A stretch of DNA of 64,000 bases from Ilumatobacter fluminis (GTDB taxonomy: Bacteria > Actinomycetota > Acidimicrobiia > Acidimicrobiales > Ilumatobacteraceae), in NCBI RefSeq assembly GCF_004364865.1, contig NZ_SOAU01000001.1, forward strand, positions 1,736,001 to 1,800,000, given 5' to 3'. A program made the position numbers and the translations under genes. The notes under the pieces are model-generated. The model made no database searches, was not told where the DNA came from, and saw only the letters and a program-made list of their open reading frames with translations. Shown piece by piece: positions 1-64,000 of the stretch. The stretch's first letter is position 1. Each line of letters opens with the position of its first letter.

Positions 1-68
1 GCCCACTTCTCGGCTCGTTCCTGCATCGCCTCGTCGCCGCGCAGCTGATTCGATCTCGTCTCACTCAC
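1..68 (-). CDS. Possible 5' end of a leftward gene (partial)
   Basis: A GTG at 68-66 opens a leftward frame of 22 codons without a stop up to the window edge. The peptide is charged (it contains ETRSNQLRGDEAMQERAEKW). It would be divergent from obgE, with about 90 bp between the starts. Too little is visible to assign a family, and it may be chance. rplU and rpmA, the usual upstream neighbours of obgE, are not in the bases immediately before it. Confidence 0.25.
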   Translation of the reverse strand, partial: MSETRSNQLRGDEAMQERAEKW

Positions 69-159
69 AGTCCGTCCAGTATGGCGGTCGCGGCGACGTG
101 CCCGTCGCGGGCTGGATCCATGGCCGGTCCTCGCACGACACGTCGGTAGCATCCAACCG

Positions 160-1416
160 GTGTCCCAGTTCGTCGACGAATGCCAGCTCAACGTCCGCGG
201 TGGCGACGGCGGTGCCGGTTGCGTCTCGTTCCGCCGCGAAGGTCCCGTCGTGCGCGGCGGCCCGAACGGTGGCGACGGCGGCAAGGGCGGCGACGTCTGG
301 CTGATCGCCGATCACAACGTCTCGTCGCTGCTCGCGTTCCGCGATCACCCGCACCGCCGTGCGACCGACGGCGTGCACGGCAAGGGCAAGGACCTCCACG
401 GCAAGCGTGGTGAGTCGCTCGAGATCAAGGTGCCCGAGGGCACGGTGGTGAAAGACATGTACACGGGCGAGGTGCTCGCCGAGCTGTACCGACACGGCGA
501 TCGCTTCCTCGGTGCAAACGGCGGCCGGGGTGGACGCGGCAATGCCAAGTTCCTGTCGAACTTCCGTCGTGAACCCACCTTCGCCGAACAGGGCGAACAC
601 GGTGAGGAGCGCTGGCTGAAGCTCGAGATCCAGCTCATGGCCGACGTGGCACTCGTCGGCTTCCCGAACGCCGGCAAGAGCACCCTCATCAGCGTCATCT
701 CGGCGGCGAAGCCGAAGATCGCCAACTATCCGTTCACGACCCTCGAGCCGAACCTCGGTGTGGTCAGCCTCGACGACGACACCAACTTCGTCGTCGCCGA
801 CATCCCCGGCTTGATCGAGGGAGCGTCCGAGGGGCGCGGTCTCGGCTTCCAGTTCCTGCGTCACATCGAGCGTGCTCGGGTGCTGTGCCTGCTCATCGAT
901 CTCCAGCCGATGGACGGCACCGACCCGGCGGAGCAGGAGGACATCCTGTTGCGCGAGCTCGGTTCGTATCGGCCCGATCTGCTCGAACGGCCCCGTCTGG
1001 TCGTCGGGACCAAGGCCGATGTCGTCACCCAGGACGAACTCGACGCTCTCGATTGGCAGCACCCGATCATGTCGGCGGTGACGGGTCAGGGGGTTCGTGA
1101 ACTCGTCGGCCGGATGGCGGCGCTCGTCCACGAGGCTCGCCAGAACGAACCGGAGCCCGAGGGCGTGGTGGTCATCAAGCCCGAGGTGACCGGTGCCGTG
1201 ATCGAACGGATCGGCGACGGTGAGTATCGCGTGGTCGGCCGTGAGGTCGAGCGGGTCGTGGCGCTCAACGACGTGACGACACCCGAGGCCCTCTCCTACA
1301 TCGACAATCGGCTCGACCGGCTCGGTGTGCACAAGTTGCTCCAGCGCGCCGGCGTCCAGGACGGTGACGTCGTCTGGGTCGGCGAGTTCAGCTTCGAGTA
1401 CCAGAGCGACCTGTGA
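160..1416 (+). CDS. obgE: Obg family GTPase (CgtA/ObgE)
   Basis: Ribosome-associated P-loop GTPase of late 50S assembly and stress control. The 418-residue protein opens with the glycine-rich Obg fold (RGGDGGAGCVSFRRE, GGPNGGDGGKGGDVW). The G domain follows, with G1 GFPNAGKST, G3 DIPGLIEGASEGRGLG and a G4 variant TKAD. A C-terminal OCT-type domain covers roughly residues 345-418, the three-domain form usual in Gram-positives. The start is GTG at 160. A TAGCAT hexamer at 147-152 ends seven bases upstream and there is no Shine-Dalgarno sequence, so the message is probably leaderless. proB follows directly and is probably co-transcribed. Confidence 0.97.
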   Translation: MSQFVDECQLNVRGGDGGAGCVSFRREGPVVRGGPNGGDGGKGGDVWLIADHNVSSLLAFRDHPHRRATDGVHGKGKDLHGKRGESLEIKVPEGTVVKDMYTGEVLAELYRHGDRFLGANGGRGGRGNAKFLSNFRREPTFAEQGEHGEERWLKLEIQLMADVALVGFPNAGKSTLISVISAAKPKIANYPFTTLEPNLGVVSLDDDTNFVVADIPGLIEGASEGRGLGFQFLRHIERARVLCLLIDLQPMDGTDPAEQEDILLRELGSYRPDLLERPRLVVGTKADVVTQDELDALDWQHPIMSAVTGQGVRELVGRMAALVHEARQNEPEPEGVVVIKPEVTGAVIERIGDGEYRVVGREVERVVALNDVTTPEALSYIDNRLDRLGVHKLLQRAGVQDGDVVWVGEFSFEYQSDL

Positions 1417-1436
1417 ACCGGGCGGGCGGGGACGCC

Positions 1437-2528
1437 ATGCGAGTGGTCGCGAAGATCGGGACGGCGTCGATCACCGACGACAGTGGGCAGATCTCCGGTC
1501 CGGCCATCGCCAAGCTGGCCGACGAGGTCGCCGCGCTCCGTGCCGACGGGCACGAGGTCATCGTGGTGTCGTCCGGCGCGGTGGCGACGGGCATCGCCGC
1601 GCTCGGGATGCCGGCACGCCCCACCGACATGCGCACCCTGCAGGCGGTGTCCGCCGTCGGACAGGCGCGACTGGTCGAGCGGTACCGCATCGAGTTCGAA
1701 CGACACGGCATCACGTGTGCGCAGCTCCTCGTCGATCCGTTCGACTTCGTCGAGCGGTCGCAGTACCTCCATCTGCGCAGCACGATCGAGCGGCTGCTCG
1801 AACTCGGGGTGGTCCCGATCGTCAACGAGAATGATGCGATCGCCAACGACGAGCTGCGCTACGGCGACAACGACCGCATCGCAGCACTGCTCGCCAACAG
1901 CGCCGGTGCCGACGTACTGGTGTTGCTCACCGACATGGACGGGGTCTACACCGCCGACCCCCGGACGACCCCCGACGCCGAGCTGATCCCGTTGGTCCGC
2001 TCCGACGATCCGCTGCTGGCGATCACCGCCGGGTCCGGTGGGAGTGGCCGCGGCAGTGGCGGTATGGCGAGCAAGCTGACCGCCGCACGCATGGCGTCGT
2101 GGTCGGGCGTTCGCAGCGTCATCGGTCGAGCGGCACGCGAGGGCATCCTCGCCGGCGCCGTCTCGGACGATCTCGTCGGCACGACGTTCGAGCCGCATGC
2201 GCGAGCGCTCTCCGCCCGTCGGCTCTGGATCGCGTTTGCCGCGGAAGTGCACGGCAAGGTGGTCGTCGACGACGGCGCGCGTCGGGCGCTCGTCCAGGGC
2301 CGCAAGAGCCTCCTCCCAGCGGGTGTGATGCGCACCGAGGGAGGCTTCGGGGTCGGCGACGTCGTCGACATCGTCACGAGCGACGGTCGGACCTTCGCAC
2401 GTGGACGGGCGTCGGTCCACGCGCATCAACTGGTGGCCGCGATCGGTCGTCGCACCGCCGATCTACCCGACGACGTCAACGACGAAGTCGTCCACCGCGA
2501 CGACCTCGTCGTCTTCGACGACGTCTGA
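1437..2528 (+). CDS. proB: Glutamate 5-kinase
   Basis: Phosphorylates glutamate to gamma-glutamyl phosphate, the first step of proline synthesis. The amino-acid-kinase domain begins MRVVAKIGTASIT and contains VVSSGAVATG, IVNENDAIA and LLTDMDGVYTADP. The C-terminal third is a PUA domain (about residues 270-355, from RRLWIAFAAEVHGKVVVDDG). ATG at 1437 puts the lysine loop at the usual N-terminal position. A GTG at 1413, overlapping the obgE stop by four bases, would add eight residues (MNRAGGDA) and cannot be excluded. The obgE-proB order is common in bacteria. proA does not follow here. Confidence 0.96.
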   Translation: MRVVAKIGTASITDDSGQISGPAIAKLADEVAALRADGHEVIVVSSGAVATGIAALGMPARPTDMRTLQAVSAVGQARLVERYRIEFERHGITCAQLLVDPFDFVERSQYLHLRSTIERLLELGVVPIVNENDAIANDELRYGDNDRIAALLANSAGADVLVLLTDMDGVYTADPRTTPDAELIPLVRSDDPLLAITAGSGGSGRGSGGMASKLTAARMASWSGVRSVIGRAAREGILAGAVSDDLVGTTFEPHARALSARRLWIAFAAEVHGKVVVDDGARRALVQGRKSLLPAGVMRTEGGFGVGDVVDIVTSDGRTFARGRASVHAHQLVAAIGRRTADLPDDVNDEVVHRDDLVVFDDV

Positions 2529-2580
2529 GGAAGCGACCGACGAGGCGAGGCCGGTCAGTCGCACTGGTCGGTGGATCTCG

Positions 2581-3531
2581 TCAGCGGTCGAGGTCGACCG
2601 GCTCGGCGAACACGACGATGTTGTCCCGGTACCGGTTGATCGACTCGTCGAAGCTGCCACCGCAGGTGATGAGGACCAGCTCCTCCGGCCCGTCGTCGCG
2701 CCAGATGCGGTCGCCGGGGAGGTCGTACTTGCCGTACATGGTCACCTCGGTGACGACGTACGCGCGGACGTCCCCGGTTGTCGTGGTGACCCCGATGAGG
2801 TCGCCCGGTTCGGATCGACCGAGGTGGTAGAAAGCGCCGAGATCGCCGTTCCAGGTGACGTGCGCGGCGAGGACCGTGGCACCGGGGCCGAATGGCATGC
2901 CGCCACGCTCGTACCAGCCGATCTCGAATGCCCCGGGCACGGTCAACTCGCCGTTCGGTTCGGTGCCGACCGGAACGACCGGAAGGTCACCGAACGAGAC
3001 CCCCGACGAGCGGATGAGGATCGGCGGCGCCGGGTCCGGTCGGGGAGCGGCGACGATCGTGGGGACCGTGGTCGTCGCGTCCGGGGTCGTGGCGGTGACC
3101 GGCGTCGTCGTGCTGTCGAGAGTGGCGGCCGGGGTCGACCCGCTCGGTTTCGGCGCGGGTTGCGACGCCGGAGTCGTGGAGCGGTCCGACAGAGCCGGGA
3201 CCGTCGGTCGTGGACTCGGTGCCTGCGGCATGGCCAGCGACGGGTCCGCGGTCTCGGTGGCCTGGGACGTCGAGGGCGGCGTCGCTCGCTGCGGTGTGGT
3301 GCCCAGGACGTCGGCGACCGTTCGATCGTCGATCTCGTCGATCGAGAACGGTTCGTCGAGGCGTGCCGTCGCTGCGAACGTCGCCGGCTGCTCGGACTGC
3401 GAGGCGTCGACTGCGAGCACACCGAAGACGACGGCCAGCGTGCCGAACGCGACGATCGCCGCCGTCGAACCCCGCCGCACCCAGGTGCGGCGACGCTCGA
3501 CGGCGACGAGGTCGGGTGTGTCGGTCGACAC
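2581..3531 (-). CDS. Class F-type sortase
   Basis: Membrane-anchored transpeptidase predicted to join a surface protein to the cell wall. One N-terminal membrane segment (about residues 23-42) is followed by a long Ser/Thr/Pro-rich linker (about 50-165) and then the sortase beta-barrel. The catalytic triad is visible as His in TVLAAHVTW, Cys in LVLITCGGSF and Arg in INRYRDN. The 316-residue length is larger than many sortases because of the linker. It starts at GTG 3531, eight bases after the stop of the small secreted protein upstream, so the two form an operon and that protein is the obvious substrate candidate. Confidence 0.88.
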   Translation of the reverse strand: MSTDTPDLVAVERRRTWVRRGSTAAIVAFGTLAVVFGVLAVDASQSEQPATFAATARLDEPFSIDEIDDRTVADVLGTTPQRATPPSTSQATETADPSLAMPQAPSPRPTVPALSDRSTTPASQPAPKPSGSTPAATLDSTTTPVTATTPDATTTVPTIVAAPRPDPAPPILIRSSGVSFGDLPVVPVGTEPNGELTVPGAFEIGWYERGGMPFGPGATVLAAHVTWNGDLGAFYHLGRSEPGDLIGVTTTTGDVRAYVVTEVTMYGKYDLPGDRIWRDDGPEELVLITCGGSFDESINRYRDNIVVFAEPVDLDR

Positions 3532-3539
3532 GGGTCGGA

Positions 3540-3818
3540 TCAGACCTCGGTCTGTCGACGGCGCACGGCGAACGCGCCTCCGGCGAGGCCGACCATGCCG
3601 ACCGCCGCGAGCGTGAGTGGGACCATGTTGCCGTCGTCGTCGAACGCACCGCCGGTGTTCACCACGGTCGGGTCGGCGTCAGCGGTCTCCTCCGTGTCGT
3701 CGTCACCGTCGTCGTCGTCCTCGTCGGTGCCGGCAGCAGCGGTGCCGGCACTGGCGATGGTCATGACGCCGGCGAGGGCGGCGGCTCCGGCGATGCGGCG
3801 GATGCGTGTCTTGGTCAT
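3540..3818 (-). CDS. Small secreted protein, candidate sortase substrate
   Basis: A 92-residue precursor. Residues 1-29 form a signal peptide ending near GTAAAG. An Asp/Glu-rich stretch follows (31-48), then VVNTGG (52-57), a hydrophobic segment (65-84) and a basic tail RRRQ. This is the order of a cell-wall sorting signal, but the motif is VVNTG rather than LPXTG, and eight mostly acidic residues separate it from the membrane segment. A good Shine-Dalgarno sequence (AAAGGGAG) precedes the ATG. The gene is eight bases upstream of a sortase gene on the same strand. Function unknown; surface anchoring is inferred from context. Confidence 0.8.
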   Translation of the reverse strand: MTKTRIRRIAGAAALAGVMTIASAGTAAAGTDEDDDDGDDDTEETADADPTVVNTGGAFDDDGNMVPLTLAAVGMVGLAGGAFAVRRRQTEV

Positions 3819-3925
3819 GTGACTCCCTTTCGTGGGTTTGCTGTCGGGACGGCCCTACCCGATGCCCGAGCGTCCAAAACGCGCGTTCTCCGATTCGTCC
3901 GGAATCCGGTGCAGCGCGTCGGGCG

Positions 3926-4798
3926 TCACGCCGCGTCGCGGTCGTGAGCGGCGAGTGCCGATCCGTCCGGGTTCATCAGGGTCGTGATCGGGAACGGGAT
4001 CTCGATGTCGGCGTCGTCGAGGGTGCGCTTGATCTGGTCGGCGGCGGCGACACGCAGATCGAAGTACGGGTGGCGTGACTCGAACCAGCCGTACACGGTG
4101 AAGTCGATGGAGCTGCCGCCGAAGCCGGCGAAGTCGACGACGGGAGCCGGGTCGTCGAGCACACCGTCGACACGTCCCATCGCCTCGGCCAGCAGCGTCG
4201 CCACGCGAGCGACGTCGGTGTCGTAGGCGACGCCCACGTCGACCGAGAACCGACGGTTGGGACGACGAGTCCAGTTCTCGATCGGGTTCTGGAGCACCTC
4301 GGCCGACGGGATCAGCGCCATCTCGCCCGACAGCAGCTTCATCTCGACCGAGCGCAGGTTGATGTCGGTCACCGTGCCCTCGTACCCGTTGAGGGAGACC
4401 TTGTCGTCGTAGGTGAACGGCCGCCGCAGCTGGAGGATGATGCCGGCGATCATGTTCGACAGGGTGTCCTGCATCGCGAACGCAATGGCGAAGCCGGTCA
4501 CGCCGAGCGCGCCGATCAGCACGCCGACCTGGATGCCGAGGTTGGACAGTGCCGACACGAGGCCGACGGTGACGATGAGTGCGGCGGTCGTGCGACCCAT
4601 GAGACGGGCGAGGACCTCGTTGTGCCGCTTGACGACGTTCTGCACGAGTCGCTTGGCGATCAGCGCGATCACCACGGCGACGACGAACAGGGTCAGTGCC
4701 GTCGGCCAGTTCCCGACGTCGAAGCCGGCCACCGAGTCCTCGACGGTGATCTCGGCCTCGGCGTCGACCGTGGCGGGAACGGGCAGCAAGGTGGTCAT
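3926..4798 (-). CDS. MscS family small-conductance mechanosensitive channel
   Basis: Channel expected to release solutes on hypo-osmotic shock. Three membrane segments lie at about residues 35-140. They end in the pore helix (GVTGFAIAFAMQDTLSNMIAG), whose Ala/Gly packing is typical of MscS TM3. The beta domain follows (DDKVSLNGYEGTVTDINLRS) and then the C-terminal alpha/beta domain. The length is close to that of E. coli MscS. ATG at 4798 gives MTTLLPV. The longer frame starting at 4822 has no supporting signal. The next gene upstream on this strand is pspA, so it lies in a group of envelope-stress genes. Confidence 0.92.
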   Translation of the reverse strand: MTTLLPVPATVDAEAEITVEDSVAGFDVGNWPTALTLFVVAVVIALIAKRLVQNVVKRHNEVLARLMGRTTAALIVTVGLVSALSNLGIQVGVLIGALGVTGFAIAFAMQDTLSNMIAGIILQLRRPFTYDDKVSLNGYEGTVTDINLRSVEMKLLSGEMALIPSAEVLQNPIENWTRRPNRRFSVDVGVAYDTDVARVATLLAEAMGRVDGVLDDPAPVVDFAGFGGSSIDFTVYGWFESRHPYFDLRVAAADQIKRTLDDADIEIPFPITTLMNPDGSALAAHDRDAA

Positions 4799-4877
4799 GC
4801 AGGGCGCCGTACCCGCACGCACGTACCCCGAAACGGCCGGCCCACGCCGGTCGGTCGGTGTCGACCGGGCGGTGGCG

Positions 4878-5639
4878 TCAGGTGCCGGGGTCGACCTGGG
4901 GAGCCGGCGCAGTTCCGGCGTCGAGTCCGAGTTCGGTGCGGAGCTGGCTCAGGCGACTCTGGGCCTCGACGTTGGCGGTCGCCTGCTCGATCTCGAGCAC
5001 GCTCGACTCGACGGAGGTCTCCTGCAGCTCGGACGCCGCCTTCGCCTTGGCGTAGCGGGCCTGGATCTTCTCCTCGACCTCTTTGAGGGTCGGTACGTCG
5101 TCGCCGACCGACTCGTTGAGCTGCTGCATCGCCGTGTTCATCTCCTCCTGCATCTTCGCCTGCTCGAGCTGGCTGACCAGCTTCGACTTCTCGGCGATCT
5201 TCTGCTGGAGGAGACGGCTGTTCTGGCTCACGGCAGCCTTGGCCTGATCGGCCGCCTCGGTCGACTCGAGGACCATTGCCTTCAACGACTCGACGTCCTT
5301 TTCGACCTCGATCAACTGGCCCGCGATCGTCTCCGCGGCGGCGGTGTACTTGGCCGACTTCTCGGCGTCGCCGGCCTTGTCGGCGTCGGCGGCCATGATG
5401 AGCGCCTGACGGGCGTTGGCGTTCAGCTTCTCGAGCTCGGCCATCTTGCCGTTGAGTCGGATCTCGGCCTGCTTCTGACCGGCGATGACGGCGGTCGCCT
5501 GCTCCTTGAGCCGCTTGTGCTGCTCCTGCGCTTCGCCGATGGCCTGCTCGAGCTGCACCTTCGGATCGGCGTTGGCCTCGAACGAACCGGTGAGCTTGGC
5601 CGTGAGGTACTTCCACCACTTCTTCGCGAGCTTGAACAT
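4878..5639 (-). CDS. pspA: PspA/IM30 (ESCRT-III-like) envelope protein
   Basis: Peripheral membrane protein that stabilises a damaged inner membrane. The 253 residues are almost wholly helical coiled coil, starting with an amphipathic helix (MFKLAKKWWKYLTAKL) and running through the Gln/Lys/Glu-rich heptads usual for the family. The last 15 residues are Pro/Ala-rich and probably disordered. A TAGGCT hexamer (plus-strand 5647-5652) lies seven bases before the ATG and there is no Shine-Dalgarno sequence, so the gene probably has its own leaderless promoter. It lies between murJ upstream and mscS downstream. Confidence 0.93.
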   Translation of the reverse strand: MFKLAKKWWKYLTAKLTGSFEANADPKVQLEQAIGEAQEQHKRLKEQATAVIAGQKQAEIRLNGKMAELEKLNANARQALIMAADADKAGDAEKSAKYTAAAETIAGQLIEVEKDVESLKAMVLESTEAADQAKAAVSQNSRLLQQKIAEKSKLVSQLEQAKMQEEMNTAMQQLNESVGDDVPTLKEVEEKIQARYAKAKAASELQETSVESSVLEIEQATANVEAQSRLSQLRTELGLDAGTAPAPQVDPGT

Positions 5640-5690
5640 GGCCGGGAGCCTAGCGTTTCGCCTCGAACGCCTCGCCGGGCCGTCGGCGGG

Positions 5691-7277
5691 TCAGCCGGAG
5701 CGGGCGAAGCGGCGACGGAGCCAGGCCACCTCGTCGGCCCGGAGGACGAACAGCGCGGCGCCGTAGACGACGAGTCCGACGGTGCCGCCGATCACCACTT
5801 GGGCGAAGCCGGCCCAACCCACGTCACTGTCGACACGATGGGTGACGAACCACATCGCCTCGGCCATCAGGACCGCGGCGAGTCCCATCTTCCACATGCC
5901 GCCCACGACGTCGCGAACGCGGAACGCCGGCACTTTGTACGACAGCACGTTGAGTGCCCACACCGACGAGACGAGGTACGCGATGGCGTACGCCAGGCCG
6001 AGCCCGAGCACGCCCCACCGGCCCACGAAGGCGAACGCCAGCACGATGTTCAGCAGGTTCTCGCCCACGTTCAGGACGAACGGTGTACGCGTGTCCTGGT
6101 GGGCGTAGAAGCCACGGAGCACGAACAAGTAGACCGAGAAGCCGACCAAGCCGAGCGCCAGACCCGAGAGTGCTTCGGCGGTGTTCTGGAGGTCGTTCGA
6201 GTCGAACTGGCCACGCCGCATCAGCCCGATGATCGGCTCGCGGAGCACCAGCATGCCCGCCGCCGCCGGAAGGGTCAACACGGCGATCATGCGCGTGCCG
6301 AGCGAGGTGTGACGGACGAAGGCCGCCTGATCGTGGGCCTTGACCGCGCGCGCCATCTCCGGTTGGAACGTCGTCGAGATCGACACGGCGAGCAGACCGT
6401 GCGGGAGGACGAACCACGTGAACGCCTGCACGTACGCCGTGAGGATTCCTTCGCCTTCGGCGTTCGCCAGGTTGCGGATGACGACGACCGCGACCTGGTT
6501 GGCGACCACGAAGCCGATCGTCCAGCCGGACAGGACCAGCAGTTTGCGGACGGCGGGGTGCTGCCAGTCCCACGACGGCTTGAACCGGAGGCCGGCGGCG
6601 AACATCGCCGGCACGACGACGACCGCCATCGCCGCGATGCCCGCCGTGGCGCCGAGCCCGAGCGTCCACCGGACCCTGCTGTCGTCGATCACGTCGGCGA
6701 GGCCGTACTCGGTCGATCCGGCACCGGGCAGGGACAGCAGGGTGACGATGATGATCAGGTTCGGCAGGACCGGGCTCCACGCCGCAGCGACGAAGCGTCG
6801 CCGACTGTTGAGATAGGCGTTCGCCACGCCGGTGAGCCCATAGAACAGGATCTGGACGAGGAAGATCCGGGCCAAGGTCGTTCCGACCTGGCGGAACAGC
6901 TCGACGTCGACCTCGTCGGCGACGTCGAGGCTGTACAGGCGGAACACCAGGGGAGCGGCGGCGACGGCGACGACGGTCAATGCGACCATCAGGGTGACGC
7001 TGACCGTGATGATCACGTTCGTCGCATGGTCGTCGCCCTCGTCGTCGCCGTCGGTGCGGGCGAAGGTGGTGAAGAGGGGAACCAGGGTCGCCGACAGCAC
7101 GCCACCGAGCAGGAGGTCGTACACGATGTTGGGCGTCTCGTTCGCCAACACGTAGGCATCGGCGAGCGCCGTCTGACCGATGACGTACGCGAAGACGAAC
7201 CAGCGCGCCAGACCGCTGACGCGGGACATCGCCGTGCCCGACGCGACGACGAGGTTCGACCTGAGGAGCGAGCTCAC
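5691..7277 (-). CDS. murJ: MurJ/MviN lipid II flippase
   Basis: Flips lipid II across the cytoplasmic membrane for peptidoglycan synthesis. The 528-residue protein is about 14 membrane helices with the MviN signature (VASGTAMSRVSGLARWFVFA, ETPNIVYDLLLGGVLSATLVPLF). It has no extra C-terminal pseudokinase domain of the kind found in mycobacterial MviN. GTG at 7277 lies ten bases after the stop of the upstream coiled-coil membrane protein, so the two are likely co-transcribed. Confidence 0.94.
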   Translation of the reverse strand: MSSLLRSNLVVASGTAMSRVSGLARWFVFAYVIGQTALADAYVLANETPNIVYDLLLGGVLSATLVPLFTTFARTDGDDEGDDHATNVIITVSVTLMVALTVVAVAAAPLVFRLYSLDVADEVDVELFRQVGTTLARIFLVQILFYGLTGVANAYLNSRRRFVAAAWSPVLPNLIIIVTLLSLPGAGSTEYGLADVIDDSRVRWTLGLGATAGIAAMAVVVVPAMFAAGLRFKPSWDWQHPAVRKLLVLSGWTIGFVVANQVAVVVIRNLANAEGEGILTAYVQAFTWFVLPHGLLAVSISTTFQPEMARAVKAHDQAAFVRHTSLGTRMIAVLTLPAAAGMLVLREPIIGLMRRGQFDSNDLQNTAEALSGLALGLVGFSVYLFVLRGFYAHQDTRTPFVLNVGENLLNIVLAFAFVGRWGVLGLGLAYAIAYLVSSVWALNVLSYKVPAFRVRDVVGGMWKMGLAAVLMAEAMWFVTHRVDSDVGWAGFAQVVIGGTVGLVVYGAALFVLRADEVAWLRRRFARSG

Positions 7278-7287
7278 GAAGCGGTCG

Positions 7288-8007
7288 TCATCCGGGGTTG
7301 GTCTCCTCGAGCGCCTGGTGGAGCGCCTCGAGCCGGATGACGAGATCGTCGACGTCGCGCGCGTACGTGTCGGTGTCGGCCATGCCGACGCGGACCTCGC
7401 TGGCGCGGGCGACCAGCTCGTCGAGGCGGGTCTGGGTCGCCCGGAGCGAATCGGCCGTCTCGGCCGACCGCTGCTTCAACCGCTCGGCGGTCTCGAGTTG
7501 CTGCTCGACCGAGGTGATCGCGGCGAGCGTGTCGGGAGACGGATCGTCGCCCGAGCGGGAGCGAAGGGTGTCGAGCTTCGACCGCAGGCTCGTCGGGCCG
7601 AGGTTTCGGATCGTGTCGTCGAGGTCGTCTCCCCGCTTCGCGACGGCCCACGCTTCGGCGAGGCCACGGTCGAGTTGGTCGGCGATCGCGACGAGTTGCT
7701 GTTTGAGTGGCCCGTCGTCGACGCCGTCGATCGTCGTCCGGAGCTTGCGGCCCGACCCTTGGGCCTGCTGCATCAGTTGCCGCCAGGGCTCGGACAGGGC
7801 GAATGGGTCGATGTCCGGTCGTGTCGGCCCGGACGGCATGGCGACCAGCACGAAGGCGATGTAGGTGCCGAGACCGATCGCGATCGCGACGAGGAGCGGG
7901 AGTCCGGTGACCGCCATGGCGACAGCGACGCCGACGCCGAGCGCGATGCGCCACGACATGATCGCCTTCGCGGTCTGCGGCGTGAAGAAGCGGTCTCGAA
8001 CGCCCAC
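7288..8007 (-). CDS. Membrane-anchored coiled-coil protein
   Basis: A 239-residue protein with a cytoplasmic N-terminus (VGVRDRFFTPQTAKAIMSWR), two adjacent membrane helices (about residues 18-55) and a long charged helical domain rich in Leu/Arg/Glu. The layout resembles XpaC-like proteins, but I see no decisive motif. The start was chosen as GTG 8007 because a TAGCGT hexamer (plus-strand 8016-8021) lies eight bases upstream; the longer open frame would run into the acyl-CoA dehydrogenase gene. It is ten bases upstream of murJ and may serve the same envelope function as its neighbours. Family uncertain. Confidence 0.75.
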   Translation of the reverse strand: MGVRDRFFTPQTAKAIMSWRIALGVGVAVAMAVTGLPLLVAIAIGLGTYIAFVLVAMPSGPTRPDIDPFALSEPWRQLMQQAQGSGRKLRTTIDGVDDGPLKQQLVAIADQLDRGLAEAWAVAKRGDDLDDTIRNLGPTSLRSKLDTLRSRSGDDPSPDTLAAITSVEQQLETAERLKQRSAETADSLRATQTRLDELVARASEVRVGMADTDTYARDVDDLVIRLEALHQALEETNPG

Positions 8008-8074
8008 GTCGGGGAACGCTAGCCCGGCGAGTCGTTCGACCGGCTGAACGCTCCCGGCGCCACGGATCGACGGG

Positions 8075-9277
8075 TCAGCCCACCGGCGCGGCTCGTCGCA
8101 TGATGCGCCGCCCGAGGCTGGACTTGTGGACCTCGTCGGCGCCGTCGTAGATGCGGGCGGCGCGCTCGTGGCGGTACCAGTACGCCAGCACCGTGTCGTC
8201 GGTGACGCCGAGCGCACCGTGCACCTGGATGGCGGTGTCGACGGCCCTGAGCATCGTGTTCGCGACCGTGAACTTGATCGCCGAGATCTCGTCGCGGGCG
8301 GCCTTTGCGCCGTGGCGGTCGATCATCCAGGCGGCGTGCAGGGTGAGGAGGCGAGCGCTGCGGATCTCGGCCGACAGCTCGGCCGCCCAGTGCTGGATCA
8401 CCTGTTTGTCGGCCAGCGTGCTGCCATCCGGTTCGATCACTCGCTCGTTGGCGTAGGCGCACATCATCTCGAATGCCCGCTGGGCGATCCCGAGCCAACG
8501 CATGCAGTGATGGATGCGGCCGGGGCCGAGTCGCTCCTGGGCGATCGCGAAGCCACCACCGCGCGGGCCGAGGAGGTTCCCCTCCGGGACCCGGCAACCC
8601 TGATAGATCACTTCGGCATGGCTCGCCCAGCCCTCGCCGGCGTGGCCCATCACACTGACGTTGCGCACGAGGCCGAAGCCCGGTGTGTCGGTCGGGACGA
8701 TGATCATGCTCGCCCGCCGATGCACCGGTGCGTCGGGGTCGGTGACGGCCATCACGATCGCGAAGGCCGCACCGTCGGCCGACGAGCTGAACCACTTCTG
8801 ACCGTTGACGACCCATTCGCCCCGCTCGAGCACCGCGGTGGTCTCGAGCAGGGTCGGGTTCGAGCCGGCGGTGTTCGGTTCGGTCATCGAGAAGCACGAG
8901 CGGATCTCACCTGCCACCAATGGCCGCAGCCATCGTTCGTGCTGTTCGTTGGTGCCGAACATGTGGAGGATCTCGACGTTGCCGGCGTCGGGGGCCTGGG
9001 TACCGAACACACTCATGCCGAGCGGGCTGCGACCCACCGCTTCGGCGAAGAGGCCGTGGTCGACCATCGACAAGCCGAGGCCGCCGTACTCGACGGGGTG
9101 GTTCGGCGCCCAGAGGCCCATCTGCTTGACCTTCGCCTGAGCGGCGGCGACGCCCTCGGCGAGCGTCGCGTCGTCGCCGTGCAGCATCTCGCCCTCGAGC
9201 GGGATGACCTCGCGGTCCATGAACTCGCGGATCATCTCCAGACGAACCGTCATCTCCTCCGACACGTCGAAATTCAC
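8075..9277 (-). CDS. Acyl-CoA dehydrogenase family protein
   Basis: FAD-dependent oxidation of an acyl-CoA thioester. The 400 residues show the full family pattern. The FAD/substrate loop is CFSMTEPNTAGSNPT, followed by WVVNGQKWFSSSADGA, the C-terminal helical bundle (QVHGALGVTDDTVLAYWYRHERAARIYDGADEVHKSSLGRRI) here broken into its recognisable parts, and the start VNFDVSEEM. The GADEVH segment near the end resembles the ACAD10/11 group more than short-chain enzymes. GTG at 9277 has a strong Shine-Dalgarno sequence (GAGAGGAAG), which decides it over the longer frame from 9361. Exact substrate unknown. Confidence 0.9.
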   Translation of the reverse strand: MNFDVSEEMTVRLEMIREFMDREVIPLEGEMLHGDDATLAEGVAAAQAKVKQMGLWAPNHPVEYGGLGLSMVDHGLFAEAVGRSPLGMSVFGTQAPDAGNVEILHMFGTNEQHERWLRPLVAGEIRSCFSMTEPNTAGSNPTLLETTAVLERGEWVVNGQKWFSSSADGAAFAIVMAVTDPDAPVHRRASMIIVPTDTPGFGLVRNVSVMGHAGEGWASHAEVIYQGCRVPEGNLLGPRGGGFAIAQERLGPGRIHHCMRWLGIAQRAFEMMCAYANERVIEPDGSTLADKQVIQHWAAELSAEIRSARLLTLHAAWMIDRHGAKAARDEISAIKFTVANTMLRAVDTAIQVHGALGVTDDTVLAYWYRHERAARIYDGADEVHKSSLGRRIMRRAAPVG

Positions 9278-9362
9278 GCCGATCTTCCTCTCGCTCGCAG
9301 CCGTGCGGCCAACGGTACGAGTCGCCAGGTTCACCGCACAGGGCCGTTCGCCCCTGATCACC

Positions 9363-10721
9363 TCAGACGGCGGCGATGTCGTCGGGCGTGAGGGTGGTCA
9401 GGTCGTGGCGGGTCGGGGCGTCGACGTCGGCGAGGCGGACGGCGTGGAGAGCGACGGCCTGTTCGAACACGTTGCGCACGAAGCGGGCGTTGCCGAACCC
9501 GCGGTCTCGCGGCTCTGCGGCGATCACCTCGTGGAGCCGGCGGGCGGCATCGGCGTCGAGGTGATACTCCTGCCTCTTGGCGATCAGACCGAAGATCGCC
9601 ACCAGCTCGTCGGTGGTGTAGTCGGGGAACGCGAGCGTGCGGGCGAACCGACTGTCGAGGCCGGGGTTGCTGTCGATCAGCTCCTGCATCTCGTCCGGGT
9701 AGCCCGCCACGATGACGGCGAGGTCGTCGCGATGGTCTTCCATGAACTTGACCAGCGTGTCGATCGCCTCACGACCGAAGTCGTTCTCGCCGCCGCGGGC
9801 GAGCGCGTACGCCTCGTCGATCAGCACGGTGCCGCCGAGCGCCGACTCGAGCACGGCTCGCGTCTTCGTCGCCGTCTGGCCGACATAGCCGGCGACCAGC
9901 GACGAGCGATCGGTCTCGACCAGGTGGCCCTTCGACAGCACGTCGAGACTGCGGTACACCTCCGACAACAGTCTCGCCACCGTCGTCTTGCCGGTGCCGG
10001 GGTTGCCGACGAACACGATGTGGCGGCTCGTCTCGATGACGGGCAGGCCGTGCTCGGCCCGGAGCGTCTGGACGCGAATGAGGCTGGTGAGTCGACGCAC
10101 CTCGCCCTTCACGTGGTCGAGCCCGATCAGCTCGTCGAGCTCGGCGAGCACGTCCTCGACCGGTCGAGCGGGCTCGGGTTCGGGCTCGGACGCCTGCGGT
10201 GACGGATCGCTCGCCGCCGGACCCACCGCTGCGGCCGCTCCCGGTCGGGCGACGCCGGCGGCGTCGAAGCCGGCGAGCAACGTGGCGCGGAACCGGTCGA
10301 TCGCGGCGATCTCGTCGGTCGAGGGCACCAGGTCGAGAGCCGCTGTGGCGTGGGCCAGCTCCATCGCCTTGCCGTAGTACACGCTCGCCCGGGCGGTGCC
10401 GTCGCGGGCGTCGGCGCGGACGAGCAGGTCGAACAGGGTGCTCGGACTCGCCAACCAGCCGTCGTCGGAGCGCAGGAGGTCGCTCGCACGGAGCTGATGG
10501 GCGGTGACCAGGACCGGCGGGTCGAGTCGTGCTCCGATCGCGTCGAGCCAGCCCTCGAGTTCGTCGGTGGTGAAACGGCCGTCTGCGGCCAACACGGCCG
10601 TGACGATGTTTCGCGCCTCGATCGTGCAGTCGGCTGCGTGATCCCGTCCCGACAACGCACCGAGCGCCGCGGTGACGTCGTCCACGAACGACTCGGCGTA
10701 GGGCAGCAACGGGGTGGCCAT
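9363..10721 (-). CDS. CbbX/CfxQ-type AAA+ ATPase with N-terminal helical domain
   Basis: AAA+ ATPase of the CbbX/EccA/SpoVK group, whose members remodel protein complexes. The N-terminal 200 residues are a helical domain (it contains VLAADGRFTTDELEGWLDAI, reminiscent of TerB-like folds) followed by a Pro/Glu-rich linker. The AAA core has Walker A GNPGTGKTT, Walker B GTVLIDEAYAL and sensor-like DSRFARTLAFPDYT. No Rubisco or type VII secretion gene is in the window, so the target is unknown. TACGCT (plus-strand 10730-10735) lies eight bases before the ATG, suggesting a leaderless message. It is divergent from the MoxR gene. Confidence 0.88.
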   Translation of the reverse strand: MATPLLPYAESFVDDVTAALGALSGRDHAADCTIEARNIVTAVLAADGRFTTDELEGWLDAIGARLDPPVLVTAHQLRASDLLRSDDGWLASPSTLFDLLVRADARDGTARASVYYGKAMELAHATAALDLVPSTDEIAAIDRFRATLLAGFDAAGVARPGAAAAVGPAASDPSPQASEPEPEPARPVEDVLAELDELIGLDHVKGEVRRLTSLIRVQTLRAEHGLPVIETSRHIVFVGNPGTGKTTVARLLSEVYRSLDVLSKGHLVETDRSSLVAGYVGQTATKTRAVLESALGGTVLIDEAYALARGGENDFGREAIDTLVKFMEDHRDDLAVIVAGYPDEMQELIDSNPGLDSRFARTLAFPDYTTDELVAIFGLIAKRQEYHLDADAARRLHEVIAAEPRDRGFGNARFVRNVFEQAVALHAVRLADVDAPTRHDLTTLTPDDIAAV

Positions 10722-10766
10722 CGTCGAGCAGCGTAAACGCTGTGTCGGATCCCACGTCGTTTCCGA

Positions 10767-10797
10767 TTGACCCTGCGGTCAAGCAGGGGAGTAGCGT
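10767..10797 (+). promoter_or_regulatory. Promoter with overlapping palindrome upstream of the MoxR gene
   Basis: TTGACC at 10767-10772 and TAGCGT at 10792-10797 could be -35 and -10 elements, although the 19-bp spacing is long. The -35 hexamer is one arm of a perfect palindrome, TTGACC-CTGC-GGTCAA (10767-10782), a plausible repressor site. The -10 ends nine bases before the ATG at 10807. Confidence 0.5.
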
Positions 10798-10806
10798 CGT
10801 CGACAT

Positions 10807-11685
10807 ATGGCAGCTGAAGTCGCGAACCGTTTCGAGAGCGTGCCTCAGGTCCGAGAGGGTCTGAAGTCGGTCAACTACCTCGCCGACGAGGGCATCGCCG
10901 GTGTGGCGTACCTCGCCGACCGGCTCGGCAAGCCGGTGCTCGTCGAAGGGCCGGCGGGCACGGGCAAGACCCAGCTCGCCAAGTCGATCGCCGAGATGAC
11001 CGGCGCCCGGCTCATCCGCCTGCAGTGCTACGAAGGCCTCGACGAGAGCAAAGCCTTGTACGAGTGGAACTACAAGAAGCAGCTGCTCCGCATCCAGGCC
11101 GACAAGAACTCCGACTCCTGGTCGGAGGTCCACGACGACATCTTCTCCGACGAGTTCCTGCTGACCCGTCCGTTGCTCGAGGCGATCTCGGCCGACGATC
11201 CCGTCGTGCTCCTGATCGACGAGGTCGACCGCGTCGAGGTCGAGACCGAGGCGCTCCTGCTCGAGATCCTCTCCGACTACCAGGTGTCGATCCCCGAGTT
11301 GGGCACGATCGAGGCCAAGCAGATCCCGATGGTGTTCCTGACGTCGAACAACACCCGTGAGCTCTCCGAAGCGCTCAAGCGTCGCTGTCTCTACCTCCAC
11401 GTCGACTACCCGTCGATGGATCGCGAGAAGGAGATCGTGCTCACCAAGGTGCCCGACATCACCGAGCACCTGGCCGACCAGGTCGCCCGCATCGTCCGGT
11501 CGATCCGCATGCTCGACCTCAAGAAGGCGCCCAGCGTCTCCGAAACCCTCGACTGGGCCCGCACCCTGCTGCTGCTCAACATCGACACGATCGACGAGGC
11601 AACGGCCAAGGAGACCCTGCACATCCTCCTCAAGTACCAGACCGACATCGCCAAGGCGGTGAAGGAGCTCGATGTCGAGGAGTGA
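10807..11685 (+). CDS. MoxR/CoxD-type AAA+ ATPase
   Basis: AAA+ chaperone of the MoxR family, which works with VWA proteins to mature enzyme complexes. The 292 residues contain Walker A EGPAGTGKTQLAKS, Walker B VVLLIDEVDRVE, sensor 1 MVFLTSNNTRELSEALKRRC, and the arginine-rich region after it. The Walker A-to-B spacing and EVD signature match the CoxD branch. The VWA protein follows 33 bp downstream on the same strand, the usual pairing. No carbon monoxide dehydrogenase genes are in the window, so the client is unknown. Confidence 0.92.
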   Translation: MAAEVANRFESVPQVREGLKSVNYLADEGIAGVAYLADRLGKPVLVEGPAGTGKTQLAKSIAEMTGARLIRLQCYEGLDESKALYEWNYKKQLLRIQADKNSDSWSEVHDDIFSDEFLLTRPLLEAISADDPVVLLIDEVDRVEVETEALLLEILSDYQVSIPELGTIEAKQIPMVFLTSNNTRELSEALKRRCLYLHVDYPSMDREKEIVLTKVPDITEHLADQVARIVRSIRMLDLKKAPSVSETLDWARTLLLLNIDTIDEATAKETLHILLKYQTDIAKAVKELDVEE

Positions 11686-11718
11686 TCACTCCTCGACGCC
11701 AGTGACGGAGGCTCCTCG

Positions 11719-13206
11719 ATGAGCGCGCCCACCAACACCAACATCCACGGTCAGCCGACCGGGTCGATGCTCGACCTGCTGAACGGCTTCGTCGTCGAAC
11801 TCCGCAATGCCGGACTCCCGGTGAGCCTCACCGAGAACCTCGACGCGATGGAGGCGGTGCAGCACATCCCGATCGACGACCGCGAGGCGTTCAAGTACGC
11901 GCTCGGGGCAACCCTCATCAAGAACAACTCGCACTGGCGGGCGTTCGAAACGGTCTTCGAGGTCTACTTCTCGTTGCGCGGCACCGAGTACAAGCTGACC
12001 GACGCCGACGACTCCGACTTCGACGACCTGTGGCGCGAGATGCAGGAGCAACAGGGCGACGAGGGGCAGGGCGCCGACGGCTCCGGCTCGATGGACGCCA
12101 TGACGCCCGAAGAAATCGCGCAGATGCTCATGCAGGCGCTCCTCAACGGCGACCAGGCGATGATGCGGGCGCTCGCTCGTCAGGCGGTCAAGCGCTTCGC
12201 CGGCATGGAGCCCGGCCGCCCGGTCGGCGGCACCTACTACCTTTACCGCACACTGCGGAACCTCGATCTCGACGGGATGATGGACAAGCTCATGGAACAG
12301 GCGGCCGAACAGGCCGGCGGTGAGCTCACCAACCTCGAGGAGCGGCTCGAGCACGACGAGTTCGAGCACCGCATCGAGGAGTTCAAGCAGGAGATCGAGG
12401 CCGAGATCCGCCGCCGGCTCGTGGCCGACCGCGGCGTCGAGGCGATGGCCAAGACGCTCCGCAAGCCGCTCCCCGAAGACGTCGAGTTCATGCACGCCAG
12501 CCGTGAGGAGATGCAGAGCCTGAAGAAGGCGCTGCAGCCGCTCACCCGCAAGCTCGCAGCCCGCCTGGCCCGCAAGCGCAAGCACGGCCGCAAGGGCCCA
12601 CTCGACTTCCGCAACACCGTGCGGCATTCACTCAGCTACGGCGGTGTGCCGGCCGAGCCGAAGTTCAAGTACCCGCGCCCGGCCAAGCCGGAGTTGATGG
12701 TCGTCGCCGACATCTCCGGTTCGGTTGCCGCGTTCGCACGGTTCACGCTCATGCTCGTGTACGCGATCCAGGGTCAGTTCTCGAAGGTGCGGTCGTTCGT
12801 CTTCATCGACGGCATCGACGAGGTCACCGATTTCTTCAAGGGCACCGACGACATCCAGGAAGCGATCCACCGGGTGAACACCGAGGCCGACGTGGTGTGG
12901 GTCGACGGTCACTCCGACTACGGGCACGCATTCGAGGTGTTCTGGGAACGCTACGGCAAAGACGTCGGTCCGAAGACGACCGTGCTGCTGCTGGGCGACG
13001 CCCGGAACAACTATCACGCCAGTCAGTCGTGGGTGGTCAAGGAGATCCAGCACAAGGCACGCCACGTCTACTGGCTCAACCCCGAACCGAAGTCGTACTG
13101 GAACACCGGCGACTCGATCGTGGGCGACTACGGCGCGCACACCGACGGCGTGTTCGAGTGTCGCAACCTGCGTCAACTCGAAGCGTTCGTCGAGAAACTC
13201 GCCTGA
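11719..13206 (+). CDS. CoxE-like VWA domain protein
   Basis: Partner of the preceding MoxR ATPase. It has an N-terminal helical region (about residues 15-90), an acidic, Gln/Asp-rich linker (about 95-140), a charged middle helical region, and a C-terminal von Willebrand A domain starting near ELMVVADISGSVAAF. That motif supplies the DxSxS part of the metal-binding MIDAS site. The 495-residue length fits CoxE-type proteins. A GGAGG sequence precedes the ATG at 11719. MoxR/VWA pairs are known as metal-insertion or complex-remodelling machines. Confidence 0.9.
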   Translation: MSAPTNTNIHGQPTGSMLDLLNGFVVELRNAGLPVSLTENLDAMEAVQHIPIDDREAFKYALGATLIKNNSHWRAFETVFEVYFSLRGTEYKLTDADDSDFDDLWREMQEQQGDEGQGADGSGSMDAMTPEEIAQMLMQALLNGDQAMMRALARQAVKRFAGMEPGRPVGGTYYLYRTLRNLDLDGMMDKLMEQAAEQAGGELTNLEERLEHDEFEHRIEEFKQEIEAEIRRRLVADRGVEAMAKTLRKPLPEDVEFMHASREEMQSLKKALQPLTRKLAARLARKRKHGRKGPLDFRNTVRHSLSYGGVPAEPKFKYPRPAKPELMVVADISGSVAAFARFTLMLVYAIQGQFSKVRSFVFIDGIDEVTDFFKGTDDIQEAIHRVNTEADVVWVDGHSDYGHAFEVFWERYGKDVGPKTTVLLLGDARNNYHASQSWVVKEIQHKARHVYWLNPEPKSYWNTGDSIVGDYGAHTDGVFECRNLRQLEAFVEKLA

Positions 13207-13240
13207 CCCGGGTCGGGTGATCTCCGGAAACGTCGACTCC

Positions 13241-13377
13241 GTCGCCGTTCCCTGCGACACCCGACCCGTTGGGTTCGTCGCCGTTCCCTGCGACACCCGA
13301 CCCGTTGGGTTCGTCGCCGTTCCCTGCGACACCCGACCCGTTGGGTTCGTCGTTGTTCCCTGCGACACCCGACCCGT
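13241..13377. repeat. 36-bp tandem repeat, 3.8 copies
   Basis: Three near-identical 36-bp units (13241-13276, 13277-13312, 13313-13348) and a fourth of 29 bp (13349-13377), built on CCCTGCGACACCCGACCCGT. The unit length is a multiple of three and keeps all frames open, so it would read as VAVPCDTRPVGF in frame with the downstream gene. There are no unique spacers. A nearby CGGGTCGGGTG (about 13209-13219) is the inverse of the CACCCGACCCG core. Confidence 0.95.
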
Positions 13378-13405
13378 CTGTCGGCGACTGGGTAGGGTGC
13401 CCGCC

Positions 13406-13786
13406 ATGAGTGGGAAACGGTTCGGGATTTCGTACGGCTCGTTCAACCGAGCCCTGTTGACGGTGCTCGGCATGGGGCCGGAGCGGAGCCATGTGACGGT
13501 GTCCGACGACACGGTGACGGTGCGGATGGGATGGGCGTTCCGATCCGACATCCCGCGCTCGGCCGTGACGTCGGCTCGACTCGACGACGACAAGATCTGG
13601 GGATGGGGCGTGCACGGTTGGGGCGCGAAGTGGCTGGTCAACGGTTCGTCGAGCGGTGTCGTCCGTCTCGACCTCGACCCGGCCGTGCCCAGCAAGGTCG
13701 GACCGTTCGGTGTCGGCCTGCGGGTGCTCCGTGTCAGCGTCGAGGAGCCGAACGCCCTCGTCGCCCAACTCGCCGCCGACGGCTGA
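13406..13786 (+). CDS. Hypothetical protein, beta-rich
   Basis: A 126-residue soluble protein, predicted mostly beta (HVTVSDDTVTVRMGWAFRSD, WGAKWLVNGSSSGVVRLDL), perhaps PH-like; no family recognised with confidence. ATG at 13406 is preceded by TAGGGT (13393-13398), seven bases upstream, supporting a leaderless start. The same frame stays open upstream through the 36-bp repeats to a GTG at 13217, which would add a repetitive 63-residue N-terminus; I consider that unlikely. Confidence 0.65.
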   Translation: MSGKRFGISYGSFNRALLTVLGMGPERSHVTVSDDTVTVRMGWAFRSDIPRSAVTSARLDDDKIWGWGVHGWGAKWLVNGSSSGVVRLDLDPAVPSKVGPFGVGLRVLRVSVEEPNALVAQLAADG

Positions 13787-13795
13787 ACCCCGGCG

Positions 13796-14509
13796 TCAGC
13801 TCGTCACGACGGTCATGACCTGATCGAGCGCCTTGCGCTGCAGATCGGGCACCAGGCAGCCGTCGACCGGGTAGCCGATCGGGAACAGCACGAACGGCCG
13901 CTCGTTCTCGGGGCGCCCGAGCACCCGGCTCAGGAACGCCATCGGACTCGGCGTGTGGGTGAGGGTTGCGAGTCCGGCGTGATGCAGTGCGGCGACGAAC
14001 AGGCCCGCGGCGATGCCGCACGACTCCTTCACGTAGTAGTGCTTGCGGCGGACCCCCTCGTCGTCGACGCCGAACCGTTCTTCGAAGAGCACGACGATCC
14101 ATGGTGCGAACTCGAGGAACTCCTTGTGCCAGTCGGTGCCGAGCGGTGCGAGTTCGCGGCGCCACTCGTCGTTGATCCGACCGCCCTCGTAGTTCTGCCG
14201 TTCCTCGTCCTCGGCGGCTCGTCGGATCTCGCGTTTGATGGTCGGATCGCCGGTGACGACGAAGCGCCACGGCTGATGGTGGGCACCCGACGGTGCCGTG
14301 TTCGCCGTCGCGATCGCCGTCTCGATCAGCTCGATCGGGACCGGTTCGTCAGACAGCATCCGGACCGACCGTCGGCGCGCCATCTCGGCGTGGAACTCGT
14401 CGGCACGCCGCTGCATCTCCGCCGGCTCGAGTCGCCGGAAGTCGAGCGGGACGAAAGGATGCTCGGCGGCGAGCTCAGGAGCGGGGTACGGATACTGGTA
14501 CTCGGCCAC
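13796..14509 (-). CDS. Iodotyrosine deiodinase-like nitroreductase
   Basis: FMN-dependent nitroreductase-fold protein (237 residues) that resembles iodotyrosine deiodinase, the reductive halotyrosine dehalogenase, more than ordinary nitroreductases. The family markers are RRSVRMLSDEPVP, NTAPSGAHHQPWRFVV, HYYVKESCGIAAGLFVAAL, LGRP and the C-terminal PDLQRKALDQ. The three substrate-zwitterion residues of the mammalian enzyme (Glu157, Tyr161, Lys182) have counterparts at E103, Y107 and K129, with a one-residue insertion before the lysine. It starts at GTG 14509. It is convergent with the preceding hypothetical gene. Substrate (iodo-, bromo- or chlorotyrosine) is inferred. Confidence 0.75.
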   Translation of the reverse strand: MAEYQYPYPAPELAAEHPFVPLDFRRLEPAEMQRRADEFHAEMARRRSVRMLSDEPVPIELIETAIATANTAPSGAHHQPWRFVVTGDPTIKREIRRAAEDEERQNYEGGRINDEWRRELAPLGTDWHKEFLEFAPWIVVLFEERFGVDDEGVRRKHYYVKESCGIAAGLFVAALHHAGLATLTHTPSPMAFLSRVLGRPENERPFVLFPIGYPVDGCLVPDLQRKALDQVMTVVTS

Positions 14510-14578
14510 CGGTCCATGGTGGCAGACGGTTCGATCCGCGGCACCGCCCTCGCACCGGCGATCACCGGTCGTCGATGA

Positions 14579-15817
14579 TCAATCGTCGCTCGGAGCGAGC
14601 AGCCGGCTGGCCCGGTCGTAGGTGAGGTAGTTCCAGGCCCAGTTGACGAACACGTTCAGTCGGTTCCGGAATCCGATGAGATACAGCAGGTGCAACGCGA
14701 GCCAGGCCAACCAGCCGATCGGCCCGCTCAGCTTCATCCCGCCGGGCAACTCGGCGACCGCCTGGTTGCGGCCGATGGTTGCCATGGAGCCCTTGTCGGT
14801 GTACTCGAACGTCTCGGTCTGCTCGCCCGCCAGTCGACGTTCGATCTGTCGTGCGACGTGCTTGCCGCCCTGGATGGCGGGCTGGGCCACCTGGGGGAGC
14901 GGCCGGTCGGGATCGACGGCGATGTCGCCGATCGCGAACACATTCGGGTGCTCGGGGACCGACAGGTCGTCGCCGACGATGATTCGGCCACCTCGTCCGA
15001 GTTCGGTGCCGAGCATCTCGGCGACCGGTGCCGCTCGGACGCCGGCGGCCCACACGATCGTGCCCGCCTCGAGCCGCCTGCCGTCCTCGAGCGCGACGGC
15101 GCCCTCGTCGACCGAGGCGATCGGGGTGCCGGTGATCACGTCGACCCCACGTTCTCGCAAGGTCGCTTCGGCTCGGTTGCTCAGTGACTCGTCGAACGTG
15201 CCGAGCACGCGATCGACGGCCTCGACCAGGGTGATTCGCGCCTTCGTCACCGGAAGCGTCGGATAGTCCTTCCGGAGGACGCGGTCGTACAGCTCGGTCA
15301 GCCCGCCGGCCATCTCGACCCCCGTCGGACCACCACCGCACACGACGACGTCGAGTTCGTTCCCGACCTGGTCGTCGAAGGTGGCGTGCTCGAAGGTGGT
15401 CAGGACGTGATCCCGGATGGCCACGGCGTCGGCGACCGACTTCAGCGGCAGGGTGTGGTCGGTGACCCCGTCGATCCCGAAGTCGTGGCTGACGGTGCCT
15501 GCTGCCACGACGAGGGTGTCGAACTCCAACGGTTCACCGCGGGTGGTGGTGACGGTCCGACGATCGAGATCGATGCCGGTGACGGCGGCCACGCGCACTG
15601 CTGCGTTGCGTTGACGTCGGAAGATTCCACGGATCGGGTAGGCGATGTCGTCGGTGTCGAGACCGGCGGTCGCGACTTGGTAGAGCAGCGGCTGGAACGT
15701 GTGGAAGTTGTGGGCGTCGACGACGACGATGTCCACATCGGCGTCGGCCAGACCGCGCACGACGCGGAGCCCGCCGAAGCCTGCGCCGATCACGACGACG
15801 CGGTGGCGTTCGTTCAT
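14579..15817 (-). CDS. ndh: Type II NADH dehydrogenase (NDH-2) family
   Basis: Single-subunit FAD enzyme that passes electrons from NADH to quinone without proton pumping. It has two Rossmann motifs: VVVIGAGFGGLRVVRGL near the N-terminus for FAD, and DVVVCGGGPTGVEMAGGL near residue 160 for NADH. The FAD-contact motif NVFAIGDIA follows. The C-terminal region has the hydrophobic, membrane-binding stretch (GWLAWLALHLLYLIGFRNR) and NWAWNYLTYDRASRL usual for NDH-2. ATG at 15817 has a strong Shine-Dalgarno sequence (GAGGAGG). The longer open frame to 16234 is not real because it runs into the kinase-like gene. Confidence 0.93.
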   Translation of the reverse strand: MNERHRVVVIGAGFGGLRVVRGLADADVDIVVVDAHNFHTFQPLLYQVATAGLDTDDIAYPIRGIFRRQRNAAVRVAAVTGIDLDRRTVTTTRGEPLEFDTLVVAAGTVSHDFGIDGVTDHTLPLKSVADAVAIRDHVLTTFEHATFDDQVGNELDVVVCGGGPTGVEMAGGLTELYDRVLRKDYPTLPVTKARITLVEAVDRVLGTFDESLSNRAEATLRERGVDVITGTPIASVDEGAVALEDGRRLEAGTIVWAAGVRAAPVAEMLGTELGRGGRIIVGDDLSVPEHPNVFAIGDIAVDPDRPLPQVAQPAIQGGKHVARQIERRLAGEQTETFEYTDKGSMATIGRNQAVAELPGGMKLSGPIGWLAWLALHLLYLIGFRNRLNVFVNWAWNYLTYDRASRLLAPSDD

Positions 15818-15903
15818 TGCTGCCTCCTCGGCGGCAGGTGGGGGAGCGCCGCCGAGGGAGACGGTACCCGTCTCGTTCCCCGTCCGAACCCGACGGTCGT
15901 CGG

Positions 15904-17595
15904 TCAGGAGCCCGAGATCGCCGTGGCGGAGTCGCGGAACCGCGTGCGCACGACGGCGCCGTACGCCGCAGGGTCGTCGTCGAGTCGGTCGATCTCGATC
16001 GAGCCGACATCCCCGAGGATGGCGTGGGCGACCGGGAAGCCGAGTGCCGCCGGCGGGACGACCTCGGCACTGTCGATGTCGACGACGAGCGTGCGTCCGT
16101 CGTCGTCGGCATGCACGGCGATCGTGCCGCCGTGACCGGCTCCGAGCAATGCTCCCGAGACGAGGCAGCGGAGGAGCTGCCGGGTGCGCGGCGCATCGAA
16201 CGGGACGCTGGTCGACGGATCGAGTGAGCTGCAATCGATGTCGACGGCGTGAGCGATCGCGATCGAGTCGAACTGTTTGAGGACCTGCTGGAGCACGGGC
16301 AACACCTCGGTCGACGCGTCGTCCTGGGGCTTCGCTGCCGTCAAGAGGTCGTCGACCATGGTCCCGAGTCGGGCAGCTGCGTCTCGGACGGTGTGGAGGG
16401 CGTCGCGGTCGGATTCGGTGAGTCGCGAATCGTCGATGAGCTCGGCGAAGCCGGCGATCGTGTGCAGCGGCGTCTTCAGCTCGTGGCTGAGCTCACCGAT
16501 GAGCTCCATCGTCGAGGCCAGCAGATCGCGCTCGCGTCGAGCCTCGGTCCGCTCCCGTTCGGCCGTCGTCAGACGATCGACGACGGCGGCGACGCTCGTT
16601 GCGATCATCTCGCATCGGTGCACCTGTCGGTCGCTCCACGAGCCCGGCTCGATGCGATTGAGGATGAGTGCGCCCCGGAACGTTCCATCGGTCGTCAACG
16701 GGAAGGCCAGGACCGACCGCACGCCATCGACCCCCCAGGTCGCGACGTCGGCGGCAGCTTCCGGCGGGGCGTCGGCGATGTCGTCGAGACGAACCGCCTT
16801 GCCGGCCAGCATCTGGCCGAGCGACCACTGCCAATGGTTGGAACTGACCCGTGCGCTGTCAGGAGCGAGCATGGTCGGCGGGAGCGGCTTGCTCTCGTCG
16901 ATCCAGCCGACGGCGAGCGAGGCGGTCCCGTCCTCGGGGTGCGCGACCAGCACGCTCGCCCGATCGGCGTGCACGGCGACGGCGAGTTCGCCCAGGATGC
17001 TGTGCAGCGTGCGACGGAGCGCGCGGTCGTCGGTCCGCACGAGTCGGAGTGCGAGTTCGGCTCCGGGGTCGTCGATGGAGTCCATCCGGAGCAGCGGAAC
17101 GCTGAACGCCGACGCGAGCGCGGCGGCGTCGTCGACGAGGGCCGTGATCGCCGGGTCGTCGGCGGGGTGGTCGGTGGTGAATGCCCAGATGAGGGCTCCC
17201 AGGGTCTGGCCGCCGCTCCGGATCGGAGCGTGCGCATACGTCGCCACGCCCTCACGCTCGAAGATCTCGCGTTCGATTCGGGCCTCGTCGGGCAAGTCGA
17301 CCGTCCGACCGAACATCGGTCCGGATGCCTCGAGCATCTGCCCGTACCAGTACGGGCGTTCCGAGCGTCGTTGGAAGGAGCCGCCCGAGGCCGGTCGGCG
17401 GAGCTGTGGAGCGTCGTCGCTGACCCACATCGAGACGACCTGAAAGGCGCCGGCGACGGGGAAGCGGAGCACGCCGAGTCGGCGCGGGCCGAGATGGGCA
17501 TATCGCTCACCGACCTGGGCCAGAAGCTGGGCGACGTCGGCATCGAGGCGTTCGTCGGCACCGGCAGCCAGGCGCAAGGCGATCTCGGCCGTCAT
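15904..17595 (-). CDS. GAF-HisKA protein with degenerate ATPase domain (kinase-like 1)
   Basis: About 563 residues: an N-terminal GAF-like region, a second GAF domain (about residues 200-345), a HisKA helix with an intact phospho-acceptor motif (LIGELSHELKTPLHTIAGF), and a shrunken HATPase-like domain. In the last domain the N-box asparagines are gone (RQLLRCLVSGALLGAG) and no DxGxG box is seen, so ATP binding is doubtful. It may act as a sensor, scaffold or phosphatase. ATG 17595 is preferred over GTG 17604. It is divergent from the response regulator, with an operator-like array (17657-17699) upstream. Confidence 0.85.
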   Translation of the reverse strand: MTAEIALRLAAGADERLDADVAQLLAQVGERYAHLGPRRLGVLRFPVAGAFQVVSMWVSDDAPQLRRPASGGSFQRRSERPYWYGQMLEASGPMFGRTVDLPDEARIEREIFEREGVATYAHAPIRSGGQTLGALIWAFTTDHPADDPAITALVDDAAALASAFSVPLLRMDSIDDPGAELALRLVRTDDRALRRTLHSILGELAVAVHADRASVLVAHPEDGTASLAVGWIDESKPLPPTMLAPDSARVSSNHWQWSLGQMLAGKAVRLDDIADAPPEAAADVATWGVDGVRSVLAFPLTTDGTFRGALILNRIEPGSWSDRQVHRCEMIATSVAAVVDRLTTAERERTEARRERDLLASTMELIGELSHELKTPLHTIAGFAELIDDSRLTESDRDALHTVRDAAARLGTMVDDLLTAAKPQDDASTEVLPVLQQVLKQFDSIAIAHAVDIDCSSLDPSTSVPFDAPRTRQLLRCLVSGALLGAGHGGTIAVHADDDGRTLVVDIDSAEVVPPAALGFPVAHAILGDVGSIEIDRLDDDPAAYGAVVRTRFRDSATAISGS

Positions 17596-17656
17596 GCGCT
17601 CCACGGCACCGACTCTGATCGAACAGCACCGTTATTGCAATTCGAAACCCGCCAAG

Positions 17657-17699
17657 CTGATCCTGCCCTGATCCAACTTGATCGTCGCTTGATGTTCGG
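17657..17699. promoter_or_regulatory. Tandem TTGAT/CTGAT half-sites (candidate OmpR-type operator A)
   Basis: Four half-sites read on the plus strand at 17657, 17668, 17678 and 17689 (CTGATCCTGCC, CTGATCCAAC, TTGATCGTCGC, TTGATGTTCGG) with spacing 11, 10 and 11 bp. They lie 62-104 bp upstream of the first kinase-like gene, in the 434-bp divergent space before the response regulator. The first module recurs at 20047 and the last at 20012 and 26394. Confidence 0.6.
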
Positions 17700-17875
17700 G
17701 CCGGCGCTTGAGGAACACCAGAATCTTCTTGGTCGTGGCCAGACACGCTGAGCGTTCGGCTGTGGTTTGATGCTCACATGACGCCGCCGCCAGTCACCCT
17801 TCCCGCCGGGTTCGACGGCATGGCGGCCATCTCGAGGGTGAGTGCCGCTCCGCTGCGCTCCCTTCGTGAGATGGT

Positions 17876-17959
17876 GTCATCACCGGGGTGCCCACCACCC
17901 CGATGACGCCACGGGCAAGCGCCCCCGGAAGAGTATTCCCGCCACTCGACCGGGGGCGC
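17876..17959. other. Two adjacent strong hairpins in a gene-free stretch
   Basis: In the 17605-18029 intergenic region, GTCATC-ACC-GGGGTG (17876-17890) pairs with CACCCCGATGAC (17896-17907), leaving a three-base bulge. GCGCCCCCGG (17919-17928) pairs perfectly with CCGGGGGCGC (17950-17959) around a 21-base loop that can itself pair GAGT with ACTC. No ORF is convincing here. They could be terminators, an RNA leader of the response regulator, or a remnant repeat. Confidence 0.6.
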
Positions 17960-18029
17960 GCCCACCCGATTCCGGCGCTCGCGATCCGAGAAGCCGCACG
18001 GCGGTGTGCCGAAGTGCGACAATGACTCC

Positions 18030-18710
18030 ATGCAGGAGTTGGACGTTCTCGTCGTCGAGGATTCGGTCGAGTTCACCCAGGTCGTCGTGTCGGTGCTGCG
18101 ACAGAGCAACCATCGGGTCCGGACGGCGACCACGATCGCGGAGGCCGAGCAGAGCATGGCGTCGGTTCCGCCCGATCTCGTCATCCTCGATCTGACCCTG
18201 CCCGACGGCGACGGACTCGATCTCTGCCGCTCGATCCGCGAGACGTCGAACGCCTACATCATCATGCTCACCGGCCGCGACGACGAGGTCGACAAGGTCG
18301 TGGGCTTCCGACTCGGCGCCGACGACTACGTCACCAAGCCGTTCTCGCCGCGCGAGCTCGGCGCCCGGATCGAGGCAATGGCCCGCCGGCCGCGCGAGCC
18401 GAAGGTCGACGTGCCCGAACGCGACCTCGACGGCCTGGTGATCCGGCCGCTGGCACGCGAAGTCGAGATCGGCGGGGCACCGGTCGAGCTGACGCGTATC
18501 GAGTTCGACCTGCTCGACCAGCTCACTGCGAACCCTCGCCAGGTGCTCACGCGAGCACAGTTACTCGAAGCGGTGTGGGGTGAGAATTGGTACGGCGACG
18601 ACCACGTGGTCGACGTGCACATCGCCAACCTCCGCAAGAAGCTGGCCGGTGTGACCGATCGCAAGATCGTCCGCACCGTGCGCGGCGTCGGCTACGGCAT
18701 CGTCGTCTGA
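18030..18710 (+). CDS. OmpR/PhoB-type response regulator
   Basis: Two-component transcription factor, 226 residues. The receiver domain has the acidic pair (LVVEDS), phospho-acceptor Asp in LVILDLTLPDGDG, Thr in IIMLTGRDDE and Lys in VTKPFSPRE. The winged-helix domain has LTRIEFDLLDQL, LTRAQLLEAVWG, VVDVHIANLRKKL and IVRTVRGVGYG. ATG 18030 was chosen over GTG 18006 because MQELDVLVVEDS has the usual short N-terminus. It is divergent from one kinase-like gene and convergent with a second. Proteins of this family bind direct repeats spaced by about 10-11 bp, which is what surrounds it. Confidence 0.95.
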   Translation: MQELDVLVVEDSVEFTQVVVSVLRQSNHRVRTATTIAEAEQSMASVPPDLVILDLTLPDGDGLDLCRSIRETSNAYIIMLTGRDDEVDKVVGFRLGADDYVTKPFSPRELGARIEAMARRPREPKVDVPERDLDGLVIRPLAREVEIGGAPVELTRIEFDLLDQLTANPRQVLTRAQLLEAVWGENWYGDDHVVDVHIANLRKKLAGVTDRKIVRTVRGVGYGIVV

Positions 18711-18733
18711 GTGCCGGGGGTCGACCTCCGCGG

Positions 18734-19927
18734 TCAGGCCTTCGACGCGCCGCTGACGACGATGGCGTCGTCGCCACGGGCCGGGAGCGTGTGATCGTCG
18801 AAACGGATGGCGATGTCGAGATCGTCATCGTCGCGATGCGACGCTTCGATCGAGCCGTGGCCCGCGATCAGCGCTCGGGCCATGGGCATGACCGCCACCG
18901 ATCGGGCCGTGGCGTCGTCGGCACGGACCCGGACGTGCACGACACCGTCGGGAGCGAGCTCGACCCCGATGCGGTCACCAGGCGTCGCTGCCGTGATCAC
19001 ACCCGACAGGACGCAGTACATCACCTGGCGCACACGGGCGATCTCGGCGTGCACCGTGACCTCGTCGTTGCGATCGCCGAGCGTGAGCTCGACCAGCCGC
19101 TGTTCGCTCACCGGGGTGAGGTTGCACACGGTCTCGCCGACGACGAGCCCGAGCTCGACCGCTTCGTCGGGGACGAAGTCGCCGTTGGCCAGTGACAGCA
19201 GGTCATCGACCATCGTCAACAGGTTGCGGCCCTGGAACTGGATCTGGAACAGCGCTTCGCGATCGTGATCGGAGCGCTCGTCGAGCTCCATCAGTTCGGT
19301 GTACCCGAGGATGGCGTGCAGCGGGGTACGCAGCTCGTGGCTCAGGTGCGCCAGCATCTCGTCCTTCGCTCGGTTCGCCCGATCGGCCTCCTCGTAGGCC
19401 CGCCGCATGCTCGACTCGGCGCGATTGCGGACCAACACCACGCCGATCACCTGAGCGATCAGCCGGACGGTGAGGACGAGGTCGTCGCTCCACGGATCGC
19501 TCGGTGACCAGTAGTTGAAACCGATGAGGCCGATGCACTCGTCATTGACGATCATCGGCACCTGGAGCACGGCGCGCACGCCGAACGACGAGAACGACGC
19601 TTTCTCGGCCGAGGCCGCCACGGGCAACTGATCGAGGTCGGTCGCGGCGAGCACCTCGTTCCGCATCGCCATCTGGTAGCTGTACTCGAAGTCGGAAGAT
19701 CGCAGCCGCTGGATGACCGGTCGCTGCGGCACGACGTCACCTTCGGTCCACTCGTGGCTGTTCTCGAACGTGCCGTCGTCGTGGTAGAGCGTGATGTAGG
19801 CGCGTGGCGCCCCGGCCTCACGGGCGAGCAGCTGGAGCGCTTCTTCGACGGCATGCTGCACTTCCTCGCGAGACGCGCCGGCGAGCCGGATCGCCAGCTC
19901 GGCGGCGAGTTCGTGGGCGGGCGGCAT
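18734..19927 (-). CDS. GAF-HisKA protein with degenerate ATPase domain (kinase-like 2)
   Basis: About 397 residues: an N-terminal helix, a GAF domain (about 45-190), HisKA with an intact His (LAHLSHELRTPLHAILGYTEL), then a reduced ATPase-like region. There the N-box has become RVRQVMYCVLSGVITAAT and the G1 DxGxG motif is absent, so autophosphorylation is doubtful. It parallels the kinase-like protein at 15.9 kb in architecture and in the way it has decayed, suggesting duplication or shared selection. ATG 19927 (MPPAHELAAELAIRL) was chosen; the frame is open further upstream but would cross the operator-like repeats. It is convergent with the response regulator. Confidence 0.84.
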   Translation of the reverse strand: MPPAHELAAELAIRLAGASREEVQHAVEEALQLLAREAGAPRAYITLYHDDGTFENSHEWTEGDVVPQRPVIQRLRSSDFEYSYQMAMRNEVLAATDLDQLPVAASAEKASFSSFGVRAVLQVPMIVNDECIGLIGFNYWSPSDPWSDDLVLTVRLIAQVIGVVLVRNRAESSMRRAYEEADRANRAKDEMLAHLSHELRTPLHAILGYTELMELDERSDHDREALFQIQFQGRNLLTMVDDLLSLANGDFVPDEAVELGLVVGETVCNLTPVSEQRLVELTLGDRNDEVTVHAEIARVRQVMYCVLSGVITAATPGDRIGVELAPDGVVHVRVRADDATARSVAVMPMARALIAGHGSIEASHRDDDDLDIAIRFDDHTLPARGDDAIVVSGASKA

Positions 19928-20000
19928 GAGCAACACTCTGGCACGACATCGGTCCAACAGTGTTATGAATCGAGCGATCCTGACCACCATGAGAATCTTC

Positions 20001-20068
20001 TTGAGGTCACCTTGATATTCGGACGAGGCCGGCAACGCGCAGGTCCTTGATCCTGCCTTGATCGAGAA
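20001..20068. promoter_or_regulatory. Two pairs of 11-bp-spaced TTGAT half-sites (operator B)
   Basis: Pair 1: TTGAG at 20001 and TTGAT at 20012 (the second half-site continues ATTCGG). Pair 2: TTGATCCTGCC at 20047 and TTGATCGAG at 20058. Both pairs are spaced by 11 bp on the plus strand. They lie between the second kinase-like gene (start 19927) and the GT-C operon (start 20107, with its own TAGCGT at 20095-20100), so they could control both directions. Confidence 0.6.
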
Positions 20069-20106
20069 ACACACCGTGCTGATGCGCGGGCACATAGCGT
20101 GGTCAC

Positions 20107-23100
20107 ATGGCCGGGAGACGCGCGCGAGTCGATCTGCGCCTCGGCATCGCGCTCGTGATCACCGTGCTGTTCCACGGCGGGTTGTTGATCGTGGGTTCGT
20201 TCCGGTCGACGTACGACGCATACGTCCATCTGTTCTTCGGCGACCACTACGCCCGGTCGTGGTTCTCGAGTTGGGAACCACGCTGGTACACGGGCTTCAC
20301 CACGGTCAGTTATCCGCCCGGCAGCCACCAGCTCCTGGCGCTCTGGTCGAAGGTGCTCGACGACGGCACGGCGTTCATCCCGGTGATGCTCGGTGCGATC
20401 CTGCTCACGGTCATCGGGATCTTCCGCTACGCGAAACTGTGGGTCAGCGAACGGGCGGCCGGCTATGCCGCGATCCTGGCGGCCGTGTCGTCGTCGATCT
20501 CCGAGACGGCGCACGTGTTCGGCCAGCTGCCGACCCTGCTGTCACTCGGCATGCTCCTGAACGCCACCCCCTTCGTGTACCGGTGGGTGCGGTGGGGCGG
20601 CGGCGGTGCTCTCGCAGCGGCGGTCGTCTGCTCCGCGGGTACCACGGCGGCGCATCACGTCACGACCCTGTTCGGGTCGGTGTTCATCGTGGGCCCGGTG
20701 CTCGCGCTCGCCCTCGTCGAGGTGTTCCGGACCCCGCTCGACGACGAACCGTCCGGCCGACCGTCCGCGCTGTCGCGGGCGACGTGGTGGCCCGTCGTCG
20801 CACGCCGCCTGCGCCGTGTGCTGCCCGCACTGGTACGGACCTCGGTGTACGGCTTCCTCGTGCTCATCAGCCTGGTCTCGGTCGTGCTGCCGTACTGGCT
20901 GTGGAGCGCCTCCGACCCGATCACGCAGATCCCGATTCCGCACGCCAGCCGGGACAACTTCCTCGTCAACACCAACGCCGGACTCGTGTTCTGGGCGGTG
21001 CCGTGGGGCGTGATGCTGTTCGCCCTGCCGTACGCCTTGCTGCGCGGCGCCGTGTCGAAGGCCTGGCCGCTCGCCGCCTCATTGGCGCTGCTCACCCTGC
21101 TCGGTACCGGCGGGACGACCCCCATCCCGCGGATGATGCTCGGCGGCGCCTTCGAGATCTTGACCCTCGACCGATTCACGTTCTGGGCGACGATCCTCGT
21201 CCTGCCGTTCGCCGGCCGCCTCGTCGAGAGCCTGGTGCACGGGCGACTGGGCGACGTCCTCCGTCGCAACGTCGGGCGACGGGTCACCGTCGGGCTCCTG
21301 ACCGCGGGGGCCCTCGCCGTGCTCGCCATGGCGTTGTTCGCGTCGAGCCTCACGTCGTATCGGCCGTTTCAGCCCGAACCGATCGACATGGACCCGATCG
21401 TCACGTTCATCGAGAAGGACCAGCACGATCGGTGGCGCTACCTGACCTTGGGGTTCGGCGACCAGATGGCGTGGCTGTCGGCGCAGACGACGGCCGAAAC
21501 GGTCGACGGCAACTACCACTCGGCTCGTCGCCTGCCCGAGCTCACGACGACGCCGGTCGAACGGCTCGAAGGTGCCAAGTACAGCGGCGTGCCCGGACTC
21601 GGGTCGCTCCAGCAGTTCCTCGCGACGCCGGAGAAGTACCACCTGAAGTACGTCTTTTCGAACGACCAGTTCTACGACCCCCTGCTCTGGGCGAGCGGTT
21701 GGCAGCGCCTCGAGCCGCTCGAGAACGGGATCGCCGTGTGGCAACACGACGACGTCGAACCGCTGGCGGCCGGGCGGCTCCGCCTCGAACTGCCGATGTG
21801 GCAGCGTCTGCTGTGGGGCGTGTTGCCGATGACGGCGATGGTGTCGGCCTGGTGCTTCCTGATCGCGAATTTCCTCGGCGTCGACATCGGCCGTCGGCGC
21901 TACCCCCTCCCTGGCTTCGTCACGCGTTCGTACGCTGCGATCGACCGATGGCTGCTCGCCGCGTCGCAGCGGATCGGCGACGGTGACCAACGAGAGGACT
22001 GGAACCGGCTCGCGCGGCTGCGCGCGGCGGCCGCGGGTCGGGTCGCCCGTCCGGTCGGTGCCCGGCGTCGGGTCGTGCAGGCGACTGTCGTCGTCGTGAC
22101 CGCGCTGGTGCTCGCGGGAGCCGTTGCATACGTGCTGGTCGACCCGGTCGAGGACACACCGGCGGAGACGGTCTACTCGTACTACGACGCGCTCGATCTC
22201 CGTCAGACCGACGGTGCCTACGCGCTCCTCGACCCGGCGTCGCGTCCGACCTTCACGCAGTACCTGACCGAACGATCCGTGGTGAACGGCCTCGTTGCGT
22301 CGTATGCCCGACTCCAGTCGATGACGTCGACGCAGGTCGATCGCGACGACGACACGGTCGTGGTCGAATCTGAACTCGTGTACGTGACGTCGCTGTCGGA
22401 ACACGTCGTCACGTCGGTCGACGTCCTCCACCTGACCGACGACGGATGGCGGTTGGAGTACCAGCCGCCCGATCCGACGATCCCGCCCGACCAGTTCGTC
22501 CGACGTGCCGGCGTCGACTACCTCTCGCAGGGTCGCCGTCAGGTCGGTGATCAGCCGACCGCGTACCAGGACGTGCTCGACCGGCCGGAGATCAGCATCT
22601 TGTCGGCGTCGCTGGTTCGGGTCGACGAGCAGCTCAGCGTCGTCGGCGAGGTCCGCAACGACGACGTCGACCCGGGCTACGTCACGGTGACGGCCGAGTT
22701 GCTCGACGCCGCTGGTGAGGAACTGACCGACTACGCAGCGGCGACCGGTGCGGTCCATACCGCACTCCCCGGTGAGATCGTGCCGTTCCGGATCGACTTC
22801 GAAGGGGTCGCCGGGCTCGTCGAGGTCGACGGTGAACTCGTCGCCGAACAGGTCGAGTTCGAGGCCGGGGCCACGACGGCGTTGGCGCTCGACGTCGAGC
22901 GGATCGCCGAGGTGATCGTCTCCGCGAAGGCGGTCGTCACCGACACCGACCTCGGCCGCCAACTGACGGCTCACGACCTGACGATCGTCGACGACGTGCT
23001 GGCGGGCCAGCTGCGCAATGATGGCGTCGCCGAGGCGACGGTGCCCCACGTGTTCGTCACGCTGCGCGACGACGACGGGATCGTGCGGTGGGTGGCCGAT

Positions 23101-23319
23101 CACTATGTGTCCGAGGCGGTGCGGCCGCAGCGCTCGGGCCCGTTCGAGATGCCGTTGCCGACCCCGGACGACATCGAGACGATCGAGGTGCCGATCACCA
23201 CCTACGCGAACAGTCTGCGGGTCGGGCGTGTCTTCGACGACCGTGCCCTGTTCCGGAGCGGCACCGACTGGCCGTCGCTCGACGTCATGGTCATCGACTT
23301 CACGAGGTCGGCATCGTGA
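20107..23319 (+). CDS. Large GT-C-type membrane protein with extracellular domains
   Basis: A 1070-residue protein. The first 620 residues hold about 10-12 membrane helices of GT-C glycosyltransferase type, with an acidic first loop (STYDAYVHLFFGDHYARSW) and WYTGFTTVSYPPGSHQLLAL; this resembles the 6-pyruvoyl-tetrahydropterin-synthase-related membrane family. A further membrane helix (about 660-680) precedes roughly 390 residues of beta-rich exported sequence with an NTF2-like region and FxLYD-like segments (LSVVGEVRNDD, VLAGQLRNDGV). TAGCGT at 20095-20100 sits six bases before the ATG. It is the first gene of an operon with two four-base overlaps. Sugar donor and acceptor unknown. Confidence 0.8.
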   Translation: MAGRRARVDLRLGIALVITVLFHGGLLIVGSFRSTYDAYVHLFFGDHYARSWFSSWEPRWYTGFTTVSYPPGSHQLLALWSKVLDDGTAFIPVMLGAILLTVIGIFRYAKLWVSERAAGYAAILAAVSSSISETAHVFGQLPTLLSLGMLLNATPFVYRWVRWGGGGALAAAVVCSAGTTAAHHVTTLFGSVFIVGPVLALALVEVFRTPLDDEPSGRPSALSRATWWPVVARRLRRVLPALVRTSVYGFLVLISLVSVVLPYWLWSASDPITQIPIPHASRDNFLVNTNAGLVFWAVPWGVMLFALPYALLRGAVSKAWPLAASLALLTLLGTGGTTPIPRMMLGGAFEILTLDRFTFWATILVLPFAGRLVESLVHGRLGDVLRRNVGRRVTVGLLTAGALAVLAMALFASSLTSYRPFQPEPIDMDPIVTFIEKDQHDRWRYLTLGFGDQMAWLSAQTTAETVDGNYHSARRLPELTTTPVERLEGAKYSGVPGLGSLQQFLATPEKYHLKYVFSNDQFYDPLLWASGWQRLEPLENGIAVWQHDDVEPLAAGRLRLELPMWQRLLWGVLPMTAMVSAWCFLIANFLGVDIGRRRYPLPGFVTRSYAAIDRWLLAASQRIGDGDQREDWNRLARLRAAAAGRVARPVGARRRVVQATVVVVTALVLAGAVAYVLVDPVEDTPAETVYSYYDALDLRQTDGAYALLDPASRPTFTQYLTERSVVNGLVASYARLQSMTSTQVDRDDDTVVVESELVYVTSLSEHVVTSVDVLHLTDDGWRLEYQPPDPTIPPDQFVRRAGVDYLSQGRRQVGDQPTAYQDVLDRPEISILSASLVRVDEQLSVVGEVRNDDVDPGYVTVTAELLDAAGEELTDYAAATGAVHTALPGEIVPFRIDFEGVAGLVEVDGELVAEQVEFEAGATTALALDVERIAEVIVSAKAVVTDTDLGRQLTAHDLTIVDDVLAGQLRNDGVAEATVPHVFVTLRDDDGIVRWVADHYVSEAVRPQRSGPFEMPLPTPDDIETIEVPITTYANSLRVGRVFDDRALFRSGTDWPSLDVMVIDFTRSAS

Positions 23320-24662
23320 GCGAGGACGACGTGCCCGAACCGATGGACGTGTCCGAGCCCGACGGGTCGACGGTCGTCGCCGATCCGACCGATCCGGCTC
23401 TGGCTCCGGCTTCTCGGGAAACCGTCGGCTGGCGACGACTCGTGGCGACCCGACCCCGGCGGTTGCTGCTCGTGGCGGTCGCTGTCGTCGCGTTCGTCGC
23501 CGTCGGCTCGCTCGCGATCGGCGTGCTTCGCGGCGAGCCGTCCGTGTGGACGGCGCCGACCGAGACCTTCGACCTCGATGGGCCGGAGACGATCGGGGCC
23601 GGCGACGCATGGAATCTCGTCGTCGACCGACCGGTCACCGACGCGACGCTGACCGTCACCGGCCCCACCGGCAGCACCACGGTCGAGCTGGCCGGAACCT
23701 TCGACGACGTCACGGTCGACGGGTACCCGACCGAGCAGAGCGGTCACCTCACCGCGATCGTCCGCACGGCCGACGGCGTCGGCACGGCCTCGGTCACGAT
23801 CGAGCCGGGGGAGGCGGTCGACGGCATCACGCCGCTCGCCGGCCCACGGTCGATGACGGCCGACCGGGAGCACTGGACCATGGTGACGGCGTTCGCTCGC
23901 GACCGGTTCGGGAACGCGGTGACCGACGGGACGATCGTCGAGGTCATCGCACGTCACCCCGACGGCTCGGTCGAGTCGATCGAGGCGCCGGTGCAACACC
24001 TGCTCGCAGCCGTTCGGGTGTTCTCCGAGACGCTGGCAGGCCGGACGACGCTGCGCGTCGACGTCGACGGGGCGACCGGCGACGAGGTCGAGGTGCTCGA
24101 GGTGCCGGGGCCACCGATCTCGGTCGATCTGCTGGAGCCGACGATGCCGCTGCGCGCCGACGGTCGGCAGTTGGTCGAGATCCGCAGCGACGTCCTCGTC
24201 GATCAGTTCGGCAACGAACTGCTCGACGGCACGGTCGGCGTGGTGCAACTGTTCGGTCCGAGCGGCCGGGGCACGCTGCGAACGGTCACGATCGACGGGC
24301 GCGCCGAGTTCGTCGTCGAGGCGCCGTCCACGCCCGGATCGCTGTCGCTCGAACTGACCGTCGACGGGGTGCGGAGCGACTCACTCGTGCTCAACTTCGG
24401 CGCCGACGTCACCGCGCTCCCGGTCGAGGTCGACCGAACAGGCGACGCCGTGATGCTCACGATCGGGCCGGTCCTCACCGAGCTCGGCGGGTTCGTTCCC
24501 GACGGCACGATCGCTCGCATCCTCGGCGTCGACCACGAACTCGAACTCGACGTGGTCATCGCCGACGGCATGGGCGTTGCGCTCCTCGACCCGGTTCCGG
24601 ATGATCTCGTCGCTGTCGACGTCTCCGTGCTCGGCGCTCGTGAACGGGTGGAGATCCCGTGA
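23316..24662 (+). CDS. Membrane-anchored Ig-like/invasin-type surface protein
   Basis: A 448-residue protein with an acidic cytoplasmic N-terminus, one membrane helix (about residues 50-70), then beta-rich modules with repeated phrases typical of Big_1/Ig-like folds (FARDRFGNAVTDGTIVEV and VLVDQFGNELLDGTVGVV). No catalytic motif seen. GTG at 23316 overlaps the upstream stop by four bases (GTGA) and its own stop overlaps the next start, so translation of the three genes is coupled. Probably a structural or adhesive partner of the neighbouring membrane protein and GH-like enzyme. Confidence 0.78.
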   Translation: MSEDDVPEPMDVSEPDGSTVVADPTDPALAPASRETVGWRRLVATRPRRLLLVAVAVVAFVAVGSLAIGVLRGEPSVWTAPTETFDLDGPETIGAGDAWNLVVDRPVTDATLTVTGPTGSTTVELAGTFDDVTVDGYPTEQSGHLTAIVRTADGVGTASVTIEPGEAVDGITPLAGPRSMTADREHWTMVTAFARDRFGNAVTDGTIVEVIARHPDGSVESIEAPVQHLLAAVRVFSETLAGRTTLRVDVDGATGDEVEVLEVPGPPISVDLLEPTMPLRADGRQLVEIRSDVLVDQFGNELLDGTVGVVQLFGPSGRGTLRTVTIDGRAEFVVEAPSTPGSLSLELTVDGVRSDSLVLNFGADVTALPVEVDRTGDAVMLTIGPVLTELGGFVPDGTIARILGVDHELELDVVIADGMGVALLDPVPDDLVAVDVSVLGARERVEIP

Positions 24663-26386
24663 TCCAGGTCAACCGCGCCAAGCGGCTGATCGCCGCCGTC
24701 GGTCTCGTCGTCGTGGCTCTCGTCGGGCTGTTGGTGCTGCGCCAGGTCGCCGGCACGCTGCTGACGGCGGCGTCCGGAGCCGACCCGGAGTCGATCTTCA
24801 ACGACACCCCACCTGCACCGGCCGAGGTGAGCGAAGGCATCCGGTGGCTCCCCGACGCCAACGAGGGACGTCAGATGGAGCCCGCCACCCGAGACGACAT
24901 CACCGACGCCTATAGCCGGGCGGTTGCGGCCATCGATCGCGCCGGCCGGGGCGACGGGTCCGCTCCGATCTCCGACTACCTGAGTGGGCCGGCCCTCGCA
25001 CAGGCCGAGCAGATGATCGAGGGAGACGAGAACGTGGCCTCGGTCGCGACCCTCATGGTCGAACAGGAGCTGCGCCTCGACTTCTACAGCGACGACGGCT
25101 CCGTCGTCGCGATCGGCGTTCCGTTCGCCGACGTCGTCCGCATGATCGACGACGACCAGCAGCGCCGTACCGTCGTGTCGACCGTCGAAGAACGTCGATT
25201 CGTGATGCTGCTCGAGGACGGCAACTGGCGCGTCCAGCAGATCGAAAGCGTGTCCGTCGAACCCGTCGCCGCCGGTGACGGCGGCGTGCCGTTCGACACC
25301 CGGCTCGACGGCGTCAACGTGACGAGCGCGGCGTCGTTCGACCCCACCTGGCGCAGCTTCGACCCGCAGATCGGCGCCCGAGAGCTCGACATCGCCGTCG
25401 GCTACGGGTTCGACAGCGTGCGGGTGTTCGTGGCCGGGCCGGAGTTCGGCGAGATCGACGTCGAGGCGGTCGAGCAGTTCCTCGACCTGGCAGCGAATCG
25501 TGACCTCGGCGTGGTCGTCACCCTGTTCGACGGGAGCGCCGATCACTCCGTCACGAAGTGGGCGGACGACCGTCGCTATCTGGACGACGTCGTCGAGCCG
25601 ATCGCCGGCCATCCGGCGATCGTGCTCTGGGACGTCAAGAACGAGCCAGACCTCGACGACGATCGCTCCGGGGGAGCGGCGGTCGTCGACGCATGGCTCG
25701 AACGTGCTGTCGCCGGCGTTCGAGCGTTCGACGAGACGACACCGATCACCGTCGGATGGTCGAACGCCGGTGAGGCTGCACGAGTCGCGAACGTGGTCGA
25801 CGTGGTGTCGTTCCATCACTTCACCACCGCCCACGAGTTGCGCGAGCGCCTGGCGTCCCTCGATGAGGTCGTCGACCGCCCGGTGCTCGTCAGCGAGTAC
25901 GGGCGACCCGAGTACGTCGGGGTCGTCCGCGGTGACCAACCCGCTGCCCAGGCCGACAGGGTCGCCGAGCTCCGGGAAGCCGCCTCGGCCGCAGGCGCGG
26001 GATCGATGGTCTGGCAGCTCCGCGACCCTGCTGACGCCGTCGACATCGGATATGTGGCGACCCGCGCCTCGATGTCGTACGGCCTCCTTCGGGCCGACGG
26101 GACCGAACGACCGGTCGCAGCGGTCTTCGATGACGAAGCGACGCCGCGTGGTCCGACGCCGGTCGAACGTCTGCGCTCGTTGCTACCGCTTGTCATCGTG
26201 GTCTCGATCGGGTTGTCCATGGGCGGCGCCGTGTGGTGGTGGGTCCGACGGGGCCGTCGCTCCGACGGTCGGGACCCGGACGAGTCGGTTGCCCCGGACG
26301 ACGCGCAGGCAGACGACGACACCCTCTCCGACACGCACATGGACGACGACACCGACGACGGCGATCCGCCGACCGCGCCGTCTTGA
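24659..26386 (+). CDS. Membrane-bound GH5-like (beta/alpha)8 glycoside hydrolase
   Basis: A 575-residue protein with an N-terminal membrane helix (about 9-29), an NTF2-like region (about 75-200), a TIM-barrel domain (about 215-500), a second membrane helix (about 512-530) and an acidic, disordered tail. Clan GH-A catalytic residues are plausible: acid/base E329 in WDVKNEPD and nucleophile E413 in VSEYGRPE. Several barrel landmarks are short, so activity should be regarded as probable only. It overlaps the upstream gene by four bases. Its stop codon lies inside the operator-like repeat before the STAS gene. Likely trims or remodels a surface polysaccharide. Confidence 0.78.
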   Translation: MIQVNRAKRLIAAVGLVVVALVGLLVLRQVAGTLLTAASGADPESIFNDTPPAPAEVSEGIRWLPDANEGRQMEPATRDDITDAYSRAVAAIDRAGRGDGSAPISDYLSGPALAQAEQMIEGDENVASVATLMVEQELRLDFYSDDGSVVAIGVPFADVVRMIDDDQQRRTVVSTVEERRFVMLLEDGNWRVQQIESVSVEPVAAGDGGVPFDTRLDGVNVTSAASFDPTWRSFDPQIGARELDIAVGYGFDSVRVFVAGPEFGEIDVEAVEQFLDLAANRDLGVVVTLFDGSADHSVTKWADDRRYLDDVVEPIAGHPAIVLWDVKNEPDLDDDRSGGAAVVDAWLERAVAGVRAFDETTPITVGWSNAGEAARVANVVDVVSFHHFTTAHELRERLASLDEVVDRPVLVSEYGRPEYVGVVRGDQPAAQADRVAELREAASAAGAGSMVWQLRDPADAVDIGYVATRASMSYGLLRADGTERPVAAVFDDEATPRGPTPVERLRSLLPLVIVVSIGLSMGGAVWWWVRRGRRSDGRDPDESVAPDDAQADDDTLSDTHMDDDTDDGDPPTAPS

Positions 26387-26420
26387 TCCAATGTTGATCT
26401 TCGGCGGCGGGCCCCTTGAC
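26383..26420. promoter_or_regulatory. 11-bp-spaced TTGAT repeats (operator C)
   Basis: TTGATCCAATG at 26383 and TTGATCTTCGG at 26394, spaced by 11 bp, then TTGAC at 26416, exactly two more 11-bp steps away. The array starts inside the stop codon of the GH-like gene and ends 55 bp before the STAS start. TTGATnTTCGG is shared with the arrays at 17689 and 20012. Confidence 0.6.
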
Positions 26421-26475
26421 GTACGGCGAGCAGGCTGGTCGCAACACCCGATCGGGTGCGTTCCAGGACACGACC

Positions 26476-26796
26476 ATGACGATCGACGCCGCCAACCATC
26501 GCCCAGCTCCACCCACCGGGTGCTGCAGCATCACCGACCAGCTCGACGGTCGCTACGTGGCGCCGAGACGGTTCGATGCGTACGAGGTCGAGCCGTTCCT
26601 CCACCGTCTTGCGGCCGAGCCGGGCCATCTCGTCGTCGACTGCTCCGAGGTCGAGTTCCTCGACCTGTCGGCCCACCGGGCACTTTTCGGTGCGGTGCGT
26701 CGGGGCAGCGTGACCGTGCTCGATCCGTCGGCTGCGACGCTGCTGACGTGTGATCTCGTCGCTGCCGCATCGGAACACGTCGGCATCGCCGCATGA
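26476..26796 (+). CDS. STAS domain protein
   Basis: A 106-residue protein with an anti-sigma-antagonist fold: LVVDCSEVEFLDLSAHRALF gives the conserved strand and the helix N-terminal Ser where such proteins are phosphorylated. STAS proteins act as switch partners in signalling. ATG 26476 (MTIDAANH) has an upstream AGGA and was preferred to TTG 26416, which lies in the operator. Its stop overlaps the start of the hybrid kinase (ATGA), making it the first gene of the H-NOX operon. No cognate anti-sigma kinase of the RsbW type is visible. Confidence 0.78.
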   Translation: MTIDAANHRPAPPTGCCSITDQLDGRYVAPRRFDAYEVEPFLHRLAAEPGHLVVDCSEVEFLDLSAHRALFGAVRRGSVTVLDPSAATLLTCDLVAAASEHVGIAA

Positions 26797-29084
26797 GTTT
26801 CAGCGTGCCGGACACGCCCGGGACGCCGCCGTCGGCCACAATGGATGACGTGCCCATGCCGGATCTCCCGTGGCGACGGTTTTTCGAGGACGCACCGGTC
26901 CCACTGTCGATCATCGATGCGTACGGCCGTCAGGTGGCGTGCAACGAGGCGTACGCCACGCTGTTCGGCTACACCGTCGACGAGATGCTCGCCCTCGACG
27001 TCGGGCGGATCACTCGTCCCGAGGATCACGAGTGGTCCACGACCTACCTGATGCGGCTGACGAACGGCGACCTCGAGTCGTTCGAGACCGACAAGTGGTA
27101 CGTGCATCGTGACGGTACCGAGTTCGTCCAGCACCTGAGCGTCGCCCGCCTGGCCGACGAGGACGGGCTGTGCGAGTACCTGCTCGGCGTCTTGTTGCCG
27201 CCGTCGCGCGGGCCGGTGGTCGGCGGAGAGACCGCGGCGGAGCGCCTGCTCGCCTACACCGATGGTTCGATCACCCTCGTCGGAGGCGACGGCCGGATCA
27301 AGTTCAGCAAGGGCGAGCTGGTCGAGGTGGCCGGCTATCCGACCACGTTCTGGGCCGACCGCGACATTCGCGATCTGTTCCCGGGCGGCGAGTTCGCGCA
27401 CCTGGTCGCCGACCACCACGAATTCCTCGACACCCCAGGGGCGTCGTTCGAGACCGAGGTCGAGCTCGAGCGCGGTGACGGCCGTCGCCAACTGAGCTCG
27501 GTCAAGGCGTACAACTGCACCGACGACGACCTGCTCGACGGCTTCGTGCTCACCACCCGCGACATCACCGACGAGCGTGCACATCTCGACGACCTCGCCA
27601 AACGGCACCAGACCGCCGAAGAGGTCGCCGATGCACAGACGAGACTCCTGGCGACGGTCAGCCACGAGCTCCGTAATCCGTTGCACGCCGTTCGAGGACT
27701 GGCCGAGATCTTGACCCGCGAAGACCTGCCGCCGCGTGCGGCCGAACTGGCCGACGGACTCGTCCGGCAGCTGTCCGGGTTGACCCACGTCACCCAAGAT
27801 CTGCTCGATGCCGCTCGCCTCGACGCCGGCAAGGTCGACATCTTCCCCATCCCGACCGAGCTCGACGGGCTGGTCGGCGATGTCGTCGGCCTCGGTAACG
27901 CAGCAGCGATCGACAAGCCGGTGACGGTGAGTCACCGGATCGCGCGCGACGTCCCGGAGTGGGTGATGGCCGACGACGGCCGCCTCCGCCAGGTGCTCTC
28001 CAACCTCGTCGGCAACGCCGTCAAGTTCACCGAGTCCGGCACGGTCCAGATCGTGGTCCGCCGCGAAGGCGAGAACGCGCTCGTGTTCTCGGTCATCGAC
28101 ACCGGCGCCGGCATCCCCGCCGACGAACAGGCCGCAGTCCTCGAGCCGTTCCGCGTCGCATCGACAGCGGGCGAGGCGCGCGGCGCGGGGCTCGGTCTGT
28201 CGATCGTGCAGCGCCTCGTGACCGCCATGGGCGGTCGGGTGACCCTGACCAGCAAGGTCGGGGAGGGCACTCGCTTCGACGTCGTCATCCCGCTCCGCAC
28301 CGCCAAGCCACCCGAGACGCAGCAGACCGACGAGCTCCCGCCCGGCCTGCGAGTCCTCGTCGTCGAGGACAACCCCGTCAACCAGCAACTGGCGCGGAGC
28401 CAGCTCGACCGACTGGGGGTCGAGGCGGTGATCGTCGATCGTGGTGAGGCCGGCCACGCCATGCTGCTCGACCCCGACGCCGGCCGCTTCGACGCCGTTT
28501 TCATGGACCAGCAGCTGCCGGGCTGGAACGGCACCGAGGCGACCGAACACATCCGGGCCGAAGGCGGGGACCTCGCGACGATCCCGATCATCGGGCTGTC
28601 TGCGTCGGCCTCGACCGCCGATCGAGACGCGTTCCTGGCGTCGGGCATGACCGACTTCGTGGCGAAGCCGGCGTCGCTCGACGACCTCAGCTCGGCGCTC
28701 AAGCGAGCTGTCTTCGAGACGGCGGCCCCTGCGCGAGTCGAGACCGCGGCGCCGGAAGAGTCACCGGCCGACGAGACACCTGCACTCGACGAGGCGGTGC
28801 TCGGGAAACTGTCCGACGAGCTGGGTTCGCCCGACATCGTGCGTGACCTCGTCGGGACGTTTCTCGACGAGCTCGACGCCCGGGTGCTGACGATCGTCGG
28901 CGACGACGAGACCGAGTCCCGTCGTGCCGCACACACGCTCAAGTCGAGCGCCCGCCTGCTCGGGGCGTCGGCGCTCGCCGACCGGTGTGCGAATATCGAA
29001 CAGGACGGCGGGCCCGCCGACGACATCGAGCAGCTTGCTCGACGGACCGAGACGGCCTTCCGGGACTGGCTGGCAGCGTCATGA
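26793..29084 (+). CDS. Hybrid histidine kinase (PAS-PAS-HisKA-HATPase-REC-HPT)
   Basis: A 763-residue, probably cytoplasmic phosphorelay kinase with no membrane helices. PAS 1 (about 28-135) and PAS 2 (about 150-262) precede HisKA with phospho-acceptor H291 (ATVSHELRNP). The HATPase is complete: N-box RQVLSNLVGNAVKF, G1 VIDTGAGI, G2 GAGLGLSIV. The receiver has VVEDNPVNQQ, the Asp in VFMDQQLPG and Lys in VAKPAS. The C-terminal HPT has its His in AAHTLKSSARLLGA. It is the only fully intact kinase in the island, coupled upstream to STAS and downstream to a 29-residue ORF and H-NOX. It is the natural partner of the H-NOX sensor. Confidence 0.95.
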   Translation: MSFSVPDTPGTPPSATMDDVPMPDLPWRRFFEDAPVPLSIIDAYGRQVACNEAYATLFGYTVDEMLALDVGRITRPEDHEWSTTYLMRLTNGDLESFETDKWYVHRDGTEFVQHLSVARLADEDGLCEYLLGVLLPPSRGPVVGGETAAERLLAYTDGSITLVGGDGRIKFSKGELVEVAGYPTTFWADRDIRDLFPGGEFAHLVADHHEFLDTPGASFETEVELERGDGRRQLSSVKAYNCTDDDLLDGFVLTTRDITDERAHLDDLAKRHQTAEEVADAQTRLLATVSHELRNPLHAVRGLAEILTREDLPPRAAELADGLVRQLSGLTHVTQDLLDAARLDAGKVDIFPIPTELDGLVGDVVGLGNAAAIDKPVTVSHRIARDVPEWVMADDGRLRQVLSNLVGNAVKFTESGTVQIVVRREGENALVFSVIDTGAGIPADEQAAVLEPFRVASTAGEARGAGLGLSIVQRLVTAMGGRVTLTSKVGEGTRFDVVIPLRTAKPPETQQTDELPPGLRVLVVEDNPVNQQLARSQLDRLGVEAVIVDRGEAGHAMLLDPDAGRFDAVFMDQQLPGWNGTEATEHIRAEGGDLATIPIIGLSASASTADRDAFLASGMTDFVAKPASLDDLSSALKRAVFETAAPARVETAAPEESPADETPALDEAVLGKLSDELGSPDIVRDLVGTFLDELDARVLTIVGDDETESRRAAHTLKSSARLLGASALADRCANIEQDGGPADDIEQLARRTETAFRDWLAAS

Positions 29085-29170
29085 CCGCAACAACTGGACC
29101 GACCGGGCCGACGGAACGAACAGATCACATCATCATCGACCACATCACCGGGGAGCGTGTCACGCCATGA
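29081..29170 (+). CDS. 29-residue coupled small ORF
   Basis: ATG at 29081 overlaps the kinase stop (ATGA) and its own stop at 29168-29170 overlaps the H-NOX start (ATGA), so it fills the gap between the two genes exactly. The predicted peptide is MTATTGPTGPTERTDH followed by IIIDHITGERVTP, Thr-rich then hydrophobic. It may be a real small protein or a coupling device that carries ribosomes from the kinase to H-NOX. No family recognised. Confidence 0.45.
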   Translation: MTATTGPTGPTERTDHIIIDHITGERVTP

Positions 29171-29700
29171 AAGGTGTCATTTTCAACGTCGTCCAAGAAG
29201 TCGTCGAGGACGTCTTCGGACCCGACGCCTGGGACGAGATCGTTCGTCGCTCGGGCGCCGACGGCGCCTACACCTCACTCGGGAGCTACCCCGACGCCGA
29301 GCTGGGCTCGCTCGTGACCGCCGCCGCCGACGTCGCCGGCGTCACCGAACCCGAAGCGCTCGTCCTCGTCGGCCGCAAGGGGTTCGCCCGGCTCGGTGGT
29401 CGACACGCAGAGCTCCTCGACGGTGCCGACACCTGGATGGATGTCCTCGCCCAGCTCGACGGCATCATTCACCCCGAGGTCCAGAAGATCTACCCCGACG
29501 CCGAGGTGCCGTCGTTCCGAACGACGACCGGCGACCGCACGATGCAGCTCCGGTACGAATCGAGTCGAAACCTGTGCCCGCTCGCCGAAGGACTCATCCT
29601 CGGCATGGGCGATCATTTTGGCACCGACCTCACCGTCGACCACCTCGAATGTGTGCATCGCGGTGACGACTCGTGCGTGCTCGAGGTCGTCGAACGATGA
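29167..29700 (+). CDS. H-NOX haem nitric oxide sensor
   Basis: Haem-binding gas sensor of 177 residues (MKGVIFNVVQEVVEDVFG start). The proximal haem ligand is H102 (QLDGIIHPEV) and the propionate-binding YxSxR motif is Y130-S132-R134. Around the distal position (CPLAEGL) I see no tyrosine, which fits an NO-selective rather than oxygen-binding type. C137, H159, C162 and C170 have the spacing (22, 3, 8) of the zinc/redox cluster reported for gammaproteobacterial H-NOX. It is coupled by ATGA overlaps to the small ORF before it and the kinase remnant after it. Expected to gate the hybrid kinase. Confidence 0.92.
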   Translation: MKGVIFNVVQEVVEDVFGPDAWDEIVRRSGADGAYTSLGSYPDAELGSLVTAAADVAGVTEPEALVLVGRKGFARLGGRHAELLDGADTWMDVLAQLDGIIHPEVQKIYPDAEVPSFRTTTGDRTMQLRYESSRNLCPLAEGLILGMGDHFGTDLTVDHLECVHRGDDSCVLEVVER

Positions 29701-30443
29701 GCGCCGGACCGGCGCCGGCCGGGAGCGACCCGCCGATCGACGAGCGGATCATCCGGCTCGAAGAACGACTCGATCGAGAGCGCAAGGCCCGACGACAGGC
29801 GGAGATGATCGCCGAGCGCGGCATGCGCGACCTGTGGGAGATCAACCGAGAACTCCAAGAACGGGTCGACGACCGCACGGCACAGGTCGGCCGATTGCTC
29901 GCCGGCTACGAACGAGCACGATCGGCCTGGTCGGACGTGATGACCGACGAACTCGAACGCGCTCGCAGCACGGTGCACGCCGGCGGTGACGTCGACGAGG
30001 CGTTCGCTCTGGTCAACGCGTTGGCAGCCTTCGCGCGGCGACAGTTCGTCGACGAGGCGTTCTCGGAGCGCCCGGCACGGGTCGCCGCCGACATCCTCCA
30101 GCGGTGGCAGCGCCCGACCGCTCGTCACGGACAGTTGCTCACCACCGACGCGGACACCACCGACGCCGAGGTGTGCACCCGCTGGGATTGCGTGATCGCG
30201 CTCTGCGAGGTGGCGATCGCTTCGATCGTCCATGCCTGTGAGTCCGGCGTGGTCGCCGTCCGGTTCACGGTCGACCGCCCTCACCTCGCGGTCACGATCG
30301 AGCACCCACCAGCGACCGACGACATCGGTCGTGCGGCGCTGGCGGTGGCGGCGAGGATCATCCGGCGCACGACCGATGACGCGGACGGCACCTGCCGCTG
30401 GGATGACGGCCGAGTCGACGCCACACTGCCCATCACGGGATAG
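29697..30443 (+). CDS. Coiled-coil protein with histidine-kinase-like remnant
   Basis: A 248-residue protein. An N-terminal coiled coil (IIRLEERLDRERKARRQAEM) leads to a helical region placed like a HisKA dimerisation domain but without the phospho-acceptor His (SDVMTDELERARS). The C-terminal ATPase-like region has no N, G1 or G2 boxes. It resembles the other two kinase-like proteins of the island but is more decayed, so it probably works by protein contacts, for instance with H-NOX or the hybrid kinase. ATG 29697 overlaps the H-NOX stop by four bases. It is the last gene of the operon. Confidence 0.75.
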   Translation: MSAGPAPAGSDPPIDERIIRLEERLDRERKARRQAEMIAERGMRDLWEINRELQERVDDRTAQVGRLLAGYERARSAWSDVMTDELERARSTVHAGGDVDEAFALVNALAAFARRQFVDEAFSERPARVAADILQRWQRPTARHGQLLTTDADTTDAEVCTRWDCVIALCEVAIASIVHACESGVVAVRFTVDRPHLAVTIEHPPATDDIGRAALAVAARIIRRTTDDADGTCRWDDGRVDATLPITG

Positions 30444-30491
30444 GGCGACGAGAGCAGACGGTCACGGGTTCGGCCGATGGCGGCCTCCCGA

Positions 30492-31652
30492 TCAGGCGGC
30501 GGTGACCGGACCGATGTCGTCGGTGTCGAGATCGGGATCGAGCACGGTCCCGGCCGCGAGCGGCGCCGGGCGACCGAAGAAGTAGCCCTGGCCGAGTCGG
30601 ACGCCGATCTCGATCAGGAACGCTGCCTCGGCGGCGGTCTCGATGCCCTCGGCGACCAGCTCGGCGCCTGTAGTCGCGGCGAACTCGATCAGCCCCGAGA
30701 CGACCACCTGTCGTGCCGGATCGGTGTCGATGCTGCTGACGATCTCACGATCGATCTTGATCAGATCGGGCTGGACACCGACGAGCTGCACGAGCCCGGC
30801 GTATCCGGCGCCGACGTCGTCGGCGGCGAGACGGCAGGTCGGCGGCATCTGGGCTCGAAGCGTCGCGGCATCGTGTGCATCGAACGCGGCGTTCTCGGTG
30901 ATCTCGAGGACGAGGGGTCGTCCGGTTCCGTGCACGAGCTCGCCGAGTCGGGGATCGAGCGCAGCGGCGGGGGAGACGTTGACGTGGACCGGTACCGACA
31001 CGGCGCCCGATGCGAGGTCGTCGGTCACCGCTGCCACGATCTCGAGTTCGAGCTCGACCCGACGGTCGTGATGGTCGGGGGTGTGGAACACGTCGACCGG
31101 CGACGTGCCGTCGTCGAATCGCACGAGCGCCTCGGTCGCCTCGACCTCGCCACACGTCATGTCGACGATCGGCTGATAGTGCATCGTGAAACGGCGATGT
31201 GCGATCGTGTCGCGGTACCAGTCGTCGCGCTCTGCCGCGACGCGATGTGCGGCCACACGATTCTGGCGCAGATGTGCTCGGAGGCGAGCAACCAGTTCGT
31301 CGGCGTGGACCGGCTTGCACACGAAGTCGTCCGCTCCGATCGACAACGCCCGAACGCGGGAGGCCACGTCTTCCAGCCCGCTCACCACGATCGTGGGCAG
31401 CGCGGCGAACATCGGCGACCGGCGGATGTGCTCGATCACCTGGAAGCCGCTCATTCGCGGCATCAGCGCATCGACGACGAGCGCATCGGGACGCACCTCG
31501 CTCACGAGGGACACGGCCTCGGCGCCGTCGTGGCCGGCGTGCACGTCGAATCCGGCACGCTCCAGCATGGCGGTCATCGCAACCCGATGCACCGCGCTGT
31601 CGTCGGCGATGACGATGACGGGCCGACGCTCGTTGGAAGTCTCGTTGATCAC
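30492..31652 (-). CDS. REC-EAL cyclic-di-GMP phosphodiesterase
   Basis: A receiver domain (about residues 10-125: IADDSAVHR, Asp in ALVVDALMPRMSG, Lys in VCKPVH) is fused to an EAL domain. Catalytic residues appear intact: EAL in ATEALVRF, Asn in VHVNVSP, Glu in LVLEITE, the DD pair in LAADDVGAGYAG, Lys in IKIDRE, Glu in AEGIET and Gln in LGQGYFFGRP. It should hydrolyse c-di-GMP under phosphorelay control. The domain order and length (386 residues) match HnoB, the output of the H-NOX/HnoK system of Shewanella and Vibrio. Start taken as GTG 31652 (VINETSNERRPV). It is convergent with the H-NOX operon. Confidence 0.93.
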   Translation of the reverse strand: MINETSNERRPVIVIADDSAVHRVAMTAMLERAGFDVHAGHDGAEAVSLVSEVRPDALVVDALMPRMSGFQVIEHIRRSPMFAALPTIVVSGLEDVASRVRALSIGADDFVCKPVHADELVARLRAHLRQNRVAAHRVAAERDDWYRDTIAHRRFTMHYQPIVDMTCGEVEATEALVRFDDGTSPVDVFHTPDHHDRRVELELEIVAAVTDDLASGAVSVPVHVNVSPAAALDPRLGELVHGTGRPLVLEITENAAFDAHDAATLRAQMPPTCRLAADDVGAGYAGLVQLVGVQPDLIKIDREIVSSIDTDPARQVVVSGLIEFAATTGAELVAEGIETAAEAAFLIEIGVRLGQGYFFGRPAPLAAGTVLDPDLDTDDIGPVTAA

Positions 31653-31674
31653 GACAGCGACTCTGCTCGCCAAA

Positions 31675-31742
31675 CCTCAAGATTTGTTCAGGTGCGACGA
31701 CGTTCTCGTTCATGTTGCGGCCTGAACGGATCTTGACCTGAA
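31675..31742. promoter_or_regulatory. Divergent CTGAA/TTGA half-sites (operator D)
   Basis: On the minus strand CTGAAC(AAATC)TTGAG (plus 31675-31692) and on the plus strand CTGAACGGATCTTGAC (31722-31737) share the pattern CTGAAC-RRATC-TTGA, again 11 bp between half-sites. A third CTGAAC starts at 31738. The two copies face away from each other between the REC-EAL gene and the secreted-protein gene. They are weaker matches to the TTGATC arrays elsewhere in the island. Confidence 0.45.
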
Positions 31743-31776
31743 CGGGATCGGGTCCTCATCACGGCCTGGCTGACTC

Positions 31777-33264
31777 ATGGACGTGAAACGAATCGTCTTG
31801 ACTCTGTCGCTCGCTGCGTCGAGCCTCGGCGTCGCCGCCACGTCGCAGGCGGCCGCCCCCTCCCTCGCCGAACGTTGCCCGAGCGGGCTGTTCCAGGTCA
31901 TCGCCGGCCAGCTGGCCGAGTTCGACGTCGGCTCGTCGACGTACCTCCCGATGGGAGCTGATCAGTCGAACTACAACGCGATGGGCCTCAATCCCGCCGA
32001 CGGCTTCCTCTACGCCATCCGGGGTGACACCCTCCTCCGGATCGACGACAACGGGACCGTCGTCACCTTGGGAACCGTGGACATCGTGCCCGGTTCGTAC
32101 ACCGGCGACTTCGGCGACGACGGCCGCCTCCACGTGTCGCGCGGCGGCAACGACTGGTATGCGATCGACGTCACCACGCTCGAGGCGACTCGCCTGAGCG
32201 GCTTCTCCCAGAACTACGGCGTCGCCGACATCGCGAACGTCTCGGGCACGTTCTACGGCGTCAGCGGCGGCGGGACCCTGTGGAGCTTCGACGTGACGAC
32301 CGAGACCGCCACGAACCTCGGCGCCGTCGCCGGCATCTCGGGTGCGAACAAGGCGTTCGGTGCGGCATGGACGACCGCCGGCGCGAACCTGTACGTCGGC
32401 CGCAACAGCGGGCAGATCTATCAGATCACCGGGTTCAGCACCGGCAACCCGGTCGCCACCCAGATCGCGACCAGCCCGTCGACGAACTCGAACGACGGTG
32501 CCTCGTGCCCGTACGCTCCGCCGCCGCCGGGCCTGCCCGACGTCGACGGTCCGATCCCCGAGGTCGCCCCGAGCACCGAGGACGGCTTGGCCGCCGCAGC
32601 CGAGTACGAGTTGACCTTCGAAGCACCTCAGTTCGCCGCACCCGACGCGGGTCTCGGCGAGGGTGCTGCATGTGCGGCCACGATCTCCGAAGACCAGCGG
32701 CCTCGCGACGCTGTCGCCACCACGCAGGTGACGACCCGGACCGTCCTCGTCGACGACACCTTCGACGGTGACGTCGCCGGATGGAACGTCATGGCGGGCA
32801 GCTGGCTCGTCGAGAACGGCTCGTACCGCCAGCTGAACGACTGCGAGTACGACCTGATGTCGGTGCTCACCACCCACGTCGTCGATCACTTCGACCTGGA
32901 GGTCACCTTCTCGTCGCCGACCGTGCCCAACCACGGTGGCGTGGTCTTCAACGTCAGCTCGACCGATTCGCGCAGCGGTGCGATCGTTGTCGATCTCGCC
33001 GACGACGGCGAGACGCTCCGCTGGGGCCGGTACGACGAGCTCGGCTACTACCAGAACATCGGGTGGGACTTCATCCCCGCTCCCGCCGCCGGTCAGCCGG
33101 TGACGCTGAAGATCGAGTCACGCGGTGACCAGTACACGATCATCTACCAGGGCAACACCGTCGTCACCGAGACCACTGAGAACCCGGGCGGCATGGTCGG
33201 CCTCATCTCGACCCTGTCGCAGGTCGACTTCCACGACGTCGAGCTCGCGGCGGTGCCGTCGTGA
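31777..33264 (+). CDS. Secreted protein with beta-propeller-like and laminin-G/GH-type domains
   Basis: A 495-residue exported protein. The signal peptide ends near residue 26 (TSQAAA). The first half has repeated YAI/LYV-type strands with DUF6923-like propeller character (LNPADGFLYAIRGDTLLRID). A Pro-rich, then Ala/Glu-rich linker (about 245-320) leads to a C-terminal jelly-roll of the concanavalin type (LVDDTFDGDVAGWNVMAGSW, FDLEVTFSS, GGVVFNVSSTDSRSG). No catalytic residues can be assigned. Its stop overlaps the start of the lipoprotein gene downstream (GTGA). Confidence 0.8.
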   Translation: MDVKRIVLTLSLAASSLGVAATSQAAAPSLAERCPSGLFQVIAGQLAEFDVGSSTYLPMGADQSNYNAMGLNPADGFLYAIRGDTLLRIDDNGTVVTLGTVDIVPGSYTGDFGDDGRLHVSRGGNDWYAIDVTTLEATRLSGFSQNYGVADIANVSGTFYGVSGGGTLWSFDVTTETATNLGAVAGISGANKAFGAAWTTAGANLYVGRNSGQIYQITGFSTGNPVATQIATSPSTNSNDGASCPYAPPPPGLPDVDGPIPEVAPSTEDGLAAAAEYELTFEAPQFAAPDAGLGEGAACAATISEDQRPRDAVATTQVTTRTVLVDDTFDGDVAGWNVMAGSWLVENGSYRQLNDCEYDLMSVLTTHVVDHFDLEVTFSSPTVPNHGGVVFNVSSTDSRSGAIVVDLADDGETLRWGRYDELGYYQNIGWDFIPAPAAGQPVTLKIESRGDQYTIIYQGNTVVTETTENPGGMVGLISTLSQVDFHDVELAAVPS

Positions 33265-33950
33265 GGCGTCGCGCCGCACTCCTCGTCGCCGGCCTCGGCT
33301 TCGTGGCGCTCACCGGTTGCGGTGCGGTGAAGGGCGAACGGGTCCTCGTCGACGAGGACGGTTCGAGCTTCTCGTCCGACGACGTCGCCGCCCGACCGGT
33401 CGATGAGGTGTCCGCGAATGGGGCGTCCGGCGACCCCGCGACTGCCGACTCGATCGACACCGGTGACTCGGGGTCGACCGTGACGACGGCGGCGCTGATG
33501 CCCGTGGTCGAGATCGCCGAGACCGAGCCCGTGCCGGCAGCGTTCGCCTTCTCGGCGACGTCGCTCGACGGCGAGGTGCTCGAGGGCGCCGAACTGTTCG
33601 AGCGGGCCCCGGCGATCATGACGTTCGTCCGAGCCGACTGTGACTACTCCGAGGACGAAGTGCCGAAGATCGTCGAGGCCGCCGAACGGCATCCCGATGT
33701 CACCTTCGTGGTCGTGGCGTCCGGCGAGACCGGCCCCGACGCCCCGTGGCTCAGCGGCATCGCCGCCGGTCGTGACAATGTCGTCGTCGTCGACGACCGC
33801 GACGACAGCCTGTGGTACCGGTTCGCCATCACGGCGACGCCCTCCAACGTTCTCGTCGACGATGCCGGACTCATGCGGTCGTCGTACGGCGCGCTGGCCG
33901 AGTCGGGTCTCGACCGAGCATCCGTGGCCGTCGTCGCCGGCTTCGCCTGA
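33261..33950 (+). CDS. Thioredoxin-like lipoprotein with a single active-site Cys
   Basis: A 229-residue lipoprotein with lipobox VALTGC (Cys20), a Ser/Asp-rich linker to about residue 85, then a TlpA/redoxin-like fold. The usual CxxC is replaced by CDYS (MTFVRADCDYSEDEV), leaving one thiol; the cis-proline loop is present (TATPSNVLV). CxxS proteins can form mixed disulfides but do not act as dithiol reductases. Translationally coupled to the secreted protein upstream, so the pair may work together outside the membrane. Confidence 0.82.
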   Translation: MRRRAALLVAGLGFVALTGCGAVKGERVLVDEDGSSFSSDDVAARPVDEVSANGASGDPATADSIDTGDSGSTVTTAALMPVVEIAETEPVPAAFAFSATSLDGEVLEGAELFERAPAIMTFVRADCDYSEDEVPKIVEAAERHPDVTFVVVASGETGPDAPWLSGIAAGRDNVVVVDDRDDSLWYRFAITATPSNVLVDDAGLMRSSYGALAESGLDRASVAVVAGFA

Positions 33951-33956
33951 CGTCGA

Positions 33957-35717
33957 TCAGGGGAGCTGCCACAACGCCATCGGCTTGCCCGGGTCGTACC
34001 AGACCACGACGCCGCCGGCTTCGACGAGCGCTCGGACCCGGCTGGGTGCCAGCACGTAGCTCGTCGAGTATCGACCGGGTCGTCGCTCCCAGACGAACTC
34101 GCGGTCGTCGAGAAAGAGTTGGTACGCCTGGAACCGCTGTCGCTGCTCGACGAGGTCGGGGACGAGCGCGGACGGGCGCATCAGGACGCCGATCGGCTCA
34201 CCCGCCGGAACGATGCGGTCGATCTCTGCGACGTCGTCACCGATCGCCCACGAGTTCAGATGGGCGGCCTGCGCATCGTGCACGCGCACGCCACCGAATG
34301 AGATCGCGGCCACTGCGCCGAGTAGCAACACCGATCGGGGGAGTCGGCGGACGCTCGGAGCGACGCTCACGCATGCGAGGACTCCGATCGCCATCGTCGC
34401 CAACGCCGTGATCGTCAGAACCGGGACGCCGTCACCGTTGCCGATGTACGGCAGCAGGCCGGGAACCATCATCCGCAAGCCGACGTCGCCTGCCAGCTGG
34501 TCGCCGTGCCGGAAGGCCACCACGATGCCCGATGCGATCGTGACGAGCGCGACCCCGACCGGGACGAATGATCGAGGTAGCTCGGTCGTCGCGCGCAACC
34601 GCCGCCACGACCAGGCGAGCCCGAGCGCCGCAACCGGCCAGATCACCGCGTCGACGTAGCGGCCGTAGACCAGCTGATCCGGGCGAGCACGACCGGCCAT
34701 GAACGTCACGCTTGTCGCCGCCAGGGGAGCGATGAGCACCAGCACGACAGCGGCGTCGAGTCGACCCAACCGCCGTGTCGGCCTGACGAGCGCCGCGACC
34801 AGCACCACCGTGCCGATGCCGACCATGCCGAGGGACGCGACGAGCTGATACCACATCTGTCCGATGAAGGAGTCGAGGAGTGCCCCGGGGGCGTCGAGTC
34901 GCTCGATGACCGCCTCGGCGGTGTTGGCATCGCTCGGTTCGTCCCAGACGTTGCGGAGCACCCAGTTGGTGAACCGGACCGACAGGAGGCCGAGGGTCGC
35001 CGCGAGACCGCCGATCGCGACGGCTTCACGCCAGCGCCGGTCGACGATCAAGACGACGCCGATCACCGCAGCCGTCACCGGCAGCATCGGGAGCGATCGG
35101 CCGTGCACGGTCATCGCGAACGCCGACAGGGCGACCGCGGCGACGGCCGCTGCACTGCCACGGTGGTCGATGAACCGCTGGAGCGCGACGAGCGTGGCGA
35201 GGAACACGAGTGTGATGAGCGACTCGGCCCACGTATAGGCGCTCGATGCGATCGCGCTGGGCGCCAGCGCGACGACGGCAGCGATGCCGGCCGCCGCTCG
35301 GTGACCGAGATCGGTCCATCGGCGCACCAGCAGGGTGAGCAGGACGCACGACAGGCCTGCGAACACGGCATTGAGCGTCAGCGCAGCGCGGACGAGCCCT
35401 TCGCCACCGTCGACGATCCGAGCCAGCGGAGCGAGCGTGAGCGCGTACCCCGGCCGCCACGTCAGGTGGTCGAACATGTTCCAGCGCGTCCCGCCACTCA
35501 GCCACCGGGCCATCGCGAGTTGACCGGGTTCGTCGGGGGCGACGTGGAAGACGCGGCGGTCGGCGGCTTCCCACCAACGAACCGCGGTCACGACACAGGC
35601 AGCCACGACGATCCACGCGCGGTCCGGTAGCCGCCATCGACGCCGCCGAGTGGGCGCGTCGGCGACTTCGGTCGGCTCGTCGACGACGAGCGGCGGTGAG
35701 AGGGGTTCGGTATCCAC
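33957..35717 (-). CDS. GT-C-type integral membrane glycosyltransferase-like protein
   Basis: A 586-residue protein with about 12 membrane helices. The first periplasmic loop carries an acidic pair in HVAPDEPGQLAMARWLSGG, as in GT-C (PMT/ArnT-like) glycosyltransferases that use polyprenyl-linked sugars, and the C-terminus is a soluble exported domain ending WYDPGKPMALWQLP. The start is GTG 35717 after a basic/acidic N-terminal tail. It is convergent with the lipoprotein gene, with only six bases between stops. Substrate unknown. Confidence 0.78.
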   Translation of the reverse strand: MDTEPLSPPLVVDEPTEVADAPTRRRRWRLPDRAWIVVAACVVTAVRWWEAADRRVFHVAPDEPGQLAMARWLSGGTRWNMFDHLTWRPGYALTLAPLARIVDGGEGLVRAALTLNAVFAGLSCVLLTLLVRRWTDLGHRAAAGIAAVVALAPSAIASSAYTWAESLITLVFLATLVALQRFIDHRGSAAAVAAVALSAFAMTVHGRSLPMLPVTAAVIGVVLIVDRRWREAVAIGGLAATLGLLSVRFTNWVLRNVWDEPSDANTAEAVIERLDAPGALLDSFIGQMWYQLVASLGMVGIGTVVLVAALVRPTRRLGRLDAAVVLVLIAPLAATSVTFMAGRARPDQLVYGRYVDAVIWPVAALGLAWSWRRLRATTELPRSFVPVGVALVTIASGIVVAFRHGDQLAGDVGLRMMVPGLLPYIGNGDGVPVLTITALATMAIGVLACVSVAPSVRRLPRSVLLLGAVAAISFGGVRVHDAQAAHLNSWAIGDDVAEIDRIVPAGEPIGVLMRPSALVPDLVEQRQRFQAYQLFLDDREFVWERRPGRYSTSYVLAPSRVRALVEAGGVVVWYDPGKPMALWQLP

Positions 35718-35796
35718 GATGGGGAGGCGACCAAGTCGGTCGAGAGGGAAGTTCCCCGGTGTATCGGCAGCCGAGCCGCCATGCAGACGTGTTGTT

Positions 35797-35818
35797 CGTC
35801 ACGCCGACGGGCGTGACG
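35797..35818 (-). terminator. Hairpin terminator downstream of guaB
   Basis: CGTCACGCC (35797-35805) pairs perfectly with GGCGTGACG (35810-35818) around a four-base loop, starting nine bases beyond the guaB stop. There is no U-tract, as is usual in high-GC actinobacteria. Confidence 0.65.
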
Positions 35819-35826
35819 TGGCGGGG

Positions 35827-37329
35827 TCAGCTGCGCTGGTAGTTCGGAGCTTCCTTGGTGATCGTCACGTCGTGGGGGTGGCTCTCTTCGCGGCCTGCCG
35901 TCGTGACCCGCATGAACCGCGCCTTCGTGCGCAGTTGCTCGAGGTCGGCGGCCCCGGCGTACCCCATGCCCGACCGCAAGCCGCCCACGAGCTGGAAGAT
36001 CGTGTCGCCGAGTGGGCCGGCATATGGCACGCGTCCCTCGATGCCCTCGGGCACCAGCTTGTTGGATGTCTTGGCGACGTCGGTCGGCTCGCCCTGGGCG
36101 GTGGCGTAGCGGTCTGCGCCGAGGCCCTGCATGGCGCCGAGCGACCCCATGCCGCGGTACGACTTGAACCGCCGGCCCTCGAACAACTCGGTCTCACCCG
36201 GGCTCTCCTCCGTGCCGGCGAGCAACGAGCCGAGCATCACCGTGGTCGCACCGGCTGCGATCGCCTTGACCACGTCGCCGGAGTAGGTGATGCCGCCGTC
36301 GCCGATGATCGGGACGCCGATCTCGCGTGCCCGCTTGGCCGCGAAGTGGATCGCTGACAGCTGCGGCATCCCGGCGCCCGACACGATTCGGGTCGTGCAG
36401 ATCGAGCCGGCGCCGACGCCGACCTTCACGGCGTCCGCGCCTGCCTTGGCCAGCGCCTCGACACCTTCTTCGGTGACGACGTTGCCCGCCGTCACGGCGA
36501 GTTCGGGCCACCCACCCTTGATGCGCTCGATCGTCTTGATGACCCCGGCCGAGTGGCCGTGGGCGGTGTCGATGGCGACGGCGTCGACACCCATCGCGAC
36601 CAGCGCCTCGACGCGGGCCTCGACGTCGTCGCCGACTCCGCAGGCGGCGGCGCACCGTAGGCGGCCCCTGTCGTCGCGAGAGGCGTTGGGGAAGTCGAGC
36701 CGCTTCTGGATGTCCTTCACGGTGATCAGGCCGGCGAGCTTGCCGTTCGCGTCGACGAGCGGCAGTTTCTCGATCCGGTACTTCTGGAGCAGGAGCTTCG
36801 CCTCGTCGAGCGACGTCCCGACCTCGGCGGTGACCAGGTCGTCGCTCGTCATGAACTCGCTGATCGGTCGCTCGAAGTCGCTGCCCTCACAGAACCGGAT
36901 GTCGCGGTTGGTGAGGATGCCGACCAAGTAGCCGGCCTCGTCGGTGATCGGTACCCCCGAGAACTTGAAGCGGTTCATCAGCGCTTCGGCCTCGAAGAGC
37001 GGCGCTTCTTTTCGCAGCGTCACCGGGTCGGTGATCATGCCGCTCTGACTGCGCTTGACCTTCTGGACCTCGGCGGCCTGGGCGTCGATCGTCATGTTGC
37101 GGTGGATGACGCCGATCCCTCCGTGGCGGGCCATCGCGATCGCCATGCGTGCCTCGGTGACCTTGTCCATCGCTGCCGACACGAGCGGCACCGACAGCTC
37201 GATGTCACGAGCGAACACGGCGCCCGTGTCGACGGCGTCGGGCAGTGTCTCGGAGTAGCCGGGCACGACGACGACATCGTCGAACGTGAGGGCGTCGTAG
37301 CGGTCGAAGAGATCGTCGTTGATGCTCAT
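35827..37329 (-). CDS. guaB: Inosine-5'-monophosphate dehydrogenase
   Basis: Oxidises IMP to XMP, the committed step to GMP. The 500 residues hold the TIM barrel with two inserted CBS domains (about residues 90-205: [20 protein letters not shown]). The catalytic Cys loop is [18 protein letters not shown]. The flap region ([13 protein letters not shown]) and the monovalent-cation region are present. ATG 37329 has a Shine-Dalgarno sequence (CCAGGAG) and gives the standard [23 protein letters not shown] start, here quoted in part. purN lies 17 bp upstream on the same strand, so both purine genes form an operon. Confidence 0.97.
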
Positions 37330-37346
37330 GGATGGGCGCTCCTGGA

Positions 37347-37964
37347 TCAGGGGGTGTTGGACGTGTGGTGGCAGAGGGTGGCGATCGTGTCGACGAGCAG
37401 CCGGTGCTCGACGGCGTGGACGCGCTCGGCGAGGGTGTCGAGGGTGTCGTCGGGGCGGATCGGGACGTCGGCTGTCGCGAGCACCGGGCCGTCGTCGACC
37501 CCCTCGTCGGGCACGAGATGGACCATGACGCCCGTGGCGGTGCGTTCGCCGGCCAGTGCTTCGTGCCAGGCCCGCTCGATCGCGTTGACGCCGGGCAGCT
37601 CGCCGGGTCGAGCAGGGTGGAGGTTGATCACCCGATTCGGGAACCAGCCGAGGAAATCGCTCGTGAGGATGCGCATCCAACCGGCGAGTACGACGAGATC
37701 GGGACCGAATCCGGCGACGACGTCGGCCAACCGGGCGTCGTAGTCGCGGCGCGATTCGTCGGCGTGTTTACCGACGTGCACGGACGGGACACCGGCAGCA
37801 GCGGCGCGTTCGAGGGCGAACGCGCCCGATCGATTCGACACGACGGCGACCACGTGGGCCGGGAGGCGCCCCTCGTCGCAGGCGTCGAGAACGGCCTGGA
37901 GATTGCTGCCGTTGCCGGACACGAGCACCACGATCCGGGTCCGTGCGTCGGGGTGGGTCGCCAT
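37347..37964 (-). CDS. purN: Phosphoribosylglycinamide formyltransferase
   Basis: Transfers a formyl group from 10-formyl-THF to GAR in purine synthesis. It is 205 residues long. The phosphate loop is [11 protein letters not shown]. The catalytic Asn and His are in [14 protein letters not shown], where the family's usual HPSLLP is altered, and the Asp is in [15 protein letters not shown] 37964 is preceded by TACGGT (plus-strand 37971-37976), six bases away, so the message is probably leaderless; this rules out the longer frame to 38345. It is the first gene of the purN-guaB operon. purH, often next to purN, is not here. Confidence 0.94.
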
Positions 37965-38237
37965 GCATCGACCGTAGGCGCGCGTCTTCGGGGAGCGGTC
38001 GGTCCTGAACGAAAAGTCCGCCGGCTCGGCACTGCTCGACCCGATACCGCAGCGGCACGACCGATCGGGTCGTGAGCGGTTGCCGCGGCGCGGCGCAACG
38101 AGGCGACGATCACGGTCAGGGAGAACACACGAACAAGCGCCGGACTCCCCGGGCTGGCCTCGATCGGGGTCCTGCGACCCTGGTGCAGAACCACCCCTGG
38201 GTGGACACTGGAGTCGGAGCGGCGAGAGGAGGTCGCC

Positions 38238-39185
38238 ATGCCGTCGTTGTTGCAGCCCGATCGGGTGGTGGCTCACGGCGCTGCCTGGGTGGATGCCGGG
38301 TTGATCTCGCCAGAGCAACTCGACGCGATCCGCCGGTACGAGCACCTGGAGGCAACGGCCGAGCGGCGCTTCTCGATCCCCGCCGAGATCGCCGTCTACC
38401 TCGGGAGCACCTTGGCGCTGGGTGGCGGCGCCATGGTCGTCGCCCAGCGGTGGGACGACCTCGCGTTCGCCGGACGGATCACGATCGCCGCGCTCCTGAT
38501 CGTCGTCGGGCTGACTGCCGGCGCCTGGTCGTATCGACAGGATGAACCGGGCACGGATCGGCTCGCGGGCTTCCTGTCGCTGGTCGGGTTGGCCGGTGTC
38601 GCCGTGACCGTCGGACTGCTCGTCGACCGCACCGGCGAGGCGTCGGAGGAGGTCCTCGTCATCGTGCCGGGGCTCGGCGTCGTGGTGGTCGGCTGTGGGC
38701 TGTGGCGCAACCGTTCGCGTCCCGTCGAGTTCCTGTCGGTCGTCGTCGCGGCCGCCGCGGTGACGTTCGCGACCACGTCGCTGCTCGATCTGAGCGTGTG
38801 GGTCGGCGGCGCAGCACTGGTGGTCTGGGGCACCCTACTGGCCCTCGCCTCGGGCTTCGACATGGTGCGGCCGTCGGACCTCGGCATCGCAGCCGGGGCG
38901 ATCGTCGCCTACATCGGGGCCATCAGCTGGTCCGACATCGACGAACGACTCGGGCCGGTGATCGCGCTGATCGTTGCGTTGGCGCTGGTGGGCGTCGCCG
39001 TCCGGCGCGACGAGCCGTCGCCGCTGGTGCTCGGTGTCGTCGGGGCGCTGATCGCGATCCAAGCCGTTCTCGCCACGACGTTCGACAGCGCGCTGGCGGC
39101 TGCGGTGGTCGCGCTGTGCGGGATCGTGCTGGTCGTCGGCGTGATCGCCAGGTCGGCTCGGCGAGGCGCCCGATCGAGACGCTGA
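38238..39185 (+). CDS. DUF2157-type multi-pass membrane protein
   Basis: A 315-residue protein. The soluble N-terminus (WVDAGLISPEQLDAIRRYEH) is the amphipathic opening usual for DUF2157-like proteins, and is followed by about nine membrane helices. Function unknown. ATG 38238 has a strong Shine-Dalgarno sequence (GAGAGGAGG). The 273 bases upstream, to the purN start, contain no ORF I can support. Confidence 0.8.
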   Translation: MPSLLQPDRVVAHGAAWVDAGLISPEQLDAIRRYEHLEATAERRFSIPAEIAVYLGSTLALGGGAMVVAQRWDDLAFAGRITIAALLIVVGLTAGAWSYRQDEPGTDRLAGFLSLVGLAGVAVTVGLLVDRTGEASEEVLVIVPGLGVVVVGCGLWRNRSRPVEFLSVVVAAAAVTFATTSLLDLSVWVGGAALVVWGTLLALASGFDMVRPSDLGIAAGAIVAYIGAISWSDIDERLGPVIALIVALALVGVAVRRDEPSPLVLGVVGALIAIQAVLATTFDSALAAAVVALCGIVLVVGVIARSARRGARSRR

Positions 39186-39225
39186 TCGGAGCCTCGGTCG
39201 GGCGGGCTTCGCTACCATCGCCCGT

Positions 39226-39537
39226 GTGGTCGACATCGAGTGTGCAGCGTGTGGCACTGACGAGCACCTGCGCGGCAATCGGCTCGACGACGACACGATC
39301 GAGCTCACCTGCGAGCGGTGCGGGGCCACGTGGGTTCGCGACCCTCGCCCGTCGTGTCCCAAGTGCGGCGGACACGAACTCGAGGCGGCGCCGAAGGTGA
39401 TCGTCGAGAAGTCCCGTGGATCGCAGATGTCGATCCAAGGCATCCAGCGCGAGTTCCTGTGTCGGGTCTGCGACGACGAGCTCATCCGCGCCCGACGAGA
39501 CGGCTATCTGCCCGACCGACTCCCGGGCAGTCAGTAG
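39226..39537 (+). CDS. Small zinc-ribbon protein
   Basis: A 103-residue protein with two zinc-ribbon knuckle sets, IECAACGTDE with CERCGATW and CPKCGGHE, and a later CRVCDDE. It looks like a nucleic-acid- or protein-binding zinc ribbon; no catalytic domain is seen. TACCAT (39213-39218) ends seven bases before GTG 39226. A second GTG at 39224 is out of frame. Confidence 0.7.
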   Translation: MVDIECAACGTDEHLRGNRLDDDTIELTCERCGATWVRDPRPSCPKCGGHELEAAPKVIVEKSRGSQMSIQGIQREFLCRVCDDELIRARRDGYLPDRLPGSQ

Positions 39538-39556
39538 CCGGTCGGTACAGCGTCGT

Positions 39557-39964
39557 TCATCGGTCGGCGACGAGCTCGAAGCCTTCGTCGAGCCAGCCGG
39601 TCTTGCCGCCGATCATCTTCTTCACCGGGCGGCCGAGTTCGGCGATCTTCAGCGCTGCCCGGTCGGCGGCGTTGCAGTGCGGCCCCGCGCAGTACACGAC
39701 GAAGAGCGTGTCGGTCGGCCAGCGGCCGAGTGTTTCGTCGGAGATCTCGGCGTGGTGGAGATGCACGGCACCGTCGATGTGCTCGGCAGCGAACGACGCC
39801 GGCGAGGCGTTCGTCTGGAGCAGGACGAAGTCGTGCGGGCCGTTGGTCATCGACTCATGGACGTCCCAGCAGTCGGTCTCGAGCGCGAGCAGGCCGGTGA
39901 AGTGTCGAACGGCGACATCCGGGGCGGCGGCGGGGATCGCGGTGACGGGGGAGGGTGATGCCAT
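39557..39964 (-). CDS. Single-domain rhodanese-like sulfurtransferase
   Basis: A 135-residue rhodanese fold. The active-site loop is VVYCAGPHCNAADRAA, with the catalytic Cys in YCAGPHC. The flanking motifs are PASFAAEHIDGAVHLHH and the C-terminal KKMIGGKTGWLDEGFEL, which are standard for the family. It probably handles persulfide sulfur. ATG 39964 (MASPSPVT) was chosen over the frame start at 40000. Convergent with the zinc-ribbon gene. Confidence 0.87.
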   Translation of the reverse strand: MASPSPVTAIPAAAPDVAVRHFTGLLALETDCWDVHESMTNGPHDFVLLQTNASPASFAAEHIDGAVHLHHAEISDETLGRWPTDTLFVVYCAGPHCNAADRAALKIAELGRPVKKMIGGKTGWLDEGFELVADR

Positions 39965-40039
39965 CCCGACATCGTGACCGCGCCGACGGGTGCCGGCCAA
40001 CGCCGATTCGCGCGTGACGCGGCCCGGCGCCGCCTGCGA

Positions 40040-41296
40040 TCAGACGACCTGGCGGCCGGCGACCCACACCGAACGGATGTCGTTCGGCGTGGCGAGGCGC
40101 ACGAGTCGCTCGAACCGGCTCGCCCAATCGCCGTCGGGCACGACCTGATCGGGCAGTCGGATCGCGACGGCGTCGAACCATCGCCCCGCTTCGATGACGC
40201 CGGCGTCGACGCCGAGGAGGTCGGCACCGCCGGCGGTCGCCATCCAGAACGCGGTGGTCGTGTCGACCCGTGCGTCGGCCTCGCCCTCGTCGACGCGGCG
40301 TCGCCCCGCCACCATCGCATGGCCGCACTGGGCGAACAGCGACGGGCTCGGGCCGCCGGCGATGTCGGTGCCGAGACCGACCCGCACGCCGGCCTCGATC
40401 GCGGCGCGAGCCGAGAAGGCGCGCTCGGAGAAGTACACGTTCGACAGCGGGCAGTGGGCGACGCCGGCGCCGCGCTGCGCGATCAGCGCCCGGTCGGTGT
40501 CGTCGAGATGGGTGGCGTGAGCCAGCACGGTGTGTTCGCGCATCAGCCCGAACCGATCGAGGGCGTGCGCGTCGGTGACACCGCATCGTTCGAGTACGTG
40601 GCCGTGCTCCCAATCGCCTTCCGAGCAGTGGGTCTGGATCAGGGTGTCGGTGTCGGCTGCGAGCGCGGCGAGACCGGTGAGCGCCTCGTCGGTGCAGGCA
40701 GGGATGAACCGGGGCGTGATGATCGGTTGGACGAGTTGTGATCCGATCGCCCGGATCTCGTCGATCGACCGGGCGCTGGCCGCGATCGATGCCTCCGGAG
40801 ACGGGTCGCGGTACCACTCGGGGGTTCCGTCGGGATGATCCATCGCGCAGCGTCCGACGAACGCCCGCTGGCCGAGCCGGGCGCACGTTTCCGCCAGCGC
40901 CGTGGTGGCAGCTTCGTGGATCGACGCGTAATAGGTGACGGTCGTCGTGCCGTGTCGCAGGAGCGACGGCACCATGTGATCCCACACCTGCCGTGCGAAC
41001 TCGAGGTCGGCGAATCGGGCCTCGAGCGGGAACGTGTACTCGAACAGCCACTGGTCGAGCGGGAGGTCGAGCGCCGTTCCGAGCTGGGGCCACTGCGGGG
41101 CGTGCAGGTGGGTGTCGACGAACCCGGGCACGATCACGGTGTCGTCGGGGAGCACGACGTCGGCGTGGGCGTCGGGGCCTGCCGCGCCGATCCGTTCGAT
41201 CCGGCCGGTGTCGTCGATCTCGATCGCCTGGTCGACGAGCACGTCGAGCCGGTCGGGTGAGGGGGTGTGGAGCACGGTCGCTCGAATGGTGGTCAC
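40040..41296 (-). CDS. guaD: Guanine deaminase (amidohydrolase)
   Basis: Converts guanine to xanthine. Metal-dependent hydrolase signatures are in order: PGFVDTHLHAPQ, IQTHCSEGDWE, VLAHATHL, VAHCPLSNVYFS and VGLGTDIAGG. The spacing fits guanine deaminases better than chlorohydrolases. The start is uncertain: GTG 41296 gives VTTIRATVLHTP, like characterised enzymes, while ATG 41326 (MPVRRGIVVAV...) has a GAGGA Shine-Dalgarno sequence. It fits the purine genes nearby, but is not in their operon. Confidence 0.9.
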   Translation of the reverse strand: MTTIRATVLHTPSPDRLDVLVDQAIEIDDTGRIERIGAAGPDAHADVVLPDDTVIVPGFVDTHLHAPQWPQLGTALDLPLDQWLFEYTFPLEARFADLEFARQVWDHMVPSLLRHGTTTVTYYASIHEAATTALAETCARLGQRAFVGRCAMDHPDGTPEWYRDPSPEASIAASARSIDEIRAIGSQLVQPIITPRFIPACTDEALTGLAALAADTDTLIQTHCSEGDWEHGHVLERCGVTDAHALDRFGLMREHTVLAHATHLDDTDRALIAQRGAGVAHCPLSNVYFSERAFSARAAIEAGVRVGLGTDIAGGPSPSLFAQCGHAMVAGRRRVDEGEADARVDTTTAFWMATAGGADLLGVDAGVIEAGRWFDAVAIRLPDQVVPDGDWASRFERLVRLATPNDIRSVWVAGRQVV

Positions 41297-41422
41297 GGCC
41301 ACCACGATGCCACGTCGAACCGGCATCGCAGCTCGTCCTCGATCCGTCGACGGCGTGTCGACGGAGTGTCGGCGGGATGTCGTCCTCGCTCCCATCCCGT
41401 CGAGCCAGTAGCGTCGGGTGGC

Positions 41423-43144
41423 ATGAGTTCGACGTTCATTCGCGCGACCGGCTCGACGATCGAGCGGCTCGAGCGCGCTGCCGACCGTGACACCGGGGTC
41501 CGATTCGTCGGCCACTCCGTCGCCCCCGACGGACCCGTGTACGTCCCATGGCGTCAGATCCACGACGAGGCACGGTCGGTCGCTGCCGCGCTCCAGGCCA
41601 AGGGGCTGGTCCCCGGTGACCACGTCGCCGTGCTCGGTCCGACGTCTCGTGAGCTGATGACGATCGTGCGAGGCTGCTGGATGGCCGGCATCGCGTCGAT
41701 GGTGTTGCCGTTGCCGATGCGCATGGGCTCGCTCGACGAGTTCGTGAACTCGACCCGTGCCCGCATCCGACACGGCGACGCCAAGCTGGTGCTCATCGAC
41801 GACCAGCTCGCCGCCTTCTACGAGGCAGCGGCAGGCGACCCGCCCATCGAGCCGATGGGCTCGGTGATGCCAGGTGCGCCCAACGTGCCGTCGGGCGACC
41901 GACTCGAGGTGCCCGACGACGACCCGAACCGGCTCGTGATCCTCCAGTACACCTCCGGGTCGACCAGCGAGCCGAAGGGCGTCATGATCCCCGACCGGGT
42001 GCTCACGGCGAACATCGATGCGTGCTGCGAGGCCGCCGTGTTGACCGAGGACGAGGTCATGACGTCATGGCTCCCGCTCTACCACGACATGGGCCTCGTC
42101 GGGTTCCTCGCCATCCCGATGTGCCAGGGTGTCGATCTCGTCCAGGCGGCACCGCAGGACTTCATGGCCAGCCCGGGGGCCTGGATGCAGTGGATCTCCG
42201 ACTGGGGCGGCACCGCAACGGCCGGACCGAACTTCTCGTGGGTGCTCGCGACGCGTGCACTCAAGCTCGCCGCCAAGAAGGGGCAGCAGCTCGACCTGTC
42301 GTCGCTGACGCTCGCCCTGTCGGGCGCCGAGCCCGTCGACCCGAAAGCGGTCGAGGCGTTCGTCGCCGCCGCCGAGCCGTTCGGGTTCGAGGGGGGCGCC
42401 GTGTTCCCCGCCTTCGGCATGGCCGAGACGGCGATCGGAGCGTCGTTCCCGAAGCGGGGCGACGGGCTGCGGTGCGACACGGTCGACCGTGAAGTGCTCG
42501 AGCGCACGCGTGTCGCGAAGCCGGTCGAGATCACCGATCCCGACGACCTCGCCGTCACCGCTCGTCGACTCCCGATGCTCGGCACCGCGGTGCCCGGCAT
42601 GGAGCTCAAGGTGGTCGATCCCGACAGCCGCGAGGAGTTGCCCGAACGACACGTGGGTGAGCTGCTGCTCCGCGGCACCTCGGTGACGCCCGGGTACTAC
42701 AAGCGCGACGACGCCACACGGGCCCTCTTCCACGAGGACTGGCTGTGCACGGGCGACCTCGCCTACGTGCTCGACGGCCAGCTGATCCTGTGCGGCCGCA
42801 TCAAGGACGTGATCATCGTCGGCGGACGCAACGTGTTCCCCGAAGACATCGAACGCGCCGTCGGTGGCCTCGACGGTGTGCGTGCCGGCAACGTGATCGC
42901 GTTCGGCATGGAGGGATACAAGGGCAAGGAGTCGGTCGTCGTCGTCGCCGAGGTGCGTGCCGACGATCCCGACGAGGTGCGCGAGACCATCCACCATCGA
43001 ACGCTCGAGGTGTGCGGCCTCCCGCCGCGCGACGTCATGCTGGTGCAGGCGGGCACGCTCCCGAAGACCAGTTCGGGCAAGCTCCAGCGCGCCAAGTGCA
43101 AGGAGCTGTACCTCGACGAACAGCTCGATCTCGTCGAGGGCTGA
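41423..43144 (+). CDS. Fatty acyl-AMP ligase (FAAL/FadD32-like)
   Basis: Activates a long-chain fatty acid to acyl-AMP, usually for loading onto an acyl-carrier protein or polyketide synthase. It is 573 residues long. The P-loop is QYTSGSTSEPKGVM. LPLYHDMGLVGFL is a FAAL hallmark, and AFGMAETAIG, WLCTGDLAY and IIVGGRNVFPEDIE follow. The catalytic C-terminal Lys is in LPKTSSGKLQR. TAGCGT (41409-41414) lies eight bases before the ATG. No polyketide synthase or acyl carrier is next to it, so the product is unknown. Confidence 0.92.
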   Translation: MSSTFIRATGSTIERLERAADRDTGVRFVGHSVAPDGPVYVPWRQIHDEARSVAAALQAKGLVPGDHVAVLGPTSRELMTIVRGCWMAGIASMVLPLPMRMGSLDEFVNSTRARIRHGDAKLVLIDDQLAAFYEAAAGDPPIEPMGSVMPGAPNVPSGDRLEVPDDDPNRLVILQYTSGSTSEPKGVMIPDRVLTANIDACCEAAVLTEDEVMTSWLPLYHDMGLVGFLAIPMCQGVDLVQAAPQDFMASPGAWMQWISDWGGTATAGPNFSWVLATRALKLAAKKGQQLDLSSLTLALSGAEPVDPKAVEAFVAAAEPFGFEGGAVFPAFGMAETAIGASFPKRGDGLRCDTVDREVLERTRVAKPVEITDPDDLAVTARRLPMLGTAVPGMELKVVDPDSREELPERHVGELLLRGTSVTPGYYKRDDATRALFHEDWLCTGDLAYVLDGQLILCGRIKDVIIVGGRNVFPEDIERAVGGLDGVRAGNVIAFGMEGYKGKESVVVVAEVRADDPDEVRETIHHRTLEVCGLPPRDVMLVQAGTLPKTSSGKLQRAKCKELYLDEQLDLVEG

Positions 43145-43187
43145 TTCGCCTCAGCGACGGTCCGCCGATGGCAGGGCCCGATCGGCT

Positions 43188-43205
43188 CACCCGGATCACC
43201 GGGTG
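43188..43205. terminator. Bidirectional hairpin terminator
   Basis: CACCCGG (43188-43194) pairs with CCGGGTG (43199-43205) around ATCA. It lies exactly between the convergent stops of the acyl-AMP ligase and the PRC-barrel gene. Confidence 0.6.
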
Positions 43206-43206
43206 G

Positions 43207-43533
43207 TCAGCGGGCGGCGTAGTGGACCGCGAGGTCGCGGCGTTGGCGGCCGGTGAGGACCGGTCGGCCACTCGCCGGCGGTGAGAGGCGGAACCAGTCG
43301 CGATCCCAGGCGACCACGATGTCGCCCGTGTCGGTCTGGGCGGCGCCGGCCGTCGGGACGTAGTGCGAACGCCGCAGCATGCCGGGGTCGACCACCAGGT
43401 ACTGCGGTTCGTATTCGCCGTCGGCGTAGACGACATCGGTGATGGTGCCGAGCGCGAGACCGTGTGCGTCGAAGACCTTGCGGCCCGTGTAAATGGGGCC
43501 GAGGTCGCTCGAGTCGGTCGTCCGGTATTGCAT
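43207..43533 (-). CDS. PRC-barrel domain protein (copy 1)
   Basis: A 108-residue beta-barrel protein of the PRC/H-chain type (GRKVFDAHGLALGTITDVVY, QYLVVDPGMLRRSHYVP). It is paralogous to the next gene: both have VVxPGMLRRxHYxP and end DIVVxWDxxWFxxSPP. ATG 43533 has a textbook Shine-Dalgarno sequence (GGAGG). PRC-barrel proteins bind proteins or RNA; the role here is unknown. Confidence 0.85.
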   Translation of the reverse strand: MQYRTTDSSDLGPIYTGRKVFDAHGLALGTITDVVYADGEYEPQYLVVDPGMLRRSHYVPTAGAAQTDTGDIVVAWDRDWFRLSPPASGRPVLTGRQRRDLAVHYAAR

Positions 43534-43658
43534 TGGCTGACCTCCGGGTCGGGATCCGGGTCGGGGTCGCCCGCTCCTCCCAGTCTGGAGCGGTGGCGTC
43601 GTGGTGTCGAGTCGCCCTCCCCAGTCGCTCGCGCCGCCGATGTCGATCAGACGCATCG

Positions 43659-43994
43659 TCAGCGGTCCGCGTAGTGGGCTTCGACCTGGCGTCGGTCGTC
43701 GGTCGACAGGACGTGGTCGCGGGCGGCGGGTGGCGACATCTTGAACCATTGCTGGTCCCACGGGACGACGATGTCGCCGTCGATCGATTCGTACGAGCCT
43801 TCGACAGGGAGGTAGTGCGCCCGGCGGAGCATGCCGGGCTTGACCACGAAGTACTCGGGGGTCTCGTCGGTGGGATCGAAGAGCACGTCGTCGATCGAGC
43901 CGAGCGGTTCGCCCCGTTCGTCGATGACCTGGCGTCCGGTGAACTGGGGGTTGTCGCCGTGGCGACCGGGGGTGCGGTCGGTCGGTGTGGACAT
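43659..43994 (-). CDS. PRC-barrel domain protein (copy 2)
   Basis: A 111-residue protein: a short basic/polar N-terminus, then the PRC barrel (GRQVIDERGEPLGSIDDVLFD, EYFVVKPGMLRRAHYLP). Tandem paralogue of the gene 125 bp downstream, presumably by duplication. ATG 43994 is preceded by AAAGGAG. Similar small PRC proteins are often stress-induced in actinobacteria; that role is inferred here. Confidence 0.85.
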   Translation of the reverse strand: MSTPTDRTPGRHGDNPQFTGRQVIDERGEPLGSIDDVLFDPTDETPEYFVVKPGMLRRAHYLPVEGSYESIDGDIVVPWDQQWFKMSPPAARDHVLSTDDRRQVEAHYADR

Positions 43995-44116
43995 GGGAGG
44001 GCTCCTTTCGCCCGTCACGCCCGCTGTCATCATTCTGTAACATTCGAGGGTCGGGGTCCAGTCACCCGTTCTGGTGAAATCGCCCGGGCCGTCGCACGAG
44101 GTGGCACGATGGCGGC

Positions 44117-45184
44117 GTGCAGGTCGTGTTCTCACTCCGTCATCAGGCACATCACCCGCAGCGCGAGTTCGAGTCGTCCGGCTTCCAGGAACCGTTCGAG
44201 CGGCCCGAGCGAGCCGAGTTCATCCGGAGTGCGCTCGCCGCCGACGGTTCGTTCGAGTTCGTCGCCCCCGAGGACTGGGGCGTCGCGCCGATCGAGGCAG
44301 TCCACGACCCCGGACTCGTCCACTTCCTCGAACACGCGTGGGAGGAGTACCAGCAAGCACACGGCCCCACCCACGACGTCATCCCCGACGTGTTCGCGAT
44401 GCCGCAGCTGCGAGAGGGGATGGGGGCCGCTCGCGAGCCGTCCGACGTGTCGGCCCGACTCGGCTGGTGGTGCTTCGAGACGACCACGCCACTGACCCAC
44501 GGCACCTACGACGCCGCCCGCTCGTCGGTCGATGTCGCTCTCACGGCGGCCGATCTGGTCGCGAACGGCGAACGGTTCGCGTACGGCCTGTGCCGGCCGC
44601 CCGGTCATCACGCCGCCCGGTCGGTGTACGGCGGGTACTGCTTCTTCAACAATGCTGCGGTCGTCGCCGACCACCTGGCGCGAACCCTCGATGCCAAGGT
44701 GACGGTGCTCGACGTCGACTATCACCACGGCAACGGCACGCAGCAGATCTTCTACAGCCGCGGCGACGTGCAGTTCGTGTCGTTGCACGGCGACACGGAA
44801 CGGGCCTATCCGTACCTGACGGGGCACGTCGACGAGCGCGGCACCGGCGACGGCGCCGGCACGACGTCGAACTTCCCGCTGGCCGCCCACACCGACGACG
44901 ACACGTTCCTCGACCATCTGGCCGCGGCCTGCGACGACGTCGACTCGTTCGACCCCGATCTCGTGGTGGTGTCGCTCGGGCTCGACACCTACTTCGACGA
45001 CCCGATCTGCGACCTCGACCTCACCGCCGACGGATTCGAGGCGTGCGGCCGGATGGTCGCCCAGATGGGTTTCCCGACCGTCGTACTCCAGGAGGGCGGC
45101 TACGCCACCGCCGAACTCGGCGAAAACGCCCGTCGCTGGCTCACCGGCCTCGCACCCACCCGCCCGAACCCGACGAAGGCGTGA
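44117..45184 (+). CDS. Histone deacetylase family / acetylpolyamine amidohydrolase-like protein
   Basis: Zinc amidohydrolase of 355 residues. RPPGHHA supplies the catalytic His pair. DVDYHHGNGTQ supplies the metal ligands Asp and His. LGLDTYFDDP gives the third ligand, and EGGYATAELG closes the site. GYCFFNNAAVVAD is also family-typical. In bacteria such proteins deacetylate polyamines or small amines; the substrate here is not predictable. GTG 44117 start. The stop codon lies in the stem of a strong terminator hairpin. Confidence 0.9.
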   Translation: MQVVFSLRHQAHHPQREFESSGFQEPFERPERAEFIRSALAADGSFEFVAPEDWGVAPIEAVHDPGLVHFLEHAWEEYQQAHGPTHDVIPDVFAMPQLREGMGAAREPSDVSARLGWWCFETTTPLTHGTYDAARSSVDVALTAADLVANGERFAYGLCRPPGHHAARSVYGGYCFFNNAAVVADHLARTLDAKVTVLDVDYHHGNGTQQIFYSRGDVQFVSLHGDTERAYPYLTGHVDERGTGDGAGTTSNFPLAAHTDDDTFLDHLAAACDDVDSFDPDLVVVSLGLDTYFDDPICDLDLTADGFEACGRMVAQMGFPTVVLQEGGYATAELGENARRWLTGLAPTRPNPTKA

Positions 45185-45217
45185 ACGAACTGCGCAACTA
45201 TTGCGCAGTTTGTTCAC
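45181..45217. terminator. Strong bidirectional terminator hairpin
   Basis: GTGAACGAACTGCGCAA (45181-45197) pairs with TTGCGCAGTTTGTTCAC (45201-45217), 16 of 17 positions, with a three-base loop. It contains the deacetylase stop codon and serves the convergent LLM gene too. Three copies of GGTCGGGCT (about 45222-45249) follow. Confidence 0.85.
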
Positions 45218-45259
45218 GCATTGGTCGGGCTGGTCGGGCTGGTCGGGCTGGGGGTGGGG

Positions 45260-46279
45260 TCAGAGGGACTTGATGCCGTCGATGACGGAGCGCCAGCGGT
45301 CGGCCTCCGACTCGTACGGGGCGTAGAACGAGATCCGGCTGATCACGTCGCCGTAGCGGCGACCGAGTTCGGGCGCGACCTCCTCAGGGGCACCGACGAC
45401 GGCGAAGGTGTTGAGGATCTCGTCGTCGATCAGGCCGCCCATCTCGTCCCACTTTCCCTGCTTCGACAGGGCGTTCAGTTCGTCCTGGAGGCCGCCCCAG
45501 CCGTGCAGTTCGAGCACACCGCGGTACGCCGGGGTCGAGCCGTAGAACGCGATCTGCTTCCGCACGGCGTCGGCGGCCTGTTCCATCTGCTCGTCGGTCG
45601 TGCCGGTGACGACGAACGACGGCCCGACGATCTCGAACCCTTCCATCGTCTTACCGGCCTTGGCACGACCTGCCTCGAGGGCGGGGATGGTGACCTCGCG
45701 GAGGAACCGCTCGGTCGTGAAGCCGTGGCAGAAGAAGCCGTCGCAGACCTCGCCGGCGACCTCGGTCATCAGCGGGCCGACGCCGGCGAGGAAGATGCGC
45801 GGCACGCCGAAGTCGCCGAGATCCTTCGCCGACGGGGTGAAGAAGGGGGTCATGAGCGTGTGGCGGTAGAACTCGCCCCGGAACTCGAGCGGTGTGCCGT
45901 TTTCCCAGGTGTCCCAGATCGCTCGAACCGCCTGGATCATCTCCCGCATGCGGGCGGCCGGCTTGCTCCACTCCATCGAGAAGCGCTTCGTGATGTGGGG
46001 CTTGATCTGGCTGCCCAGACCGAGGACGAAGCGACCCTGGGTGAGGGTTTGCATGTCCCATCCGATGTTCGCGAGCAGCATCGGGTTGCGGGCGAAGGCA
46101 ACGGCGATCGAGGTGCCGAGCTCGATCTCCGACGTGGTCTGCGACGCGAGGGCGAGCGGCAGGAACGGATCGTGTGCCGTCTCGGCCGTCCAGGCGCCGG
46201 AGTACCCGGCGGCTTCGAGCTCGGCGGCGTTGGCGGCGGCGTCGGTGATGGAACCGGAGAGGCTGGCGTCGACCTTCAT
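45260..46279 (-). CDS. LLM-class (F420-dependent type) oxidoreductase
   Basis: A 339-residue luciferase-like TIM barrel. It shows the N-terminal GYSGAWTAETAHDPFLPLALA, ELGTSIAVAFARNPMLLA, TQGRFVLGLGSQIKPHI and PRIFLAGVGPLMTEVAGE. The TIGR03617-like pattern suggests coenzyme F420 rather than FMN, but that is inferred. TACCGT lies eight bases before ATG 46279, supporting a leaderless start. Substrate unknown. Confidence 0.87.
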   Translation of the reverse strand: MKVDASLSGSITDAAANAAELEAAGYSGAWTAETAHDPFLPLALASQTTSEIELGTSIAVAFARNPMLLANIGWDMQTLTQGRFVLGLGSQIKPHITKRFSMEWSKPAARMREMIQAVRAIWDTWENGTPLEFRGEFYRHTLMTPFFTPSAKDLGDFGVPRIFLAGVGPLMTEVAGEVCDGFFCHGFTTERFLREVTIPALEAGRAKAGKTMEGFEIVGPSFVVTGTTDEQMEQAADAVRKQIAFYGSTPAYRGVLELHGWGGLQDELNALSKQGKWDEMGGLIDDEILNTFAVVGAPEEVAPELGRRYGDVISRISFYAPYESEADRWRSVIDGIKSL

Positions 46280-46366
46280 GGATCGAGACGGTAGGTGAGC
46301 GGCACGCCGTGGGGCGATCCGAGCCGGCCCGACTCGATGTGACTTCGGTGACTCGTCGAGTCGCCG

Positions 46367-47251
46367 TCAGTCCTGGTCGCGGAGGAACTTCTCGACCTCT
46401 TCGGCGAGTTCGTCGCCGCTGCGGTACTCGAGGCTCGGGCCGCCGGCATCGATGTCGGCGACGTCGTCACCGGCGTCGTAGAGCTGTTCGAGCTGGTGAA
46501 GCATCGACTCGTGCTCGGGGTTGTTCGCGACGAGCTGGTCGAGGCGACGGCCCTGGGAGATGACCTCCGCTCGCAGCTCGGCCGCCTCGAACACGAGACC
46601 GGTCGCTTCGCGGGTGCCGTCGAGCAGCGCGACGCTCGCCGACGGGTACGGCATCGACGTGATGTAGTGGGGCACCTGCGCCCAGATGCCGATCGACGGG
46701 ATGCCGCGATCGTGCATCTCGCGTTCGAGCGCCGCTGCGGCACCGGCCGGCACGTCGATCGTGCTGCGCAGGAACGGGACCCGGGCCAGCACGTCCTGCG
46801 ACGGGCTGCTGATCGAGAGGCGGGCCGGCCGCGTGTGCGGAACGGCGAACGGGTAGGCCCCGAGGTGGGCCATGTGCCGCACGCCGAGCTCGACCGCGAT
46901 GTCGCCGACGATGCGGGTGAAACGGTGCCAGGCCATGTCGGGCTCGGGGCCGTGCAGGACGAGCACGTCCTGGCCTGTCTGATCGGTGCCGGCGGACAGC
47001 AGGATCCGCTCCCAGTGGAGCACCGAGTGCAGCCCTTCGCGCAGCTCCATCGTGGGGCGGCGAGCCCGGTAGTCGATGTAGGTGTCGTCGTCGAACTCGA
47101 CGATCGGCGAGGACTCGGCGTCGGCGGTGATGGCGTCGATGGCCGCCTTTGCGGCGCCGCTCGCATCGATCCAGCCGCTCAGACCGACGAGCAGCACCGG
47201 GTCGGTGACCTCGGGCCGATCGTCCACCCAGCGTGCGCTCGCGTCCTCCAC
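46367..47251 (-). CDS. PAC2 family protein
   Basis: A 294-residue protein of the PAC2 (proteasome assembly chaperone 2-like) family of actinobacteria: PVLLVGLSGWIDASGAAKAAID, LLSAGTDQTGQDVLVLHGPEP, HLGAYPFAVPHTRPARL. The C-terminal 50 residues are helical and acidic. GTG 47251 has TACTCT (plus-strand 47259-47264) seven bases upstream. It is divergent from the thioredoxin gene with only 33 bp between starts, so the two promoters are interleaved. Function in bacteria unclear. Confidence 0.86.
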   Translation of the reverse strand: MEDASARWVDDRPEVTDPVLLVGLSGWIDASGAAKAAIDAITADAESSPIVEFDDDTYIDYRARRPTMELREGLHSVLHWERILLSAGTDQTGQDVLVLHGPEPDMAWHRFTRIVGDIAVELGVRHMAHLGAYPFAVPHTRPARLSISSPSQDVLARVPFLRSTIDVPAGAAAALEREMHDRGIPSIGIWAQVPHYITSMPYPSASVALLDGTREATGLVFEAAELRAEVISQGRRLDQLVANNPEHESMLHQLEQLYDAGDDVADIDAGGPSLEYRSGDELAEEVEKFLRDQD

Positions 47252-47284
47252 GTGGCCGAGAGTACCGCCGATAGGGTGACCCGC

Positions 47285-47989
47285 ATGGCGATCGATGTCA
47301 CCGATGCAACCTTCCAGACCGACGTCGTCGACAAGTCGTTGACGACTCCGGTGGTGGTCGACCTGTGGGCGACGTGGTGCGGACCGTGCCAGACCCTCAC
47401 CCCGATCCTCGAGAAGGTCGTCGCCGAGACGAACGGTCAGGTCGAGCTGGTCAAGGTCGACATCGACGCCAACCCGGGCATCGCGCAGGCGTTCCGGGTG
47501 CAGTCGATCCCGATGGTGGTGGCGTTCCAGAACGGCCAGCCGGTCGACGCATTCATGGGGGCGCAAGGCGAACACGAGGTTCGTGAGTTCGTCGAGCGGT
47601 TGCTGCCGACGGCTGCCGAGTCGCAGCTCGCCGCACTGATCGAGGCCGGCGACGAAGCCTCCCTCCGCATGGCCTTGCAGGCCGATCCGGGCAACGAGGA
47701 CGCCATCGTGGCGCTGGCCGAGTTGCTGGTCGACCGGGGCGACGTCGACGAGGCGCTGGCACTGCTCGAACGCATCCCCGAGAGCGACCGAACGCGCCCG
47801 ATCGCCGCCAAGGCCCGTGTCCACCTGGCCCCCGACGACGACTACGACGACAAGCTGACCCAGCTGCTCGACCAGGTGAAGGCCGACGACGACGCTCGTC
47901 AGGAGTTCATCGACATCCTCGAGCTGATGGGGCCGCACGATCCCCGCACTGCGGCGTATCGCAAGCAGCTCACTGCTCGTCTGTTCTGA
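47285..47989 (+). CDS. Thioredoxin-TPR fusion (CnoX/YbbN-like)
   Basis: A 234-residue protein with a thioredoxin domain (residues 1-107, active site LWATWCGPCQTL, cis-Pro in VQSIPMVVAF) and a C-terminal TPR-like domain (LADPGNEDAIVALAELLVDRG type helices). The architecture matches CnoX/YbbN, a redox co-chaperone; the intact WCGPC suggests oxidoreductase activity as well. TAGGGT (47272-47277) ends seven bases before the ATG, a leaderless start. Confidence 0.91.
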   Translation: MAIDVTDATFQTDVVDKSLTTPVVVDLWATWCGPCQTLTPILEKVVAETNGQVELVKVDIDANPGIAQAFRVQSIPMVVAFQNGQPVDAFMGAQGEHEVREFVERLLPTAAESQLAALIEAGDEASLRMALQADPGNEDAIVALAELLVDRGDVDEALALLERIPESDRTRPIAAKARVHLAPDDDYDDKLTQLLDQVKADDDARQEFIDILELMGPHDPRTAAYRKQLTARLF

Positions 47990-48098
47990 GCCGACGTCGA
48001 TCCTGGTCGCTTTGCGTCCCGGACGGCGTAGTCTGACCGCACCGACTTCCTCCTGATCCGTCTCGCGCGCCTGCGCGATCGACGAAGGAGGTAGGTCG

Positions 48099-48911
48099 AT
48101 GCTCGACCACGAGGTGCCGGACGCCCGTCCAGCGGTGCGTTCCGACGATGGCGGCGACGATCGGGTCGCGCCGGTCAAACGCCCCGAGCCGCCGGTCACG
48201 CTCGGCGAACGTGCGCTCGCCTGGTGGCGTTGGTTCGGTCCGGCCCGATTGGTCGCCACCGTGGTGTCGGTGGTGGTCGTCGGACTGCTCGGCTTCTGGC
48301 TGGTCCGGGCGCCCGTGCCGTCGGCCGAGGCGACGTTGCCCGTTGCAGGAGCGACGTCACTGCCCTCGGTCACCCTGCCGCCGTCGGCCACGGTGGCGAC
48401 GCCCGAGGACTCTGCATCGGCGACGTCGGTGCCGTCGGAGGACGCCACGATCGTCGTGCACGTCGCCGGCGCGGTTGCCGACACCGGGGTGTACGAGCTG
48501 GCCGGTGGTGCCCGTGTGGACGACGCGATCGAGTCGGCGGGCGGCCCGTCGGCCGAGGCCGATCTCGACGCCGTCAACCTGGCGCAGGTGCTCGTCGACG
48601 GTCAACGGTTGTTCGTGCCGGTGGTCGGTTCGGTCGATCACTCGACGACGCCGGTGCTCAGCCCGTCGGCCGGTTCGGCGATGTCGTCCGAGGACGCCGA
48701 CGCGCCGGACGCACCGGTCGGTCCGGTCGATCTCAACCGGGCGAGTGCCGACGAGCTCGAGACACTGCCCGGCGTCGGGCCCGCCACCGCTGCGGCGATC
48801 GTCGACGACCGGGAACGCAACGGCCCGTTCGTGACCGTGGACGACCTCGAACGAGTCCCCGGTGTCGGCCCCGCCAAGCTGGCTGCGCTCCGAGACCTGG
48901 TGTCGGTGTGA
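48099..48911 (+). CDS. comEA: ComEA-type DNA receptor
   Basis: DNA-binding competence protein of the cell surface, 270 residues: a cytoplasmic N-terminus, a membrane helix (about 50-70), a Ser/Thr/Pro linker, an SLBB domain (VVHVAGAVADTGVYELAGG) and two C-terminal helix-hairpin-helix motifs (LETLPGVGPATAAAIVDDRE, LERVPGVGPAKLAALRDL). A GAAGGAGG ribosome site precedes the ATG. comEC follows after one leftward gene, so the order comEA-comEC-holA is kept apart from that insertion. Confidence 0.92.
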   Translation: MLDHEVPDARPAVRSDDGGDDRVAPVKRPEPPVTLGERALAWWRWFGPARLVATVVSVVVVGLLGFWLVRAPVPSAEATLPVAGATSLPSVTLPPSATVATPEDSASATSVPSEDATIVVHVAGAVADTGVYELAGGARVDDAIESAGGPSAEADLDAVNLAQVLVDGQRLFVPVVGSVDHSTTPVLSPSAGSAMSSEDADAPDAPVGPVDLNRASADELETLPGVGPATAAAIVDDRERNGPFVTVDDLERVPGVGPAKLAALRDLVSV

Positions 48912-49016
48912 TGCCGACTCGGTTCCGGGCGTTCTCGTGGTGGACGCGCCGCCGAAGGAGTGGCGCGTCGCTGCGTGGTGGTCGGGGAGTTTCCGTCGGG
49001 CGGAGGCTCGTCGTGA

Positions 49017-49469
49017 TCAGAGGACGAGCGATTCGCCGACGACCTGCGACGACACGACGAGTGCGATCGACACACCGACGGCGACGGCGAGCGTCAGGTA
49101 CATCAGCTCTCGCGTGTAGTCGCTCCACGAGGCAATCGGGCGACGGGTGGCCCGCCAGGCGGCGACGAACCCGAGGAGGAGCCAGAACGGCACGCTGGCG
49201 AGGATCGCGAGGGGATACACCGATTCGTCGCCGAACGGCGCGCCGGCGACGAGCAGACCCGGCGCTGCGATCGCCCCGGCGAACAGGCCGACCAGACCGG
49301 ACGTGCGACCATCGAACAGGCCGAGTGCGAGCAGCGAGATGGCGCCGAACACGATCATCGGGATCGTGCCGAACAACGGTCCGAGGGTCCGGATGCGCTT
49401 CTTGTACCACCGGGGGCCGGCGGTGAGCGGCGCCGTGCGGACTCCATCGGCGTTCGAGTGGGGGCTCAT
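49017..49469 (-). CDS. Four-helix membrane protein
   Basis: A 150-residue protein with a short cytoplasmic N-terminus and about four membrane helices (GTIPMIVFGAISLLALGLF onwards). No family recognised. It is encoded opposite to comEA/comEC and sits between them. Its ATG (49469) is one base from the GTG assigned to comEC, so the promoters must lie within each other's coding sequence. A TAGGCT (on the minus strand) is 16 bases before the ATG. Confidence 0.7.
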   Translation of the reverse strand: MSPHSNADGVRTAPLTAGPRWYKKRIRTLGPLFGTIPMIVFGAISLLALGLFDGRTSGLVGLFAGAIAAPGLLVAGAPFGDESVYPLAILASVPFWLLLGFVAAWRATRRPIASWSDYTRELMYLTLAVAVGVSIALVVSSQVVGESLVL

Positions 49470-49470
49470 C

Positions 49471-50991
49471 GTGTCGATCCGATCAGCCTATGGCGCTTTG
49501 CGGACCGCGTGGCGCCATCCCGTCCCTGACCGGGGCGTGGTCGGGTTGGCGGTCGTGGTCGCGCTGGCCGTCCGGACCGGGCCGTCGGCGGCGACCTGGG
49601 CGGCGGCCATCGCAGCCGTGATCGCATGTCTGCCGCCACGGTGGTCGCCGGAGCCGGCCGACGAGCCGGGCGGGTCGGCTGCCGAAGACCTTCGGTCGCC
49701 GCGTCTCGATCCGTGGGTCATCGCCCGGTCGGTGGTGATCGTGACCTGCTGTGTCGTGCTCGGCGGTTGGCGGACCGCTGATGCGTGGTCGGGGCTCCGG
49801 CCCGACGTCGTGGGACCGTTCGACGGTTGGGCGCTCGTCATCGACGATCCGCAGCCGTATGCCGGCTCGACGCGGGTGATCGTCGAACTCGACGGTGAGC
49901 GCTTCGAGTCGTGGCACCGGGGCCGCGCGGCCCGGCTCCGTGCGGGATCGTGGCGGGCGGGGGAGTGGGTGCGGGTCGTCGGCGAACGAAACGAGCTCGA
50001 CGCCGAGCGGTCCGAGCGCGTGGCCTGGCAGCACGTGGTCGGCGACTTCGAGCTCGACTGGGCGAGCGATGTGCTGACCGGTCGGCCGATCGATCGTGCG
50101 TCGAACCGGGTCCGAGCGGCGATCGAACGGGGCGGAGCGACGCTCCCCGGCGACGACGGGGCACTGTTCCGTGGTCTGGTCGTCGGGGATGATCGCGATC
50201 AACCTCCCGAGATGATCGGCCGCTTCCGCGCATCGGGGCTCTCCCACCTGACGGCCGTCTCCGGCCAGAACGTGAGCTTCGTGTTGGCGGCGGCCGGTCC
50301 GTTGTTGGTTCGGTTGAGGCCCTGGTGGCGGTGGTTCGTCACCCTGGGGTTGATCGCCTGGTTCGTCAGCCTGACCCGGTTCGAGCCGTCGATCGTGCGG
50401 GCCGGTGTGATGGCGGGGTTGTCGGCGACGGGGTTCGTGCTCGGGCGGGAGCGGACGCCGTTGCGCCTGGTCGGGTGGGCGGTGATCGGCTTGCTGCTCG
50501 CCGACCCGTTGATCGGCTGGTCGGTCGGGTTCTGGTTGTCGGTGGGTGCGACGGCCGGGGTGGTGACGGTCGGTCCGTGGCTGGGGGAGCGGCTCGGCTC
50601 GCTCGGGCCGCTGGCGATGCCGGTCGGTGTGACGCTCGGGGCGCAGGTGGGCGTGGTGGTGCCGCTGGTCTGGGTGTTCGGGTCGTTGCCGCTCGTGAGT
50701 GTGCCGGCGAACCTGTTGGCGGTGCCCGTGGCCGGGTTCGTCATGCTCTACGGGCTGCCGGCCGGGCTGTTCGCCGGTGCGGTCGCCGAGTCGGCGCCGT
50801 GGCTGGCGTCGGCGGTGATGTTGCCGTGCCGGTTCGGGGTGCGCTGGGTCGACACGGTGGCGGTGGTCGCGGCGCGGCTCGAGCCGGGCGGGGCGGTGTC
50901 GTGGTGCGGTTGGGCCGTGCTCGTTGTCGCGATCGGTCTGATCGCTGCTAGGAACAGGGGTCGCCATGGGAGTCCATCTGCTGACCGGTGA
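49471..50991 (+). CDS. comEC: ComEC/Rec2-type DNA translocation channel, no metallo-beta-lactamase domain
   Basis: Competence channel through which single-stranded DNA enters. About 506 residues: N-terminal membrane helices, a DUF4131-like soluble domain (about 105-200), then the ComEC membrane core (FRASGLSHLTAVSGQNVSFVL, FEPSIVRAGVMAGLSATGFVLG, VGVTLGAQVGVVVPLV). The C-terminal metallo-beta-lactamase domain found in Bacillus ComEC is missing; the gene ends shortly after the last helix. GTG 49471 is a guess; GTG 49537 is also in frame. The 3' end overlaps holA by 26 bp. Confidence 0.87.
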   Translation: MSIRSAYGALRTAWRHPVPDRGVVGLAVVVALAVRTGPSAATWAAAIAAVIACLPPRWSPEPADEPGGSAAEDLRSPRLDPWVIARSVVIVTCCVVLGGWRTADAWSGLRPDVVGPFDGWALVIDDPQPYAGSTRVIVELDGERFESWHRGRAARLRAGSWRAGEWVRVVGERNELDAERSERVAWQHVVGDFELDWASDVLTGRPIDRASNRVRAAIERGGATLPGDDGALFRGLVVGDDRDQPPEMIGRFRASGLSHLTAVSGQNVSFVLAAAGPLLVRLRPWWRWFVTLGLIAWFVSLTRFEPSIVRAGVMAGLSATGFVLGRERTPLRLVGWAVIGLLLADPLIGWSVGFWLSVGATAGVVTVGPWLGERLGSLGPLAMPVGVTLGAQVGVVVPLVWVFGSLPLVSVPANLLAVPVAGFVMLYGLPAGLFAGAVAESAPWLASAVMLPCRFGVRWVDTVAVVAARLEPGGAVSWCGWAVLVVAIGLIAARNRGRHGSPSADR

Positions 50992-51931
50992 CGACGAGTC
51001 GATCTTGCGTGCCAAGGCGCACGACCTCGTCCATCAGCTGATCGGTGACGGCGACCGCTCGCTCATGGTCGACGAGTTCGAGGGCGAGGAGTACGAGCTG
51101 CGCGAGGTGGCCGACGCAGCGCAGACGATGCCGTTCCTCACCGACAAGCGGGTCGTCGTGGCCCGCGACGTCGGCCGGTTCAACGCCGACGACCTGCCCC
51201 CGATCCTCGGCTACCTCGACAACCCGCTCGACTCCACCGACCTCGTGCTGGTGGGCGGTGGTGGTCGACTCGCCAAGAAGCTGACCGACGCCGTGAAGGC
51301 GGCCGGCGGCCATACCACCAACACGTCACCGCCAAATCGGGCCAAGGACCGGCAGTCGTGGGTGAAGGTCGAGTTCGAGGAGCACGGCGTGCGGCTCGAC
51401 GCCGCCGCGGCGGCGCGGATCGCCGACCAGCTCGGTGAGGACGCAGGACGGCTCGAGGGCCTCATCTCGGTCATCCGTTCGACGTACGGCGAGGGCGTTC
51501 GCGTCGGCATGGACGACATCGAGCCGTTCCTCGGTGAGGCGGGCGGGGTGCCGCCGTGGGACTTCACCGACGCCATCGACAGTGGTCAGACGACGAAGGC
51601 ACTCACGTTGCTCGGGCGCATGATGCACGGTGGCGATCGCCACCCGTTGCAGATGATGGCGACCCTGCACAATCACTACGCCAAGCTCGCACGGCTCGAC
51701 GGCGTCGACGCCCGCAACGAGCAGGAGGCGGCCGACGCCATGGGCATCAAGGCCGGCTTCCCGGCCAAGAAGGCGCTCGGTAACTATCGGCGGCTGGGTG
51801 GCAGCGGCATCCATCGTGCGATCGAGCTGCTCGCCAAGGCCGACCTCGACCTCCGCGGCGACAGCGACCTCGACCCCGAGCTGGTGATGGAAGTCCTCGT
51901 CGCCCGCCTCTCCCGCCTCGGCCGCCGCTGA
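50966..51931 (+). CDS. holA: DNA polymerase III delta subunit
   Basis: Clamp-loader subunit that opens the sliding clamp, 321 residues. N-terminal LLTGDDESILRAKAHDLVHQL is typical, as are MPFLTDKRVVVARDVGRF and the C-terminal collar (MATLHNHYAKLARLDGVDA, AAGFPAKKALGNYRRLG type). The overlap with comEC (26 bp) indicates co-transcription, a gene order that is widespread in bacteria. A hairpin-poor region with palindromic repeats follows. Confidence 0.93.
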   Translation: MGVHLLTGDDESILRAKAHDLVHQLIGDGDRSLMVDEFEGEEYELREVADAAQTMPFLTDKRVVVARDVGRFNADDLPPILGYLDNPLDSTDLVLVGGGGRLAKKLTDAVKAAGGHTTNTSPPNRAKDRQSWVKVEFEEHGVRLDAAAAARIADQLGEDAGRLEGLISVIRSTYGEGVRVGMDDIEPFLGEAGGVPPWDFTDAIDSGQTTKALTLLGRMMHGGDRHPLQMMATLHNHYAKLARLDGVDARNEQEAADAMGIKAGFPAKKALGNYRRLGGSGIHRAIELLAKADLDLRGDSDLDPELVMEVLVARLSRLGRR

Positions 51932-51983
51932 TCAGACCTGATCCGCGCCGACTGCGTCGAGACCCATCGGCGCACCGAAGCCC

Positions 51984-52188
51984 GGACGTGGAGTCGATTG
52001 AATCGCCCAGGTGTCCACCGGTGGACGTGGAGTCGATTAAATCGACCAGGCGTCCGAGGGTGCTGAAGTTCGGGGTGGACGTGGAGTCGATTTAATCGCC
52101 CAGGTGTCCACCGGTGGACGTGGAGCCGACTAAATCGACCAGGCGTCCGGGGGTGCCGAGGTTCGCGGGTGGACCCGAAGGCGATTTA
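51984..52188. repeat. 93-bp tandem repeat of paired palindromic units (left part)
   Basis: Units of 33 bp occur at 51984, 52023, 52077, 52116 and (first half only) 52171. Two types alternate: A (ends ATCGCCCAGGTGTCC) and B (ends ATCGACCAGGCGTCC), joined by ACCGGT. Each has a near-palindromic core TCGATT-AATCG. The A-to-A period is 93-94 bp. The fifth unit is split by the IS element and continues at 53158. It fills the space after holA; no gene is visible. Confidence 0.9.
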
Positions 52189-52213
52189 GGACCCGCGCGG
52201 ATAGGCGGTGTGT

Positions 52214-52292
52214 GGTGACCATCCACCGGTTGGTGGGTTGGCTCGGTTTTCATACCGAGTGCAGCCCAACACACCCAACCGGGGAGGTCACC
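52214..52292 (+). promoter_or_regulatory. Long imperfect hairpin covering the transposase ribosome site
   Basis: GGTGACC (52214-52220) pairs with GGTCACC (52286-52292), and CCGGTTGG, GGGTTGG and CTCGGT pair with CCAACCGG, CCCAAC and ACCGAG further in. The Shine-Dalgarno-like GGGGAGG (52281-52287) lies in the right arm, eight bases before the end of the stem and close to ATG 52300. Such folding would block translation of transcripts reading in from outside the element. Confidence 0.6.
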
Positions 52293-52299
52293 GAACATC

Positions 52300-53131
52300 A
52301 TGCGCGCGCTCGAACGAGAAGTGGTGGACGCCGTCTACGCGACCATCGAACCGCTCCTGCCCGAACCACCGCCACACCCCCTCGGATGCCACCGGCCACG
52401 CGTCCCGGACCGGCTCTGCTTCTGGGGGATCCTGATCCGACTCACGACCGGATCATCCTGGGTCGACATCGAAGCAATCCTCGAGTACCGCGTGTCGGAT
52501 ACCACGCTCAGATCTCGCCGTGACGAGTGGATCGCCGCCGGCGTGTTCGACCAACTCCGCGACGAAGCCACCCGAGCGTTCGACCGCATCATCGGCCTGG
52601 ATCTCACCGAAGTCGCCATCGACGGATCAGTCCACAAAGCCCCCTACGGCGGCGAGGGCACCGGCAAGAGTCCTGTCGACCGGGGCAAACTCGGCTGGAA
52701 GTGGTCGATCGGCGTCGACCGCCACGGCATCCCGTTGGGCTGGTCGATCGACGGCGCCAACCGCCACGACGTCCGCCTGCTCGAAACCACCCTCGACGCG
52801 ATCGCAGCCGACGGCTGGACCGCCGAGATCGAGACCATGCACCTCGACCGCGGTTACGACCAACCCAAGATCCGTCGACAACTCATCGACGCTGGACTGC
52901 CCGACCACATCATCCAACGACGCCGCCAACCCGGTGACCAGCGACCGAAATCGATCACGCTCGGGCTGCGATGGATCGTCGAAGCCGCCAACAGTTGGCT
53001 GTCGAACTACGGACAGCTACGCCGCAGCACCGACCGCAAGATCTGCCACCGACACGCCCGCGATCTGCCTCGCCGTCACCGTGCTGATCGTCGGCAAACT
53101 CCTCACCTACCGAGACCGCTACTGCCGCTGA
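52300..53131 (+). pseudogene. IS5-family DDE transposase, frameshifted near the 3' end
   Basis: The frame from ATG 52300 has the DDE elements of IS5-group transposases: first Asp in VAIDGSVHKAP, second in MHLDRGYDQPKI, and the Glu in VEAANSWLSNYGQLRRSTDRK. After KICHRHAR (about 53060) the frame becomes Arg/Pro-rich and runs beyond the IS end to 53199. The +1 frame instead gives ICLAVTVLIVGKLLTYRDR and stops at 53131, inside the element, as related transposases do. So either a one-base insertion has broken the gene or a +1 shift is needed. I place the true end at 53131. Confidence 0.8.
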
Positions 53132-53157
53132 CTGCCAACGCCTATCCGCTCAAGCCC

Positions 53158-53214
53158 TTAATCGCCCAGGTGTCTACCGGTGGACGTGGAGCCGATTAAA
53201 TCGACCAGGCGTCC
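53158..53214. repeat. 93-bp tandem repeat (right part, after the IS)
   Basis: The right half of the interrupted A unit (53158-53175, TTAATCGCCCAGGTGTCT), the ACCGGT link, and a full B unit (53182-53214). It completes the third copy of the repeat whose first two and a half copies lie left of the IS. Confidence 0.88.
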
Positions 53215-53255
53215 GGGGGTGCCGAGGTCGGGGGTGCGTCTCGGGTGTCTCGGTG

Positions 53256-54104
53256 TCAGCCGGCGGCGTGGCTGAGTTCGGACTCGCTGAAGGGGCCGAG
53301 GGCTCGGTTCTCGGCGGAGAAGTGGTAGAGCGCCACGCCGAACACGCCCTTGGTGGCGCCGGCGGCCAGGCCTGCCATGACGGCGATCACGATGCCGACG
53401 GCGAGCAGTGCCACACCGCCGCTCGTGGCGGCCACGCCACCCGACACGACCAGCACGCCGCCCAGCACGCCGAGGACGATGCCGACGAACATGACGACCG
53501 TCGCGATGCCGCCGATCACCACGTTGCCGGTGGCCTGCTGGCCCCAGCGTTGCTTGACGAGGTTGCCGGAGCGCTTGACGGCGTCGATCGGGCCGATGTC
53601 TTCCAGTGCGATGACCGGGATGACGAGGAAGGTGACGAAGCCCCACGCCGCAGCACCGATGGAGCCGAGGATGTTGCCGATCGCACCGCCCTTGTCCCGC
53701 ATGATCGAGAACGCGACGCTCACGATCGCCGACACGATCGCCCAGCCGATGATGGTGCCGCGGCGGCGTCCGGCGATGGCACGGGCAGCGGCGATGTCTG
53801 GCTCCTGCCCCTGCAGCGCCTGGTCGGCGGCCGCAGCGAGAATCACGTTGTAGTAGATGACGATGCACGACGCGAGGAACGACCCCAGCGCGATCAGGCC
53901 GTAGCCGAGGTAGACGAGCAGGTCGTCGGACGTCTCGGCGGAGTCGGACGCGACGAGGAAGATGCCCGGCCCGCCGACGACCACGAGCACGATCAGCGAC
54001 AAGATGCCGCCGACGAGGGGCAGGCGGAGCAGTTTCGGGTGTTCACGGATGACGCCCCACGACTTCTTCGTGAGTTCCCACCCTTGGCGCATGCGACGGA
54101 ACAT
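53256..54104 (-). CDS. DUF6159-like multi-pass membrane protein
   Basis: A 282-residue protein with a cytoplasmic N-terminus (FRRMRQGWELTKKSWGVI), about six membrane helices and a conserved cytoplasmic loop (EDIGPIDAVKRSGNLVKQRWGQQ) of the type seen in glycerophosphoryl-diester-phosphodiesterase-like membrane domains and DUF6159. Function unknown. ATG 54104 was chosen because TAGGTT lies seven bases upstream; TTG 54113 is less likely. Confidence 0.8.
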   Translation of the reverse strand: MFRRMRQGWELTKKSWGVIREHPKLLRLPLVGGILSLIVLVVVGGPGIFLVASDSAETSDDLLVYLGYGLIALGSFLASCIVIYYNVILAAAADQALQGQEPDIAAARAIAGRRRGTIIGWAIVSAIVSVAFSIMRDKGGAIGNILGSIGAAAWGFVTFLVIPVIALEDIGPIDAVKRSGNLVKQRWGQQATGNVVIGGIATVVMFVGIVLGVLGGVLVVSGGVAATSGGVALLAVGIVIAVMAGLAAGATKGVFGVALYHFSAENRALGPFSESELSHAAG

Positions 54105-54191
54105 GCGGTCCAACCTACTGCCGTCGCCCGAGGCGAGGTTCGATGTTTGCCGCGTCGGCCGTTCTGGTGCGCCTCGACGGCGTGTTCCGGC

Positions 54192-54791
54192 TCAGAAGAG
54201 CAGGAAGCGCAGCAGGAGGGTGAGGCCGGCGAAGAACAGGAACACGGCGACGCCGAACCAGCGGCCGTAGGTCTGGTAGAGCCAGGCGGTGAACGACCAT
54301 TTCACCTCGTAGTCGGGGTCGTGCACCTTGCGGAGCTGGCCCGTCAGCCACATCACGGGGCAGCCGAGGGTCGCCACCTGCAGCGTCACCATGAGGGTGA
54401 GCAGGAACACGAACACGGGGCCGGAGAAGTAGACGGCGCCGAGAACGACCAAGGCGATCACGATCGGGAAGTGGATCAGGTCGACCACGTTGGCGATGTG
54501 CCACCAGATCACGGTGTTCGGACCCTGCTCGGCGTCCGGTCCGGATGCGGACGCCGACCGGGCCGACGGACGCCGGCGTGACCGTGCCGCCTTCCGGGCA
54601 GCGGCGCGACGTTCGATGGTCGTCATCGAGTCGGAGGTCGCCGAGTCGGAGGTCGTGGAGTCGGAGGTCGTGGAGCTGGACCTCGTCGAGCTCGGTGCCG
54701 CGGGTGAGGTGGGCCGGGAGTCGAGGCCGACGGGTTCCGGTGTCGATGCTGCGGAGCGGCTGCTCGCCACGTCATGGTCGGTCCGGGCCAC
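54192..54791 (-). CDS. Membrane protein with low-complexity N-terminus
   Basis: A 199-residue protein. Residues 1-60 are Ser/Thr/Asp-rich with a short repeat (TTSDSTTSDSATSDS), then a basic stretch (RRAAARKAARSRRRPS), then four membrane helices (about 95-199). The middle phrase VATLGCPVMWLTGQLRKVHD may be DUF2784-like. GTG 54791 has TAGCAT six bases upstream. An internal ATG at 54626 (MTTIERR) would remove the low-complexity part. Function unknown. Confidence 0.68.
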   Translation of the reverse strand: MARTDHDVASSRSAASTPEPVGLDSRPTSPAAPSSTRSSSTTSDSTTSDSATSDSMTTIERRAAARKAARSRRRPSARSASASGPDAEQGPNTVIWWHIANVVDLIHFPIVIALVVLGAVYFSGPVFVFLLTLMVTLQVATLGCPVMWLTGQLRKVHDPDYEVKWSFTAWLYQTYGRWFGVAVFLFFAGLTLLLRFLLF

Positions 54792-54893
54792 GACCCCATG
54801 CTATGAGCCTCGCCGCGGCGGGGCACGCCGACCACGACGGCACGGATGGGCACCACCCGACCGCCAGAACCACCGAGCATCCGACACGATCCG

Positions 54894-55152
54894 TTCTCGG
54901 TGGCTGTGGTCCGAGATCCTGGACGGGAGCCGCCGAGAAGCGTGGCGGGTTGCCAGGTGTCGGGTTCTCGGCGGCTGAGGTGCGAGATCTGGGACGGGTG
55001 CCGGTGTACAGCGTGGCGGGTTGCCGGTGTGTGGGGTTCTCGGTGGTTGTGGGTTTGGGTTCCGGGACGGGTGCCGCCGAGAAGGGTGGTGGGTCGGGGT
55101 GTGGGGTTCTCGGTGGTTGTGGTCCGAGGTTCCGGACGACAGCCACCGAGAT
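54894..55152. repeat. 71-bp tandem repeat of hairpin-forming units, four copies
   Basis: Copies start at 54894, 54965, 55037 and 55107 (spacing 71, 72, 70). Each opens TTCTCGGYGGYT. In copies 1 and 3 the sequence closes about 46 bp later with GCCGCCGAGAA, so the unit folds into a stem of 10-12 bp around a G-rich loop; copies 2 and 4 are less exact. They fill most of the 563-bp gene-free stretch between the membrane gene and the rpsT terminator. No ORF is convincing there. Confidence 0.85.
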
Positions 55153-55273
55153 CGTGGTGGGCATGGCGCATCGCCGAGATCTCAGCGAGTGCCGGTGTGA
55201 GCTGCCTCACGTGTGCGCTGCCGCCCTGCCAGGGTGCTGTCGGAGGCGCGGTTCGTCCGTTCTCGGGACGCGA

Positions 55274-55304
55274 CGAAGCCCGGGCACGCGGCCCGGGCTT
55301 CGTG
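55274..55304 (-). terminator. rpsT terminator
   Basis: ACGAAGCCCGGG (55274-55285) pairs perfectly with CCCGGGCTTCGT (55293-55304) around a seven-base loop, 50 bp beyond the rpsT stop. It is a 12-bp perfect stem without a clear U-tract. Confidence 0.85.
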
Positions 55305-55354
55305 TTCGATCGCACTGATTGGTGCCGGCAGGAGTCGCCGGGCACCGAGCGAGG

Positions 55355-55597
55355 TCAGCTGGCTGCGTTGACCTGCTTCATGAGGCGGCTCTTCTTGCGA
55401 GCCGCCGTGTTCTTGTGGATGACGCCCTTCTGGGCAGCCGAGTCGATCCGCTTGACGGCGGCCTGGACGTCGGCGTCGTCACCGGTGGTGAGCGCCTTCT
55501 TGGTGCGCTGCTTCATCTCACTGCGGACGGCCTTGTTGCGCTCGTGGGCCTTCTCGTTGGTGATGTTGCGCTTCTTCTGGCTCTTGATGTTGGCCAC
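55355..55597 (-). CDS. rpsT: 30S ribosomal protein S20
   Basis: Small primary-binding protein of the 30S subunit, 80 residues, Lys/Arg-rich and all helical ([39 protein letters not shown]). Length and composition are standard. It is monocistronic here with a strong terminator. The lepA gene, often near rpsT, lies 6 kb away. Confidence 0.97.
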
Positions 55598-55765
55598 GGG
55601 ACGATCCCTACCTTGGTGTTTCGTGTGTTCTGTGCGATCGATGTGTGCGGTGAACGTCGTTCCGGGGAACCGGATCGCCGTCCATCACACAGCGCATTGA
55701 GGCTATCGGGACCCGGATCGGAACCCCAACGCCTCCCGTCAGCCCGAGCCAGTACCGTCGCCGAG

Positions 55766-56812
55766 GTGCCTGCCGACCTGCCCGCCGCCGAATCACCCGC
55801 TGATCTGCCGTTCGAGCAACGTTCGACCCGCTCCCAGGTCGCTCGACTCCGTCGCGTCGCCGAGCGAGCGCTCGAGGCGTACCCGGTCGACACCGCCCGG
55901 CTCCGACTGCTGTTGCACGGCTACAACACCACGTTCCGAGTCGACACGACCGACGGTCGCACGTTCGCCCTGCGGCTCAACGTGAACAGTCGCCGGGCCG
56001 ACGAGCACCTCGCTGCCGAGGCGGCGTGGCTGTCGGCGCTCGCTGCTGACCCGATCGTGGGGGAGCGGATCTCGGTGCCGGCGCCCGTGCCCACCCGCGA
56101 CGGTGACCTGCGCACGACGGTGTGGAGCGACGACCTCGGACGACAACTCCCAGCGTTGCTGATGTCGTGGCTGCCCGGGCGCGACCTCGGTGACCCCGAT
56201 CCCGAAGGGGCCCGCGCCCTCGGCGCAGCGATGGCGACGTTGCACGACCACGTGTGTCGGTGGGCGCTGCCCGCCGGTGCATCGCTGCCCGACGTCGACG
56301 CTCCGATCGACGAGATGGCTGCCGTCGTCGCCGCCGACCGGTCGGTCACCACCGCCGAACAGCGGGCGGTGTTCGCCGCGGTGCACGACCGGGTCGGCGG
56401 ACTGATCGCACAGCTGCGAGCCGACCCGTCGCATCCGAGTGCCCCGATCCACGCCGACCTGCACGGCGAGAACGTCAAGTGGCTCCGGAAACGGATCGCC
56501 GTGTTCGACTTCGACGACGCATGCGTCGGCACGACGGTGCACGACCTGGCGATCTCGCTGTACTACCTGCGCGACGACGACCCGATCGAGCAGGCGGTGC
56601 TCGACGGGTACGCGTCGGTCCGACCCCTGCCCGACTACGAGCAGGAGCATCTGGAAGCGGTCATCGCCGCCCGGAACCTGGTGTTGGCCGGCGACGTACT
56701 GAGCATCACCACCGCCGACATCCGTGCGATCGCCCCCGACTACCTGGCCCGCTCGGCCACGAAGTTGCAGGCCTACCTCGACACCGGTCGCTACCGCCAC
56801 ACCCTCGACTGA
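55766..56812 (+). CDS. APH-fold (aminoglycoside phosphotransferase-like) kinase
   Basis: A 348-residue protein kinase-like phosphotransferase. Nucleotide-loop region GYNTTFRVDTTDGRTFALRL, catalytic IHADLHGENVKW (the HxDxxxxN brenner motif) and metal-binding VFDFDDACVG are present. Related to homoserine kinase II/choline kinase and antibiotic kinases; the substrate cannot be told. GTG 55766 has TACCGT (55753-55758) seven bases upstream, which excludes the longer frame from 55319 that overlaps rpsT. Confidence 0.88.
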   Translation: MPADLPAAESPADLPFEQRSTRSQVARLRRVAERALEAYPVDTARLRLLLHGYNTTFRVDTTDGRTFALRLNVNSRRADEHLAAEAAWLSALAADPIVGERISVPAPVPTRDGDLRTTVWSDDLGRQLPALLMSWLPGRDLGDPDPEGARALGAAMATLHDHVCRWALPAGASLPDVDAPIDEMAAVVAADRSVTTAEQRAVFAAVHDRVGGLIAQLRADPSHPSAPIHADLHGENVKWLRKRIAVFDFDDACVGTTVHDLAISLYYLRDDDPIEQAVLDGYASVRPLPDYEQEHLEAVIAARNLVLAGDVLSITTADIRAIAPDYLARSATKLQAYLDTGRYRHTLD

Positions 56813-56860
56813 CGGAGTCGAGTCCCGGTCGAGGTCGGTGGCGAGGTGACGACTCGCCCG

Positions 56861-58090
56861 TCAGGCGGCGGGGTTGGTGCGGTCGTTGGTGGGGCCGGTC
56901 CAGTGGGTTGCGCCGTCGGGGCGGGTCCAGGTGGCGGTGCGGTCGGGTCGGATCGTCAGCTCCCACCCGCCCTCGTGGACCAGGTGATGATGCGTCTCGC
57001 ACACCGGAGCCAGATCGTCGAGGTCGGTGTTGCCGCCGTGTTGCCACGGGGTCGTGTGGTGGATGCGGCAGTCGTCGATGCCGACGGTGCAGCCCGGGAA
57101 CACACACGTGGCGTGCATCGCCTCGATGGCCGTGCGCTGCTCGGCCGTCGCGAGCCGTTTCGCCCGCCCTTGGTCGAGCGCGACACCTGCACCGTCGAGC
57201 ACGACCGGGATGATGTCGGCCTCGCAGGCGAGGCGTCGCATCGTCTCGATCGGGATCGGCGTTCCAGAGTCGGTCTCGCACAGCGACCCAGCCGAATCGG
57301 TCAGGTTGGCGAGGTCGACGTGGACGACGAGCCGGCTGTTCGCGCCCTGCCCGTCGGTCACCGCATCGACCACGGCGTCGACGGTGAGACGATCCCACGT
57401 CGGCTTCGGGCCGGCGGTCTGCTGCGATCGCCGTCGGAGCCGACCACGTGCGGACTGGATGGCGGACCAGATGGCCCGGTCGGTGACCGGATCGCACTCG
57501 ATCAGGGTCTTGTGCATGCCGGTCGTCTCATCGGTCCAGCGGGTCACCTTCGACTGCGCCCGCTGCCGCTCGAGTTCGTCCTCGGCGGCCTGCGCGTTGT
57601 GCCGGGCCCGGATGCTCTTCGCGAGGTCGCGACATCCCTTGCCGAACCGGTCGACGCCCTGCTCGCGTGCCTCGGCGAGCAGCGACTCGGCCTCGCCGAC
57701 GAACTCGGCGCGTTCGGCGTCGTCGAGGTTGCGGGTCGCGTTGGCGATCGCGTCGACATGACCGGCGGTCACCGTGCCGTCGTCGAGCGCGTCTTCGAAC
57801 GACGGCATCGACGTGCACACTTCTTCGCGTTCGGCTGCTGCTTTGGCGTCTTTCGACGACTGCCGGCCGTGGTCGGAGAGTGCGTGCTCGGGCTGCGACG
57901 CTCGACCCTCCGACGCCAACTGCCGTTGCCGACGGGTGGCTCGCACCTGGCGTGCGTCGCACCACGATCGGATGGTGGCGATGGCTTCCAGGTATCCCGC
58001 CAGCTCGTCGCTGTCGAGGACGTCGGGGTCGGTGTTGCTGACCATGCTGAGTGCCTGATCGATCGATCTGGTCGGATCGTTCGGTGGCAT
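56861..58090 (-). CDS. DUF222-HNH endonuclease
   Basis: A 409-residue protein of the 13E12-like family abundant in actinobacteria. DUF222 covers about residues 10-300 (helical). The C-terminal HNH motif is CVFPGCTVGIDDCRIHHTTP with PVCETHHHLVHEGGW, providing the zinc Cys pairs and catalytic His. ATG 58090 has a very strong Shine-Dalgarno sequence (AAAGGAGGA). These genes occur in many copies and may be mobile; no flanking repeats were seen here. Confidence 0.9.
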   Translation of the reverse strand: MPPNDPTRSIDQALSMVSNTDPDVLDSDELAGYLEAIATIRSWCDARQVRATRRQRQLASEGRASQPEHALSDHGRQSSKDAKAAAEREEVCTSMPSFEDALDDGTVTAGHVDAIANATRNLDDAERAEFVGEAESLLAEAREQGVDRFGKGCRDLAKSIRARHNAQAAEDELERQRAQSKVTRWTDETTGMHKTLIECDPVTDRAIWSAIQSARGRLRRRSQQTAGPKPTWDRLTVDAVVDAVTDGQGANSRLVVHVDLANLTDSAGSLCETDSGTPIPIETMRRLACEADIIPVVLDGAGVALDQGRAKRLATAEQRTAIEAMHATCVFPGCTVGIDDCRIHHTTPWQHGGNTDLDDLAPVCETHHHLVHEGGWELTIRPDRTATWTRPDGATHWTGPTNDRTNPAA

Positions 58091-58287
58091 GGGTTCCTCC
58101 TTTCGATGAGGTGAAAGAAGGGGAAGTCGGTGTACGCAAGGATAGCCGAACTGGTGTACGAGTCGCAAGGCAAAAGCCCAGGAAAACGACGTTCTTCCCG
58201 GATGTCGACTCGAGTCGATCGCCGACATCGAAACGTGGCCAGCAGCGTCGACCAGGTGGCAGAATCGAGGGGGCGCCGGCCGGCTGT

Positions 58288-58623
58288 TCAGCGGTCGGGG
58301 ACGACGCCGAGGCGGAGGCGGTTGCCGCAGGGATCGGTGAGCGCGATCTCGCGGCCCCATGGGACGGTCTCGACCGGCACGCCGAACTCGGTGGCAATGT
58401 CGTCGACCTCGTCGACGTAGAAATAGGCGAGTGATCCCGGAGGCGCGTCGCCGGTGTGTTCGGACAGGTGCAGGTGGACGTCGCCCCGGCGCAGGAACAC
58501 GTAGAGCGGGAAACCCGGCTCGAACTGGTGCTCACCGATCACCTCGAACCCCAGCCGCTCGTACCACCCGACCACCTCGCGAGCGTTCTCGACCCGGAAC
58601 ACCGGCACCAACTCCTCGGCCAT
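58288..58623 (-). CDS. VOC (glyoxalase/bleomycin-resistance) family protein
   Basis: A 111-residue vicinal-oxygen-chelate fold: LVPVFRVENAREVVGWYERLG, GFPLYVFLRRGDVHLHLSEH and ALTDPCGNRLRLG. It resembles the bleomycin-binding subgroup, which binds drugs without catalysis. Function unproven. It is divergent from the small zinc protein gene. Confidence 0.87.
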   Translation of the reverse strand: MAEELVPVFRVENAREVVGWYERLGFEVIGEHQFEPGFPLYVFLRRGDVHLHLSEHTGDAPPGSLAYFYVDEVDDIATEFGVPVETVPWGREIALTDPCGNRLRLGVVPDR

Positions 58624-58710
58624 CTCCCAACCCTGTCACACGACCCGGTCACACGACCGGCCGAGCCGACGCCCGACCGTGGAACCCGCCGCATCGGGCA
58701 CACTGCATCC

Positions 58711-58953
58711 GTGGGCGTGACGCTGGCGATCCTCGGTGCCGCGGCGACGATCGTCGTGCTCATGCTCGCCGGACGTCGACACGACGCCGACGAGACGCCT
58801 CCGCTCTTCGTCGAGCAGGGTCGCTGTCCGGCGTGCGGCCACCCGGTCGACGACCACACCCCGATCGATCGGCTCACCCGCGTCCGTCGCGGCTGTCGAC
58901 GACCCGACTGTGGCTGCGACGTGGCGGTGACCCCGCCTCCCTGGCCCATCTGA
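58711..58953 (+). CDS. Small membrane zinc-ribbon protein
   Basis: An 80-residue protein with one N-terminal membrane helix (VTLAILGAAATIVVLMLAG) and a cytoplasmic Cys-rich part (CPACGHP, CRRPDCGC) able to hold one zinc. GTG 58711 was chosen because it lies directly before the helix. The family is unknown. Confidence 0.6.
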   Translation: MGVTLAILGAAATIVVLMLAGRRHDADETPPLFVEQGRCPACGHPVDDHTPIDRLTRVRRGCRRPDCGCDVAVTPPPWPI

Positions 58954-58993
58954 CCCGAGCACCGATCCGGCCGTCGGGCGCGAGACTTCACCG

Positions 58994-59440
58994 ATGGAGA
59001 TACGCGAGCTCTCGAGTGACGACGGCTCTGCGCTGCACGCCCTCTTCGCAGCGGTGCTGCCCGATTCACCGACCGCACGGTCGACCGACGCAGCGACCCG
59101 CCAGGCGTTCCTCGACGACCCGGCCACCTTCGCGCTCGGGGCCTACGCCGACGACGCACCGGTCGGACTCGCGTGGGGGATCCAGATGCGCTCACCGAGC
59201 GGCCGGCTCACCACCTACCTCCACGAACTCGACGTCCGAGCCGATCACCGTCGGCAGGGCACCGGCACGGCGCTCGTCGAGGCGGCGATGGAGCTCGGCC
59301 GCGCCCGTGGCTCGACCCGGTTCTGGCTCTCGACCGGCGGCCACAACGACATCGCCCAGTCGCTGTACGAATCACTCGGCGGCGACCGCAAGCCGAAGGG
59401 CGACGTCAACTATTGGTGGGAGCTCGATCGAGACGCATGA
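58994..59440 (+). CDS. GNAT acetyltransferase (AAC(3)-I-like)
   Basis: A 148-residue N-acetyltransferase. Acetyl-CoA loop is RRQGTGTALVEAAM and the fold continues with RGSTRFWLSTGGHND, a pattern seen in AAC(3)-I-type enzymes. Substrate unknown; resistance is not implied. Its 3' end overlaps the convergent GNAT gene by 35 bp. Confidence 0.87.
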   Translation: MEIRELSSDDGSALHALFAAVLPDSPTARSTDAATRQAFLDDPATFALGAYADDAPVGLAWGIQMRSPSGRLTTYLHELDVRADHRRQGTGTALVEAAMELGRARGSTRFWLSTGGHNDIAQSLYESLGGDRKPKGDVNYWWELDRDA

Positions 59441-59909
59441 CGAGGCAGAGGCTGTCGTCGAAGTGCCGCTCGCCGACGGCCGAGAAGCCGTATCGCTCGT
59501 AGAACCCGATCGCCTGCGTGTTCGTCACCAGCGGGTCGATCAGGATCGTCGTCGCGCCGTGTCGCTCGAAGCACCGTTCGGTGGCGTCGTCCATCACCCG
59601 CCGGCCGAGGCGACGACCGCGATCGGCGCCCGAGCCGAGCCAGATGTCGAGCGCCCACGTGCCCCGCTCGACGTCGCCCCAGTAGTGCGTCTCCTCGTCG
59701 TGGGCGTCGGTGAGCTGGACGAACCCGATCGGCCGACCGTCGTCCTCGGCGATCAGCAACTCCCGCCACGGCACGTCGCGCTTCAGCTCGGCTTCCCAAT
59801 CCCACCAGTCCATCGCCGGGCCGTCGAGGGCGGCACGAACGGCGGGATCGGCGTCCCACCTCTCGATCAGCGCGACGTCGTCGGCGCACATCGGGCGCAA
59901 CTCGACCAT
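59406..59909 (-). CDS. GNAT acetyltransferase (AAC(6')-like)
   Basis: A 167-residue GNAT protein: MVELRPMCADDVALIERWDAD, IAEDDGRPIGFVQLTDAHDE, LGRRVMDDATERCF for CoA binding, and IDPLVTNTQAIGFYERYGFS, as in AAC(6')-Ib-type enzymes. TACGGT (plus-strand 59916-59921) lies six bases before the ATG. Tail-to-tail overlap with the other acetyltransferase gene. Confidence 0.87.
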   Translation of the reverse strand: MVELRPMCADDVALIERWDADPAVRAALDGPAMDWWDWEAELKRDVPWRELLIAEDDGRPIGFVQLTDAHDEETHYWGDVERGTWALDIWLGSGADRGRRLGRRVMDDATERCFERHGATTILIDPLVTNTQAIGFYERYGFSAVGERHFDDSLCLVMRLDRAPTNS

Positions 59910-59941
59910 GCCCCGACCGTAGAGGACCGATCGCCCGACGA

Positions 59942-61426
59942 TCAGTCGAGGACCCCGTCGTCGAAGCCGCCCCCGTCCAGTCCGGTCGCATCGGGCCCGA
60001 GGTCCGGGTCGAGTCCGGTGTCGGGACGGCCGTCGGTCGTCGCCGGGTCGAAGGGGTCGGCGAGTGATCCGTCGTCCCACAACGGAGCGACATCGACCCG
60101 TTCGATCGGAGCCTCGACCAGCGGTCCGTCGGCGAGTGGCCGGCCCAGATCGGGCACCAGCGGTCCGTCGGCGATCGGGCGGTCCGCCGTCTCGTCGCCC
60201 GCGGCGTCGGTCGCGTCGCCGACCTCCGGGTCGTCGGCGACCGGCTCGTGCCGGCCCGCCAGGCCGGGCAGCTCGGTGATGTCGTCGAGCAGGTCGGGCC
60301 CATCACCGAGCGGACCGTCGAGCGGACCGTCGAGCAGTCCGTCAGCCGGATCGTCGGTCGGTTCGTCGGCCGGATCGTCGACGGCGACCCCGTCGCCGTA
60401 GCGCTCGACGAGTTCCTCATAGGGAGGCAGGCCCGGCAGCTGGGCGATCGCCCACGACCCGTCGGGGCTCTCGATGAGCTGACGTCCGTCGGGAAACACG
60501 AACAGGGTGCCGCCCGGGAACGGTCCGCAGTCGACCGGCGCCTCGCCCGGATGGGTCGTGGCGAGCGGCAGGTCCATCAGCACCAGTTCGCCGTCGACCT
60601 CGTAGGCCGTCTGACCGTCGGCGAACGAGAAGACGGGCAGCGACCCGGCCGACTCGCCGTCGGCGCCCACGTCGAGGTTCCCCTCGAAGAACGGCCGGCC
60701 GCGCGGATACTCGACCTCCGTCGGCACGATCACCCGCTCGTATCCGCCGTCACCGTCGGCGACCGCCTGTGAGCCGTCCGGGAACAGAAACACACGCTCG
60801 ACCGAGCCGTCGGCCATCGCGTAGTCGCCGATCGCCACCGGCTCGCCGGTGAGCTCGCCCGGGTCGACGCGCTCGATGCGCCGCCACGGAACGTCGTCGG
60901 TCGGCAGGGGGCGGCCGTGGTCGTCGAAGAGCACGGTGTCGCCATCGGCGTTCTCGCCGACCATCAGGCGTCGACCGTCGAACGTGGCCAACCCGAGGAA
61001 CGTCGACACGTCGGGCTCGGCGGTCAGTTGATGGATCGAGATCGACGCCTCGGCGCCCGACGCGTCGACGATGAGCGTCTCGCCGGTATCGGTCGGATAG
61101 GCCCGGTACACCTCGCCGTCGTGGACGTGGACGGTGCCGGGCGGCGCGTAGACCTCGCCCTCACTGGGGTCGATCGAGACCGGCGCACCCGACTCGTCGT
61201 ACCAGTTGGTCGAACCGTCGGAGGGGTCGGCGTGGCGGTGATACCGCTCACCGTCGACGATGGTCGTGCCGACGTACAGCTCCGCCGTGTACTCGCTGTC
61301 CGCGACCCCGTTGCCGTCGGCGTCGACCAGCGAGCCGTCTGGCGTTCCGTACACCATCACCCACTCACCGTCCACGTAGCGATGGACGATCGGTTCCCAG
61401 TCGGCGGGCACGTCGGCGTTGCTCAT
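59942..61426 (-). CDS. Acidic DG-rich repeat protein
   Basis: A 494-residue, strongly acidic protein without signal peptide or membrane helix. The first 350 residues contain recurring short beta-type phrases ([69 protein letters not shown]), suggesting a propeller or repeat fold. The last 140 are Asp/Pro/Leu low complexity ([13 protein letters not shown]). TACCAT lies six bases before ATG 61426. No family recognised. Confidence 0.75.
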
Positions 61427-61588
61427 GAGGTGATGGTAGGTGTCGTGCCGTGGGCGCCGAATCGGGTGAATCCCCGATCTCGCCGTGCGGCGCGACCGCA
61501 GCGGTGCGCTGCGACGCGCAACCCGACCCTTCCTGGACCGTCGAGGCCCGACAGGCCGCCCGACGGCGGCGATAGCGTGGGAGGTTCC

Positions 61589-63373
61589 ATGGATCTGGCC
61601 CGCATCCGCAACTTCTCGATCATCGCTCACATCGACCACGGCAAGTCGACGCTGTCCGATCGCATCCTCGAGGTGACCGGCGCGGTCCAGGCGCGCGACA
61701 TGAAGCAGCAGTACCTCGACTCGATGGATCTCGAACGCGAGCGCGGCATCACCATCAAGGCGCAGAACGTCCGGGTCGAGTGGAACGACCACACCTTCCA
61801 CCTCATCGACACCCCCGGCCACGTCGACTTCGGCTACGAGGTCAGTCGCTCGCTGGCCGCCTGCGAAGGCGTGCTCCTCGTCGTCGACGCCGCCCAGGGC
61901 ATCGAGGCCCAGACCCTGGCCAACTGCTACCTCGCCCTCGAACACGACCTCGAGATCGTCGCCTGCCTCAACAAGATCGACCTGCCGGCCGCCGACCCCG
62001 ATCGCTACGCGATGGAGCTCGAGAACGTGCTCGGCATCGCCGCCGAAGACATCCTGCGCATCTCGGCCAAGACCGGCGCCGGTGTCCCCGAGCTGCTCGA
62101 CGCCGTCATCGACCGCATCCCGGCACCCACCGGTGACGCCGACGCCCCGCTCCAGGCCCTCATCTTCGACTCGCAGTTCGACCAGTACCGCGGTGTCGTC
62201 TCGTCGATCCGCGTCATGAACGGCGTCATGAACGCCAACGACAAGCTGCACTTCATGCAGGCCGGCGCCGATCACGAGGCGCTCGAGATCGGCGCCCGTC
62301 GCCCGGCGACCACCCCGATGAAGCAGCTCGGCCCCGGCGAGGTCGGCTACCTGATCGCGGGCATCAAGGACGTCGGCGACGCCCGCTCCGGTGAGACCGT
62401 CACCACCATGTCCAAGGGCGCCGACACGCCGCTGCCCGGCTACCAGGACCCCAAGCCGATGGTGTTCTCCGGCCTGTTCCCGATCGACGGCGACGACTTC
62501 GAAGACCTGCGCGACGCCCTCGCCAAGCTCAAGCTCAACGACGCCTCGATCAGCTACACCCCCGAGTCGTCCGGTGCGCTCGGCTTCGGCTTCCGCTGTG
62601 GCTTCCTTGGTCTGCTCCACATGGAGATCGTCAAGGAACGCCTCGAGCGCGAGTTCGGCCTCGCCCTCATCGCCACCGCCCCCTCGGTCGAGTACCGCGT
62701 CACGTCGACCGACGGTGAGACGACGGTCGTCAGCAATCCGGCCGAGCTCCCCGTCGTCCAGAAGATCGACACGATCGAAGAGCCGGTCTTCAAGGTCTCC
62801 ATCATCACGCCCAAGGAGTACACGGGCGCCCTGATGGACCTGTGCCAGACCCGGCGCGGCGAGATGAAGCGGATGGAGTACCTGTCGCCCGAGCGGGTGG
62901 AGCTCGACTACGAGATCCCGCTCGCCGAGGTCGTCGTCGACTTCTTCGACCAGCTCAAGTCGCGCACCCAGGGCTACGCCTCGCTCGACTACGAACTCAC
63001 CGGCTACCAGGCCGCCCACCTCGTCAAGGTCGACATCCTCCTCAACGGCGAACCGGCCGACGCCTTCTCCACCATCGTCCACCGTGAGAAGGCCGAGACG
63101 TACGGTCGCCGCATGTGCGAGAAGCTCAAGGAGCTCATCCCTCGCCAGATGTTCGACGTGCCGATCCAGGCCGCCATCGGCGGCAAGGTGATCTCACGCG
63201 AGACGGTCAAGGCGAAGCGCAAGGACGTCACTGCCAAGTGCTACGGCGGCGATATCTCCCGCAAGCGCAAGCTGCTCGAGAAGCAGAAAGAGGGCAAGAA
63301 GAAGATGAAGGCGATCGGGCGCGTCGAGGTGCCCGGCGACGTCTTCATCTCCGCCCTCAAGCTCGACGACTGA
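61589..63373 (+). CDS. lepA: Elongation factor 4 (LepA)
   Basis: Ribosome-bound GTPase of 594 residues: G1 [10 protein letters not shown]2/G3 [11 protein letters not shown] and DTPGHVDF, G4 NKIDLP. Domain II, then the EF-G-like domains and the LepA-specific C-terminal domain ([20 protein letters not shown]) are intact. Both TAGCGT (61573-61578, ten bases upstream) and GGGAGG precede the ATG. It is divergent from the DG-rich protein gene. Confidence 0.97.
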
Positions 63374-63433
63374 CCCGCTCGACGGTCCACCGAACCCGAC
63401 GGTCGCCGCTCGGGCACCCGGCTCGGTAGCGGG

Positions 63434-64000
63434 TCACTCGACCTCGACCAGCAGGGTCGGGTCGCCGATTGCTCGGCGGGCGGCCACGTGAGCCGACCCG
63501 GCGGCGAGCACCATGGCGAATCCGGCGAGACCGCCGATCAGCGCCGGTTCGAACATGCCGATCAACGACACGCCGGTGGCGACGGCGAACGCCCAGCACG
63601 CAGCGGTCGCGATCACCACTCCGATCGCCGAACCGGTCAGTGCGGCGATGACCGCCTCCGTCTGGCTCGACCGGCGCGTCTGTGCAGGCGTCGCGCCGGC
63701 CAGGCGCAGCGACGCCAGCTCCGTGCGACGGCGGACGATCGTCATCGCTGTCGTGTTGACCACGGCGATGGCGGCGAACCCGACCGAGATCGCGATCATG
63801 ATCCACAGCGACCACATCTGGCTGCCCTCGGTACCCATGTCGTTCGCCGCGACCGTCGCCTGCACCATGCCGACGTTGATCGCCGTCATGAGCGCAACCG
63901 GTCCGGCCGTTGCGGCCGTTCGGCGTGCGTCGGCCACCACGTTCATCGCGGCGATCGAGCCGGTCGTCGTCGCCCGAAAGGGGAGCGAGACCAATCGAGC
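63434..64000 (-). CDS. FtsX-type ABC transporter permease (C-terminal part)
   Basis: Leftward gene whose 5' part is beyond the window; 189 codons are visible. The C-terminal FtsX domain is clear: three or more membrane helices and the loop AIAVVNTTAMTIVRRRTELASLRLAGAT, the coupling sequence that contacts the ATPase subunit in MacB/FtsX-like permeases. The frame stays open to the edge, so a TTG at 63994 is not taken as the start. Convergent with lepA. Confidence 0.88.
   Translation of the reverse strand, partial: ARLVSLPFRATTTGSIAAMNVVADARRTAATAGPVALMTAINVGMVQATVAANDMGTEGSQMWSLWIMIAISVGFAAIAVVNTTAMTIVRRRTELASLRLAGATPAQTRRSSQTEAVIAALTGSAIGVVIATAACWAFAVATGVSLIGMFEPALIGGLAGFAMVLAAGSAHVAARRAIGDPTLLVEVE

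Follow-up and report, generated by a model that had tools for sequence, protein, structure and literature searches.

The window, the 64,000-nucleotide stretch of the Ilumatobacter fluminis genome analysed here, carries genes in the order STAS-like protein, PAS-HisKA-HATPase-REC-HPt kinase, H-NOX, 248 residue open reading frame (ORF), and convergent REC-EAL. Specifically, i) the STAS-like protein (26416..26796, + strand), which falls just below the Pfam cut-offs and whose start codon is uncertain, overlaps the start of the hybrid kinase; ii) the hybrid kinase (26793..29084, +; 763 residues), the presumed partner, has domains assigned by Pfam and catalytic motifs identified by eye; iii) the H-NOX gene (29167..29700, +; 177 residues) is supported by translation, Pfam, phmmer, and a structural model, and is of the NO type by residue (L139); iv) the 248 residue ORF (29697..30443, +), whose ATG overlaps the H-NOX stop codon (ATGA), encodes by alignment and model a degenerate histidine kinase or predicted pseudokinase, with a coil over residues 14-94 followed by a catalytic-domain-like part; and v) the convergent gene (30492..31673, - strand; Pfam) encodes a REC-EAL response regulator, a predicted c-di-GMP phosphodiesterase. 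The order hybrid kinase, H-NOX, coil ORF recurs at L029 (where the hybrid kinase is cut by the contig end), L030, L032, L003/L110, and L007/L113. REC-EAL homologues are present in the L112 and L114 regions, the L114 H-NOX being zinc-less; a search of the short same-genus contig L110 returned a receiver match only and no EAL.

The H-NOX gene is a single open frame in translation, with Cys only at residues 137, 162, and 170, and His at 159. Pfam HNOB matches residues 2-159 (E 9.3e-34, 117.1 bits against a cut-off of 25.5), and all elements of the H-NOX haem motif are present: the proximal haem ligand His102 (codon 29470..29472, +), Pro115, and the haem propionate motif Y130-x-S132-x-R134 (29554..29568, +). 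By phmmer, residues 1-173 align with the H-NOX of Shewanella oneidensis (4u99, 2kii), chains that rank among the nearest relatives of solved structure, and the three Cys and the His fall at matching positions. The protein modelled with AlphaFold2 (mean pLDDT 81.7) has the H-NOX fold, matching 4u99 with a VIA Z of 22.4 and an rmsd of 2.1 over 175 aligned residues. Residue 139, five after the motif Arg and a position that we take to be that of the distal Tyr of the O2-sensing type (Tt Tyr140), is Leu in the window protein, and is L, F, V, or I in all 107 of 107 aligned H-NOX rows. The absence of a distal Tyr fits the description of NO-type H-NOX in PMC12329717, and the window protein thus appears to be an ordinary NO-sensor-type H-NOX, predicted to bind haem. 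Our search of the open-access literature found no paper treating H-NOX together with Ilumatobacter.

The sequence-only reading had proposed that C137, H159, C162, and C170 are spaced as in characterised zinc-site H-NOX proteins, and the alignment bears this out. The codons for Cys137 (29575..29577), His159 (29641..29643; the presumed fourth ligand), Cys162 (29650..29652), and Cys170 (29674..29676), all on the + strand and identified by sequence and alignment, are in register with the Shewanella ligands; the 137/159/162/170 spacing equals 139/161/164/172 in S. oneidensis (PMC7108781) and 138/160/163/171 in Caulobacter crescentus (PMC12329717), where zinc in the group 3 H-NOX is consistent with a site of Cys138, His160, Cys163, and Cys171. 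PMC7108781 splits 598 relatives into four groups, with the motif of three Cys plus His or Gln in groups 2 and 3, and the window protein has this motif at its fixed spacing. Among 136 aligned H-NOX rows, most of them from a search with patterns from zinc-site proteins which favours the site (it gave 391 relatives, the best 80 of which are the named loci), the three Cys occur together in 103, are all missing in 32, and are partial in one (L016). The rows include genes fetched twice (the first 107 represent 103 different genes); L012, whose C-terminus is cut, was dropped before the three-Cys count, as were L018 (a fragment from the N-terminus), L002 and L109 (which repeat the window locus), and L010 (a weak partial match), and L028, a 135 residue frame with a TGA, lies outside the counted rows. 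Of the 103 three-Cys rows, 61 have His as the fourth ligand, 38 have Gln, and 4 have Glu. That the three Cys are kept or lost jointly in 135 of the 136 rows is as predicted for one metal site and not for chance, and the three Cys and His159 of the window H-NOX, judged by homology, very probably bind zinc. At L007, L011, and L084 the three zinc Cys are replaced together (G, G, T), and the adjoining coil kinase keeps its H-box.

An intact site in an actinobacterium had also seemed worth remarking; intact it is, but hardly unusual. In the less biased family-based class and phylum draws, counting the window and only complete C-termini, 11 of 16 Actinomycetota rows have the three Cys, L016 has two, and four have none, several of these rows coming from close relatives (L013/L014; L017/L019/L020); in Pseudomonadota the site is present in 8 and absent in 22 of the best-scoring 30 loci, drawn from matches in 103/398 genomes. 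Moreover, a Mycobacterium sp. H-NOX, actinobacterial and bearing the zinc motif like that of the window, was already listed in zinc-site group 3 in the Figure 1 legend of PMC7108781 in 2020, so the intact site is expected. All six of our Mycobacterium/Mycolicibacterium loci (L054, L062, L072, L079, L086, and L087) have the CHCC ligand set and are 39-44% identical to the query. The coil ORF of L062 also matches the EAL query, so the partner there is a larger c-di-GMP protein.

The same reading had suggested common descent of the module. The window protein clearly shares its ancestry with other H-NOX proteins; descent from Proteobacteria is not shown, since the window H-NOX falls in an actinobacterial clade and 22 of the best-scoring 30 Pseudomonadota loci have no such site. 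In a quick tree, for which the four site columns were removed from the alignment of 107 rows and a short search was run with no outgroup and no AU test, the long branches L003, L026, and L045 being flagged, it lies in a starred clade of nine (seven Actinomycetota and two unlabelled), and we reject a recent transfer from Proteobacteria on this grouping. The same tree requires the three-Cys state to change four times and the fourth ligand to change fifteen times. Vertical descent is not established either, because H-NOX is patchy in both genus (3/10 genomes, the window's own included) and family (8/221); among sampled Actinomycetota it is rare (9/396 genomes versus 103/398 in Pseudomonadota).

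The zinc site may have an older history. A C...C-8-C pattern recurs in V4R proteins, C-26-C-8-C in DmpR and MsvR compared with C-25-C-8-C in the window H-NOX, so the site may predate H-NOX, and its presence is no pointer to a proteobacterial origin; if V4R ancestry is real, the zinc site is older than H-NOX itself. In DmpR zinc is held by Cys151, a Glu, Cys177, and Cys185 (PMC7264223); the Glu is printed there as Glu172, which does not match the aligned DmpR/MopR-like sequences, where a Glu precedes the second Cys by three residues. The methanogen regulator MsvR, also a V4R protein, conserves Cys206, 232, and 240 and binds DNA in a redox-dependent manner, and substitution of Cys206 allows binding without reductant (PMC3729527). 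V4R proteins (the DmpR/MopR/PoxR sensors and MsvR) bind aromatics or control DNA binding, unlike H-NOX, and the H-NOX profile found no match in the V4R loci L116, L119, and L130.

We consider it only slightly less than an even bet that the zinc site serves only as a structural staple, has no sensing role, and goes back to a common ancestor of H-NOX and V4R/TRAPPC3-like domains. Consistent with this, i) in 14 genomes chosen for having a zinc-site H-NOX, the zinc segments of all 14 such proteins are matched by Pfam's V4R model (8 of the 14 above the Pfam cut-off), but none of nine zinc-less H-NOX is at E<=1, a contrast that is partly built in because the model rewards, and its score is driven by, those very cysteines; ii) the model of the window H-NOX matches TRAPPC3 structures over residues 36-177 with a VIA Z of about 10, and zinc in archaeal TRAPPC3 and PoxR is described as tethering a sheet to a helix (PMC10933270); and iii) the cysteine spacing is close to that of DmpR and MsvR. 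On the other hand, the window segment scores 23.5 bits against a V4R cut-off of 31 and so is not a family member by that measure, the L030 H-NOX is likewise below the cut-off, hhalign of H-NOX against three V4R rows is weak (24 columns, probability 4%, E 0.01), and zinc is dispensable for the fold, given zinc-less H-NOX proteins in a similar operon of the same order (L007, L011). One of the nine zinc-less proteins, L153, has a TRAPP match below threshold (E 0.055); DmpR and PoxR are absent from the 50 fold matches listed for the window H-NOX model; and a V4R search of the window's own genome returned no match besides the H-NOX. Shared ancestry with V4R, a lead drawn from motif spacing and a TRAPPC3-like fold, is likely but falls short of proof, and a purely structural role differs from the reading we prefer below only in denying a possible one-disulfide input.

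A stronger claim, that the site makes this protein a dual sensor of NO and oxidation, finds no support in that form, since the published route uses a fourth Cys which the window H-NOX lacks. Oxidation activates the Vibrio cholerae and Caulobacter proteins (PMC7108781, PMC12329717). Oxidised Vibrio H-NOX is described as having Cys174-Cys182 and Cys149-Cys177 disulfides, Cys177 being no zinc ligand, and the shift of C149 towards C177 as the movement proposed to reach the glycine hinge (PMC7108781); the Caulobacter paper hypothesises two disulfides among its four Cys (PMC12329717). By spacing, Vibrio residues 149/174/177/182 correspond to window residues 137/162/165/170, and residue 165 is Arg; none of the 103 zinc-site rows has a Cys at 165. 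The Cys at position 114 in three Caulobacteraceae copies (L102 twice, and L105) is Val in the window protein. With three Cys in all, where the published switches use four, a two-disulfide switch is impossible in the window H-NOX, and the full published oxidation switch is excluded. A weak redox response is possible, because partial oxidation by diamide partly activated Caulobacter H-NOX, the authors thinking that one disulfide had formed (PMC12329717). Exactly three Cys are found in 27 of the 103 zinc-site rows (including the window, L003, L006, L029, L030, L033, L034, and L037), so redox sensing cannot be assigned from the motif alone, and zinc site and cysteine switch are now separable; a fourth Cys is present in the neighbours L032 (Cys147) and L031 (Cys31).

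That oxidation of the zinc cysteines nonetheless switches the window H-NOX, instead of or besides NO, we regard as somewhat unlikely. The activation of both characterised proteins by oxidation speaks for it, as does the partial activation by a presumed single disulfide, which a three-Cys protein could imitate, and so does MsvR, where cysteines of nearly equal spacing are involved in redox-dependent DNA binding (PMC3729527); against it, the hinge-directed disulfide of the two that Vibrio makes from four Cys is C149-C177 (PMC7108781), whose second partner is Arg in the window, and a fourth Cys is found nowhere else in the protein, not even at the Caulobacteraceae position. For group 3, oxidation sensing has been put to the test once, in Caulobacter, where the H-NOX inhibits its kinase only after cysteine oxidation, the NO-bound form not doing so (PMC12329717); for that reason an NO signal cannot be assumed for the window system either. 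A structural role for the zinc is more likely, with a one-disulfide sensor as the most that the site could form.

The gene immediately downstream departs further from the characterised systems. A Pfam scan of the 248 residue ORF found no match, and neither the window copy nor that of same-genus L003 has a HisKA or HATPase match at E<=1; both domains are matched in the coil ORFs of L029, L030, L031, L032, L033, and L084, and GAF with GGDEF or PAS instead in the larger coil ORFs of L045 and L068 (first 330 residues scanned). In alignment the H-box His, N-box Asn, G1, and G2 are lost from the window and L003 copies alike. The window ORF therefore lacks the phospho-acceptor His and N, G1, and G2 boxes of an HnoK-type kinase, and its product is predicted to be unable to phosphorylate. 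The coil, which lies directly 3′ of the H-NOX and could be the trait that defines the partner, is widely shared: in 68 of the 80 named loci, the best of 391 relatives found with zinc-site patterns, the first 66 residues match a stretch that starts within about 100 nucleotides of where the H-NOX frame ends, and in the other 12 of these 80 there is no coil match at E<=1e-3. A model of the protein shows the long coil (residues 14-94) and a domain matched by Foldseek to histidine kinases, the 50 matches listed comprising histidine kinases and one phytochrome, although the fold is partly imposed by the input alignment, in which the eight remaining rows are all kinase-like. The C-terminal part is weakly conserved against other H-NOX neighbours, and identity between the window and same-genus copies is 37% for the coil ORF, 47% for the H-NOX, and 58% for the hybrid kinase.

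The loss of all four catalytic motifs, the weak C-terminal conservation, and the 37% identity would suit a decaying pseudogene, the H-NOX then acting directly on the hybrid kinase, but we think this quite improbable, as the frame is open with coding-like G+C by codon position, the start overlaps the H-NOX stop, the coil is conserved, and a second open and likewise degenerate copy exists in another species of the genus. Indeed, both zinc-site operons of the window's genus (G000 and G005, genus g1) carry a degenerate coil kinase, whereas G1194 and G1195 (g13, same family; the H-NOX sequences of L032 and L030) carry a motif-complete one, a natural contrast in two genera between similar operons with complete and degenerate coil kinases. 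The L006/L112 locus, from another family of the order, indicates either that degeneracy extends beyond one genus or that decay occurred separately. A minus-strand coil ORF at L112 (starting at reverse-strand offset 5360) ends early, keeping the H-box His and losing the N-box Asn.

Taken together, we favour, at roughly even chances, a reading in which a zinc-site NO-type H-NOX signals through a dead-kinase coil adaptor to a hybrid kinase, an HPt domain, and a response regulator. One zinc ion would be held by the three Cys and His159, tying helix G to the C-terminal sheet in a mainly structural role, and under oxidants at most one disulfide could form, C162-C170 being the likeliest. When NO binds at the His102 haem, the two subdomains would move relative to each other, as they do in characterised H-NOX, and the shift would be read by the coil of the degenerate kinase, which may dock on the H-NOX and serve as an adaptor for the PAS-HK-REC-HPt kinase encoded upstream. 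That kinase probably carries the signal; phosphate would then pass via HPt to a response regulator, for which the convergent REC-EAL is a plausible candidate, and so change c-di-GMP. In the systems studied so far, H-NOX inhibits an active kinase; here the coil partner is predicted to be inactive, and the adaptor route is the simplest working model. A copper nitrite reductase, considered as a local source of NO, scored at best 39.3 bits in the window's own genome against a cut-off of 296.3. The wider proposition, that H-NOX in this genus of the Ilumatobacteraceae has given up inhibiting an active kinase and works through a dead adaptor, bound to it by the conserved coiled coil and gating a hybrid kinase/phosphorelay, and also has a three-Cys, single-disulfide redox input, we offer tentatively and think unlikely as a whole.

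RetS and other repurposed histidine kinases are kinase-like proteins that act on another kinase by contact. The protein of 29697-30443 is likewise kinase-like and proposed to act on another kinase, but is short and paired with an H-NOX; the fold matches listed for its model include a RetS-GacS co-complex. Our search of the open-access literature found no H-NOX system acting through a dead kinase. Among comparable systems, Caulobacter H-NOX/HnoK has the same zinc-ligand spacing and an adjoining kinase gene (PMC12329717), the H-NOX belonging to group 3, where an actinobacterial protein is listed as well (PMC7108781); it differs in having four Cys and an active HK-REC partner (PMC12329717), compared with three Cys, a degenerate coil partner, and a separate hybrid kinase here. 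The Vibrio and Shewanella proteins share the fold, the haem His, and the three zinc Cys with the window H-NOX (PMC7108781; 4u99), but the Vibrio protein makes its second disulfide with an additional Cys, C177, and has Gln in place of the fourth-ligand His, and the Vibrio/Shewanella partner HnoK is active and phosphorylates HnoB (PMC7108781), unlike the degenerate coil partner of the window.

Two further GAF-HisKA proteins (15907-17604 and 18737-20095, both on the - strand) have no HATPase match by Pfam at E<=0.001. Between these and the operon, 20107-26386 contains ORFs of 1070, 524, and 575 residues, the last with a cellulase-like match, and at L113 a by-eye comparison shows a similar order and start of the ORFs before the H-NOX, with glycosyltransferase- and flippase-like ORFs after it, hinting at a polysaccharide locus. 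On the other side, a DUF6923 protein (31777-33264) lies beside the operon, and L030 and L032 have ORFs that resemble it by eye close to their own H-NOX operons.
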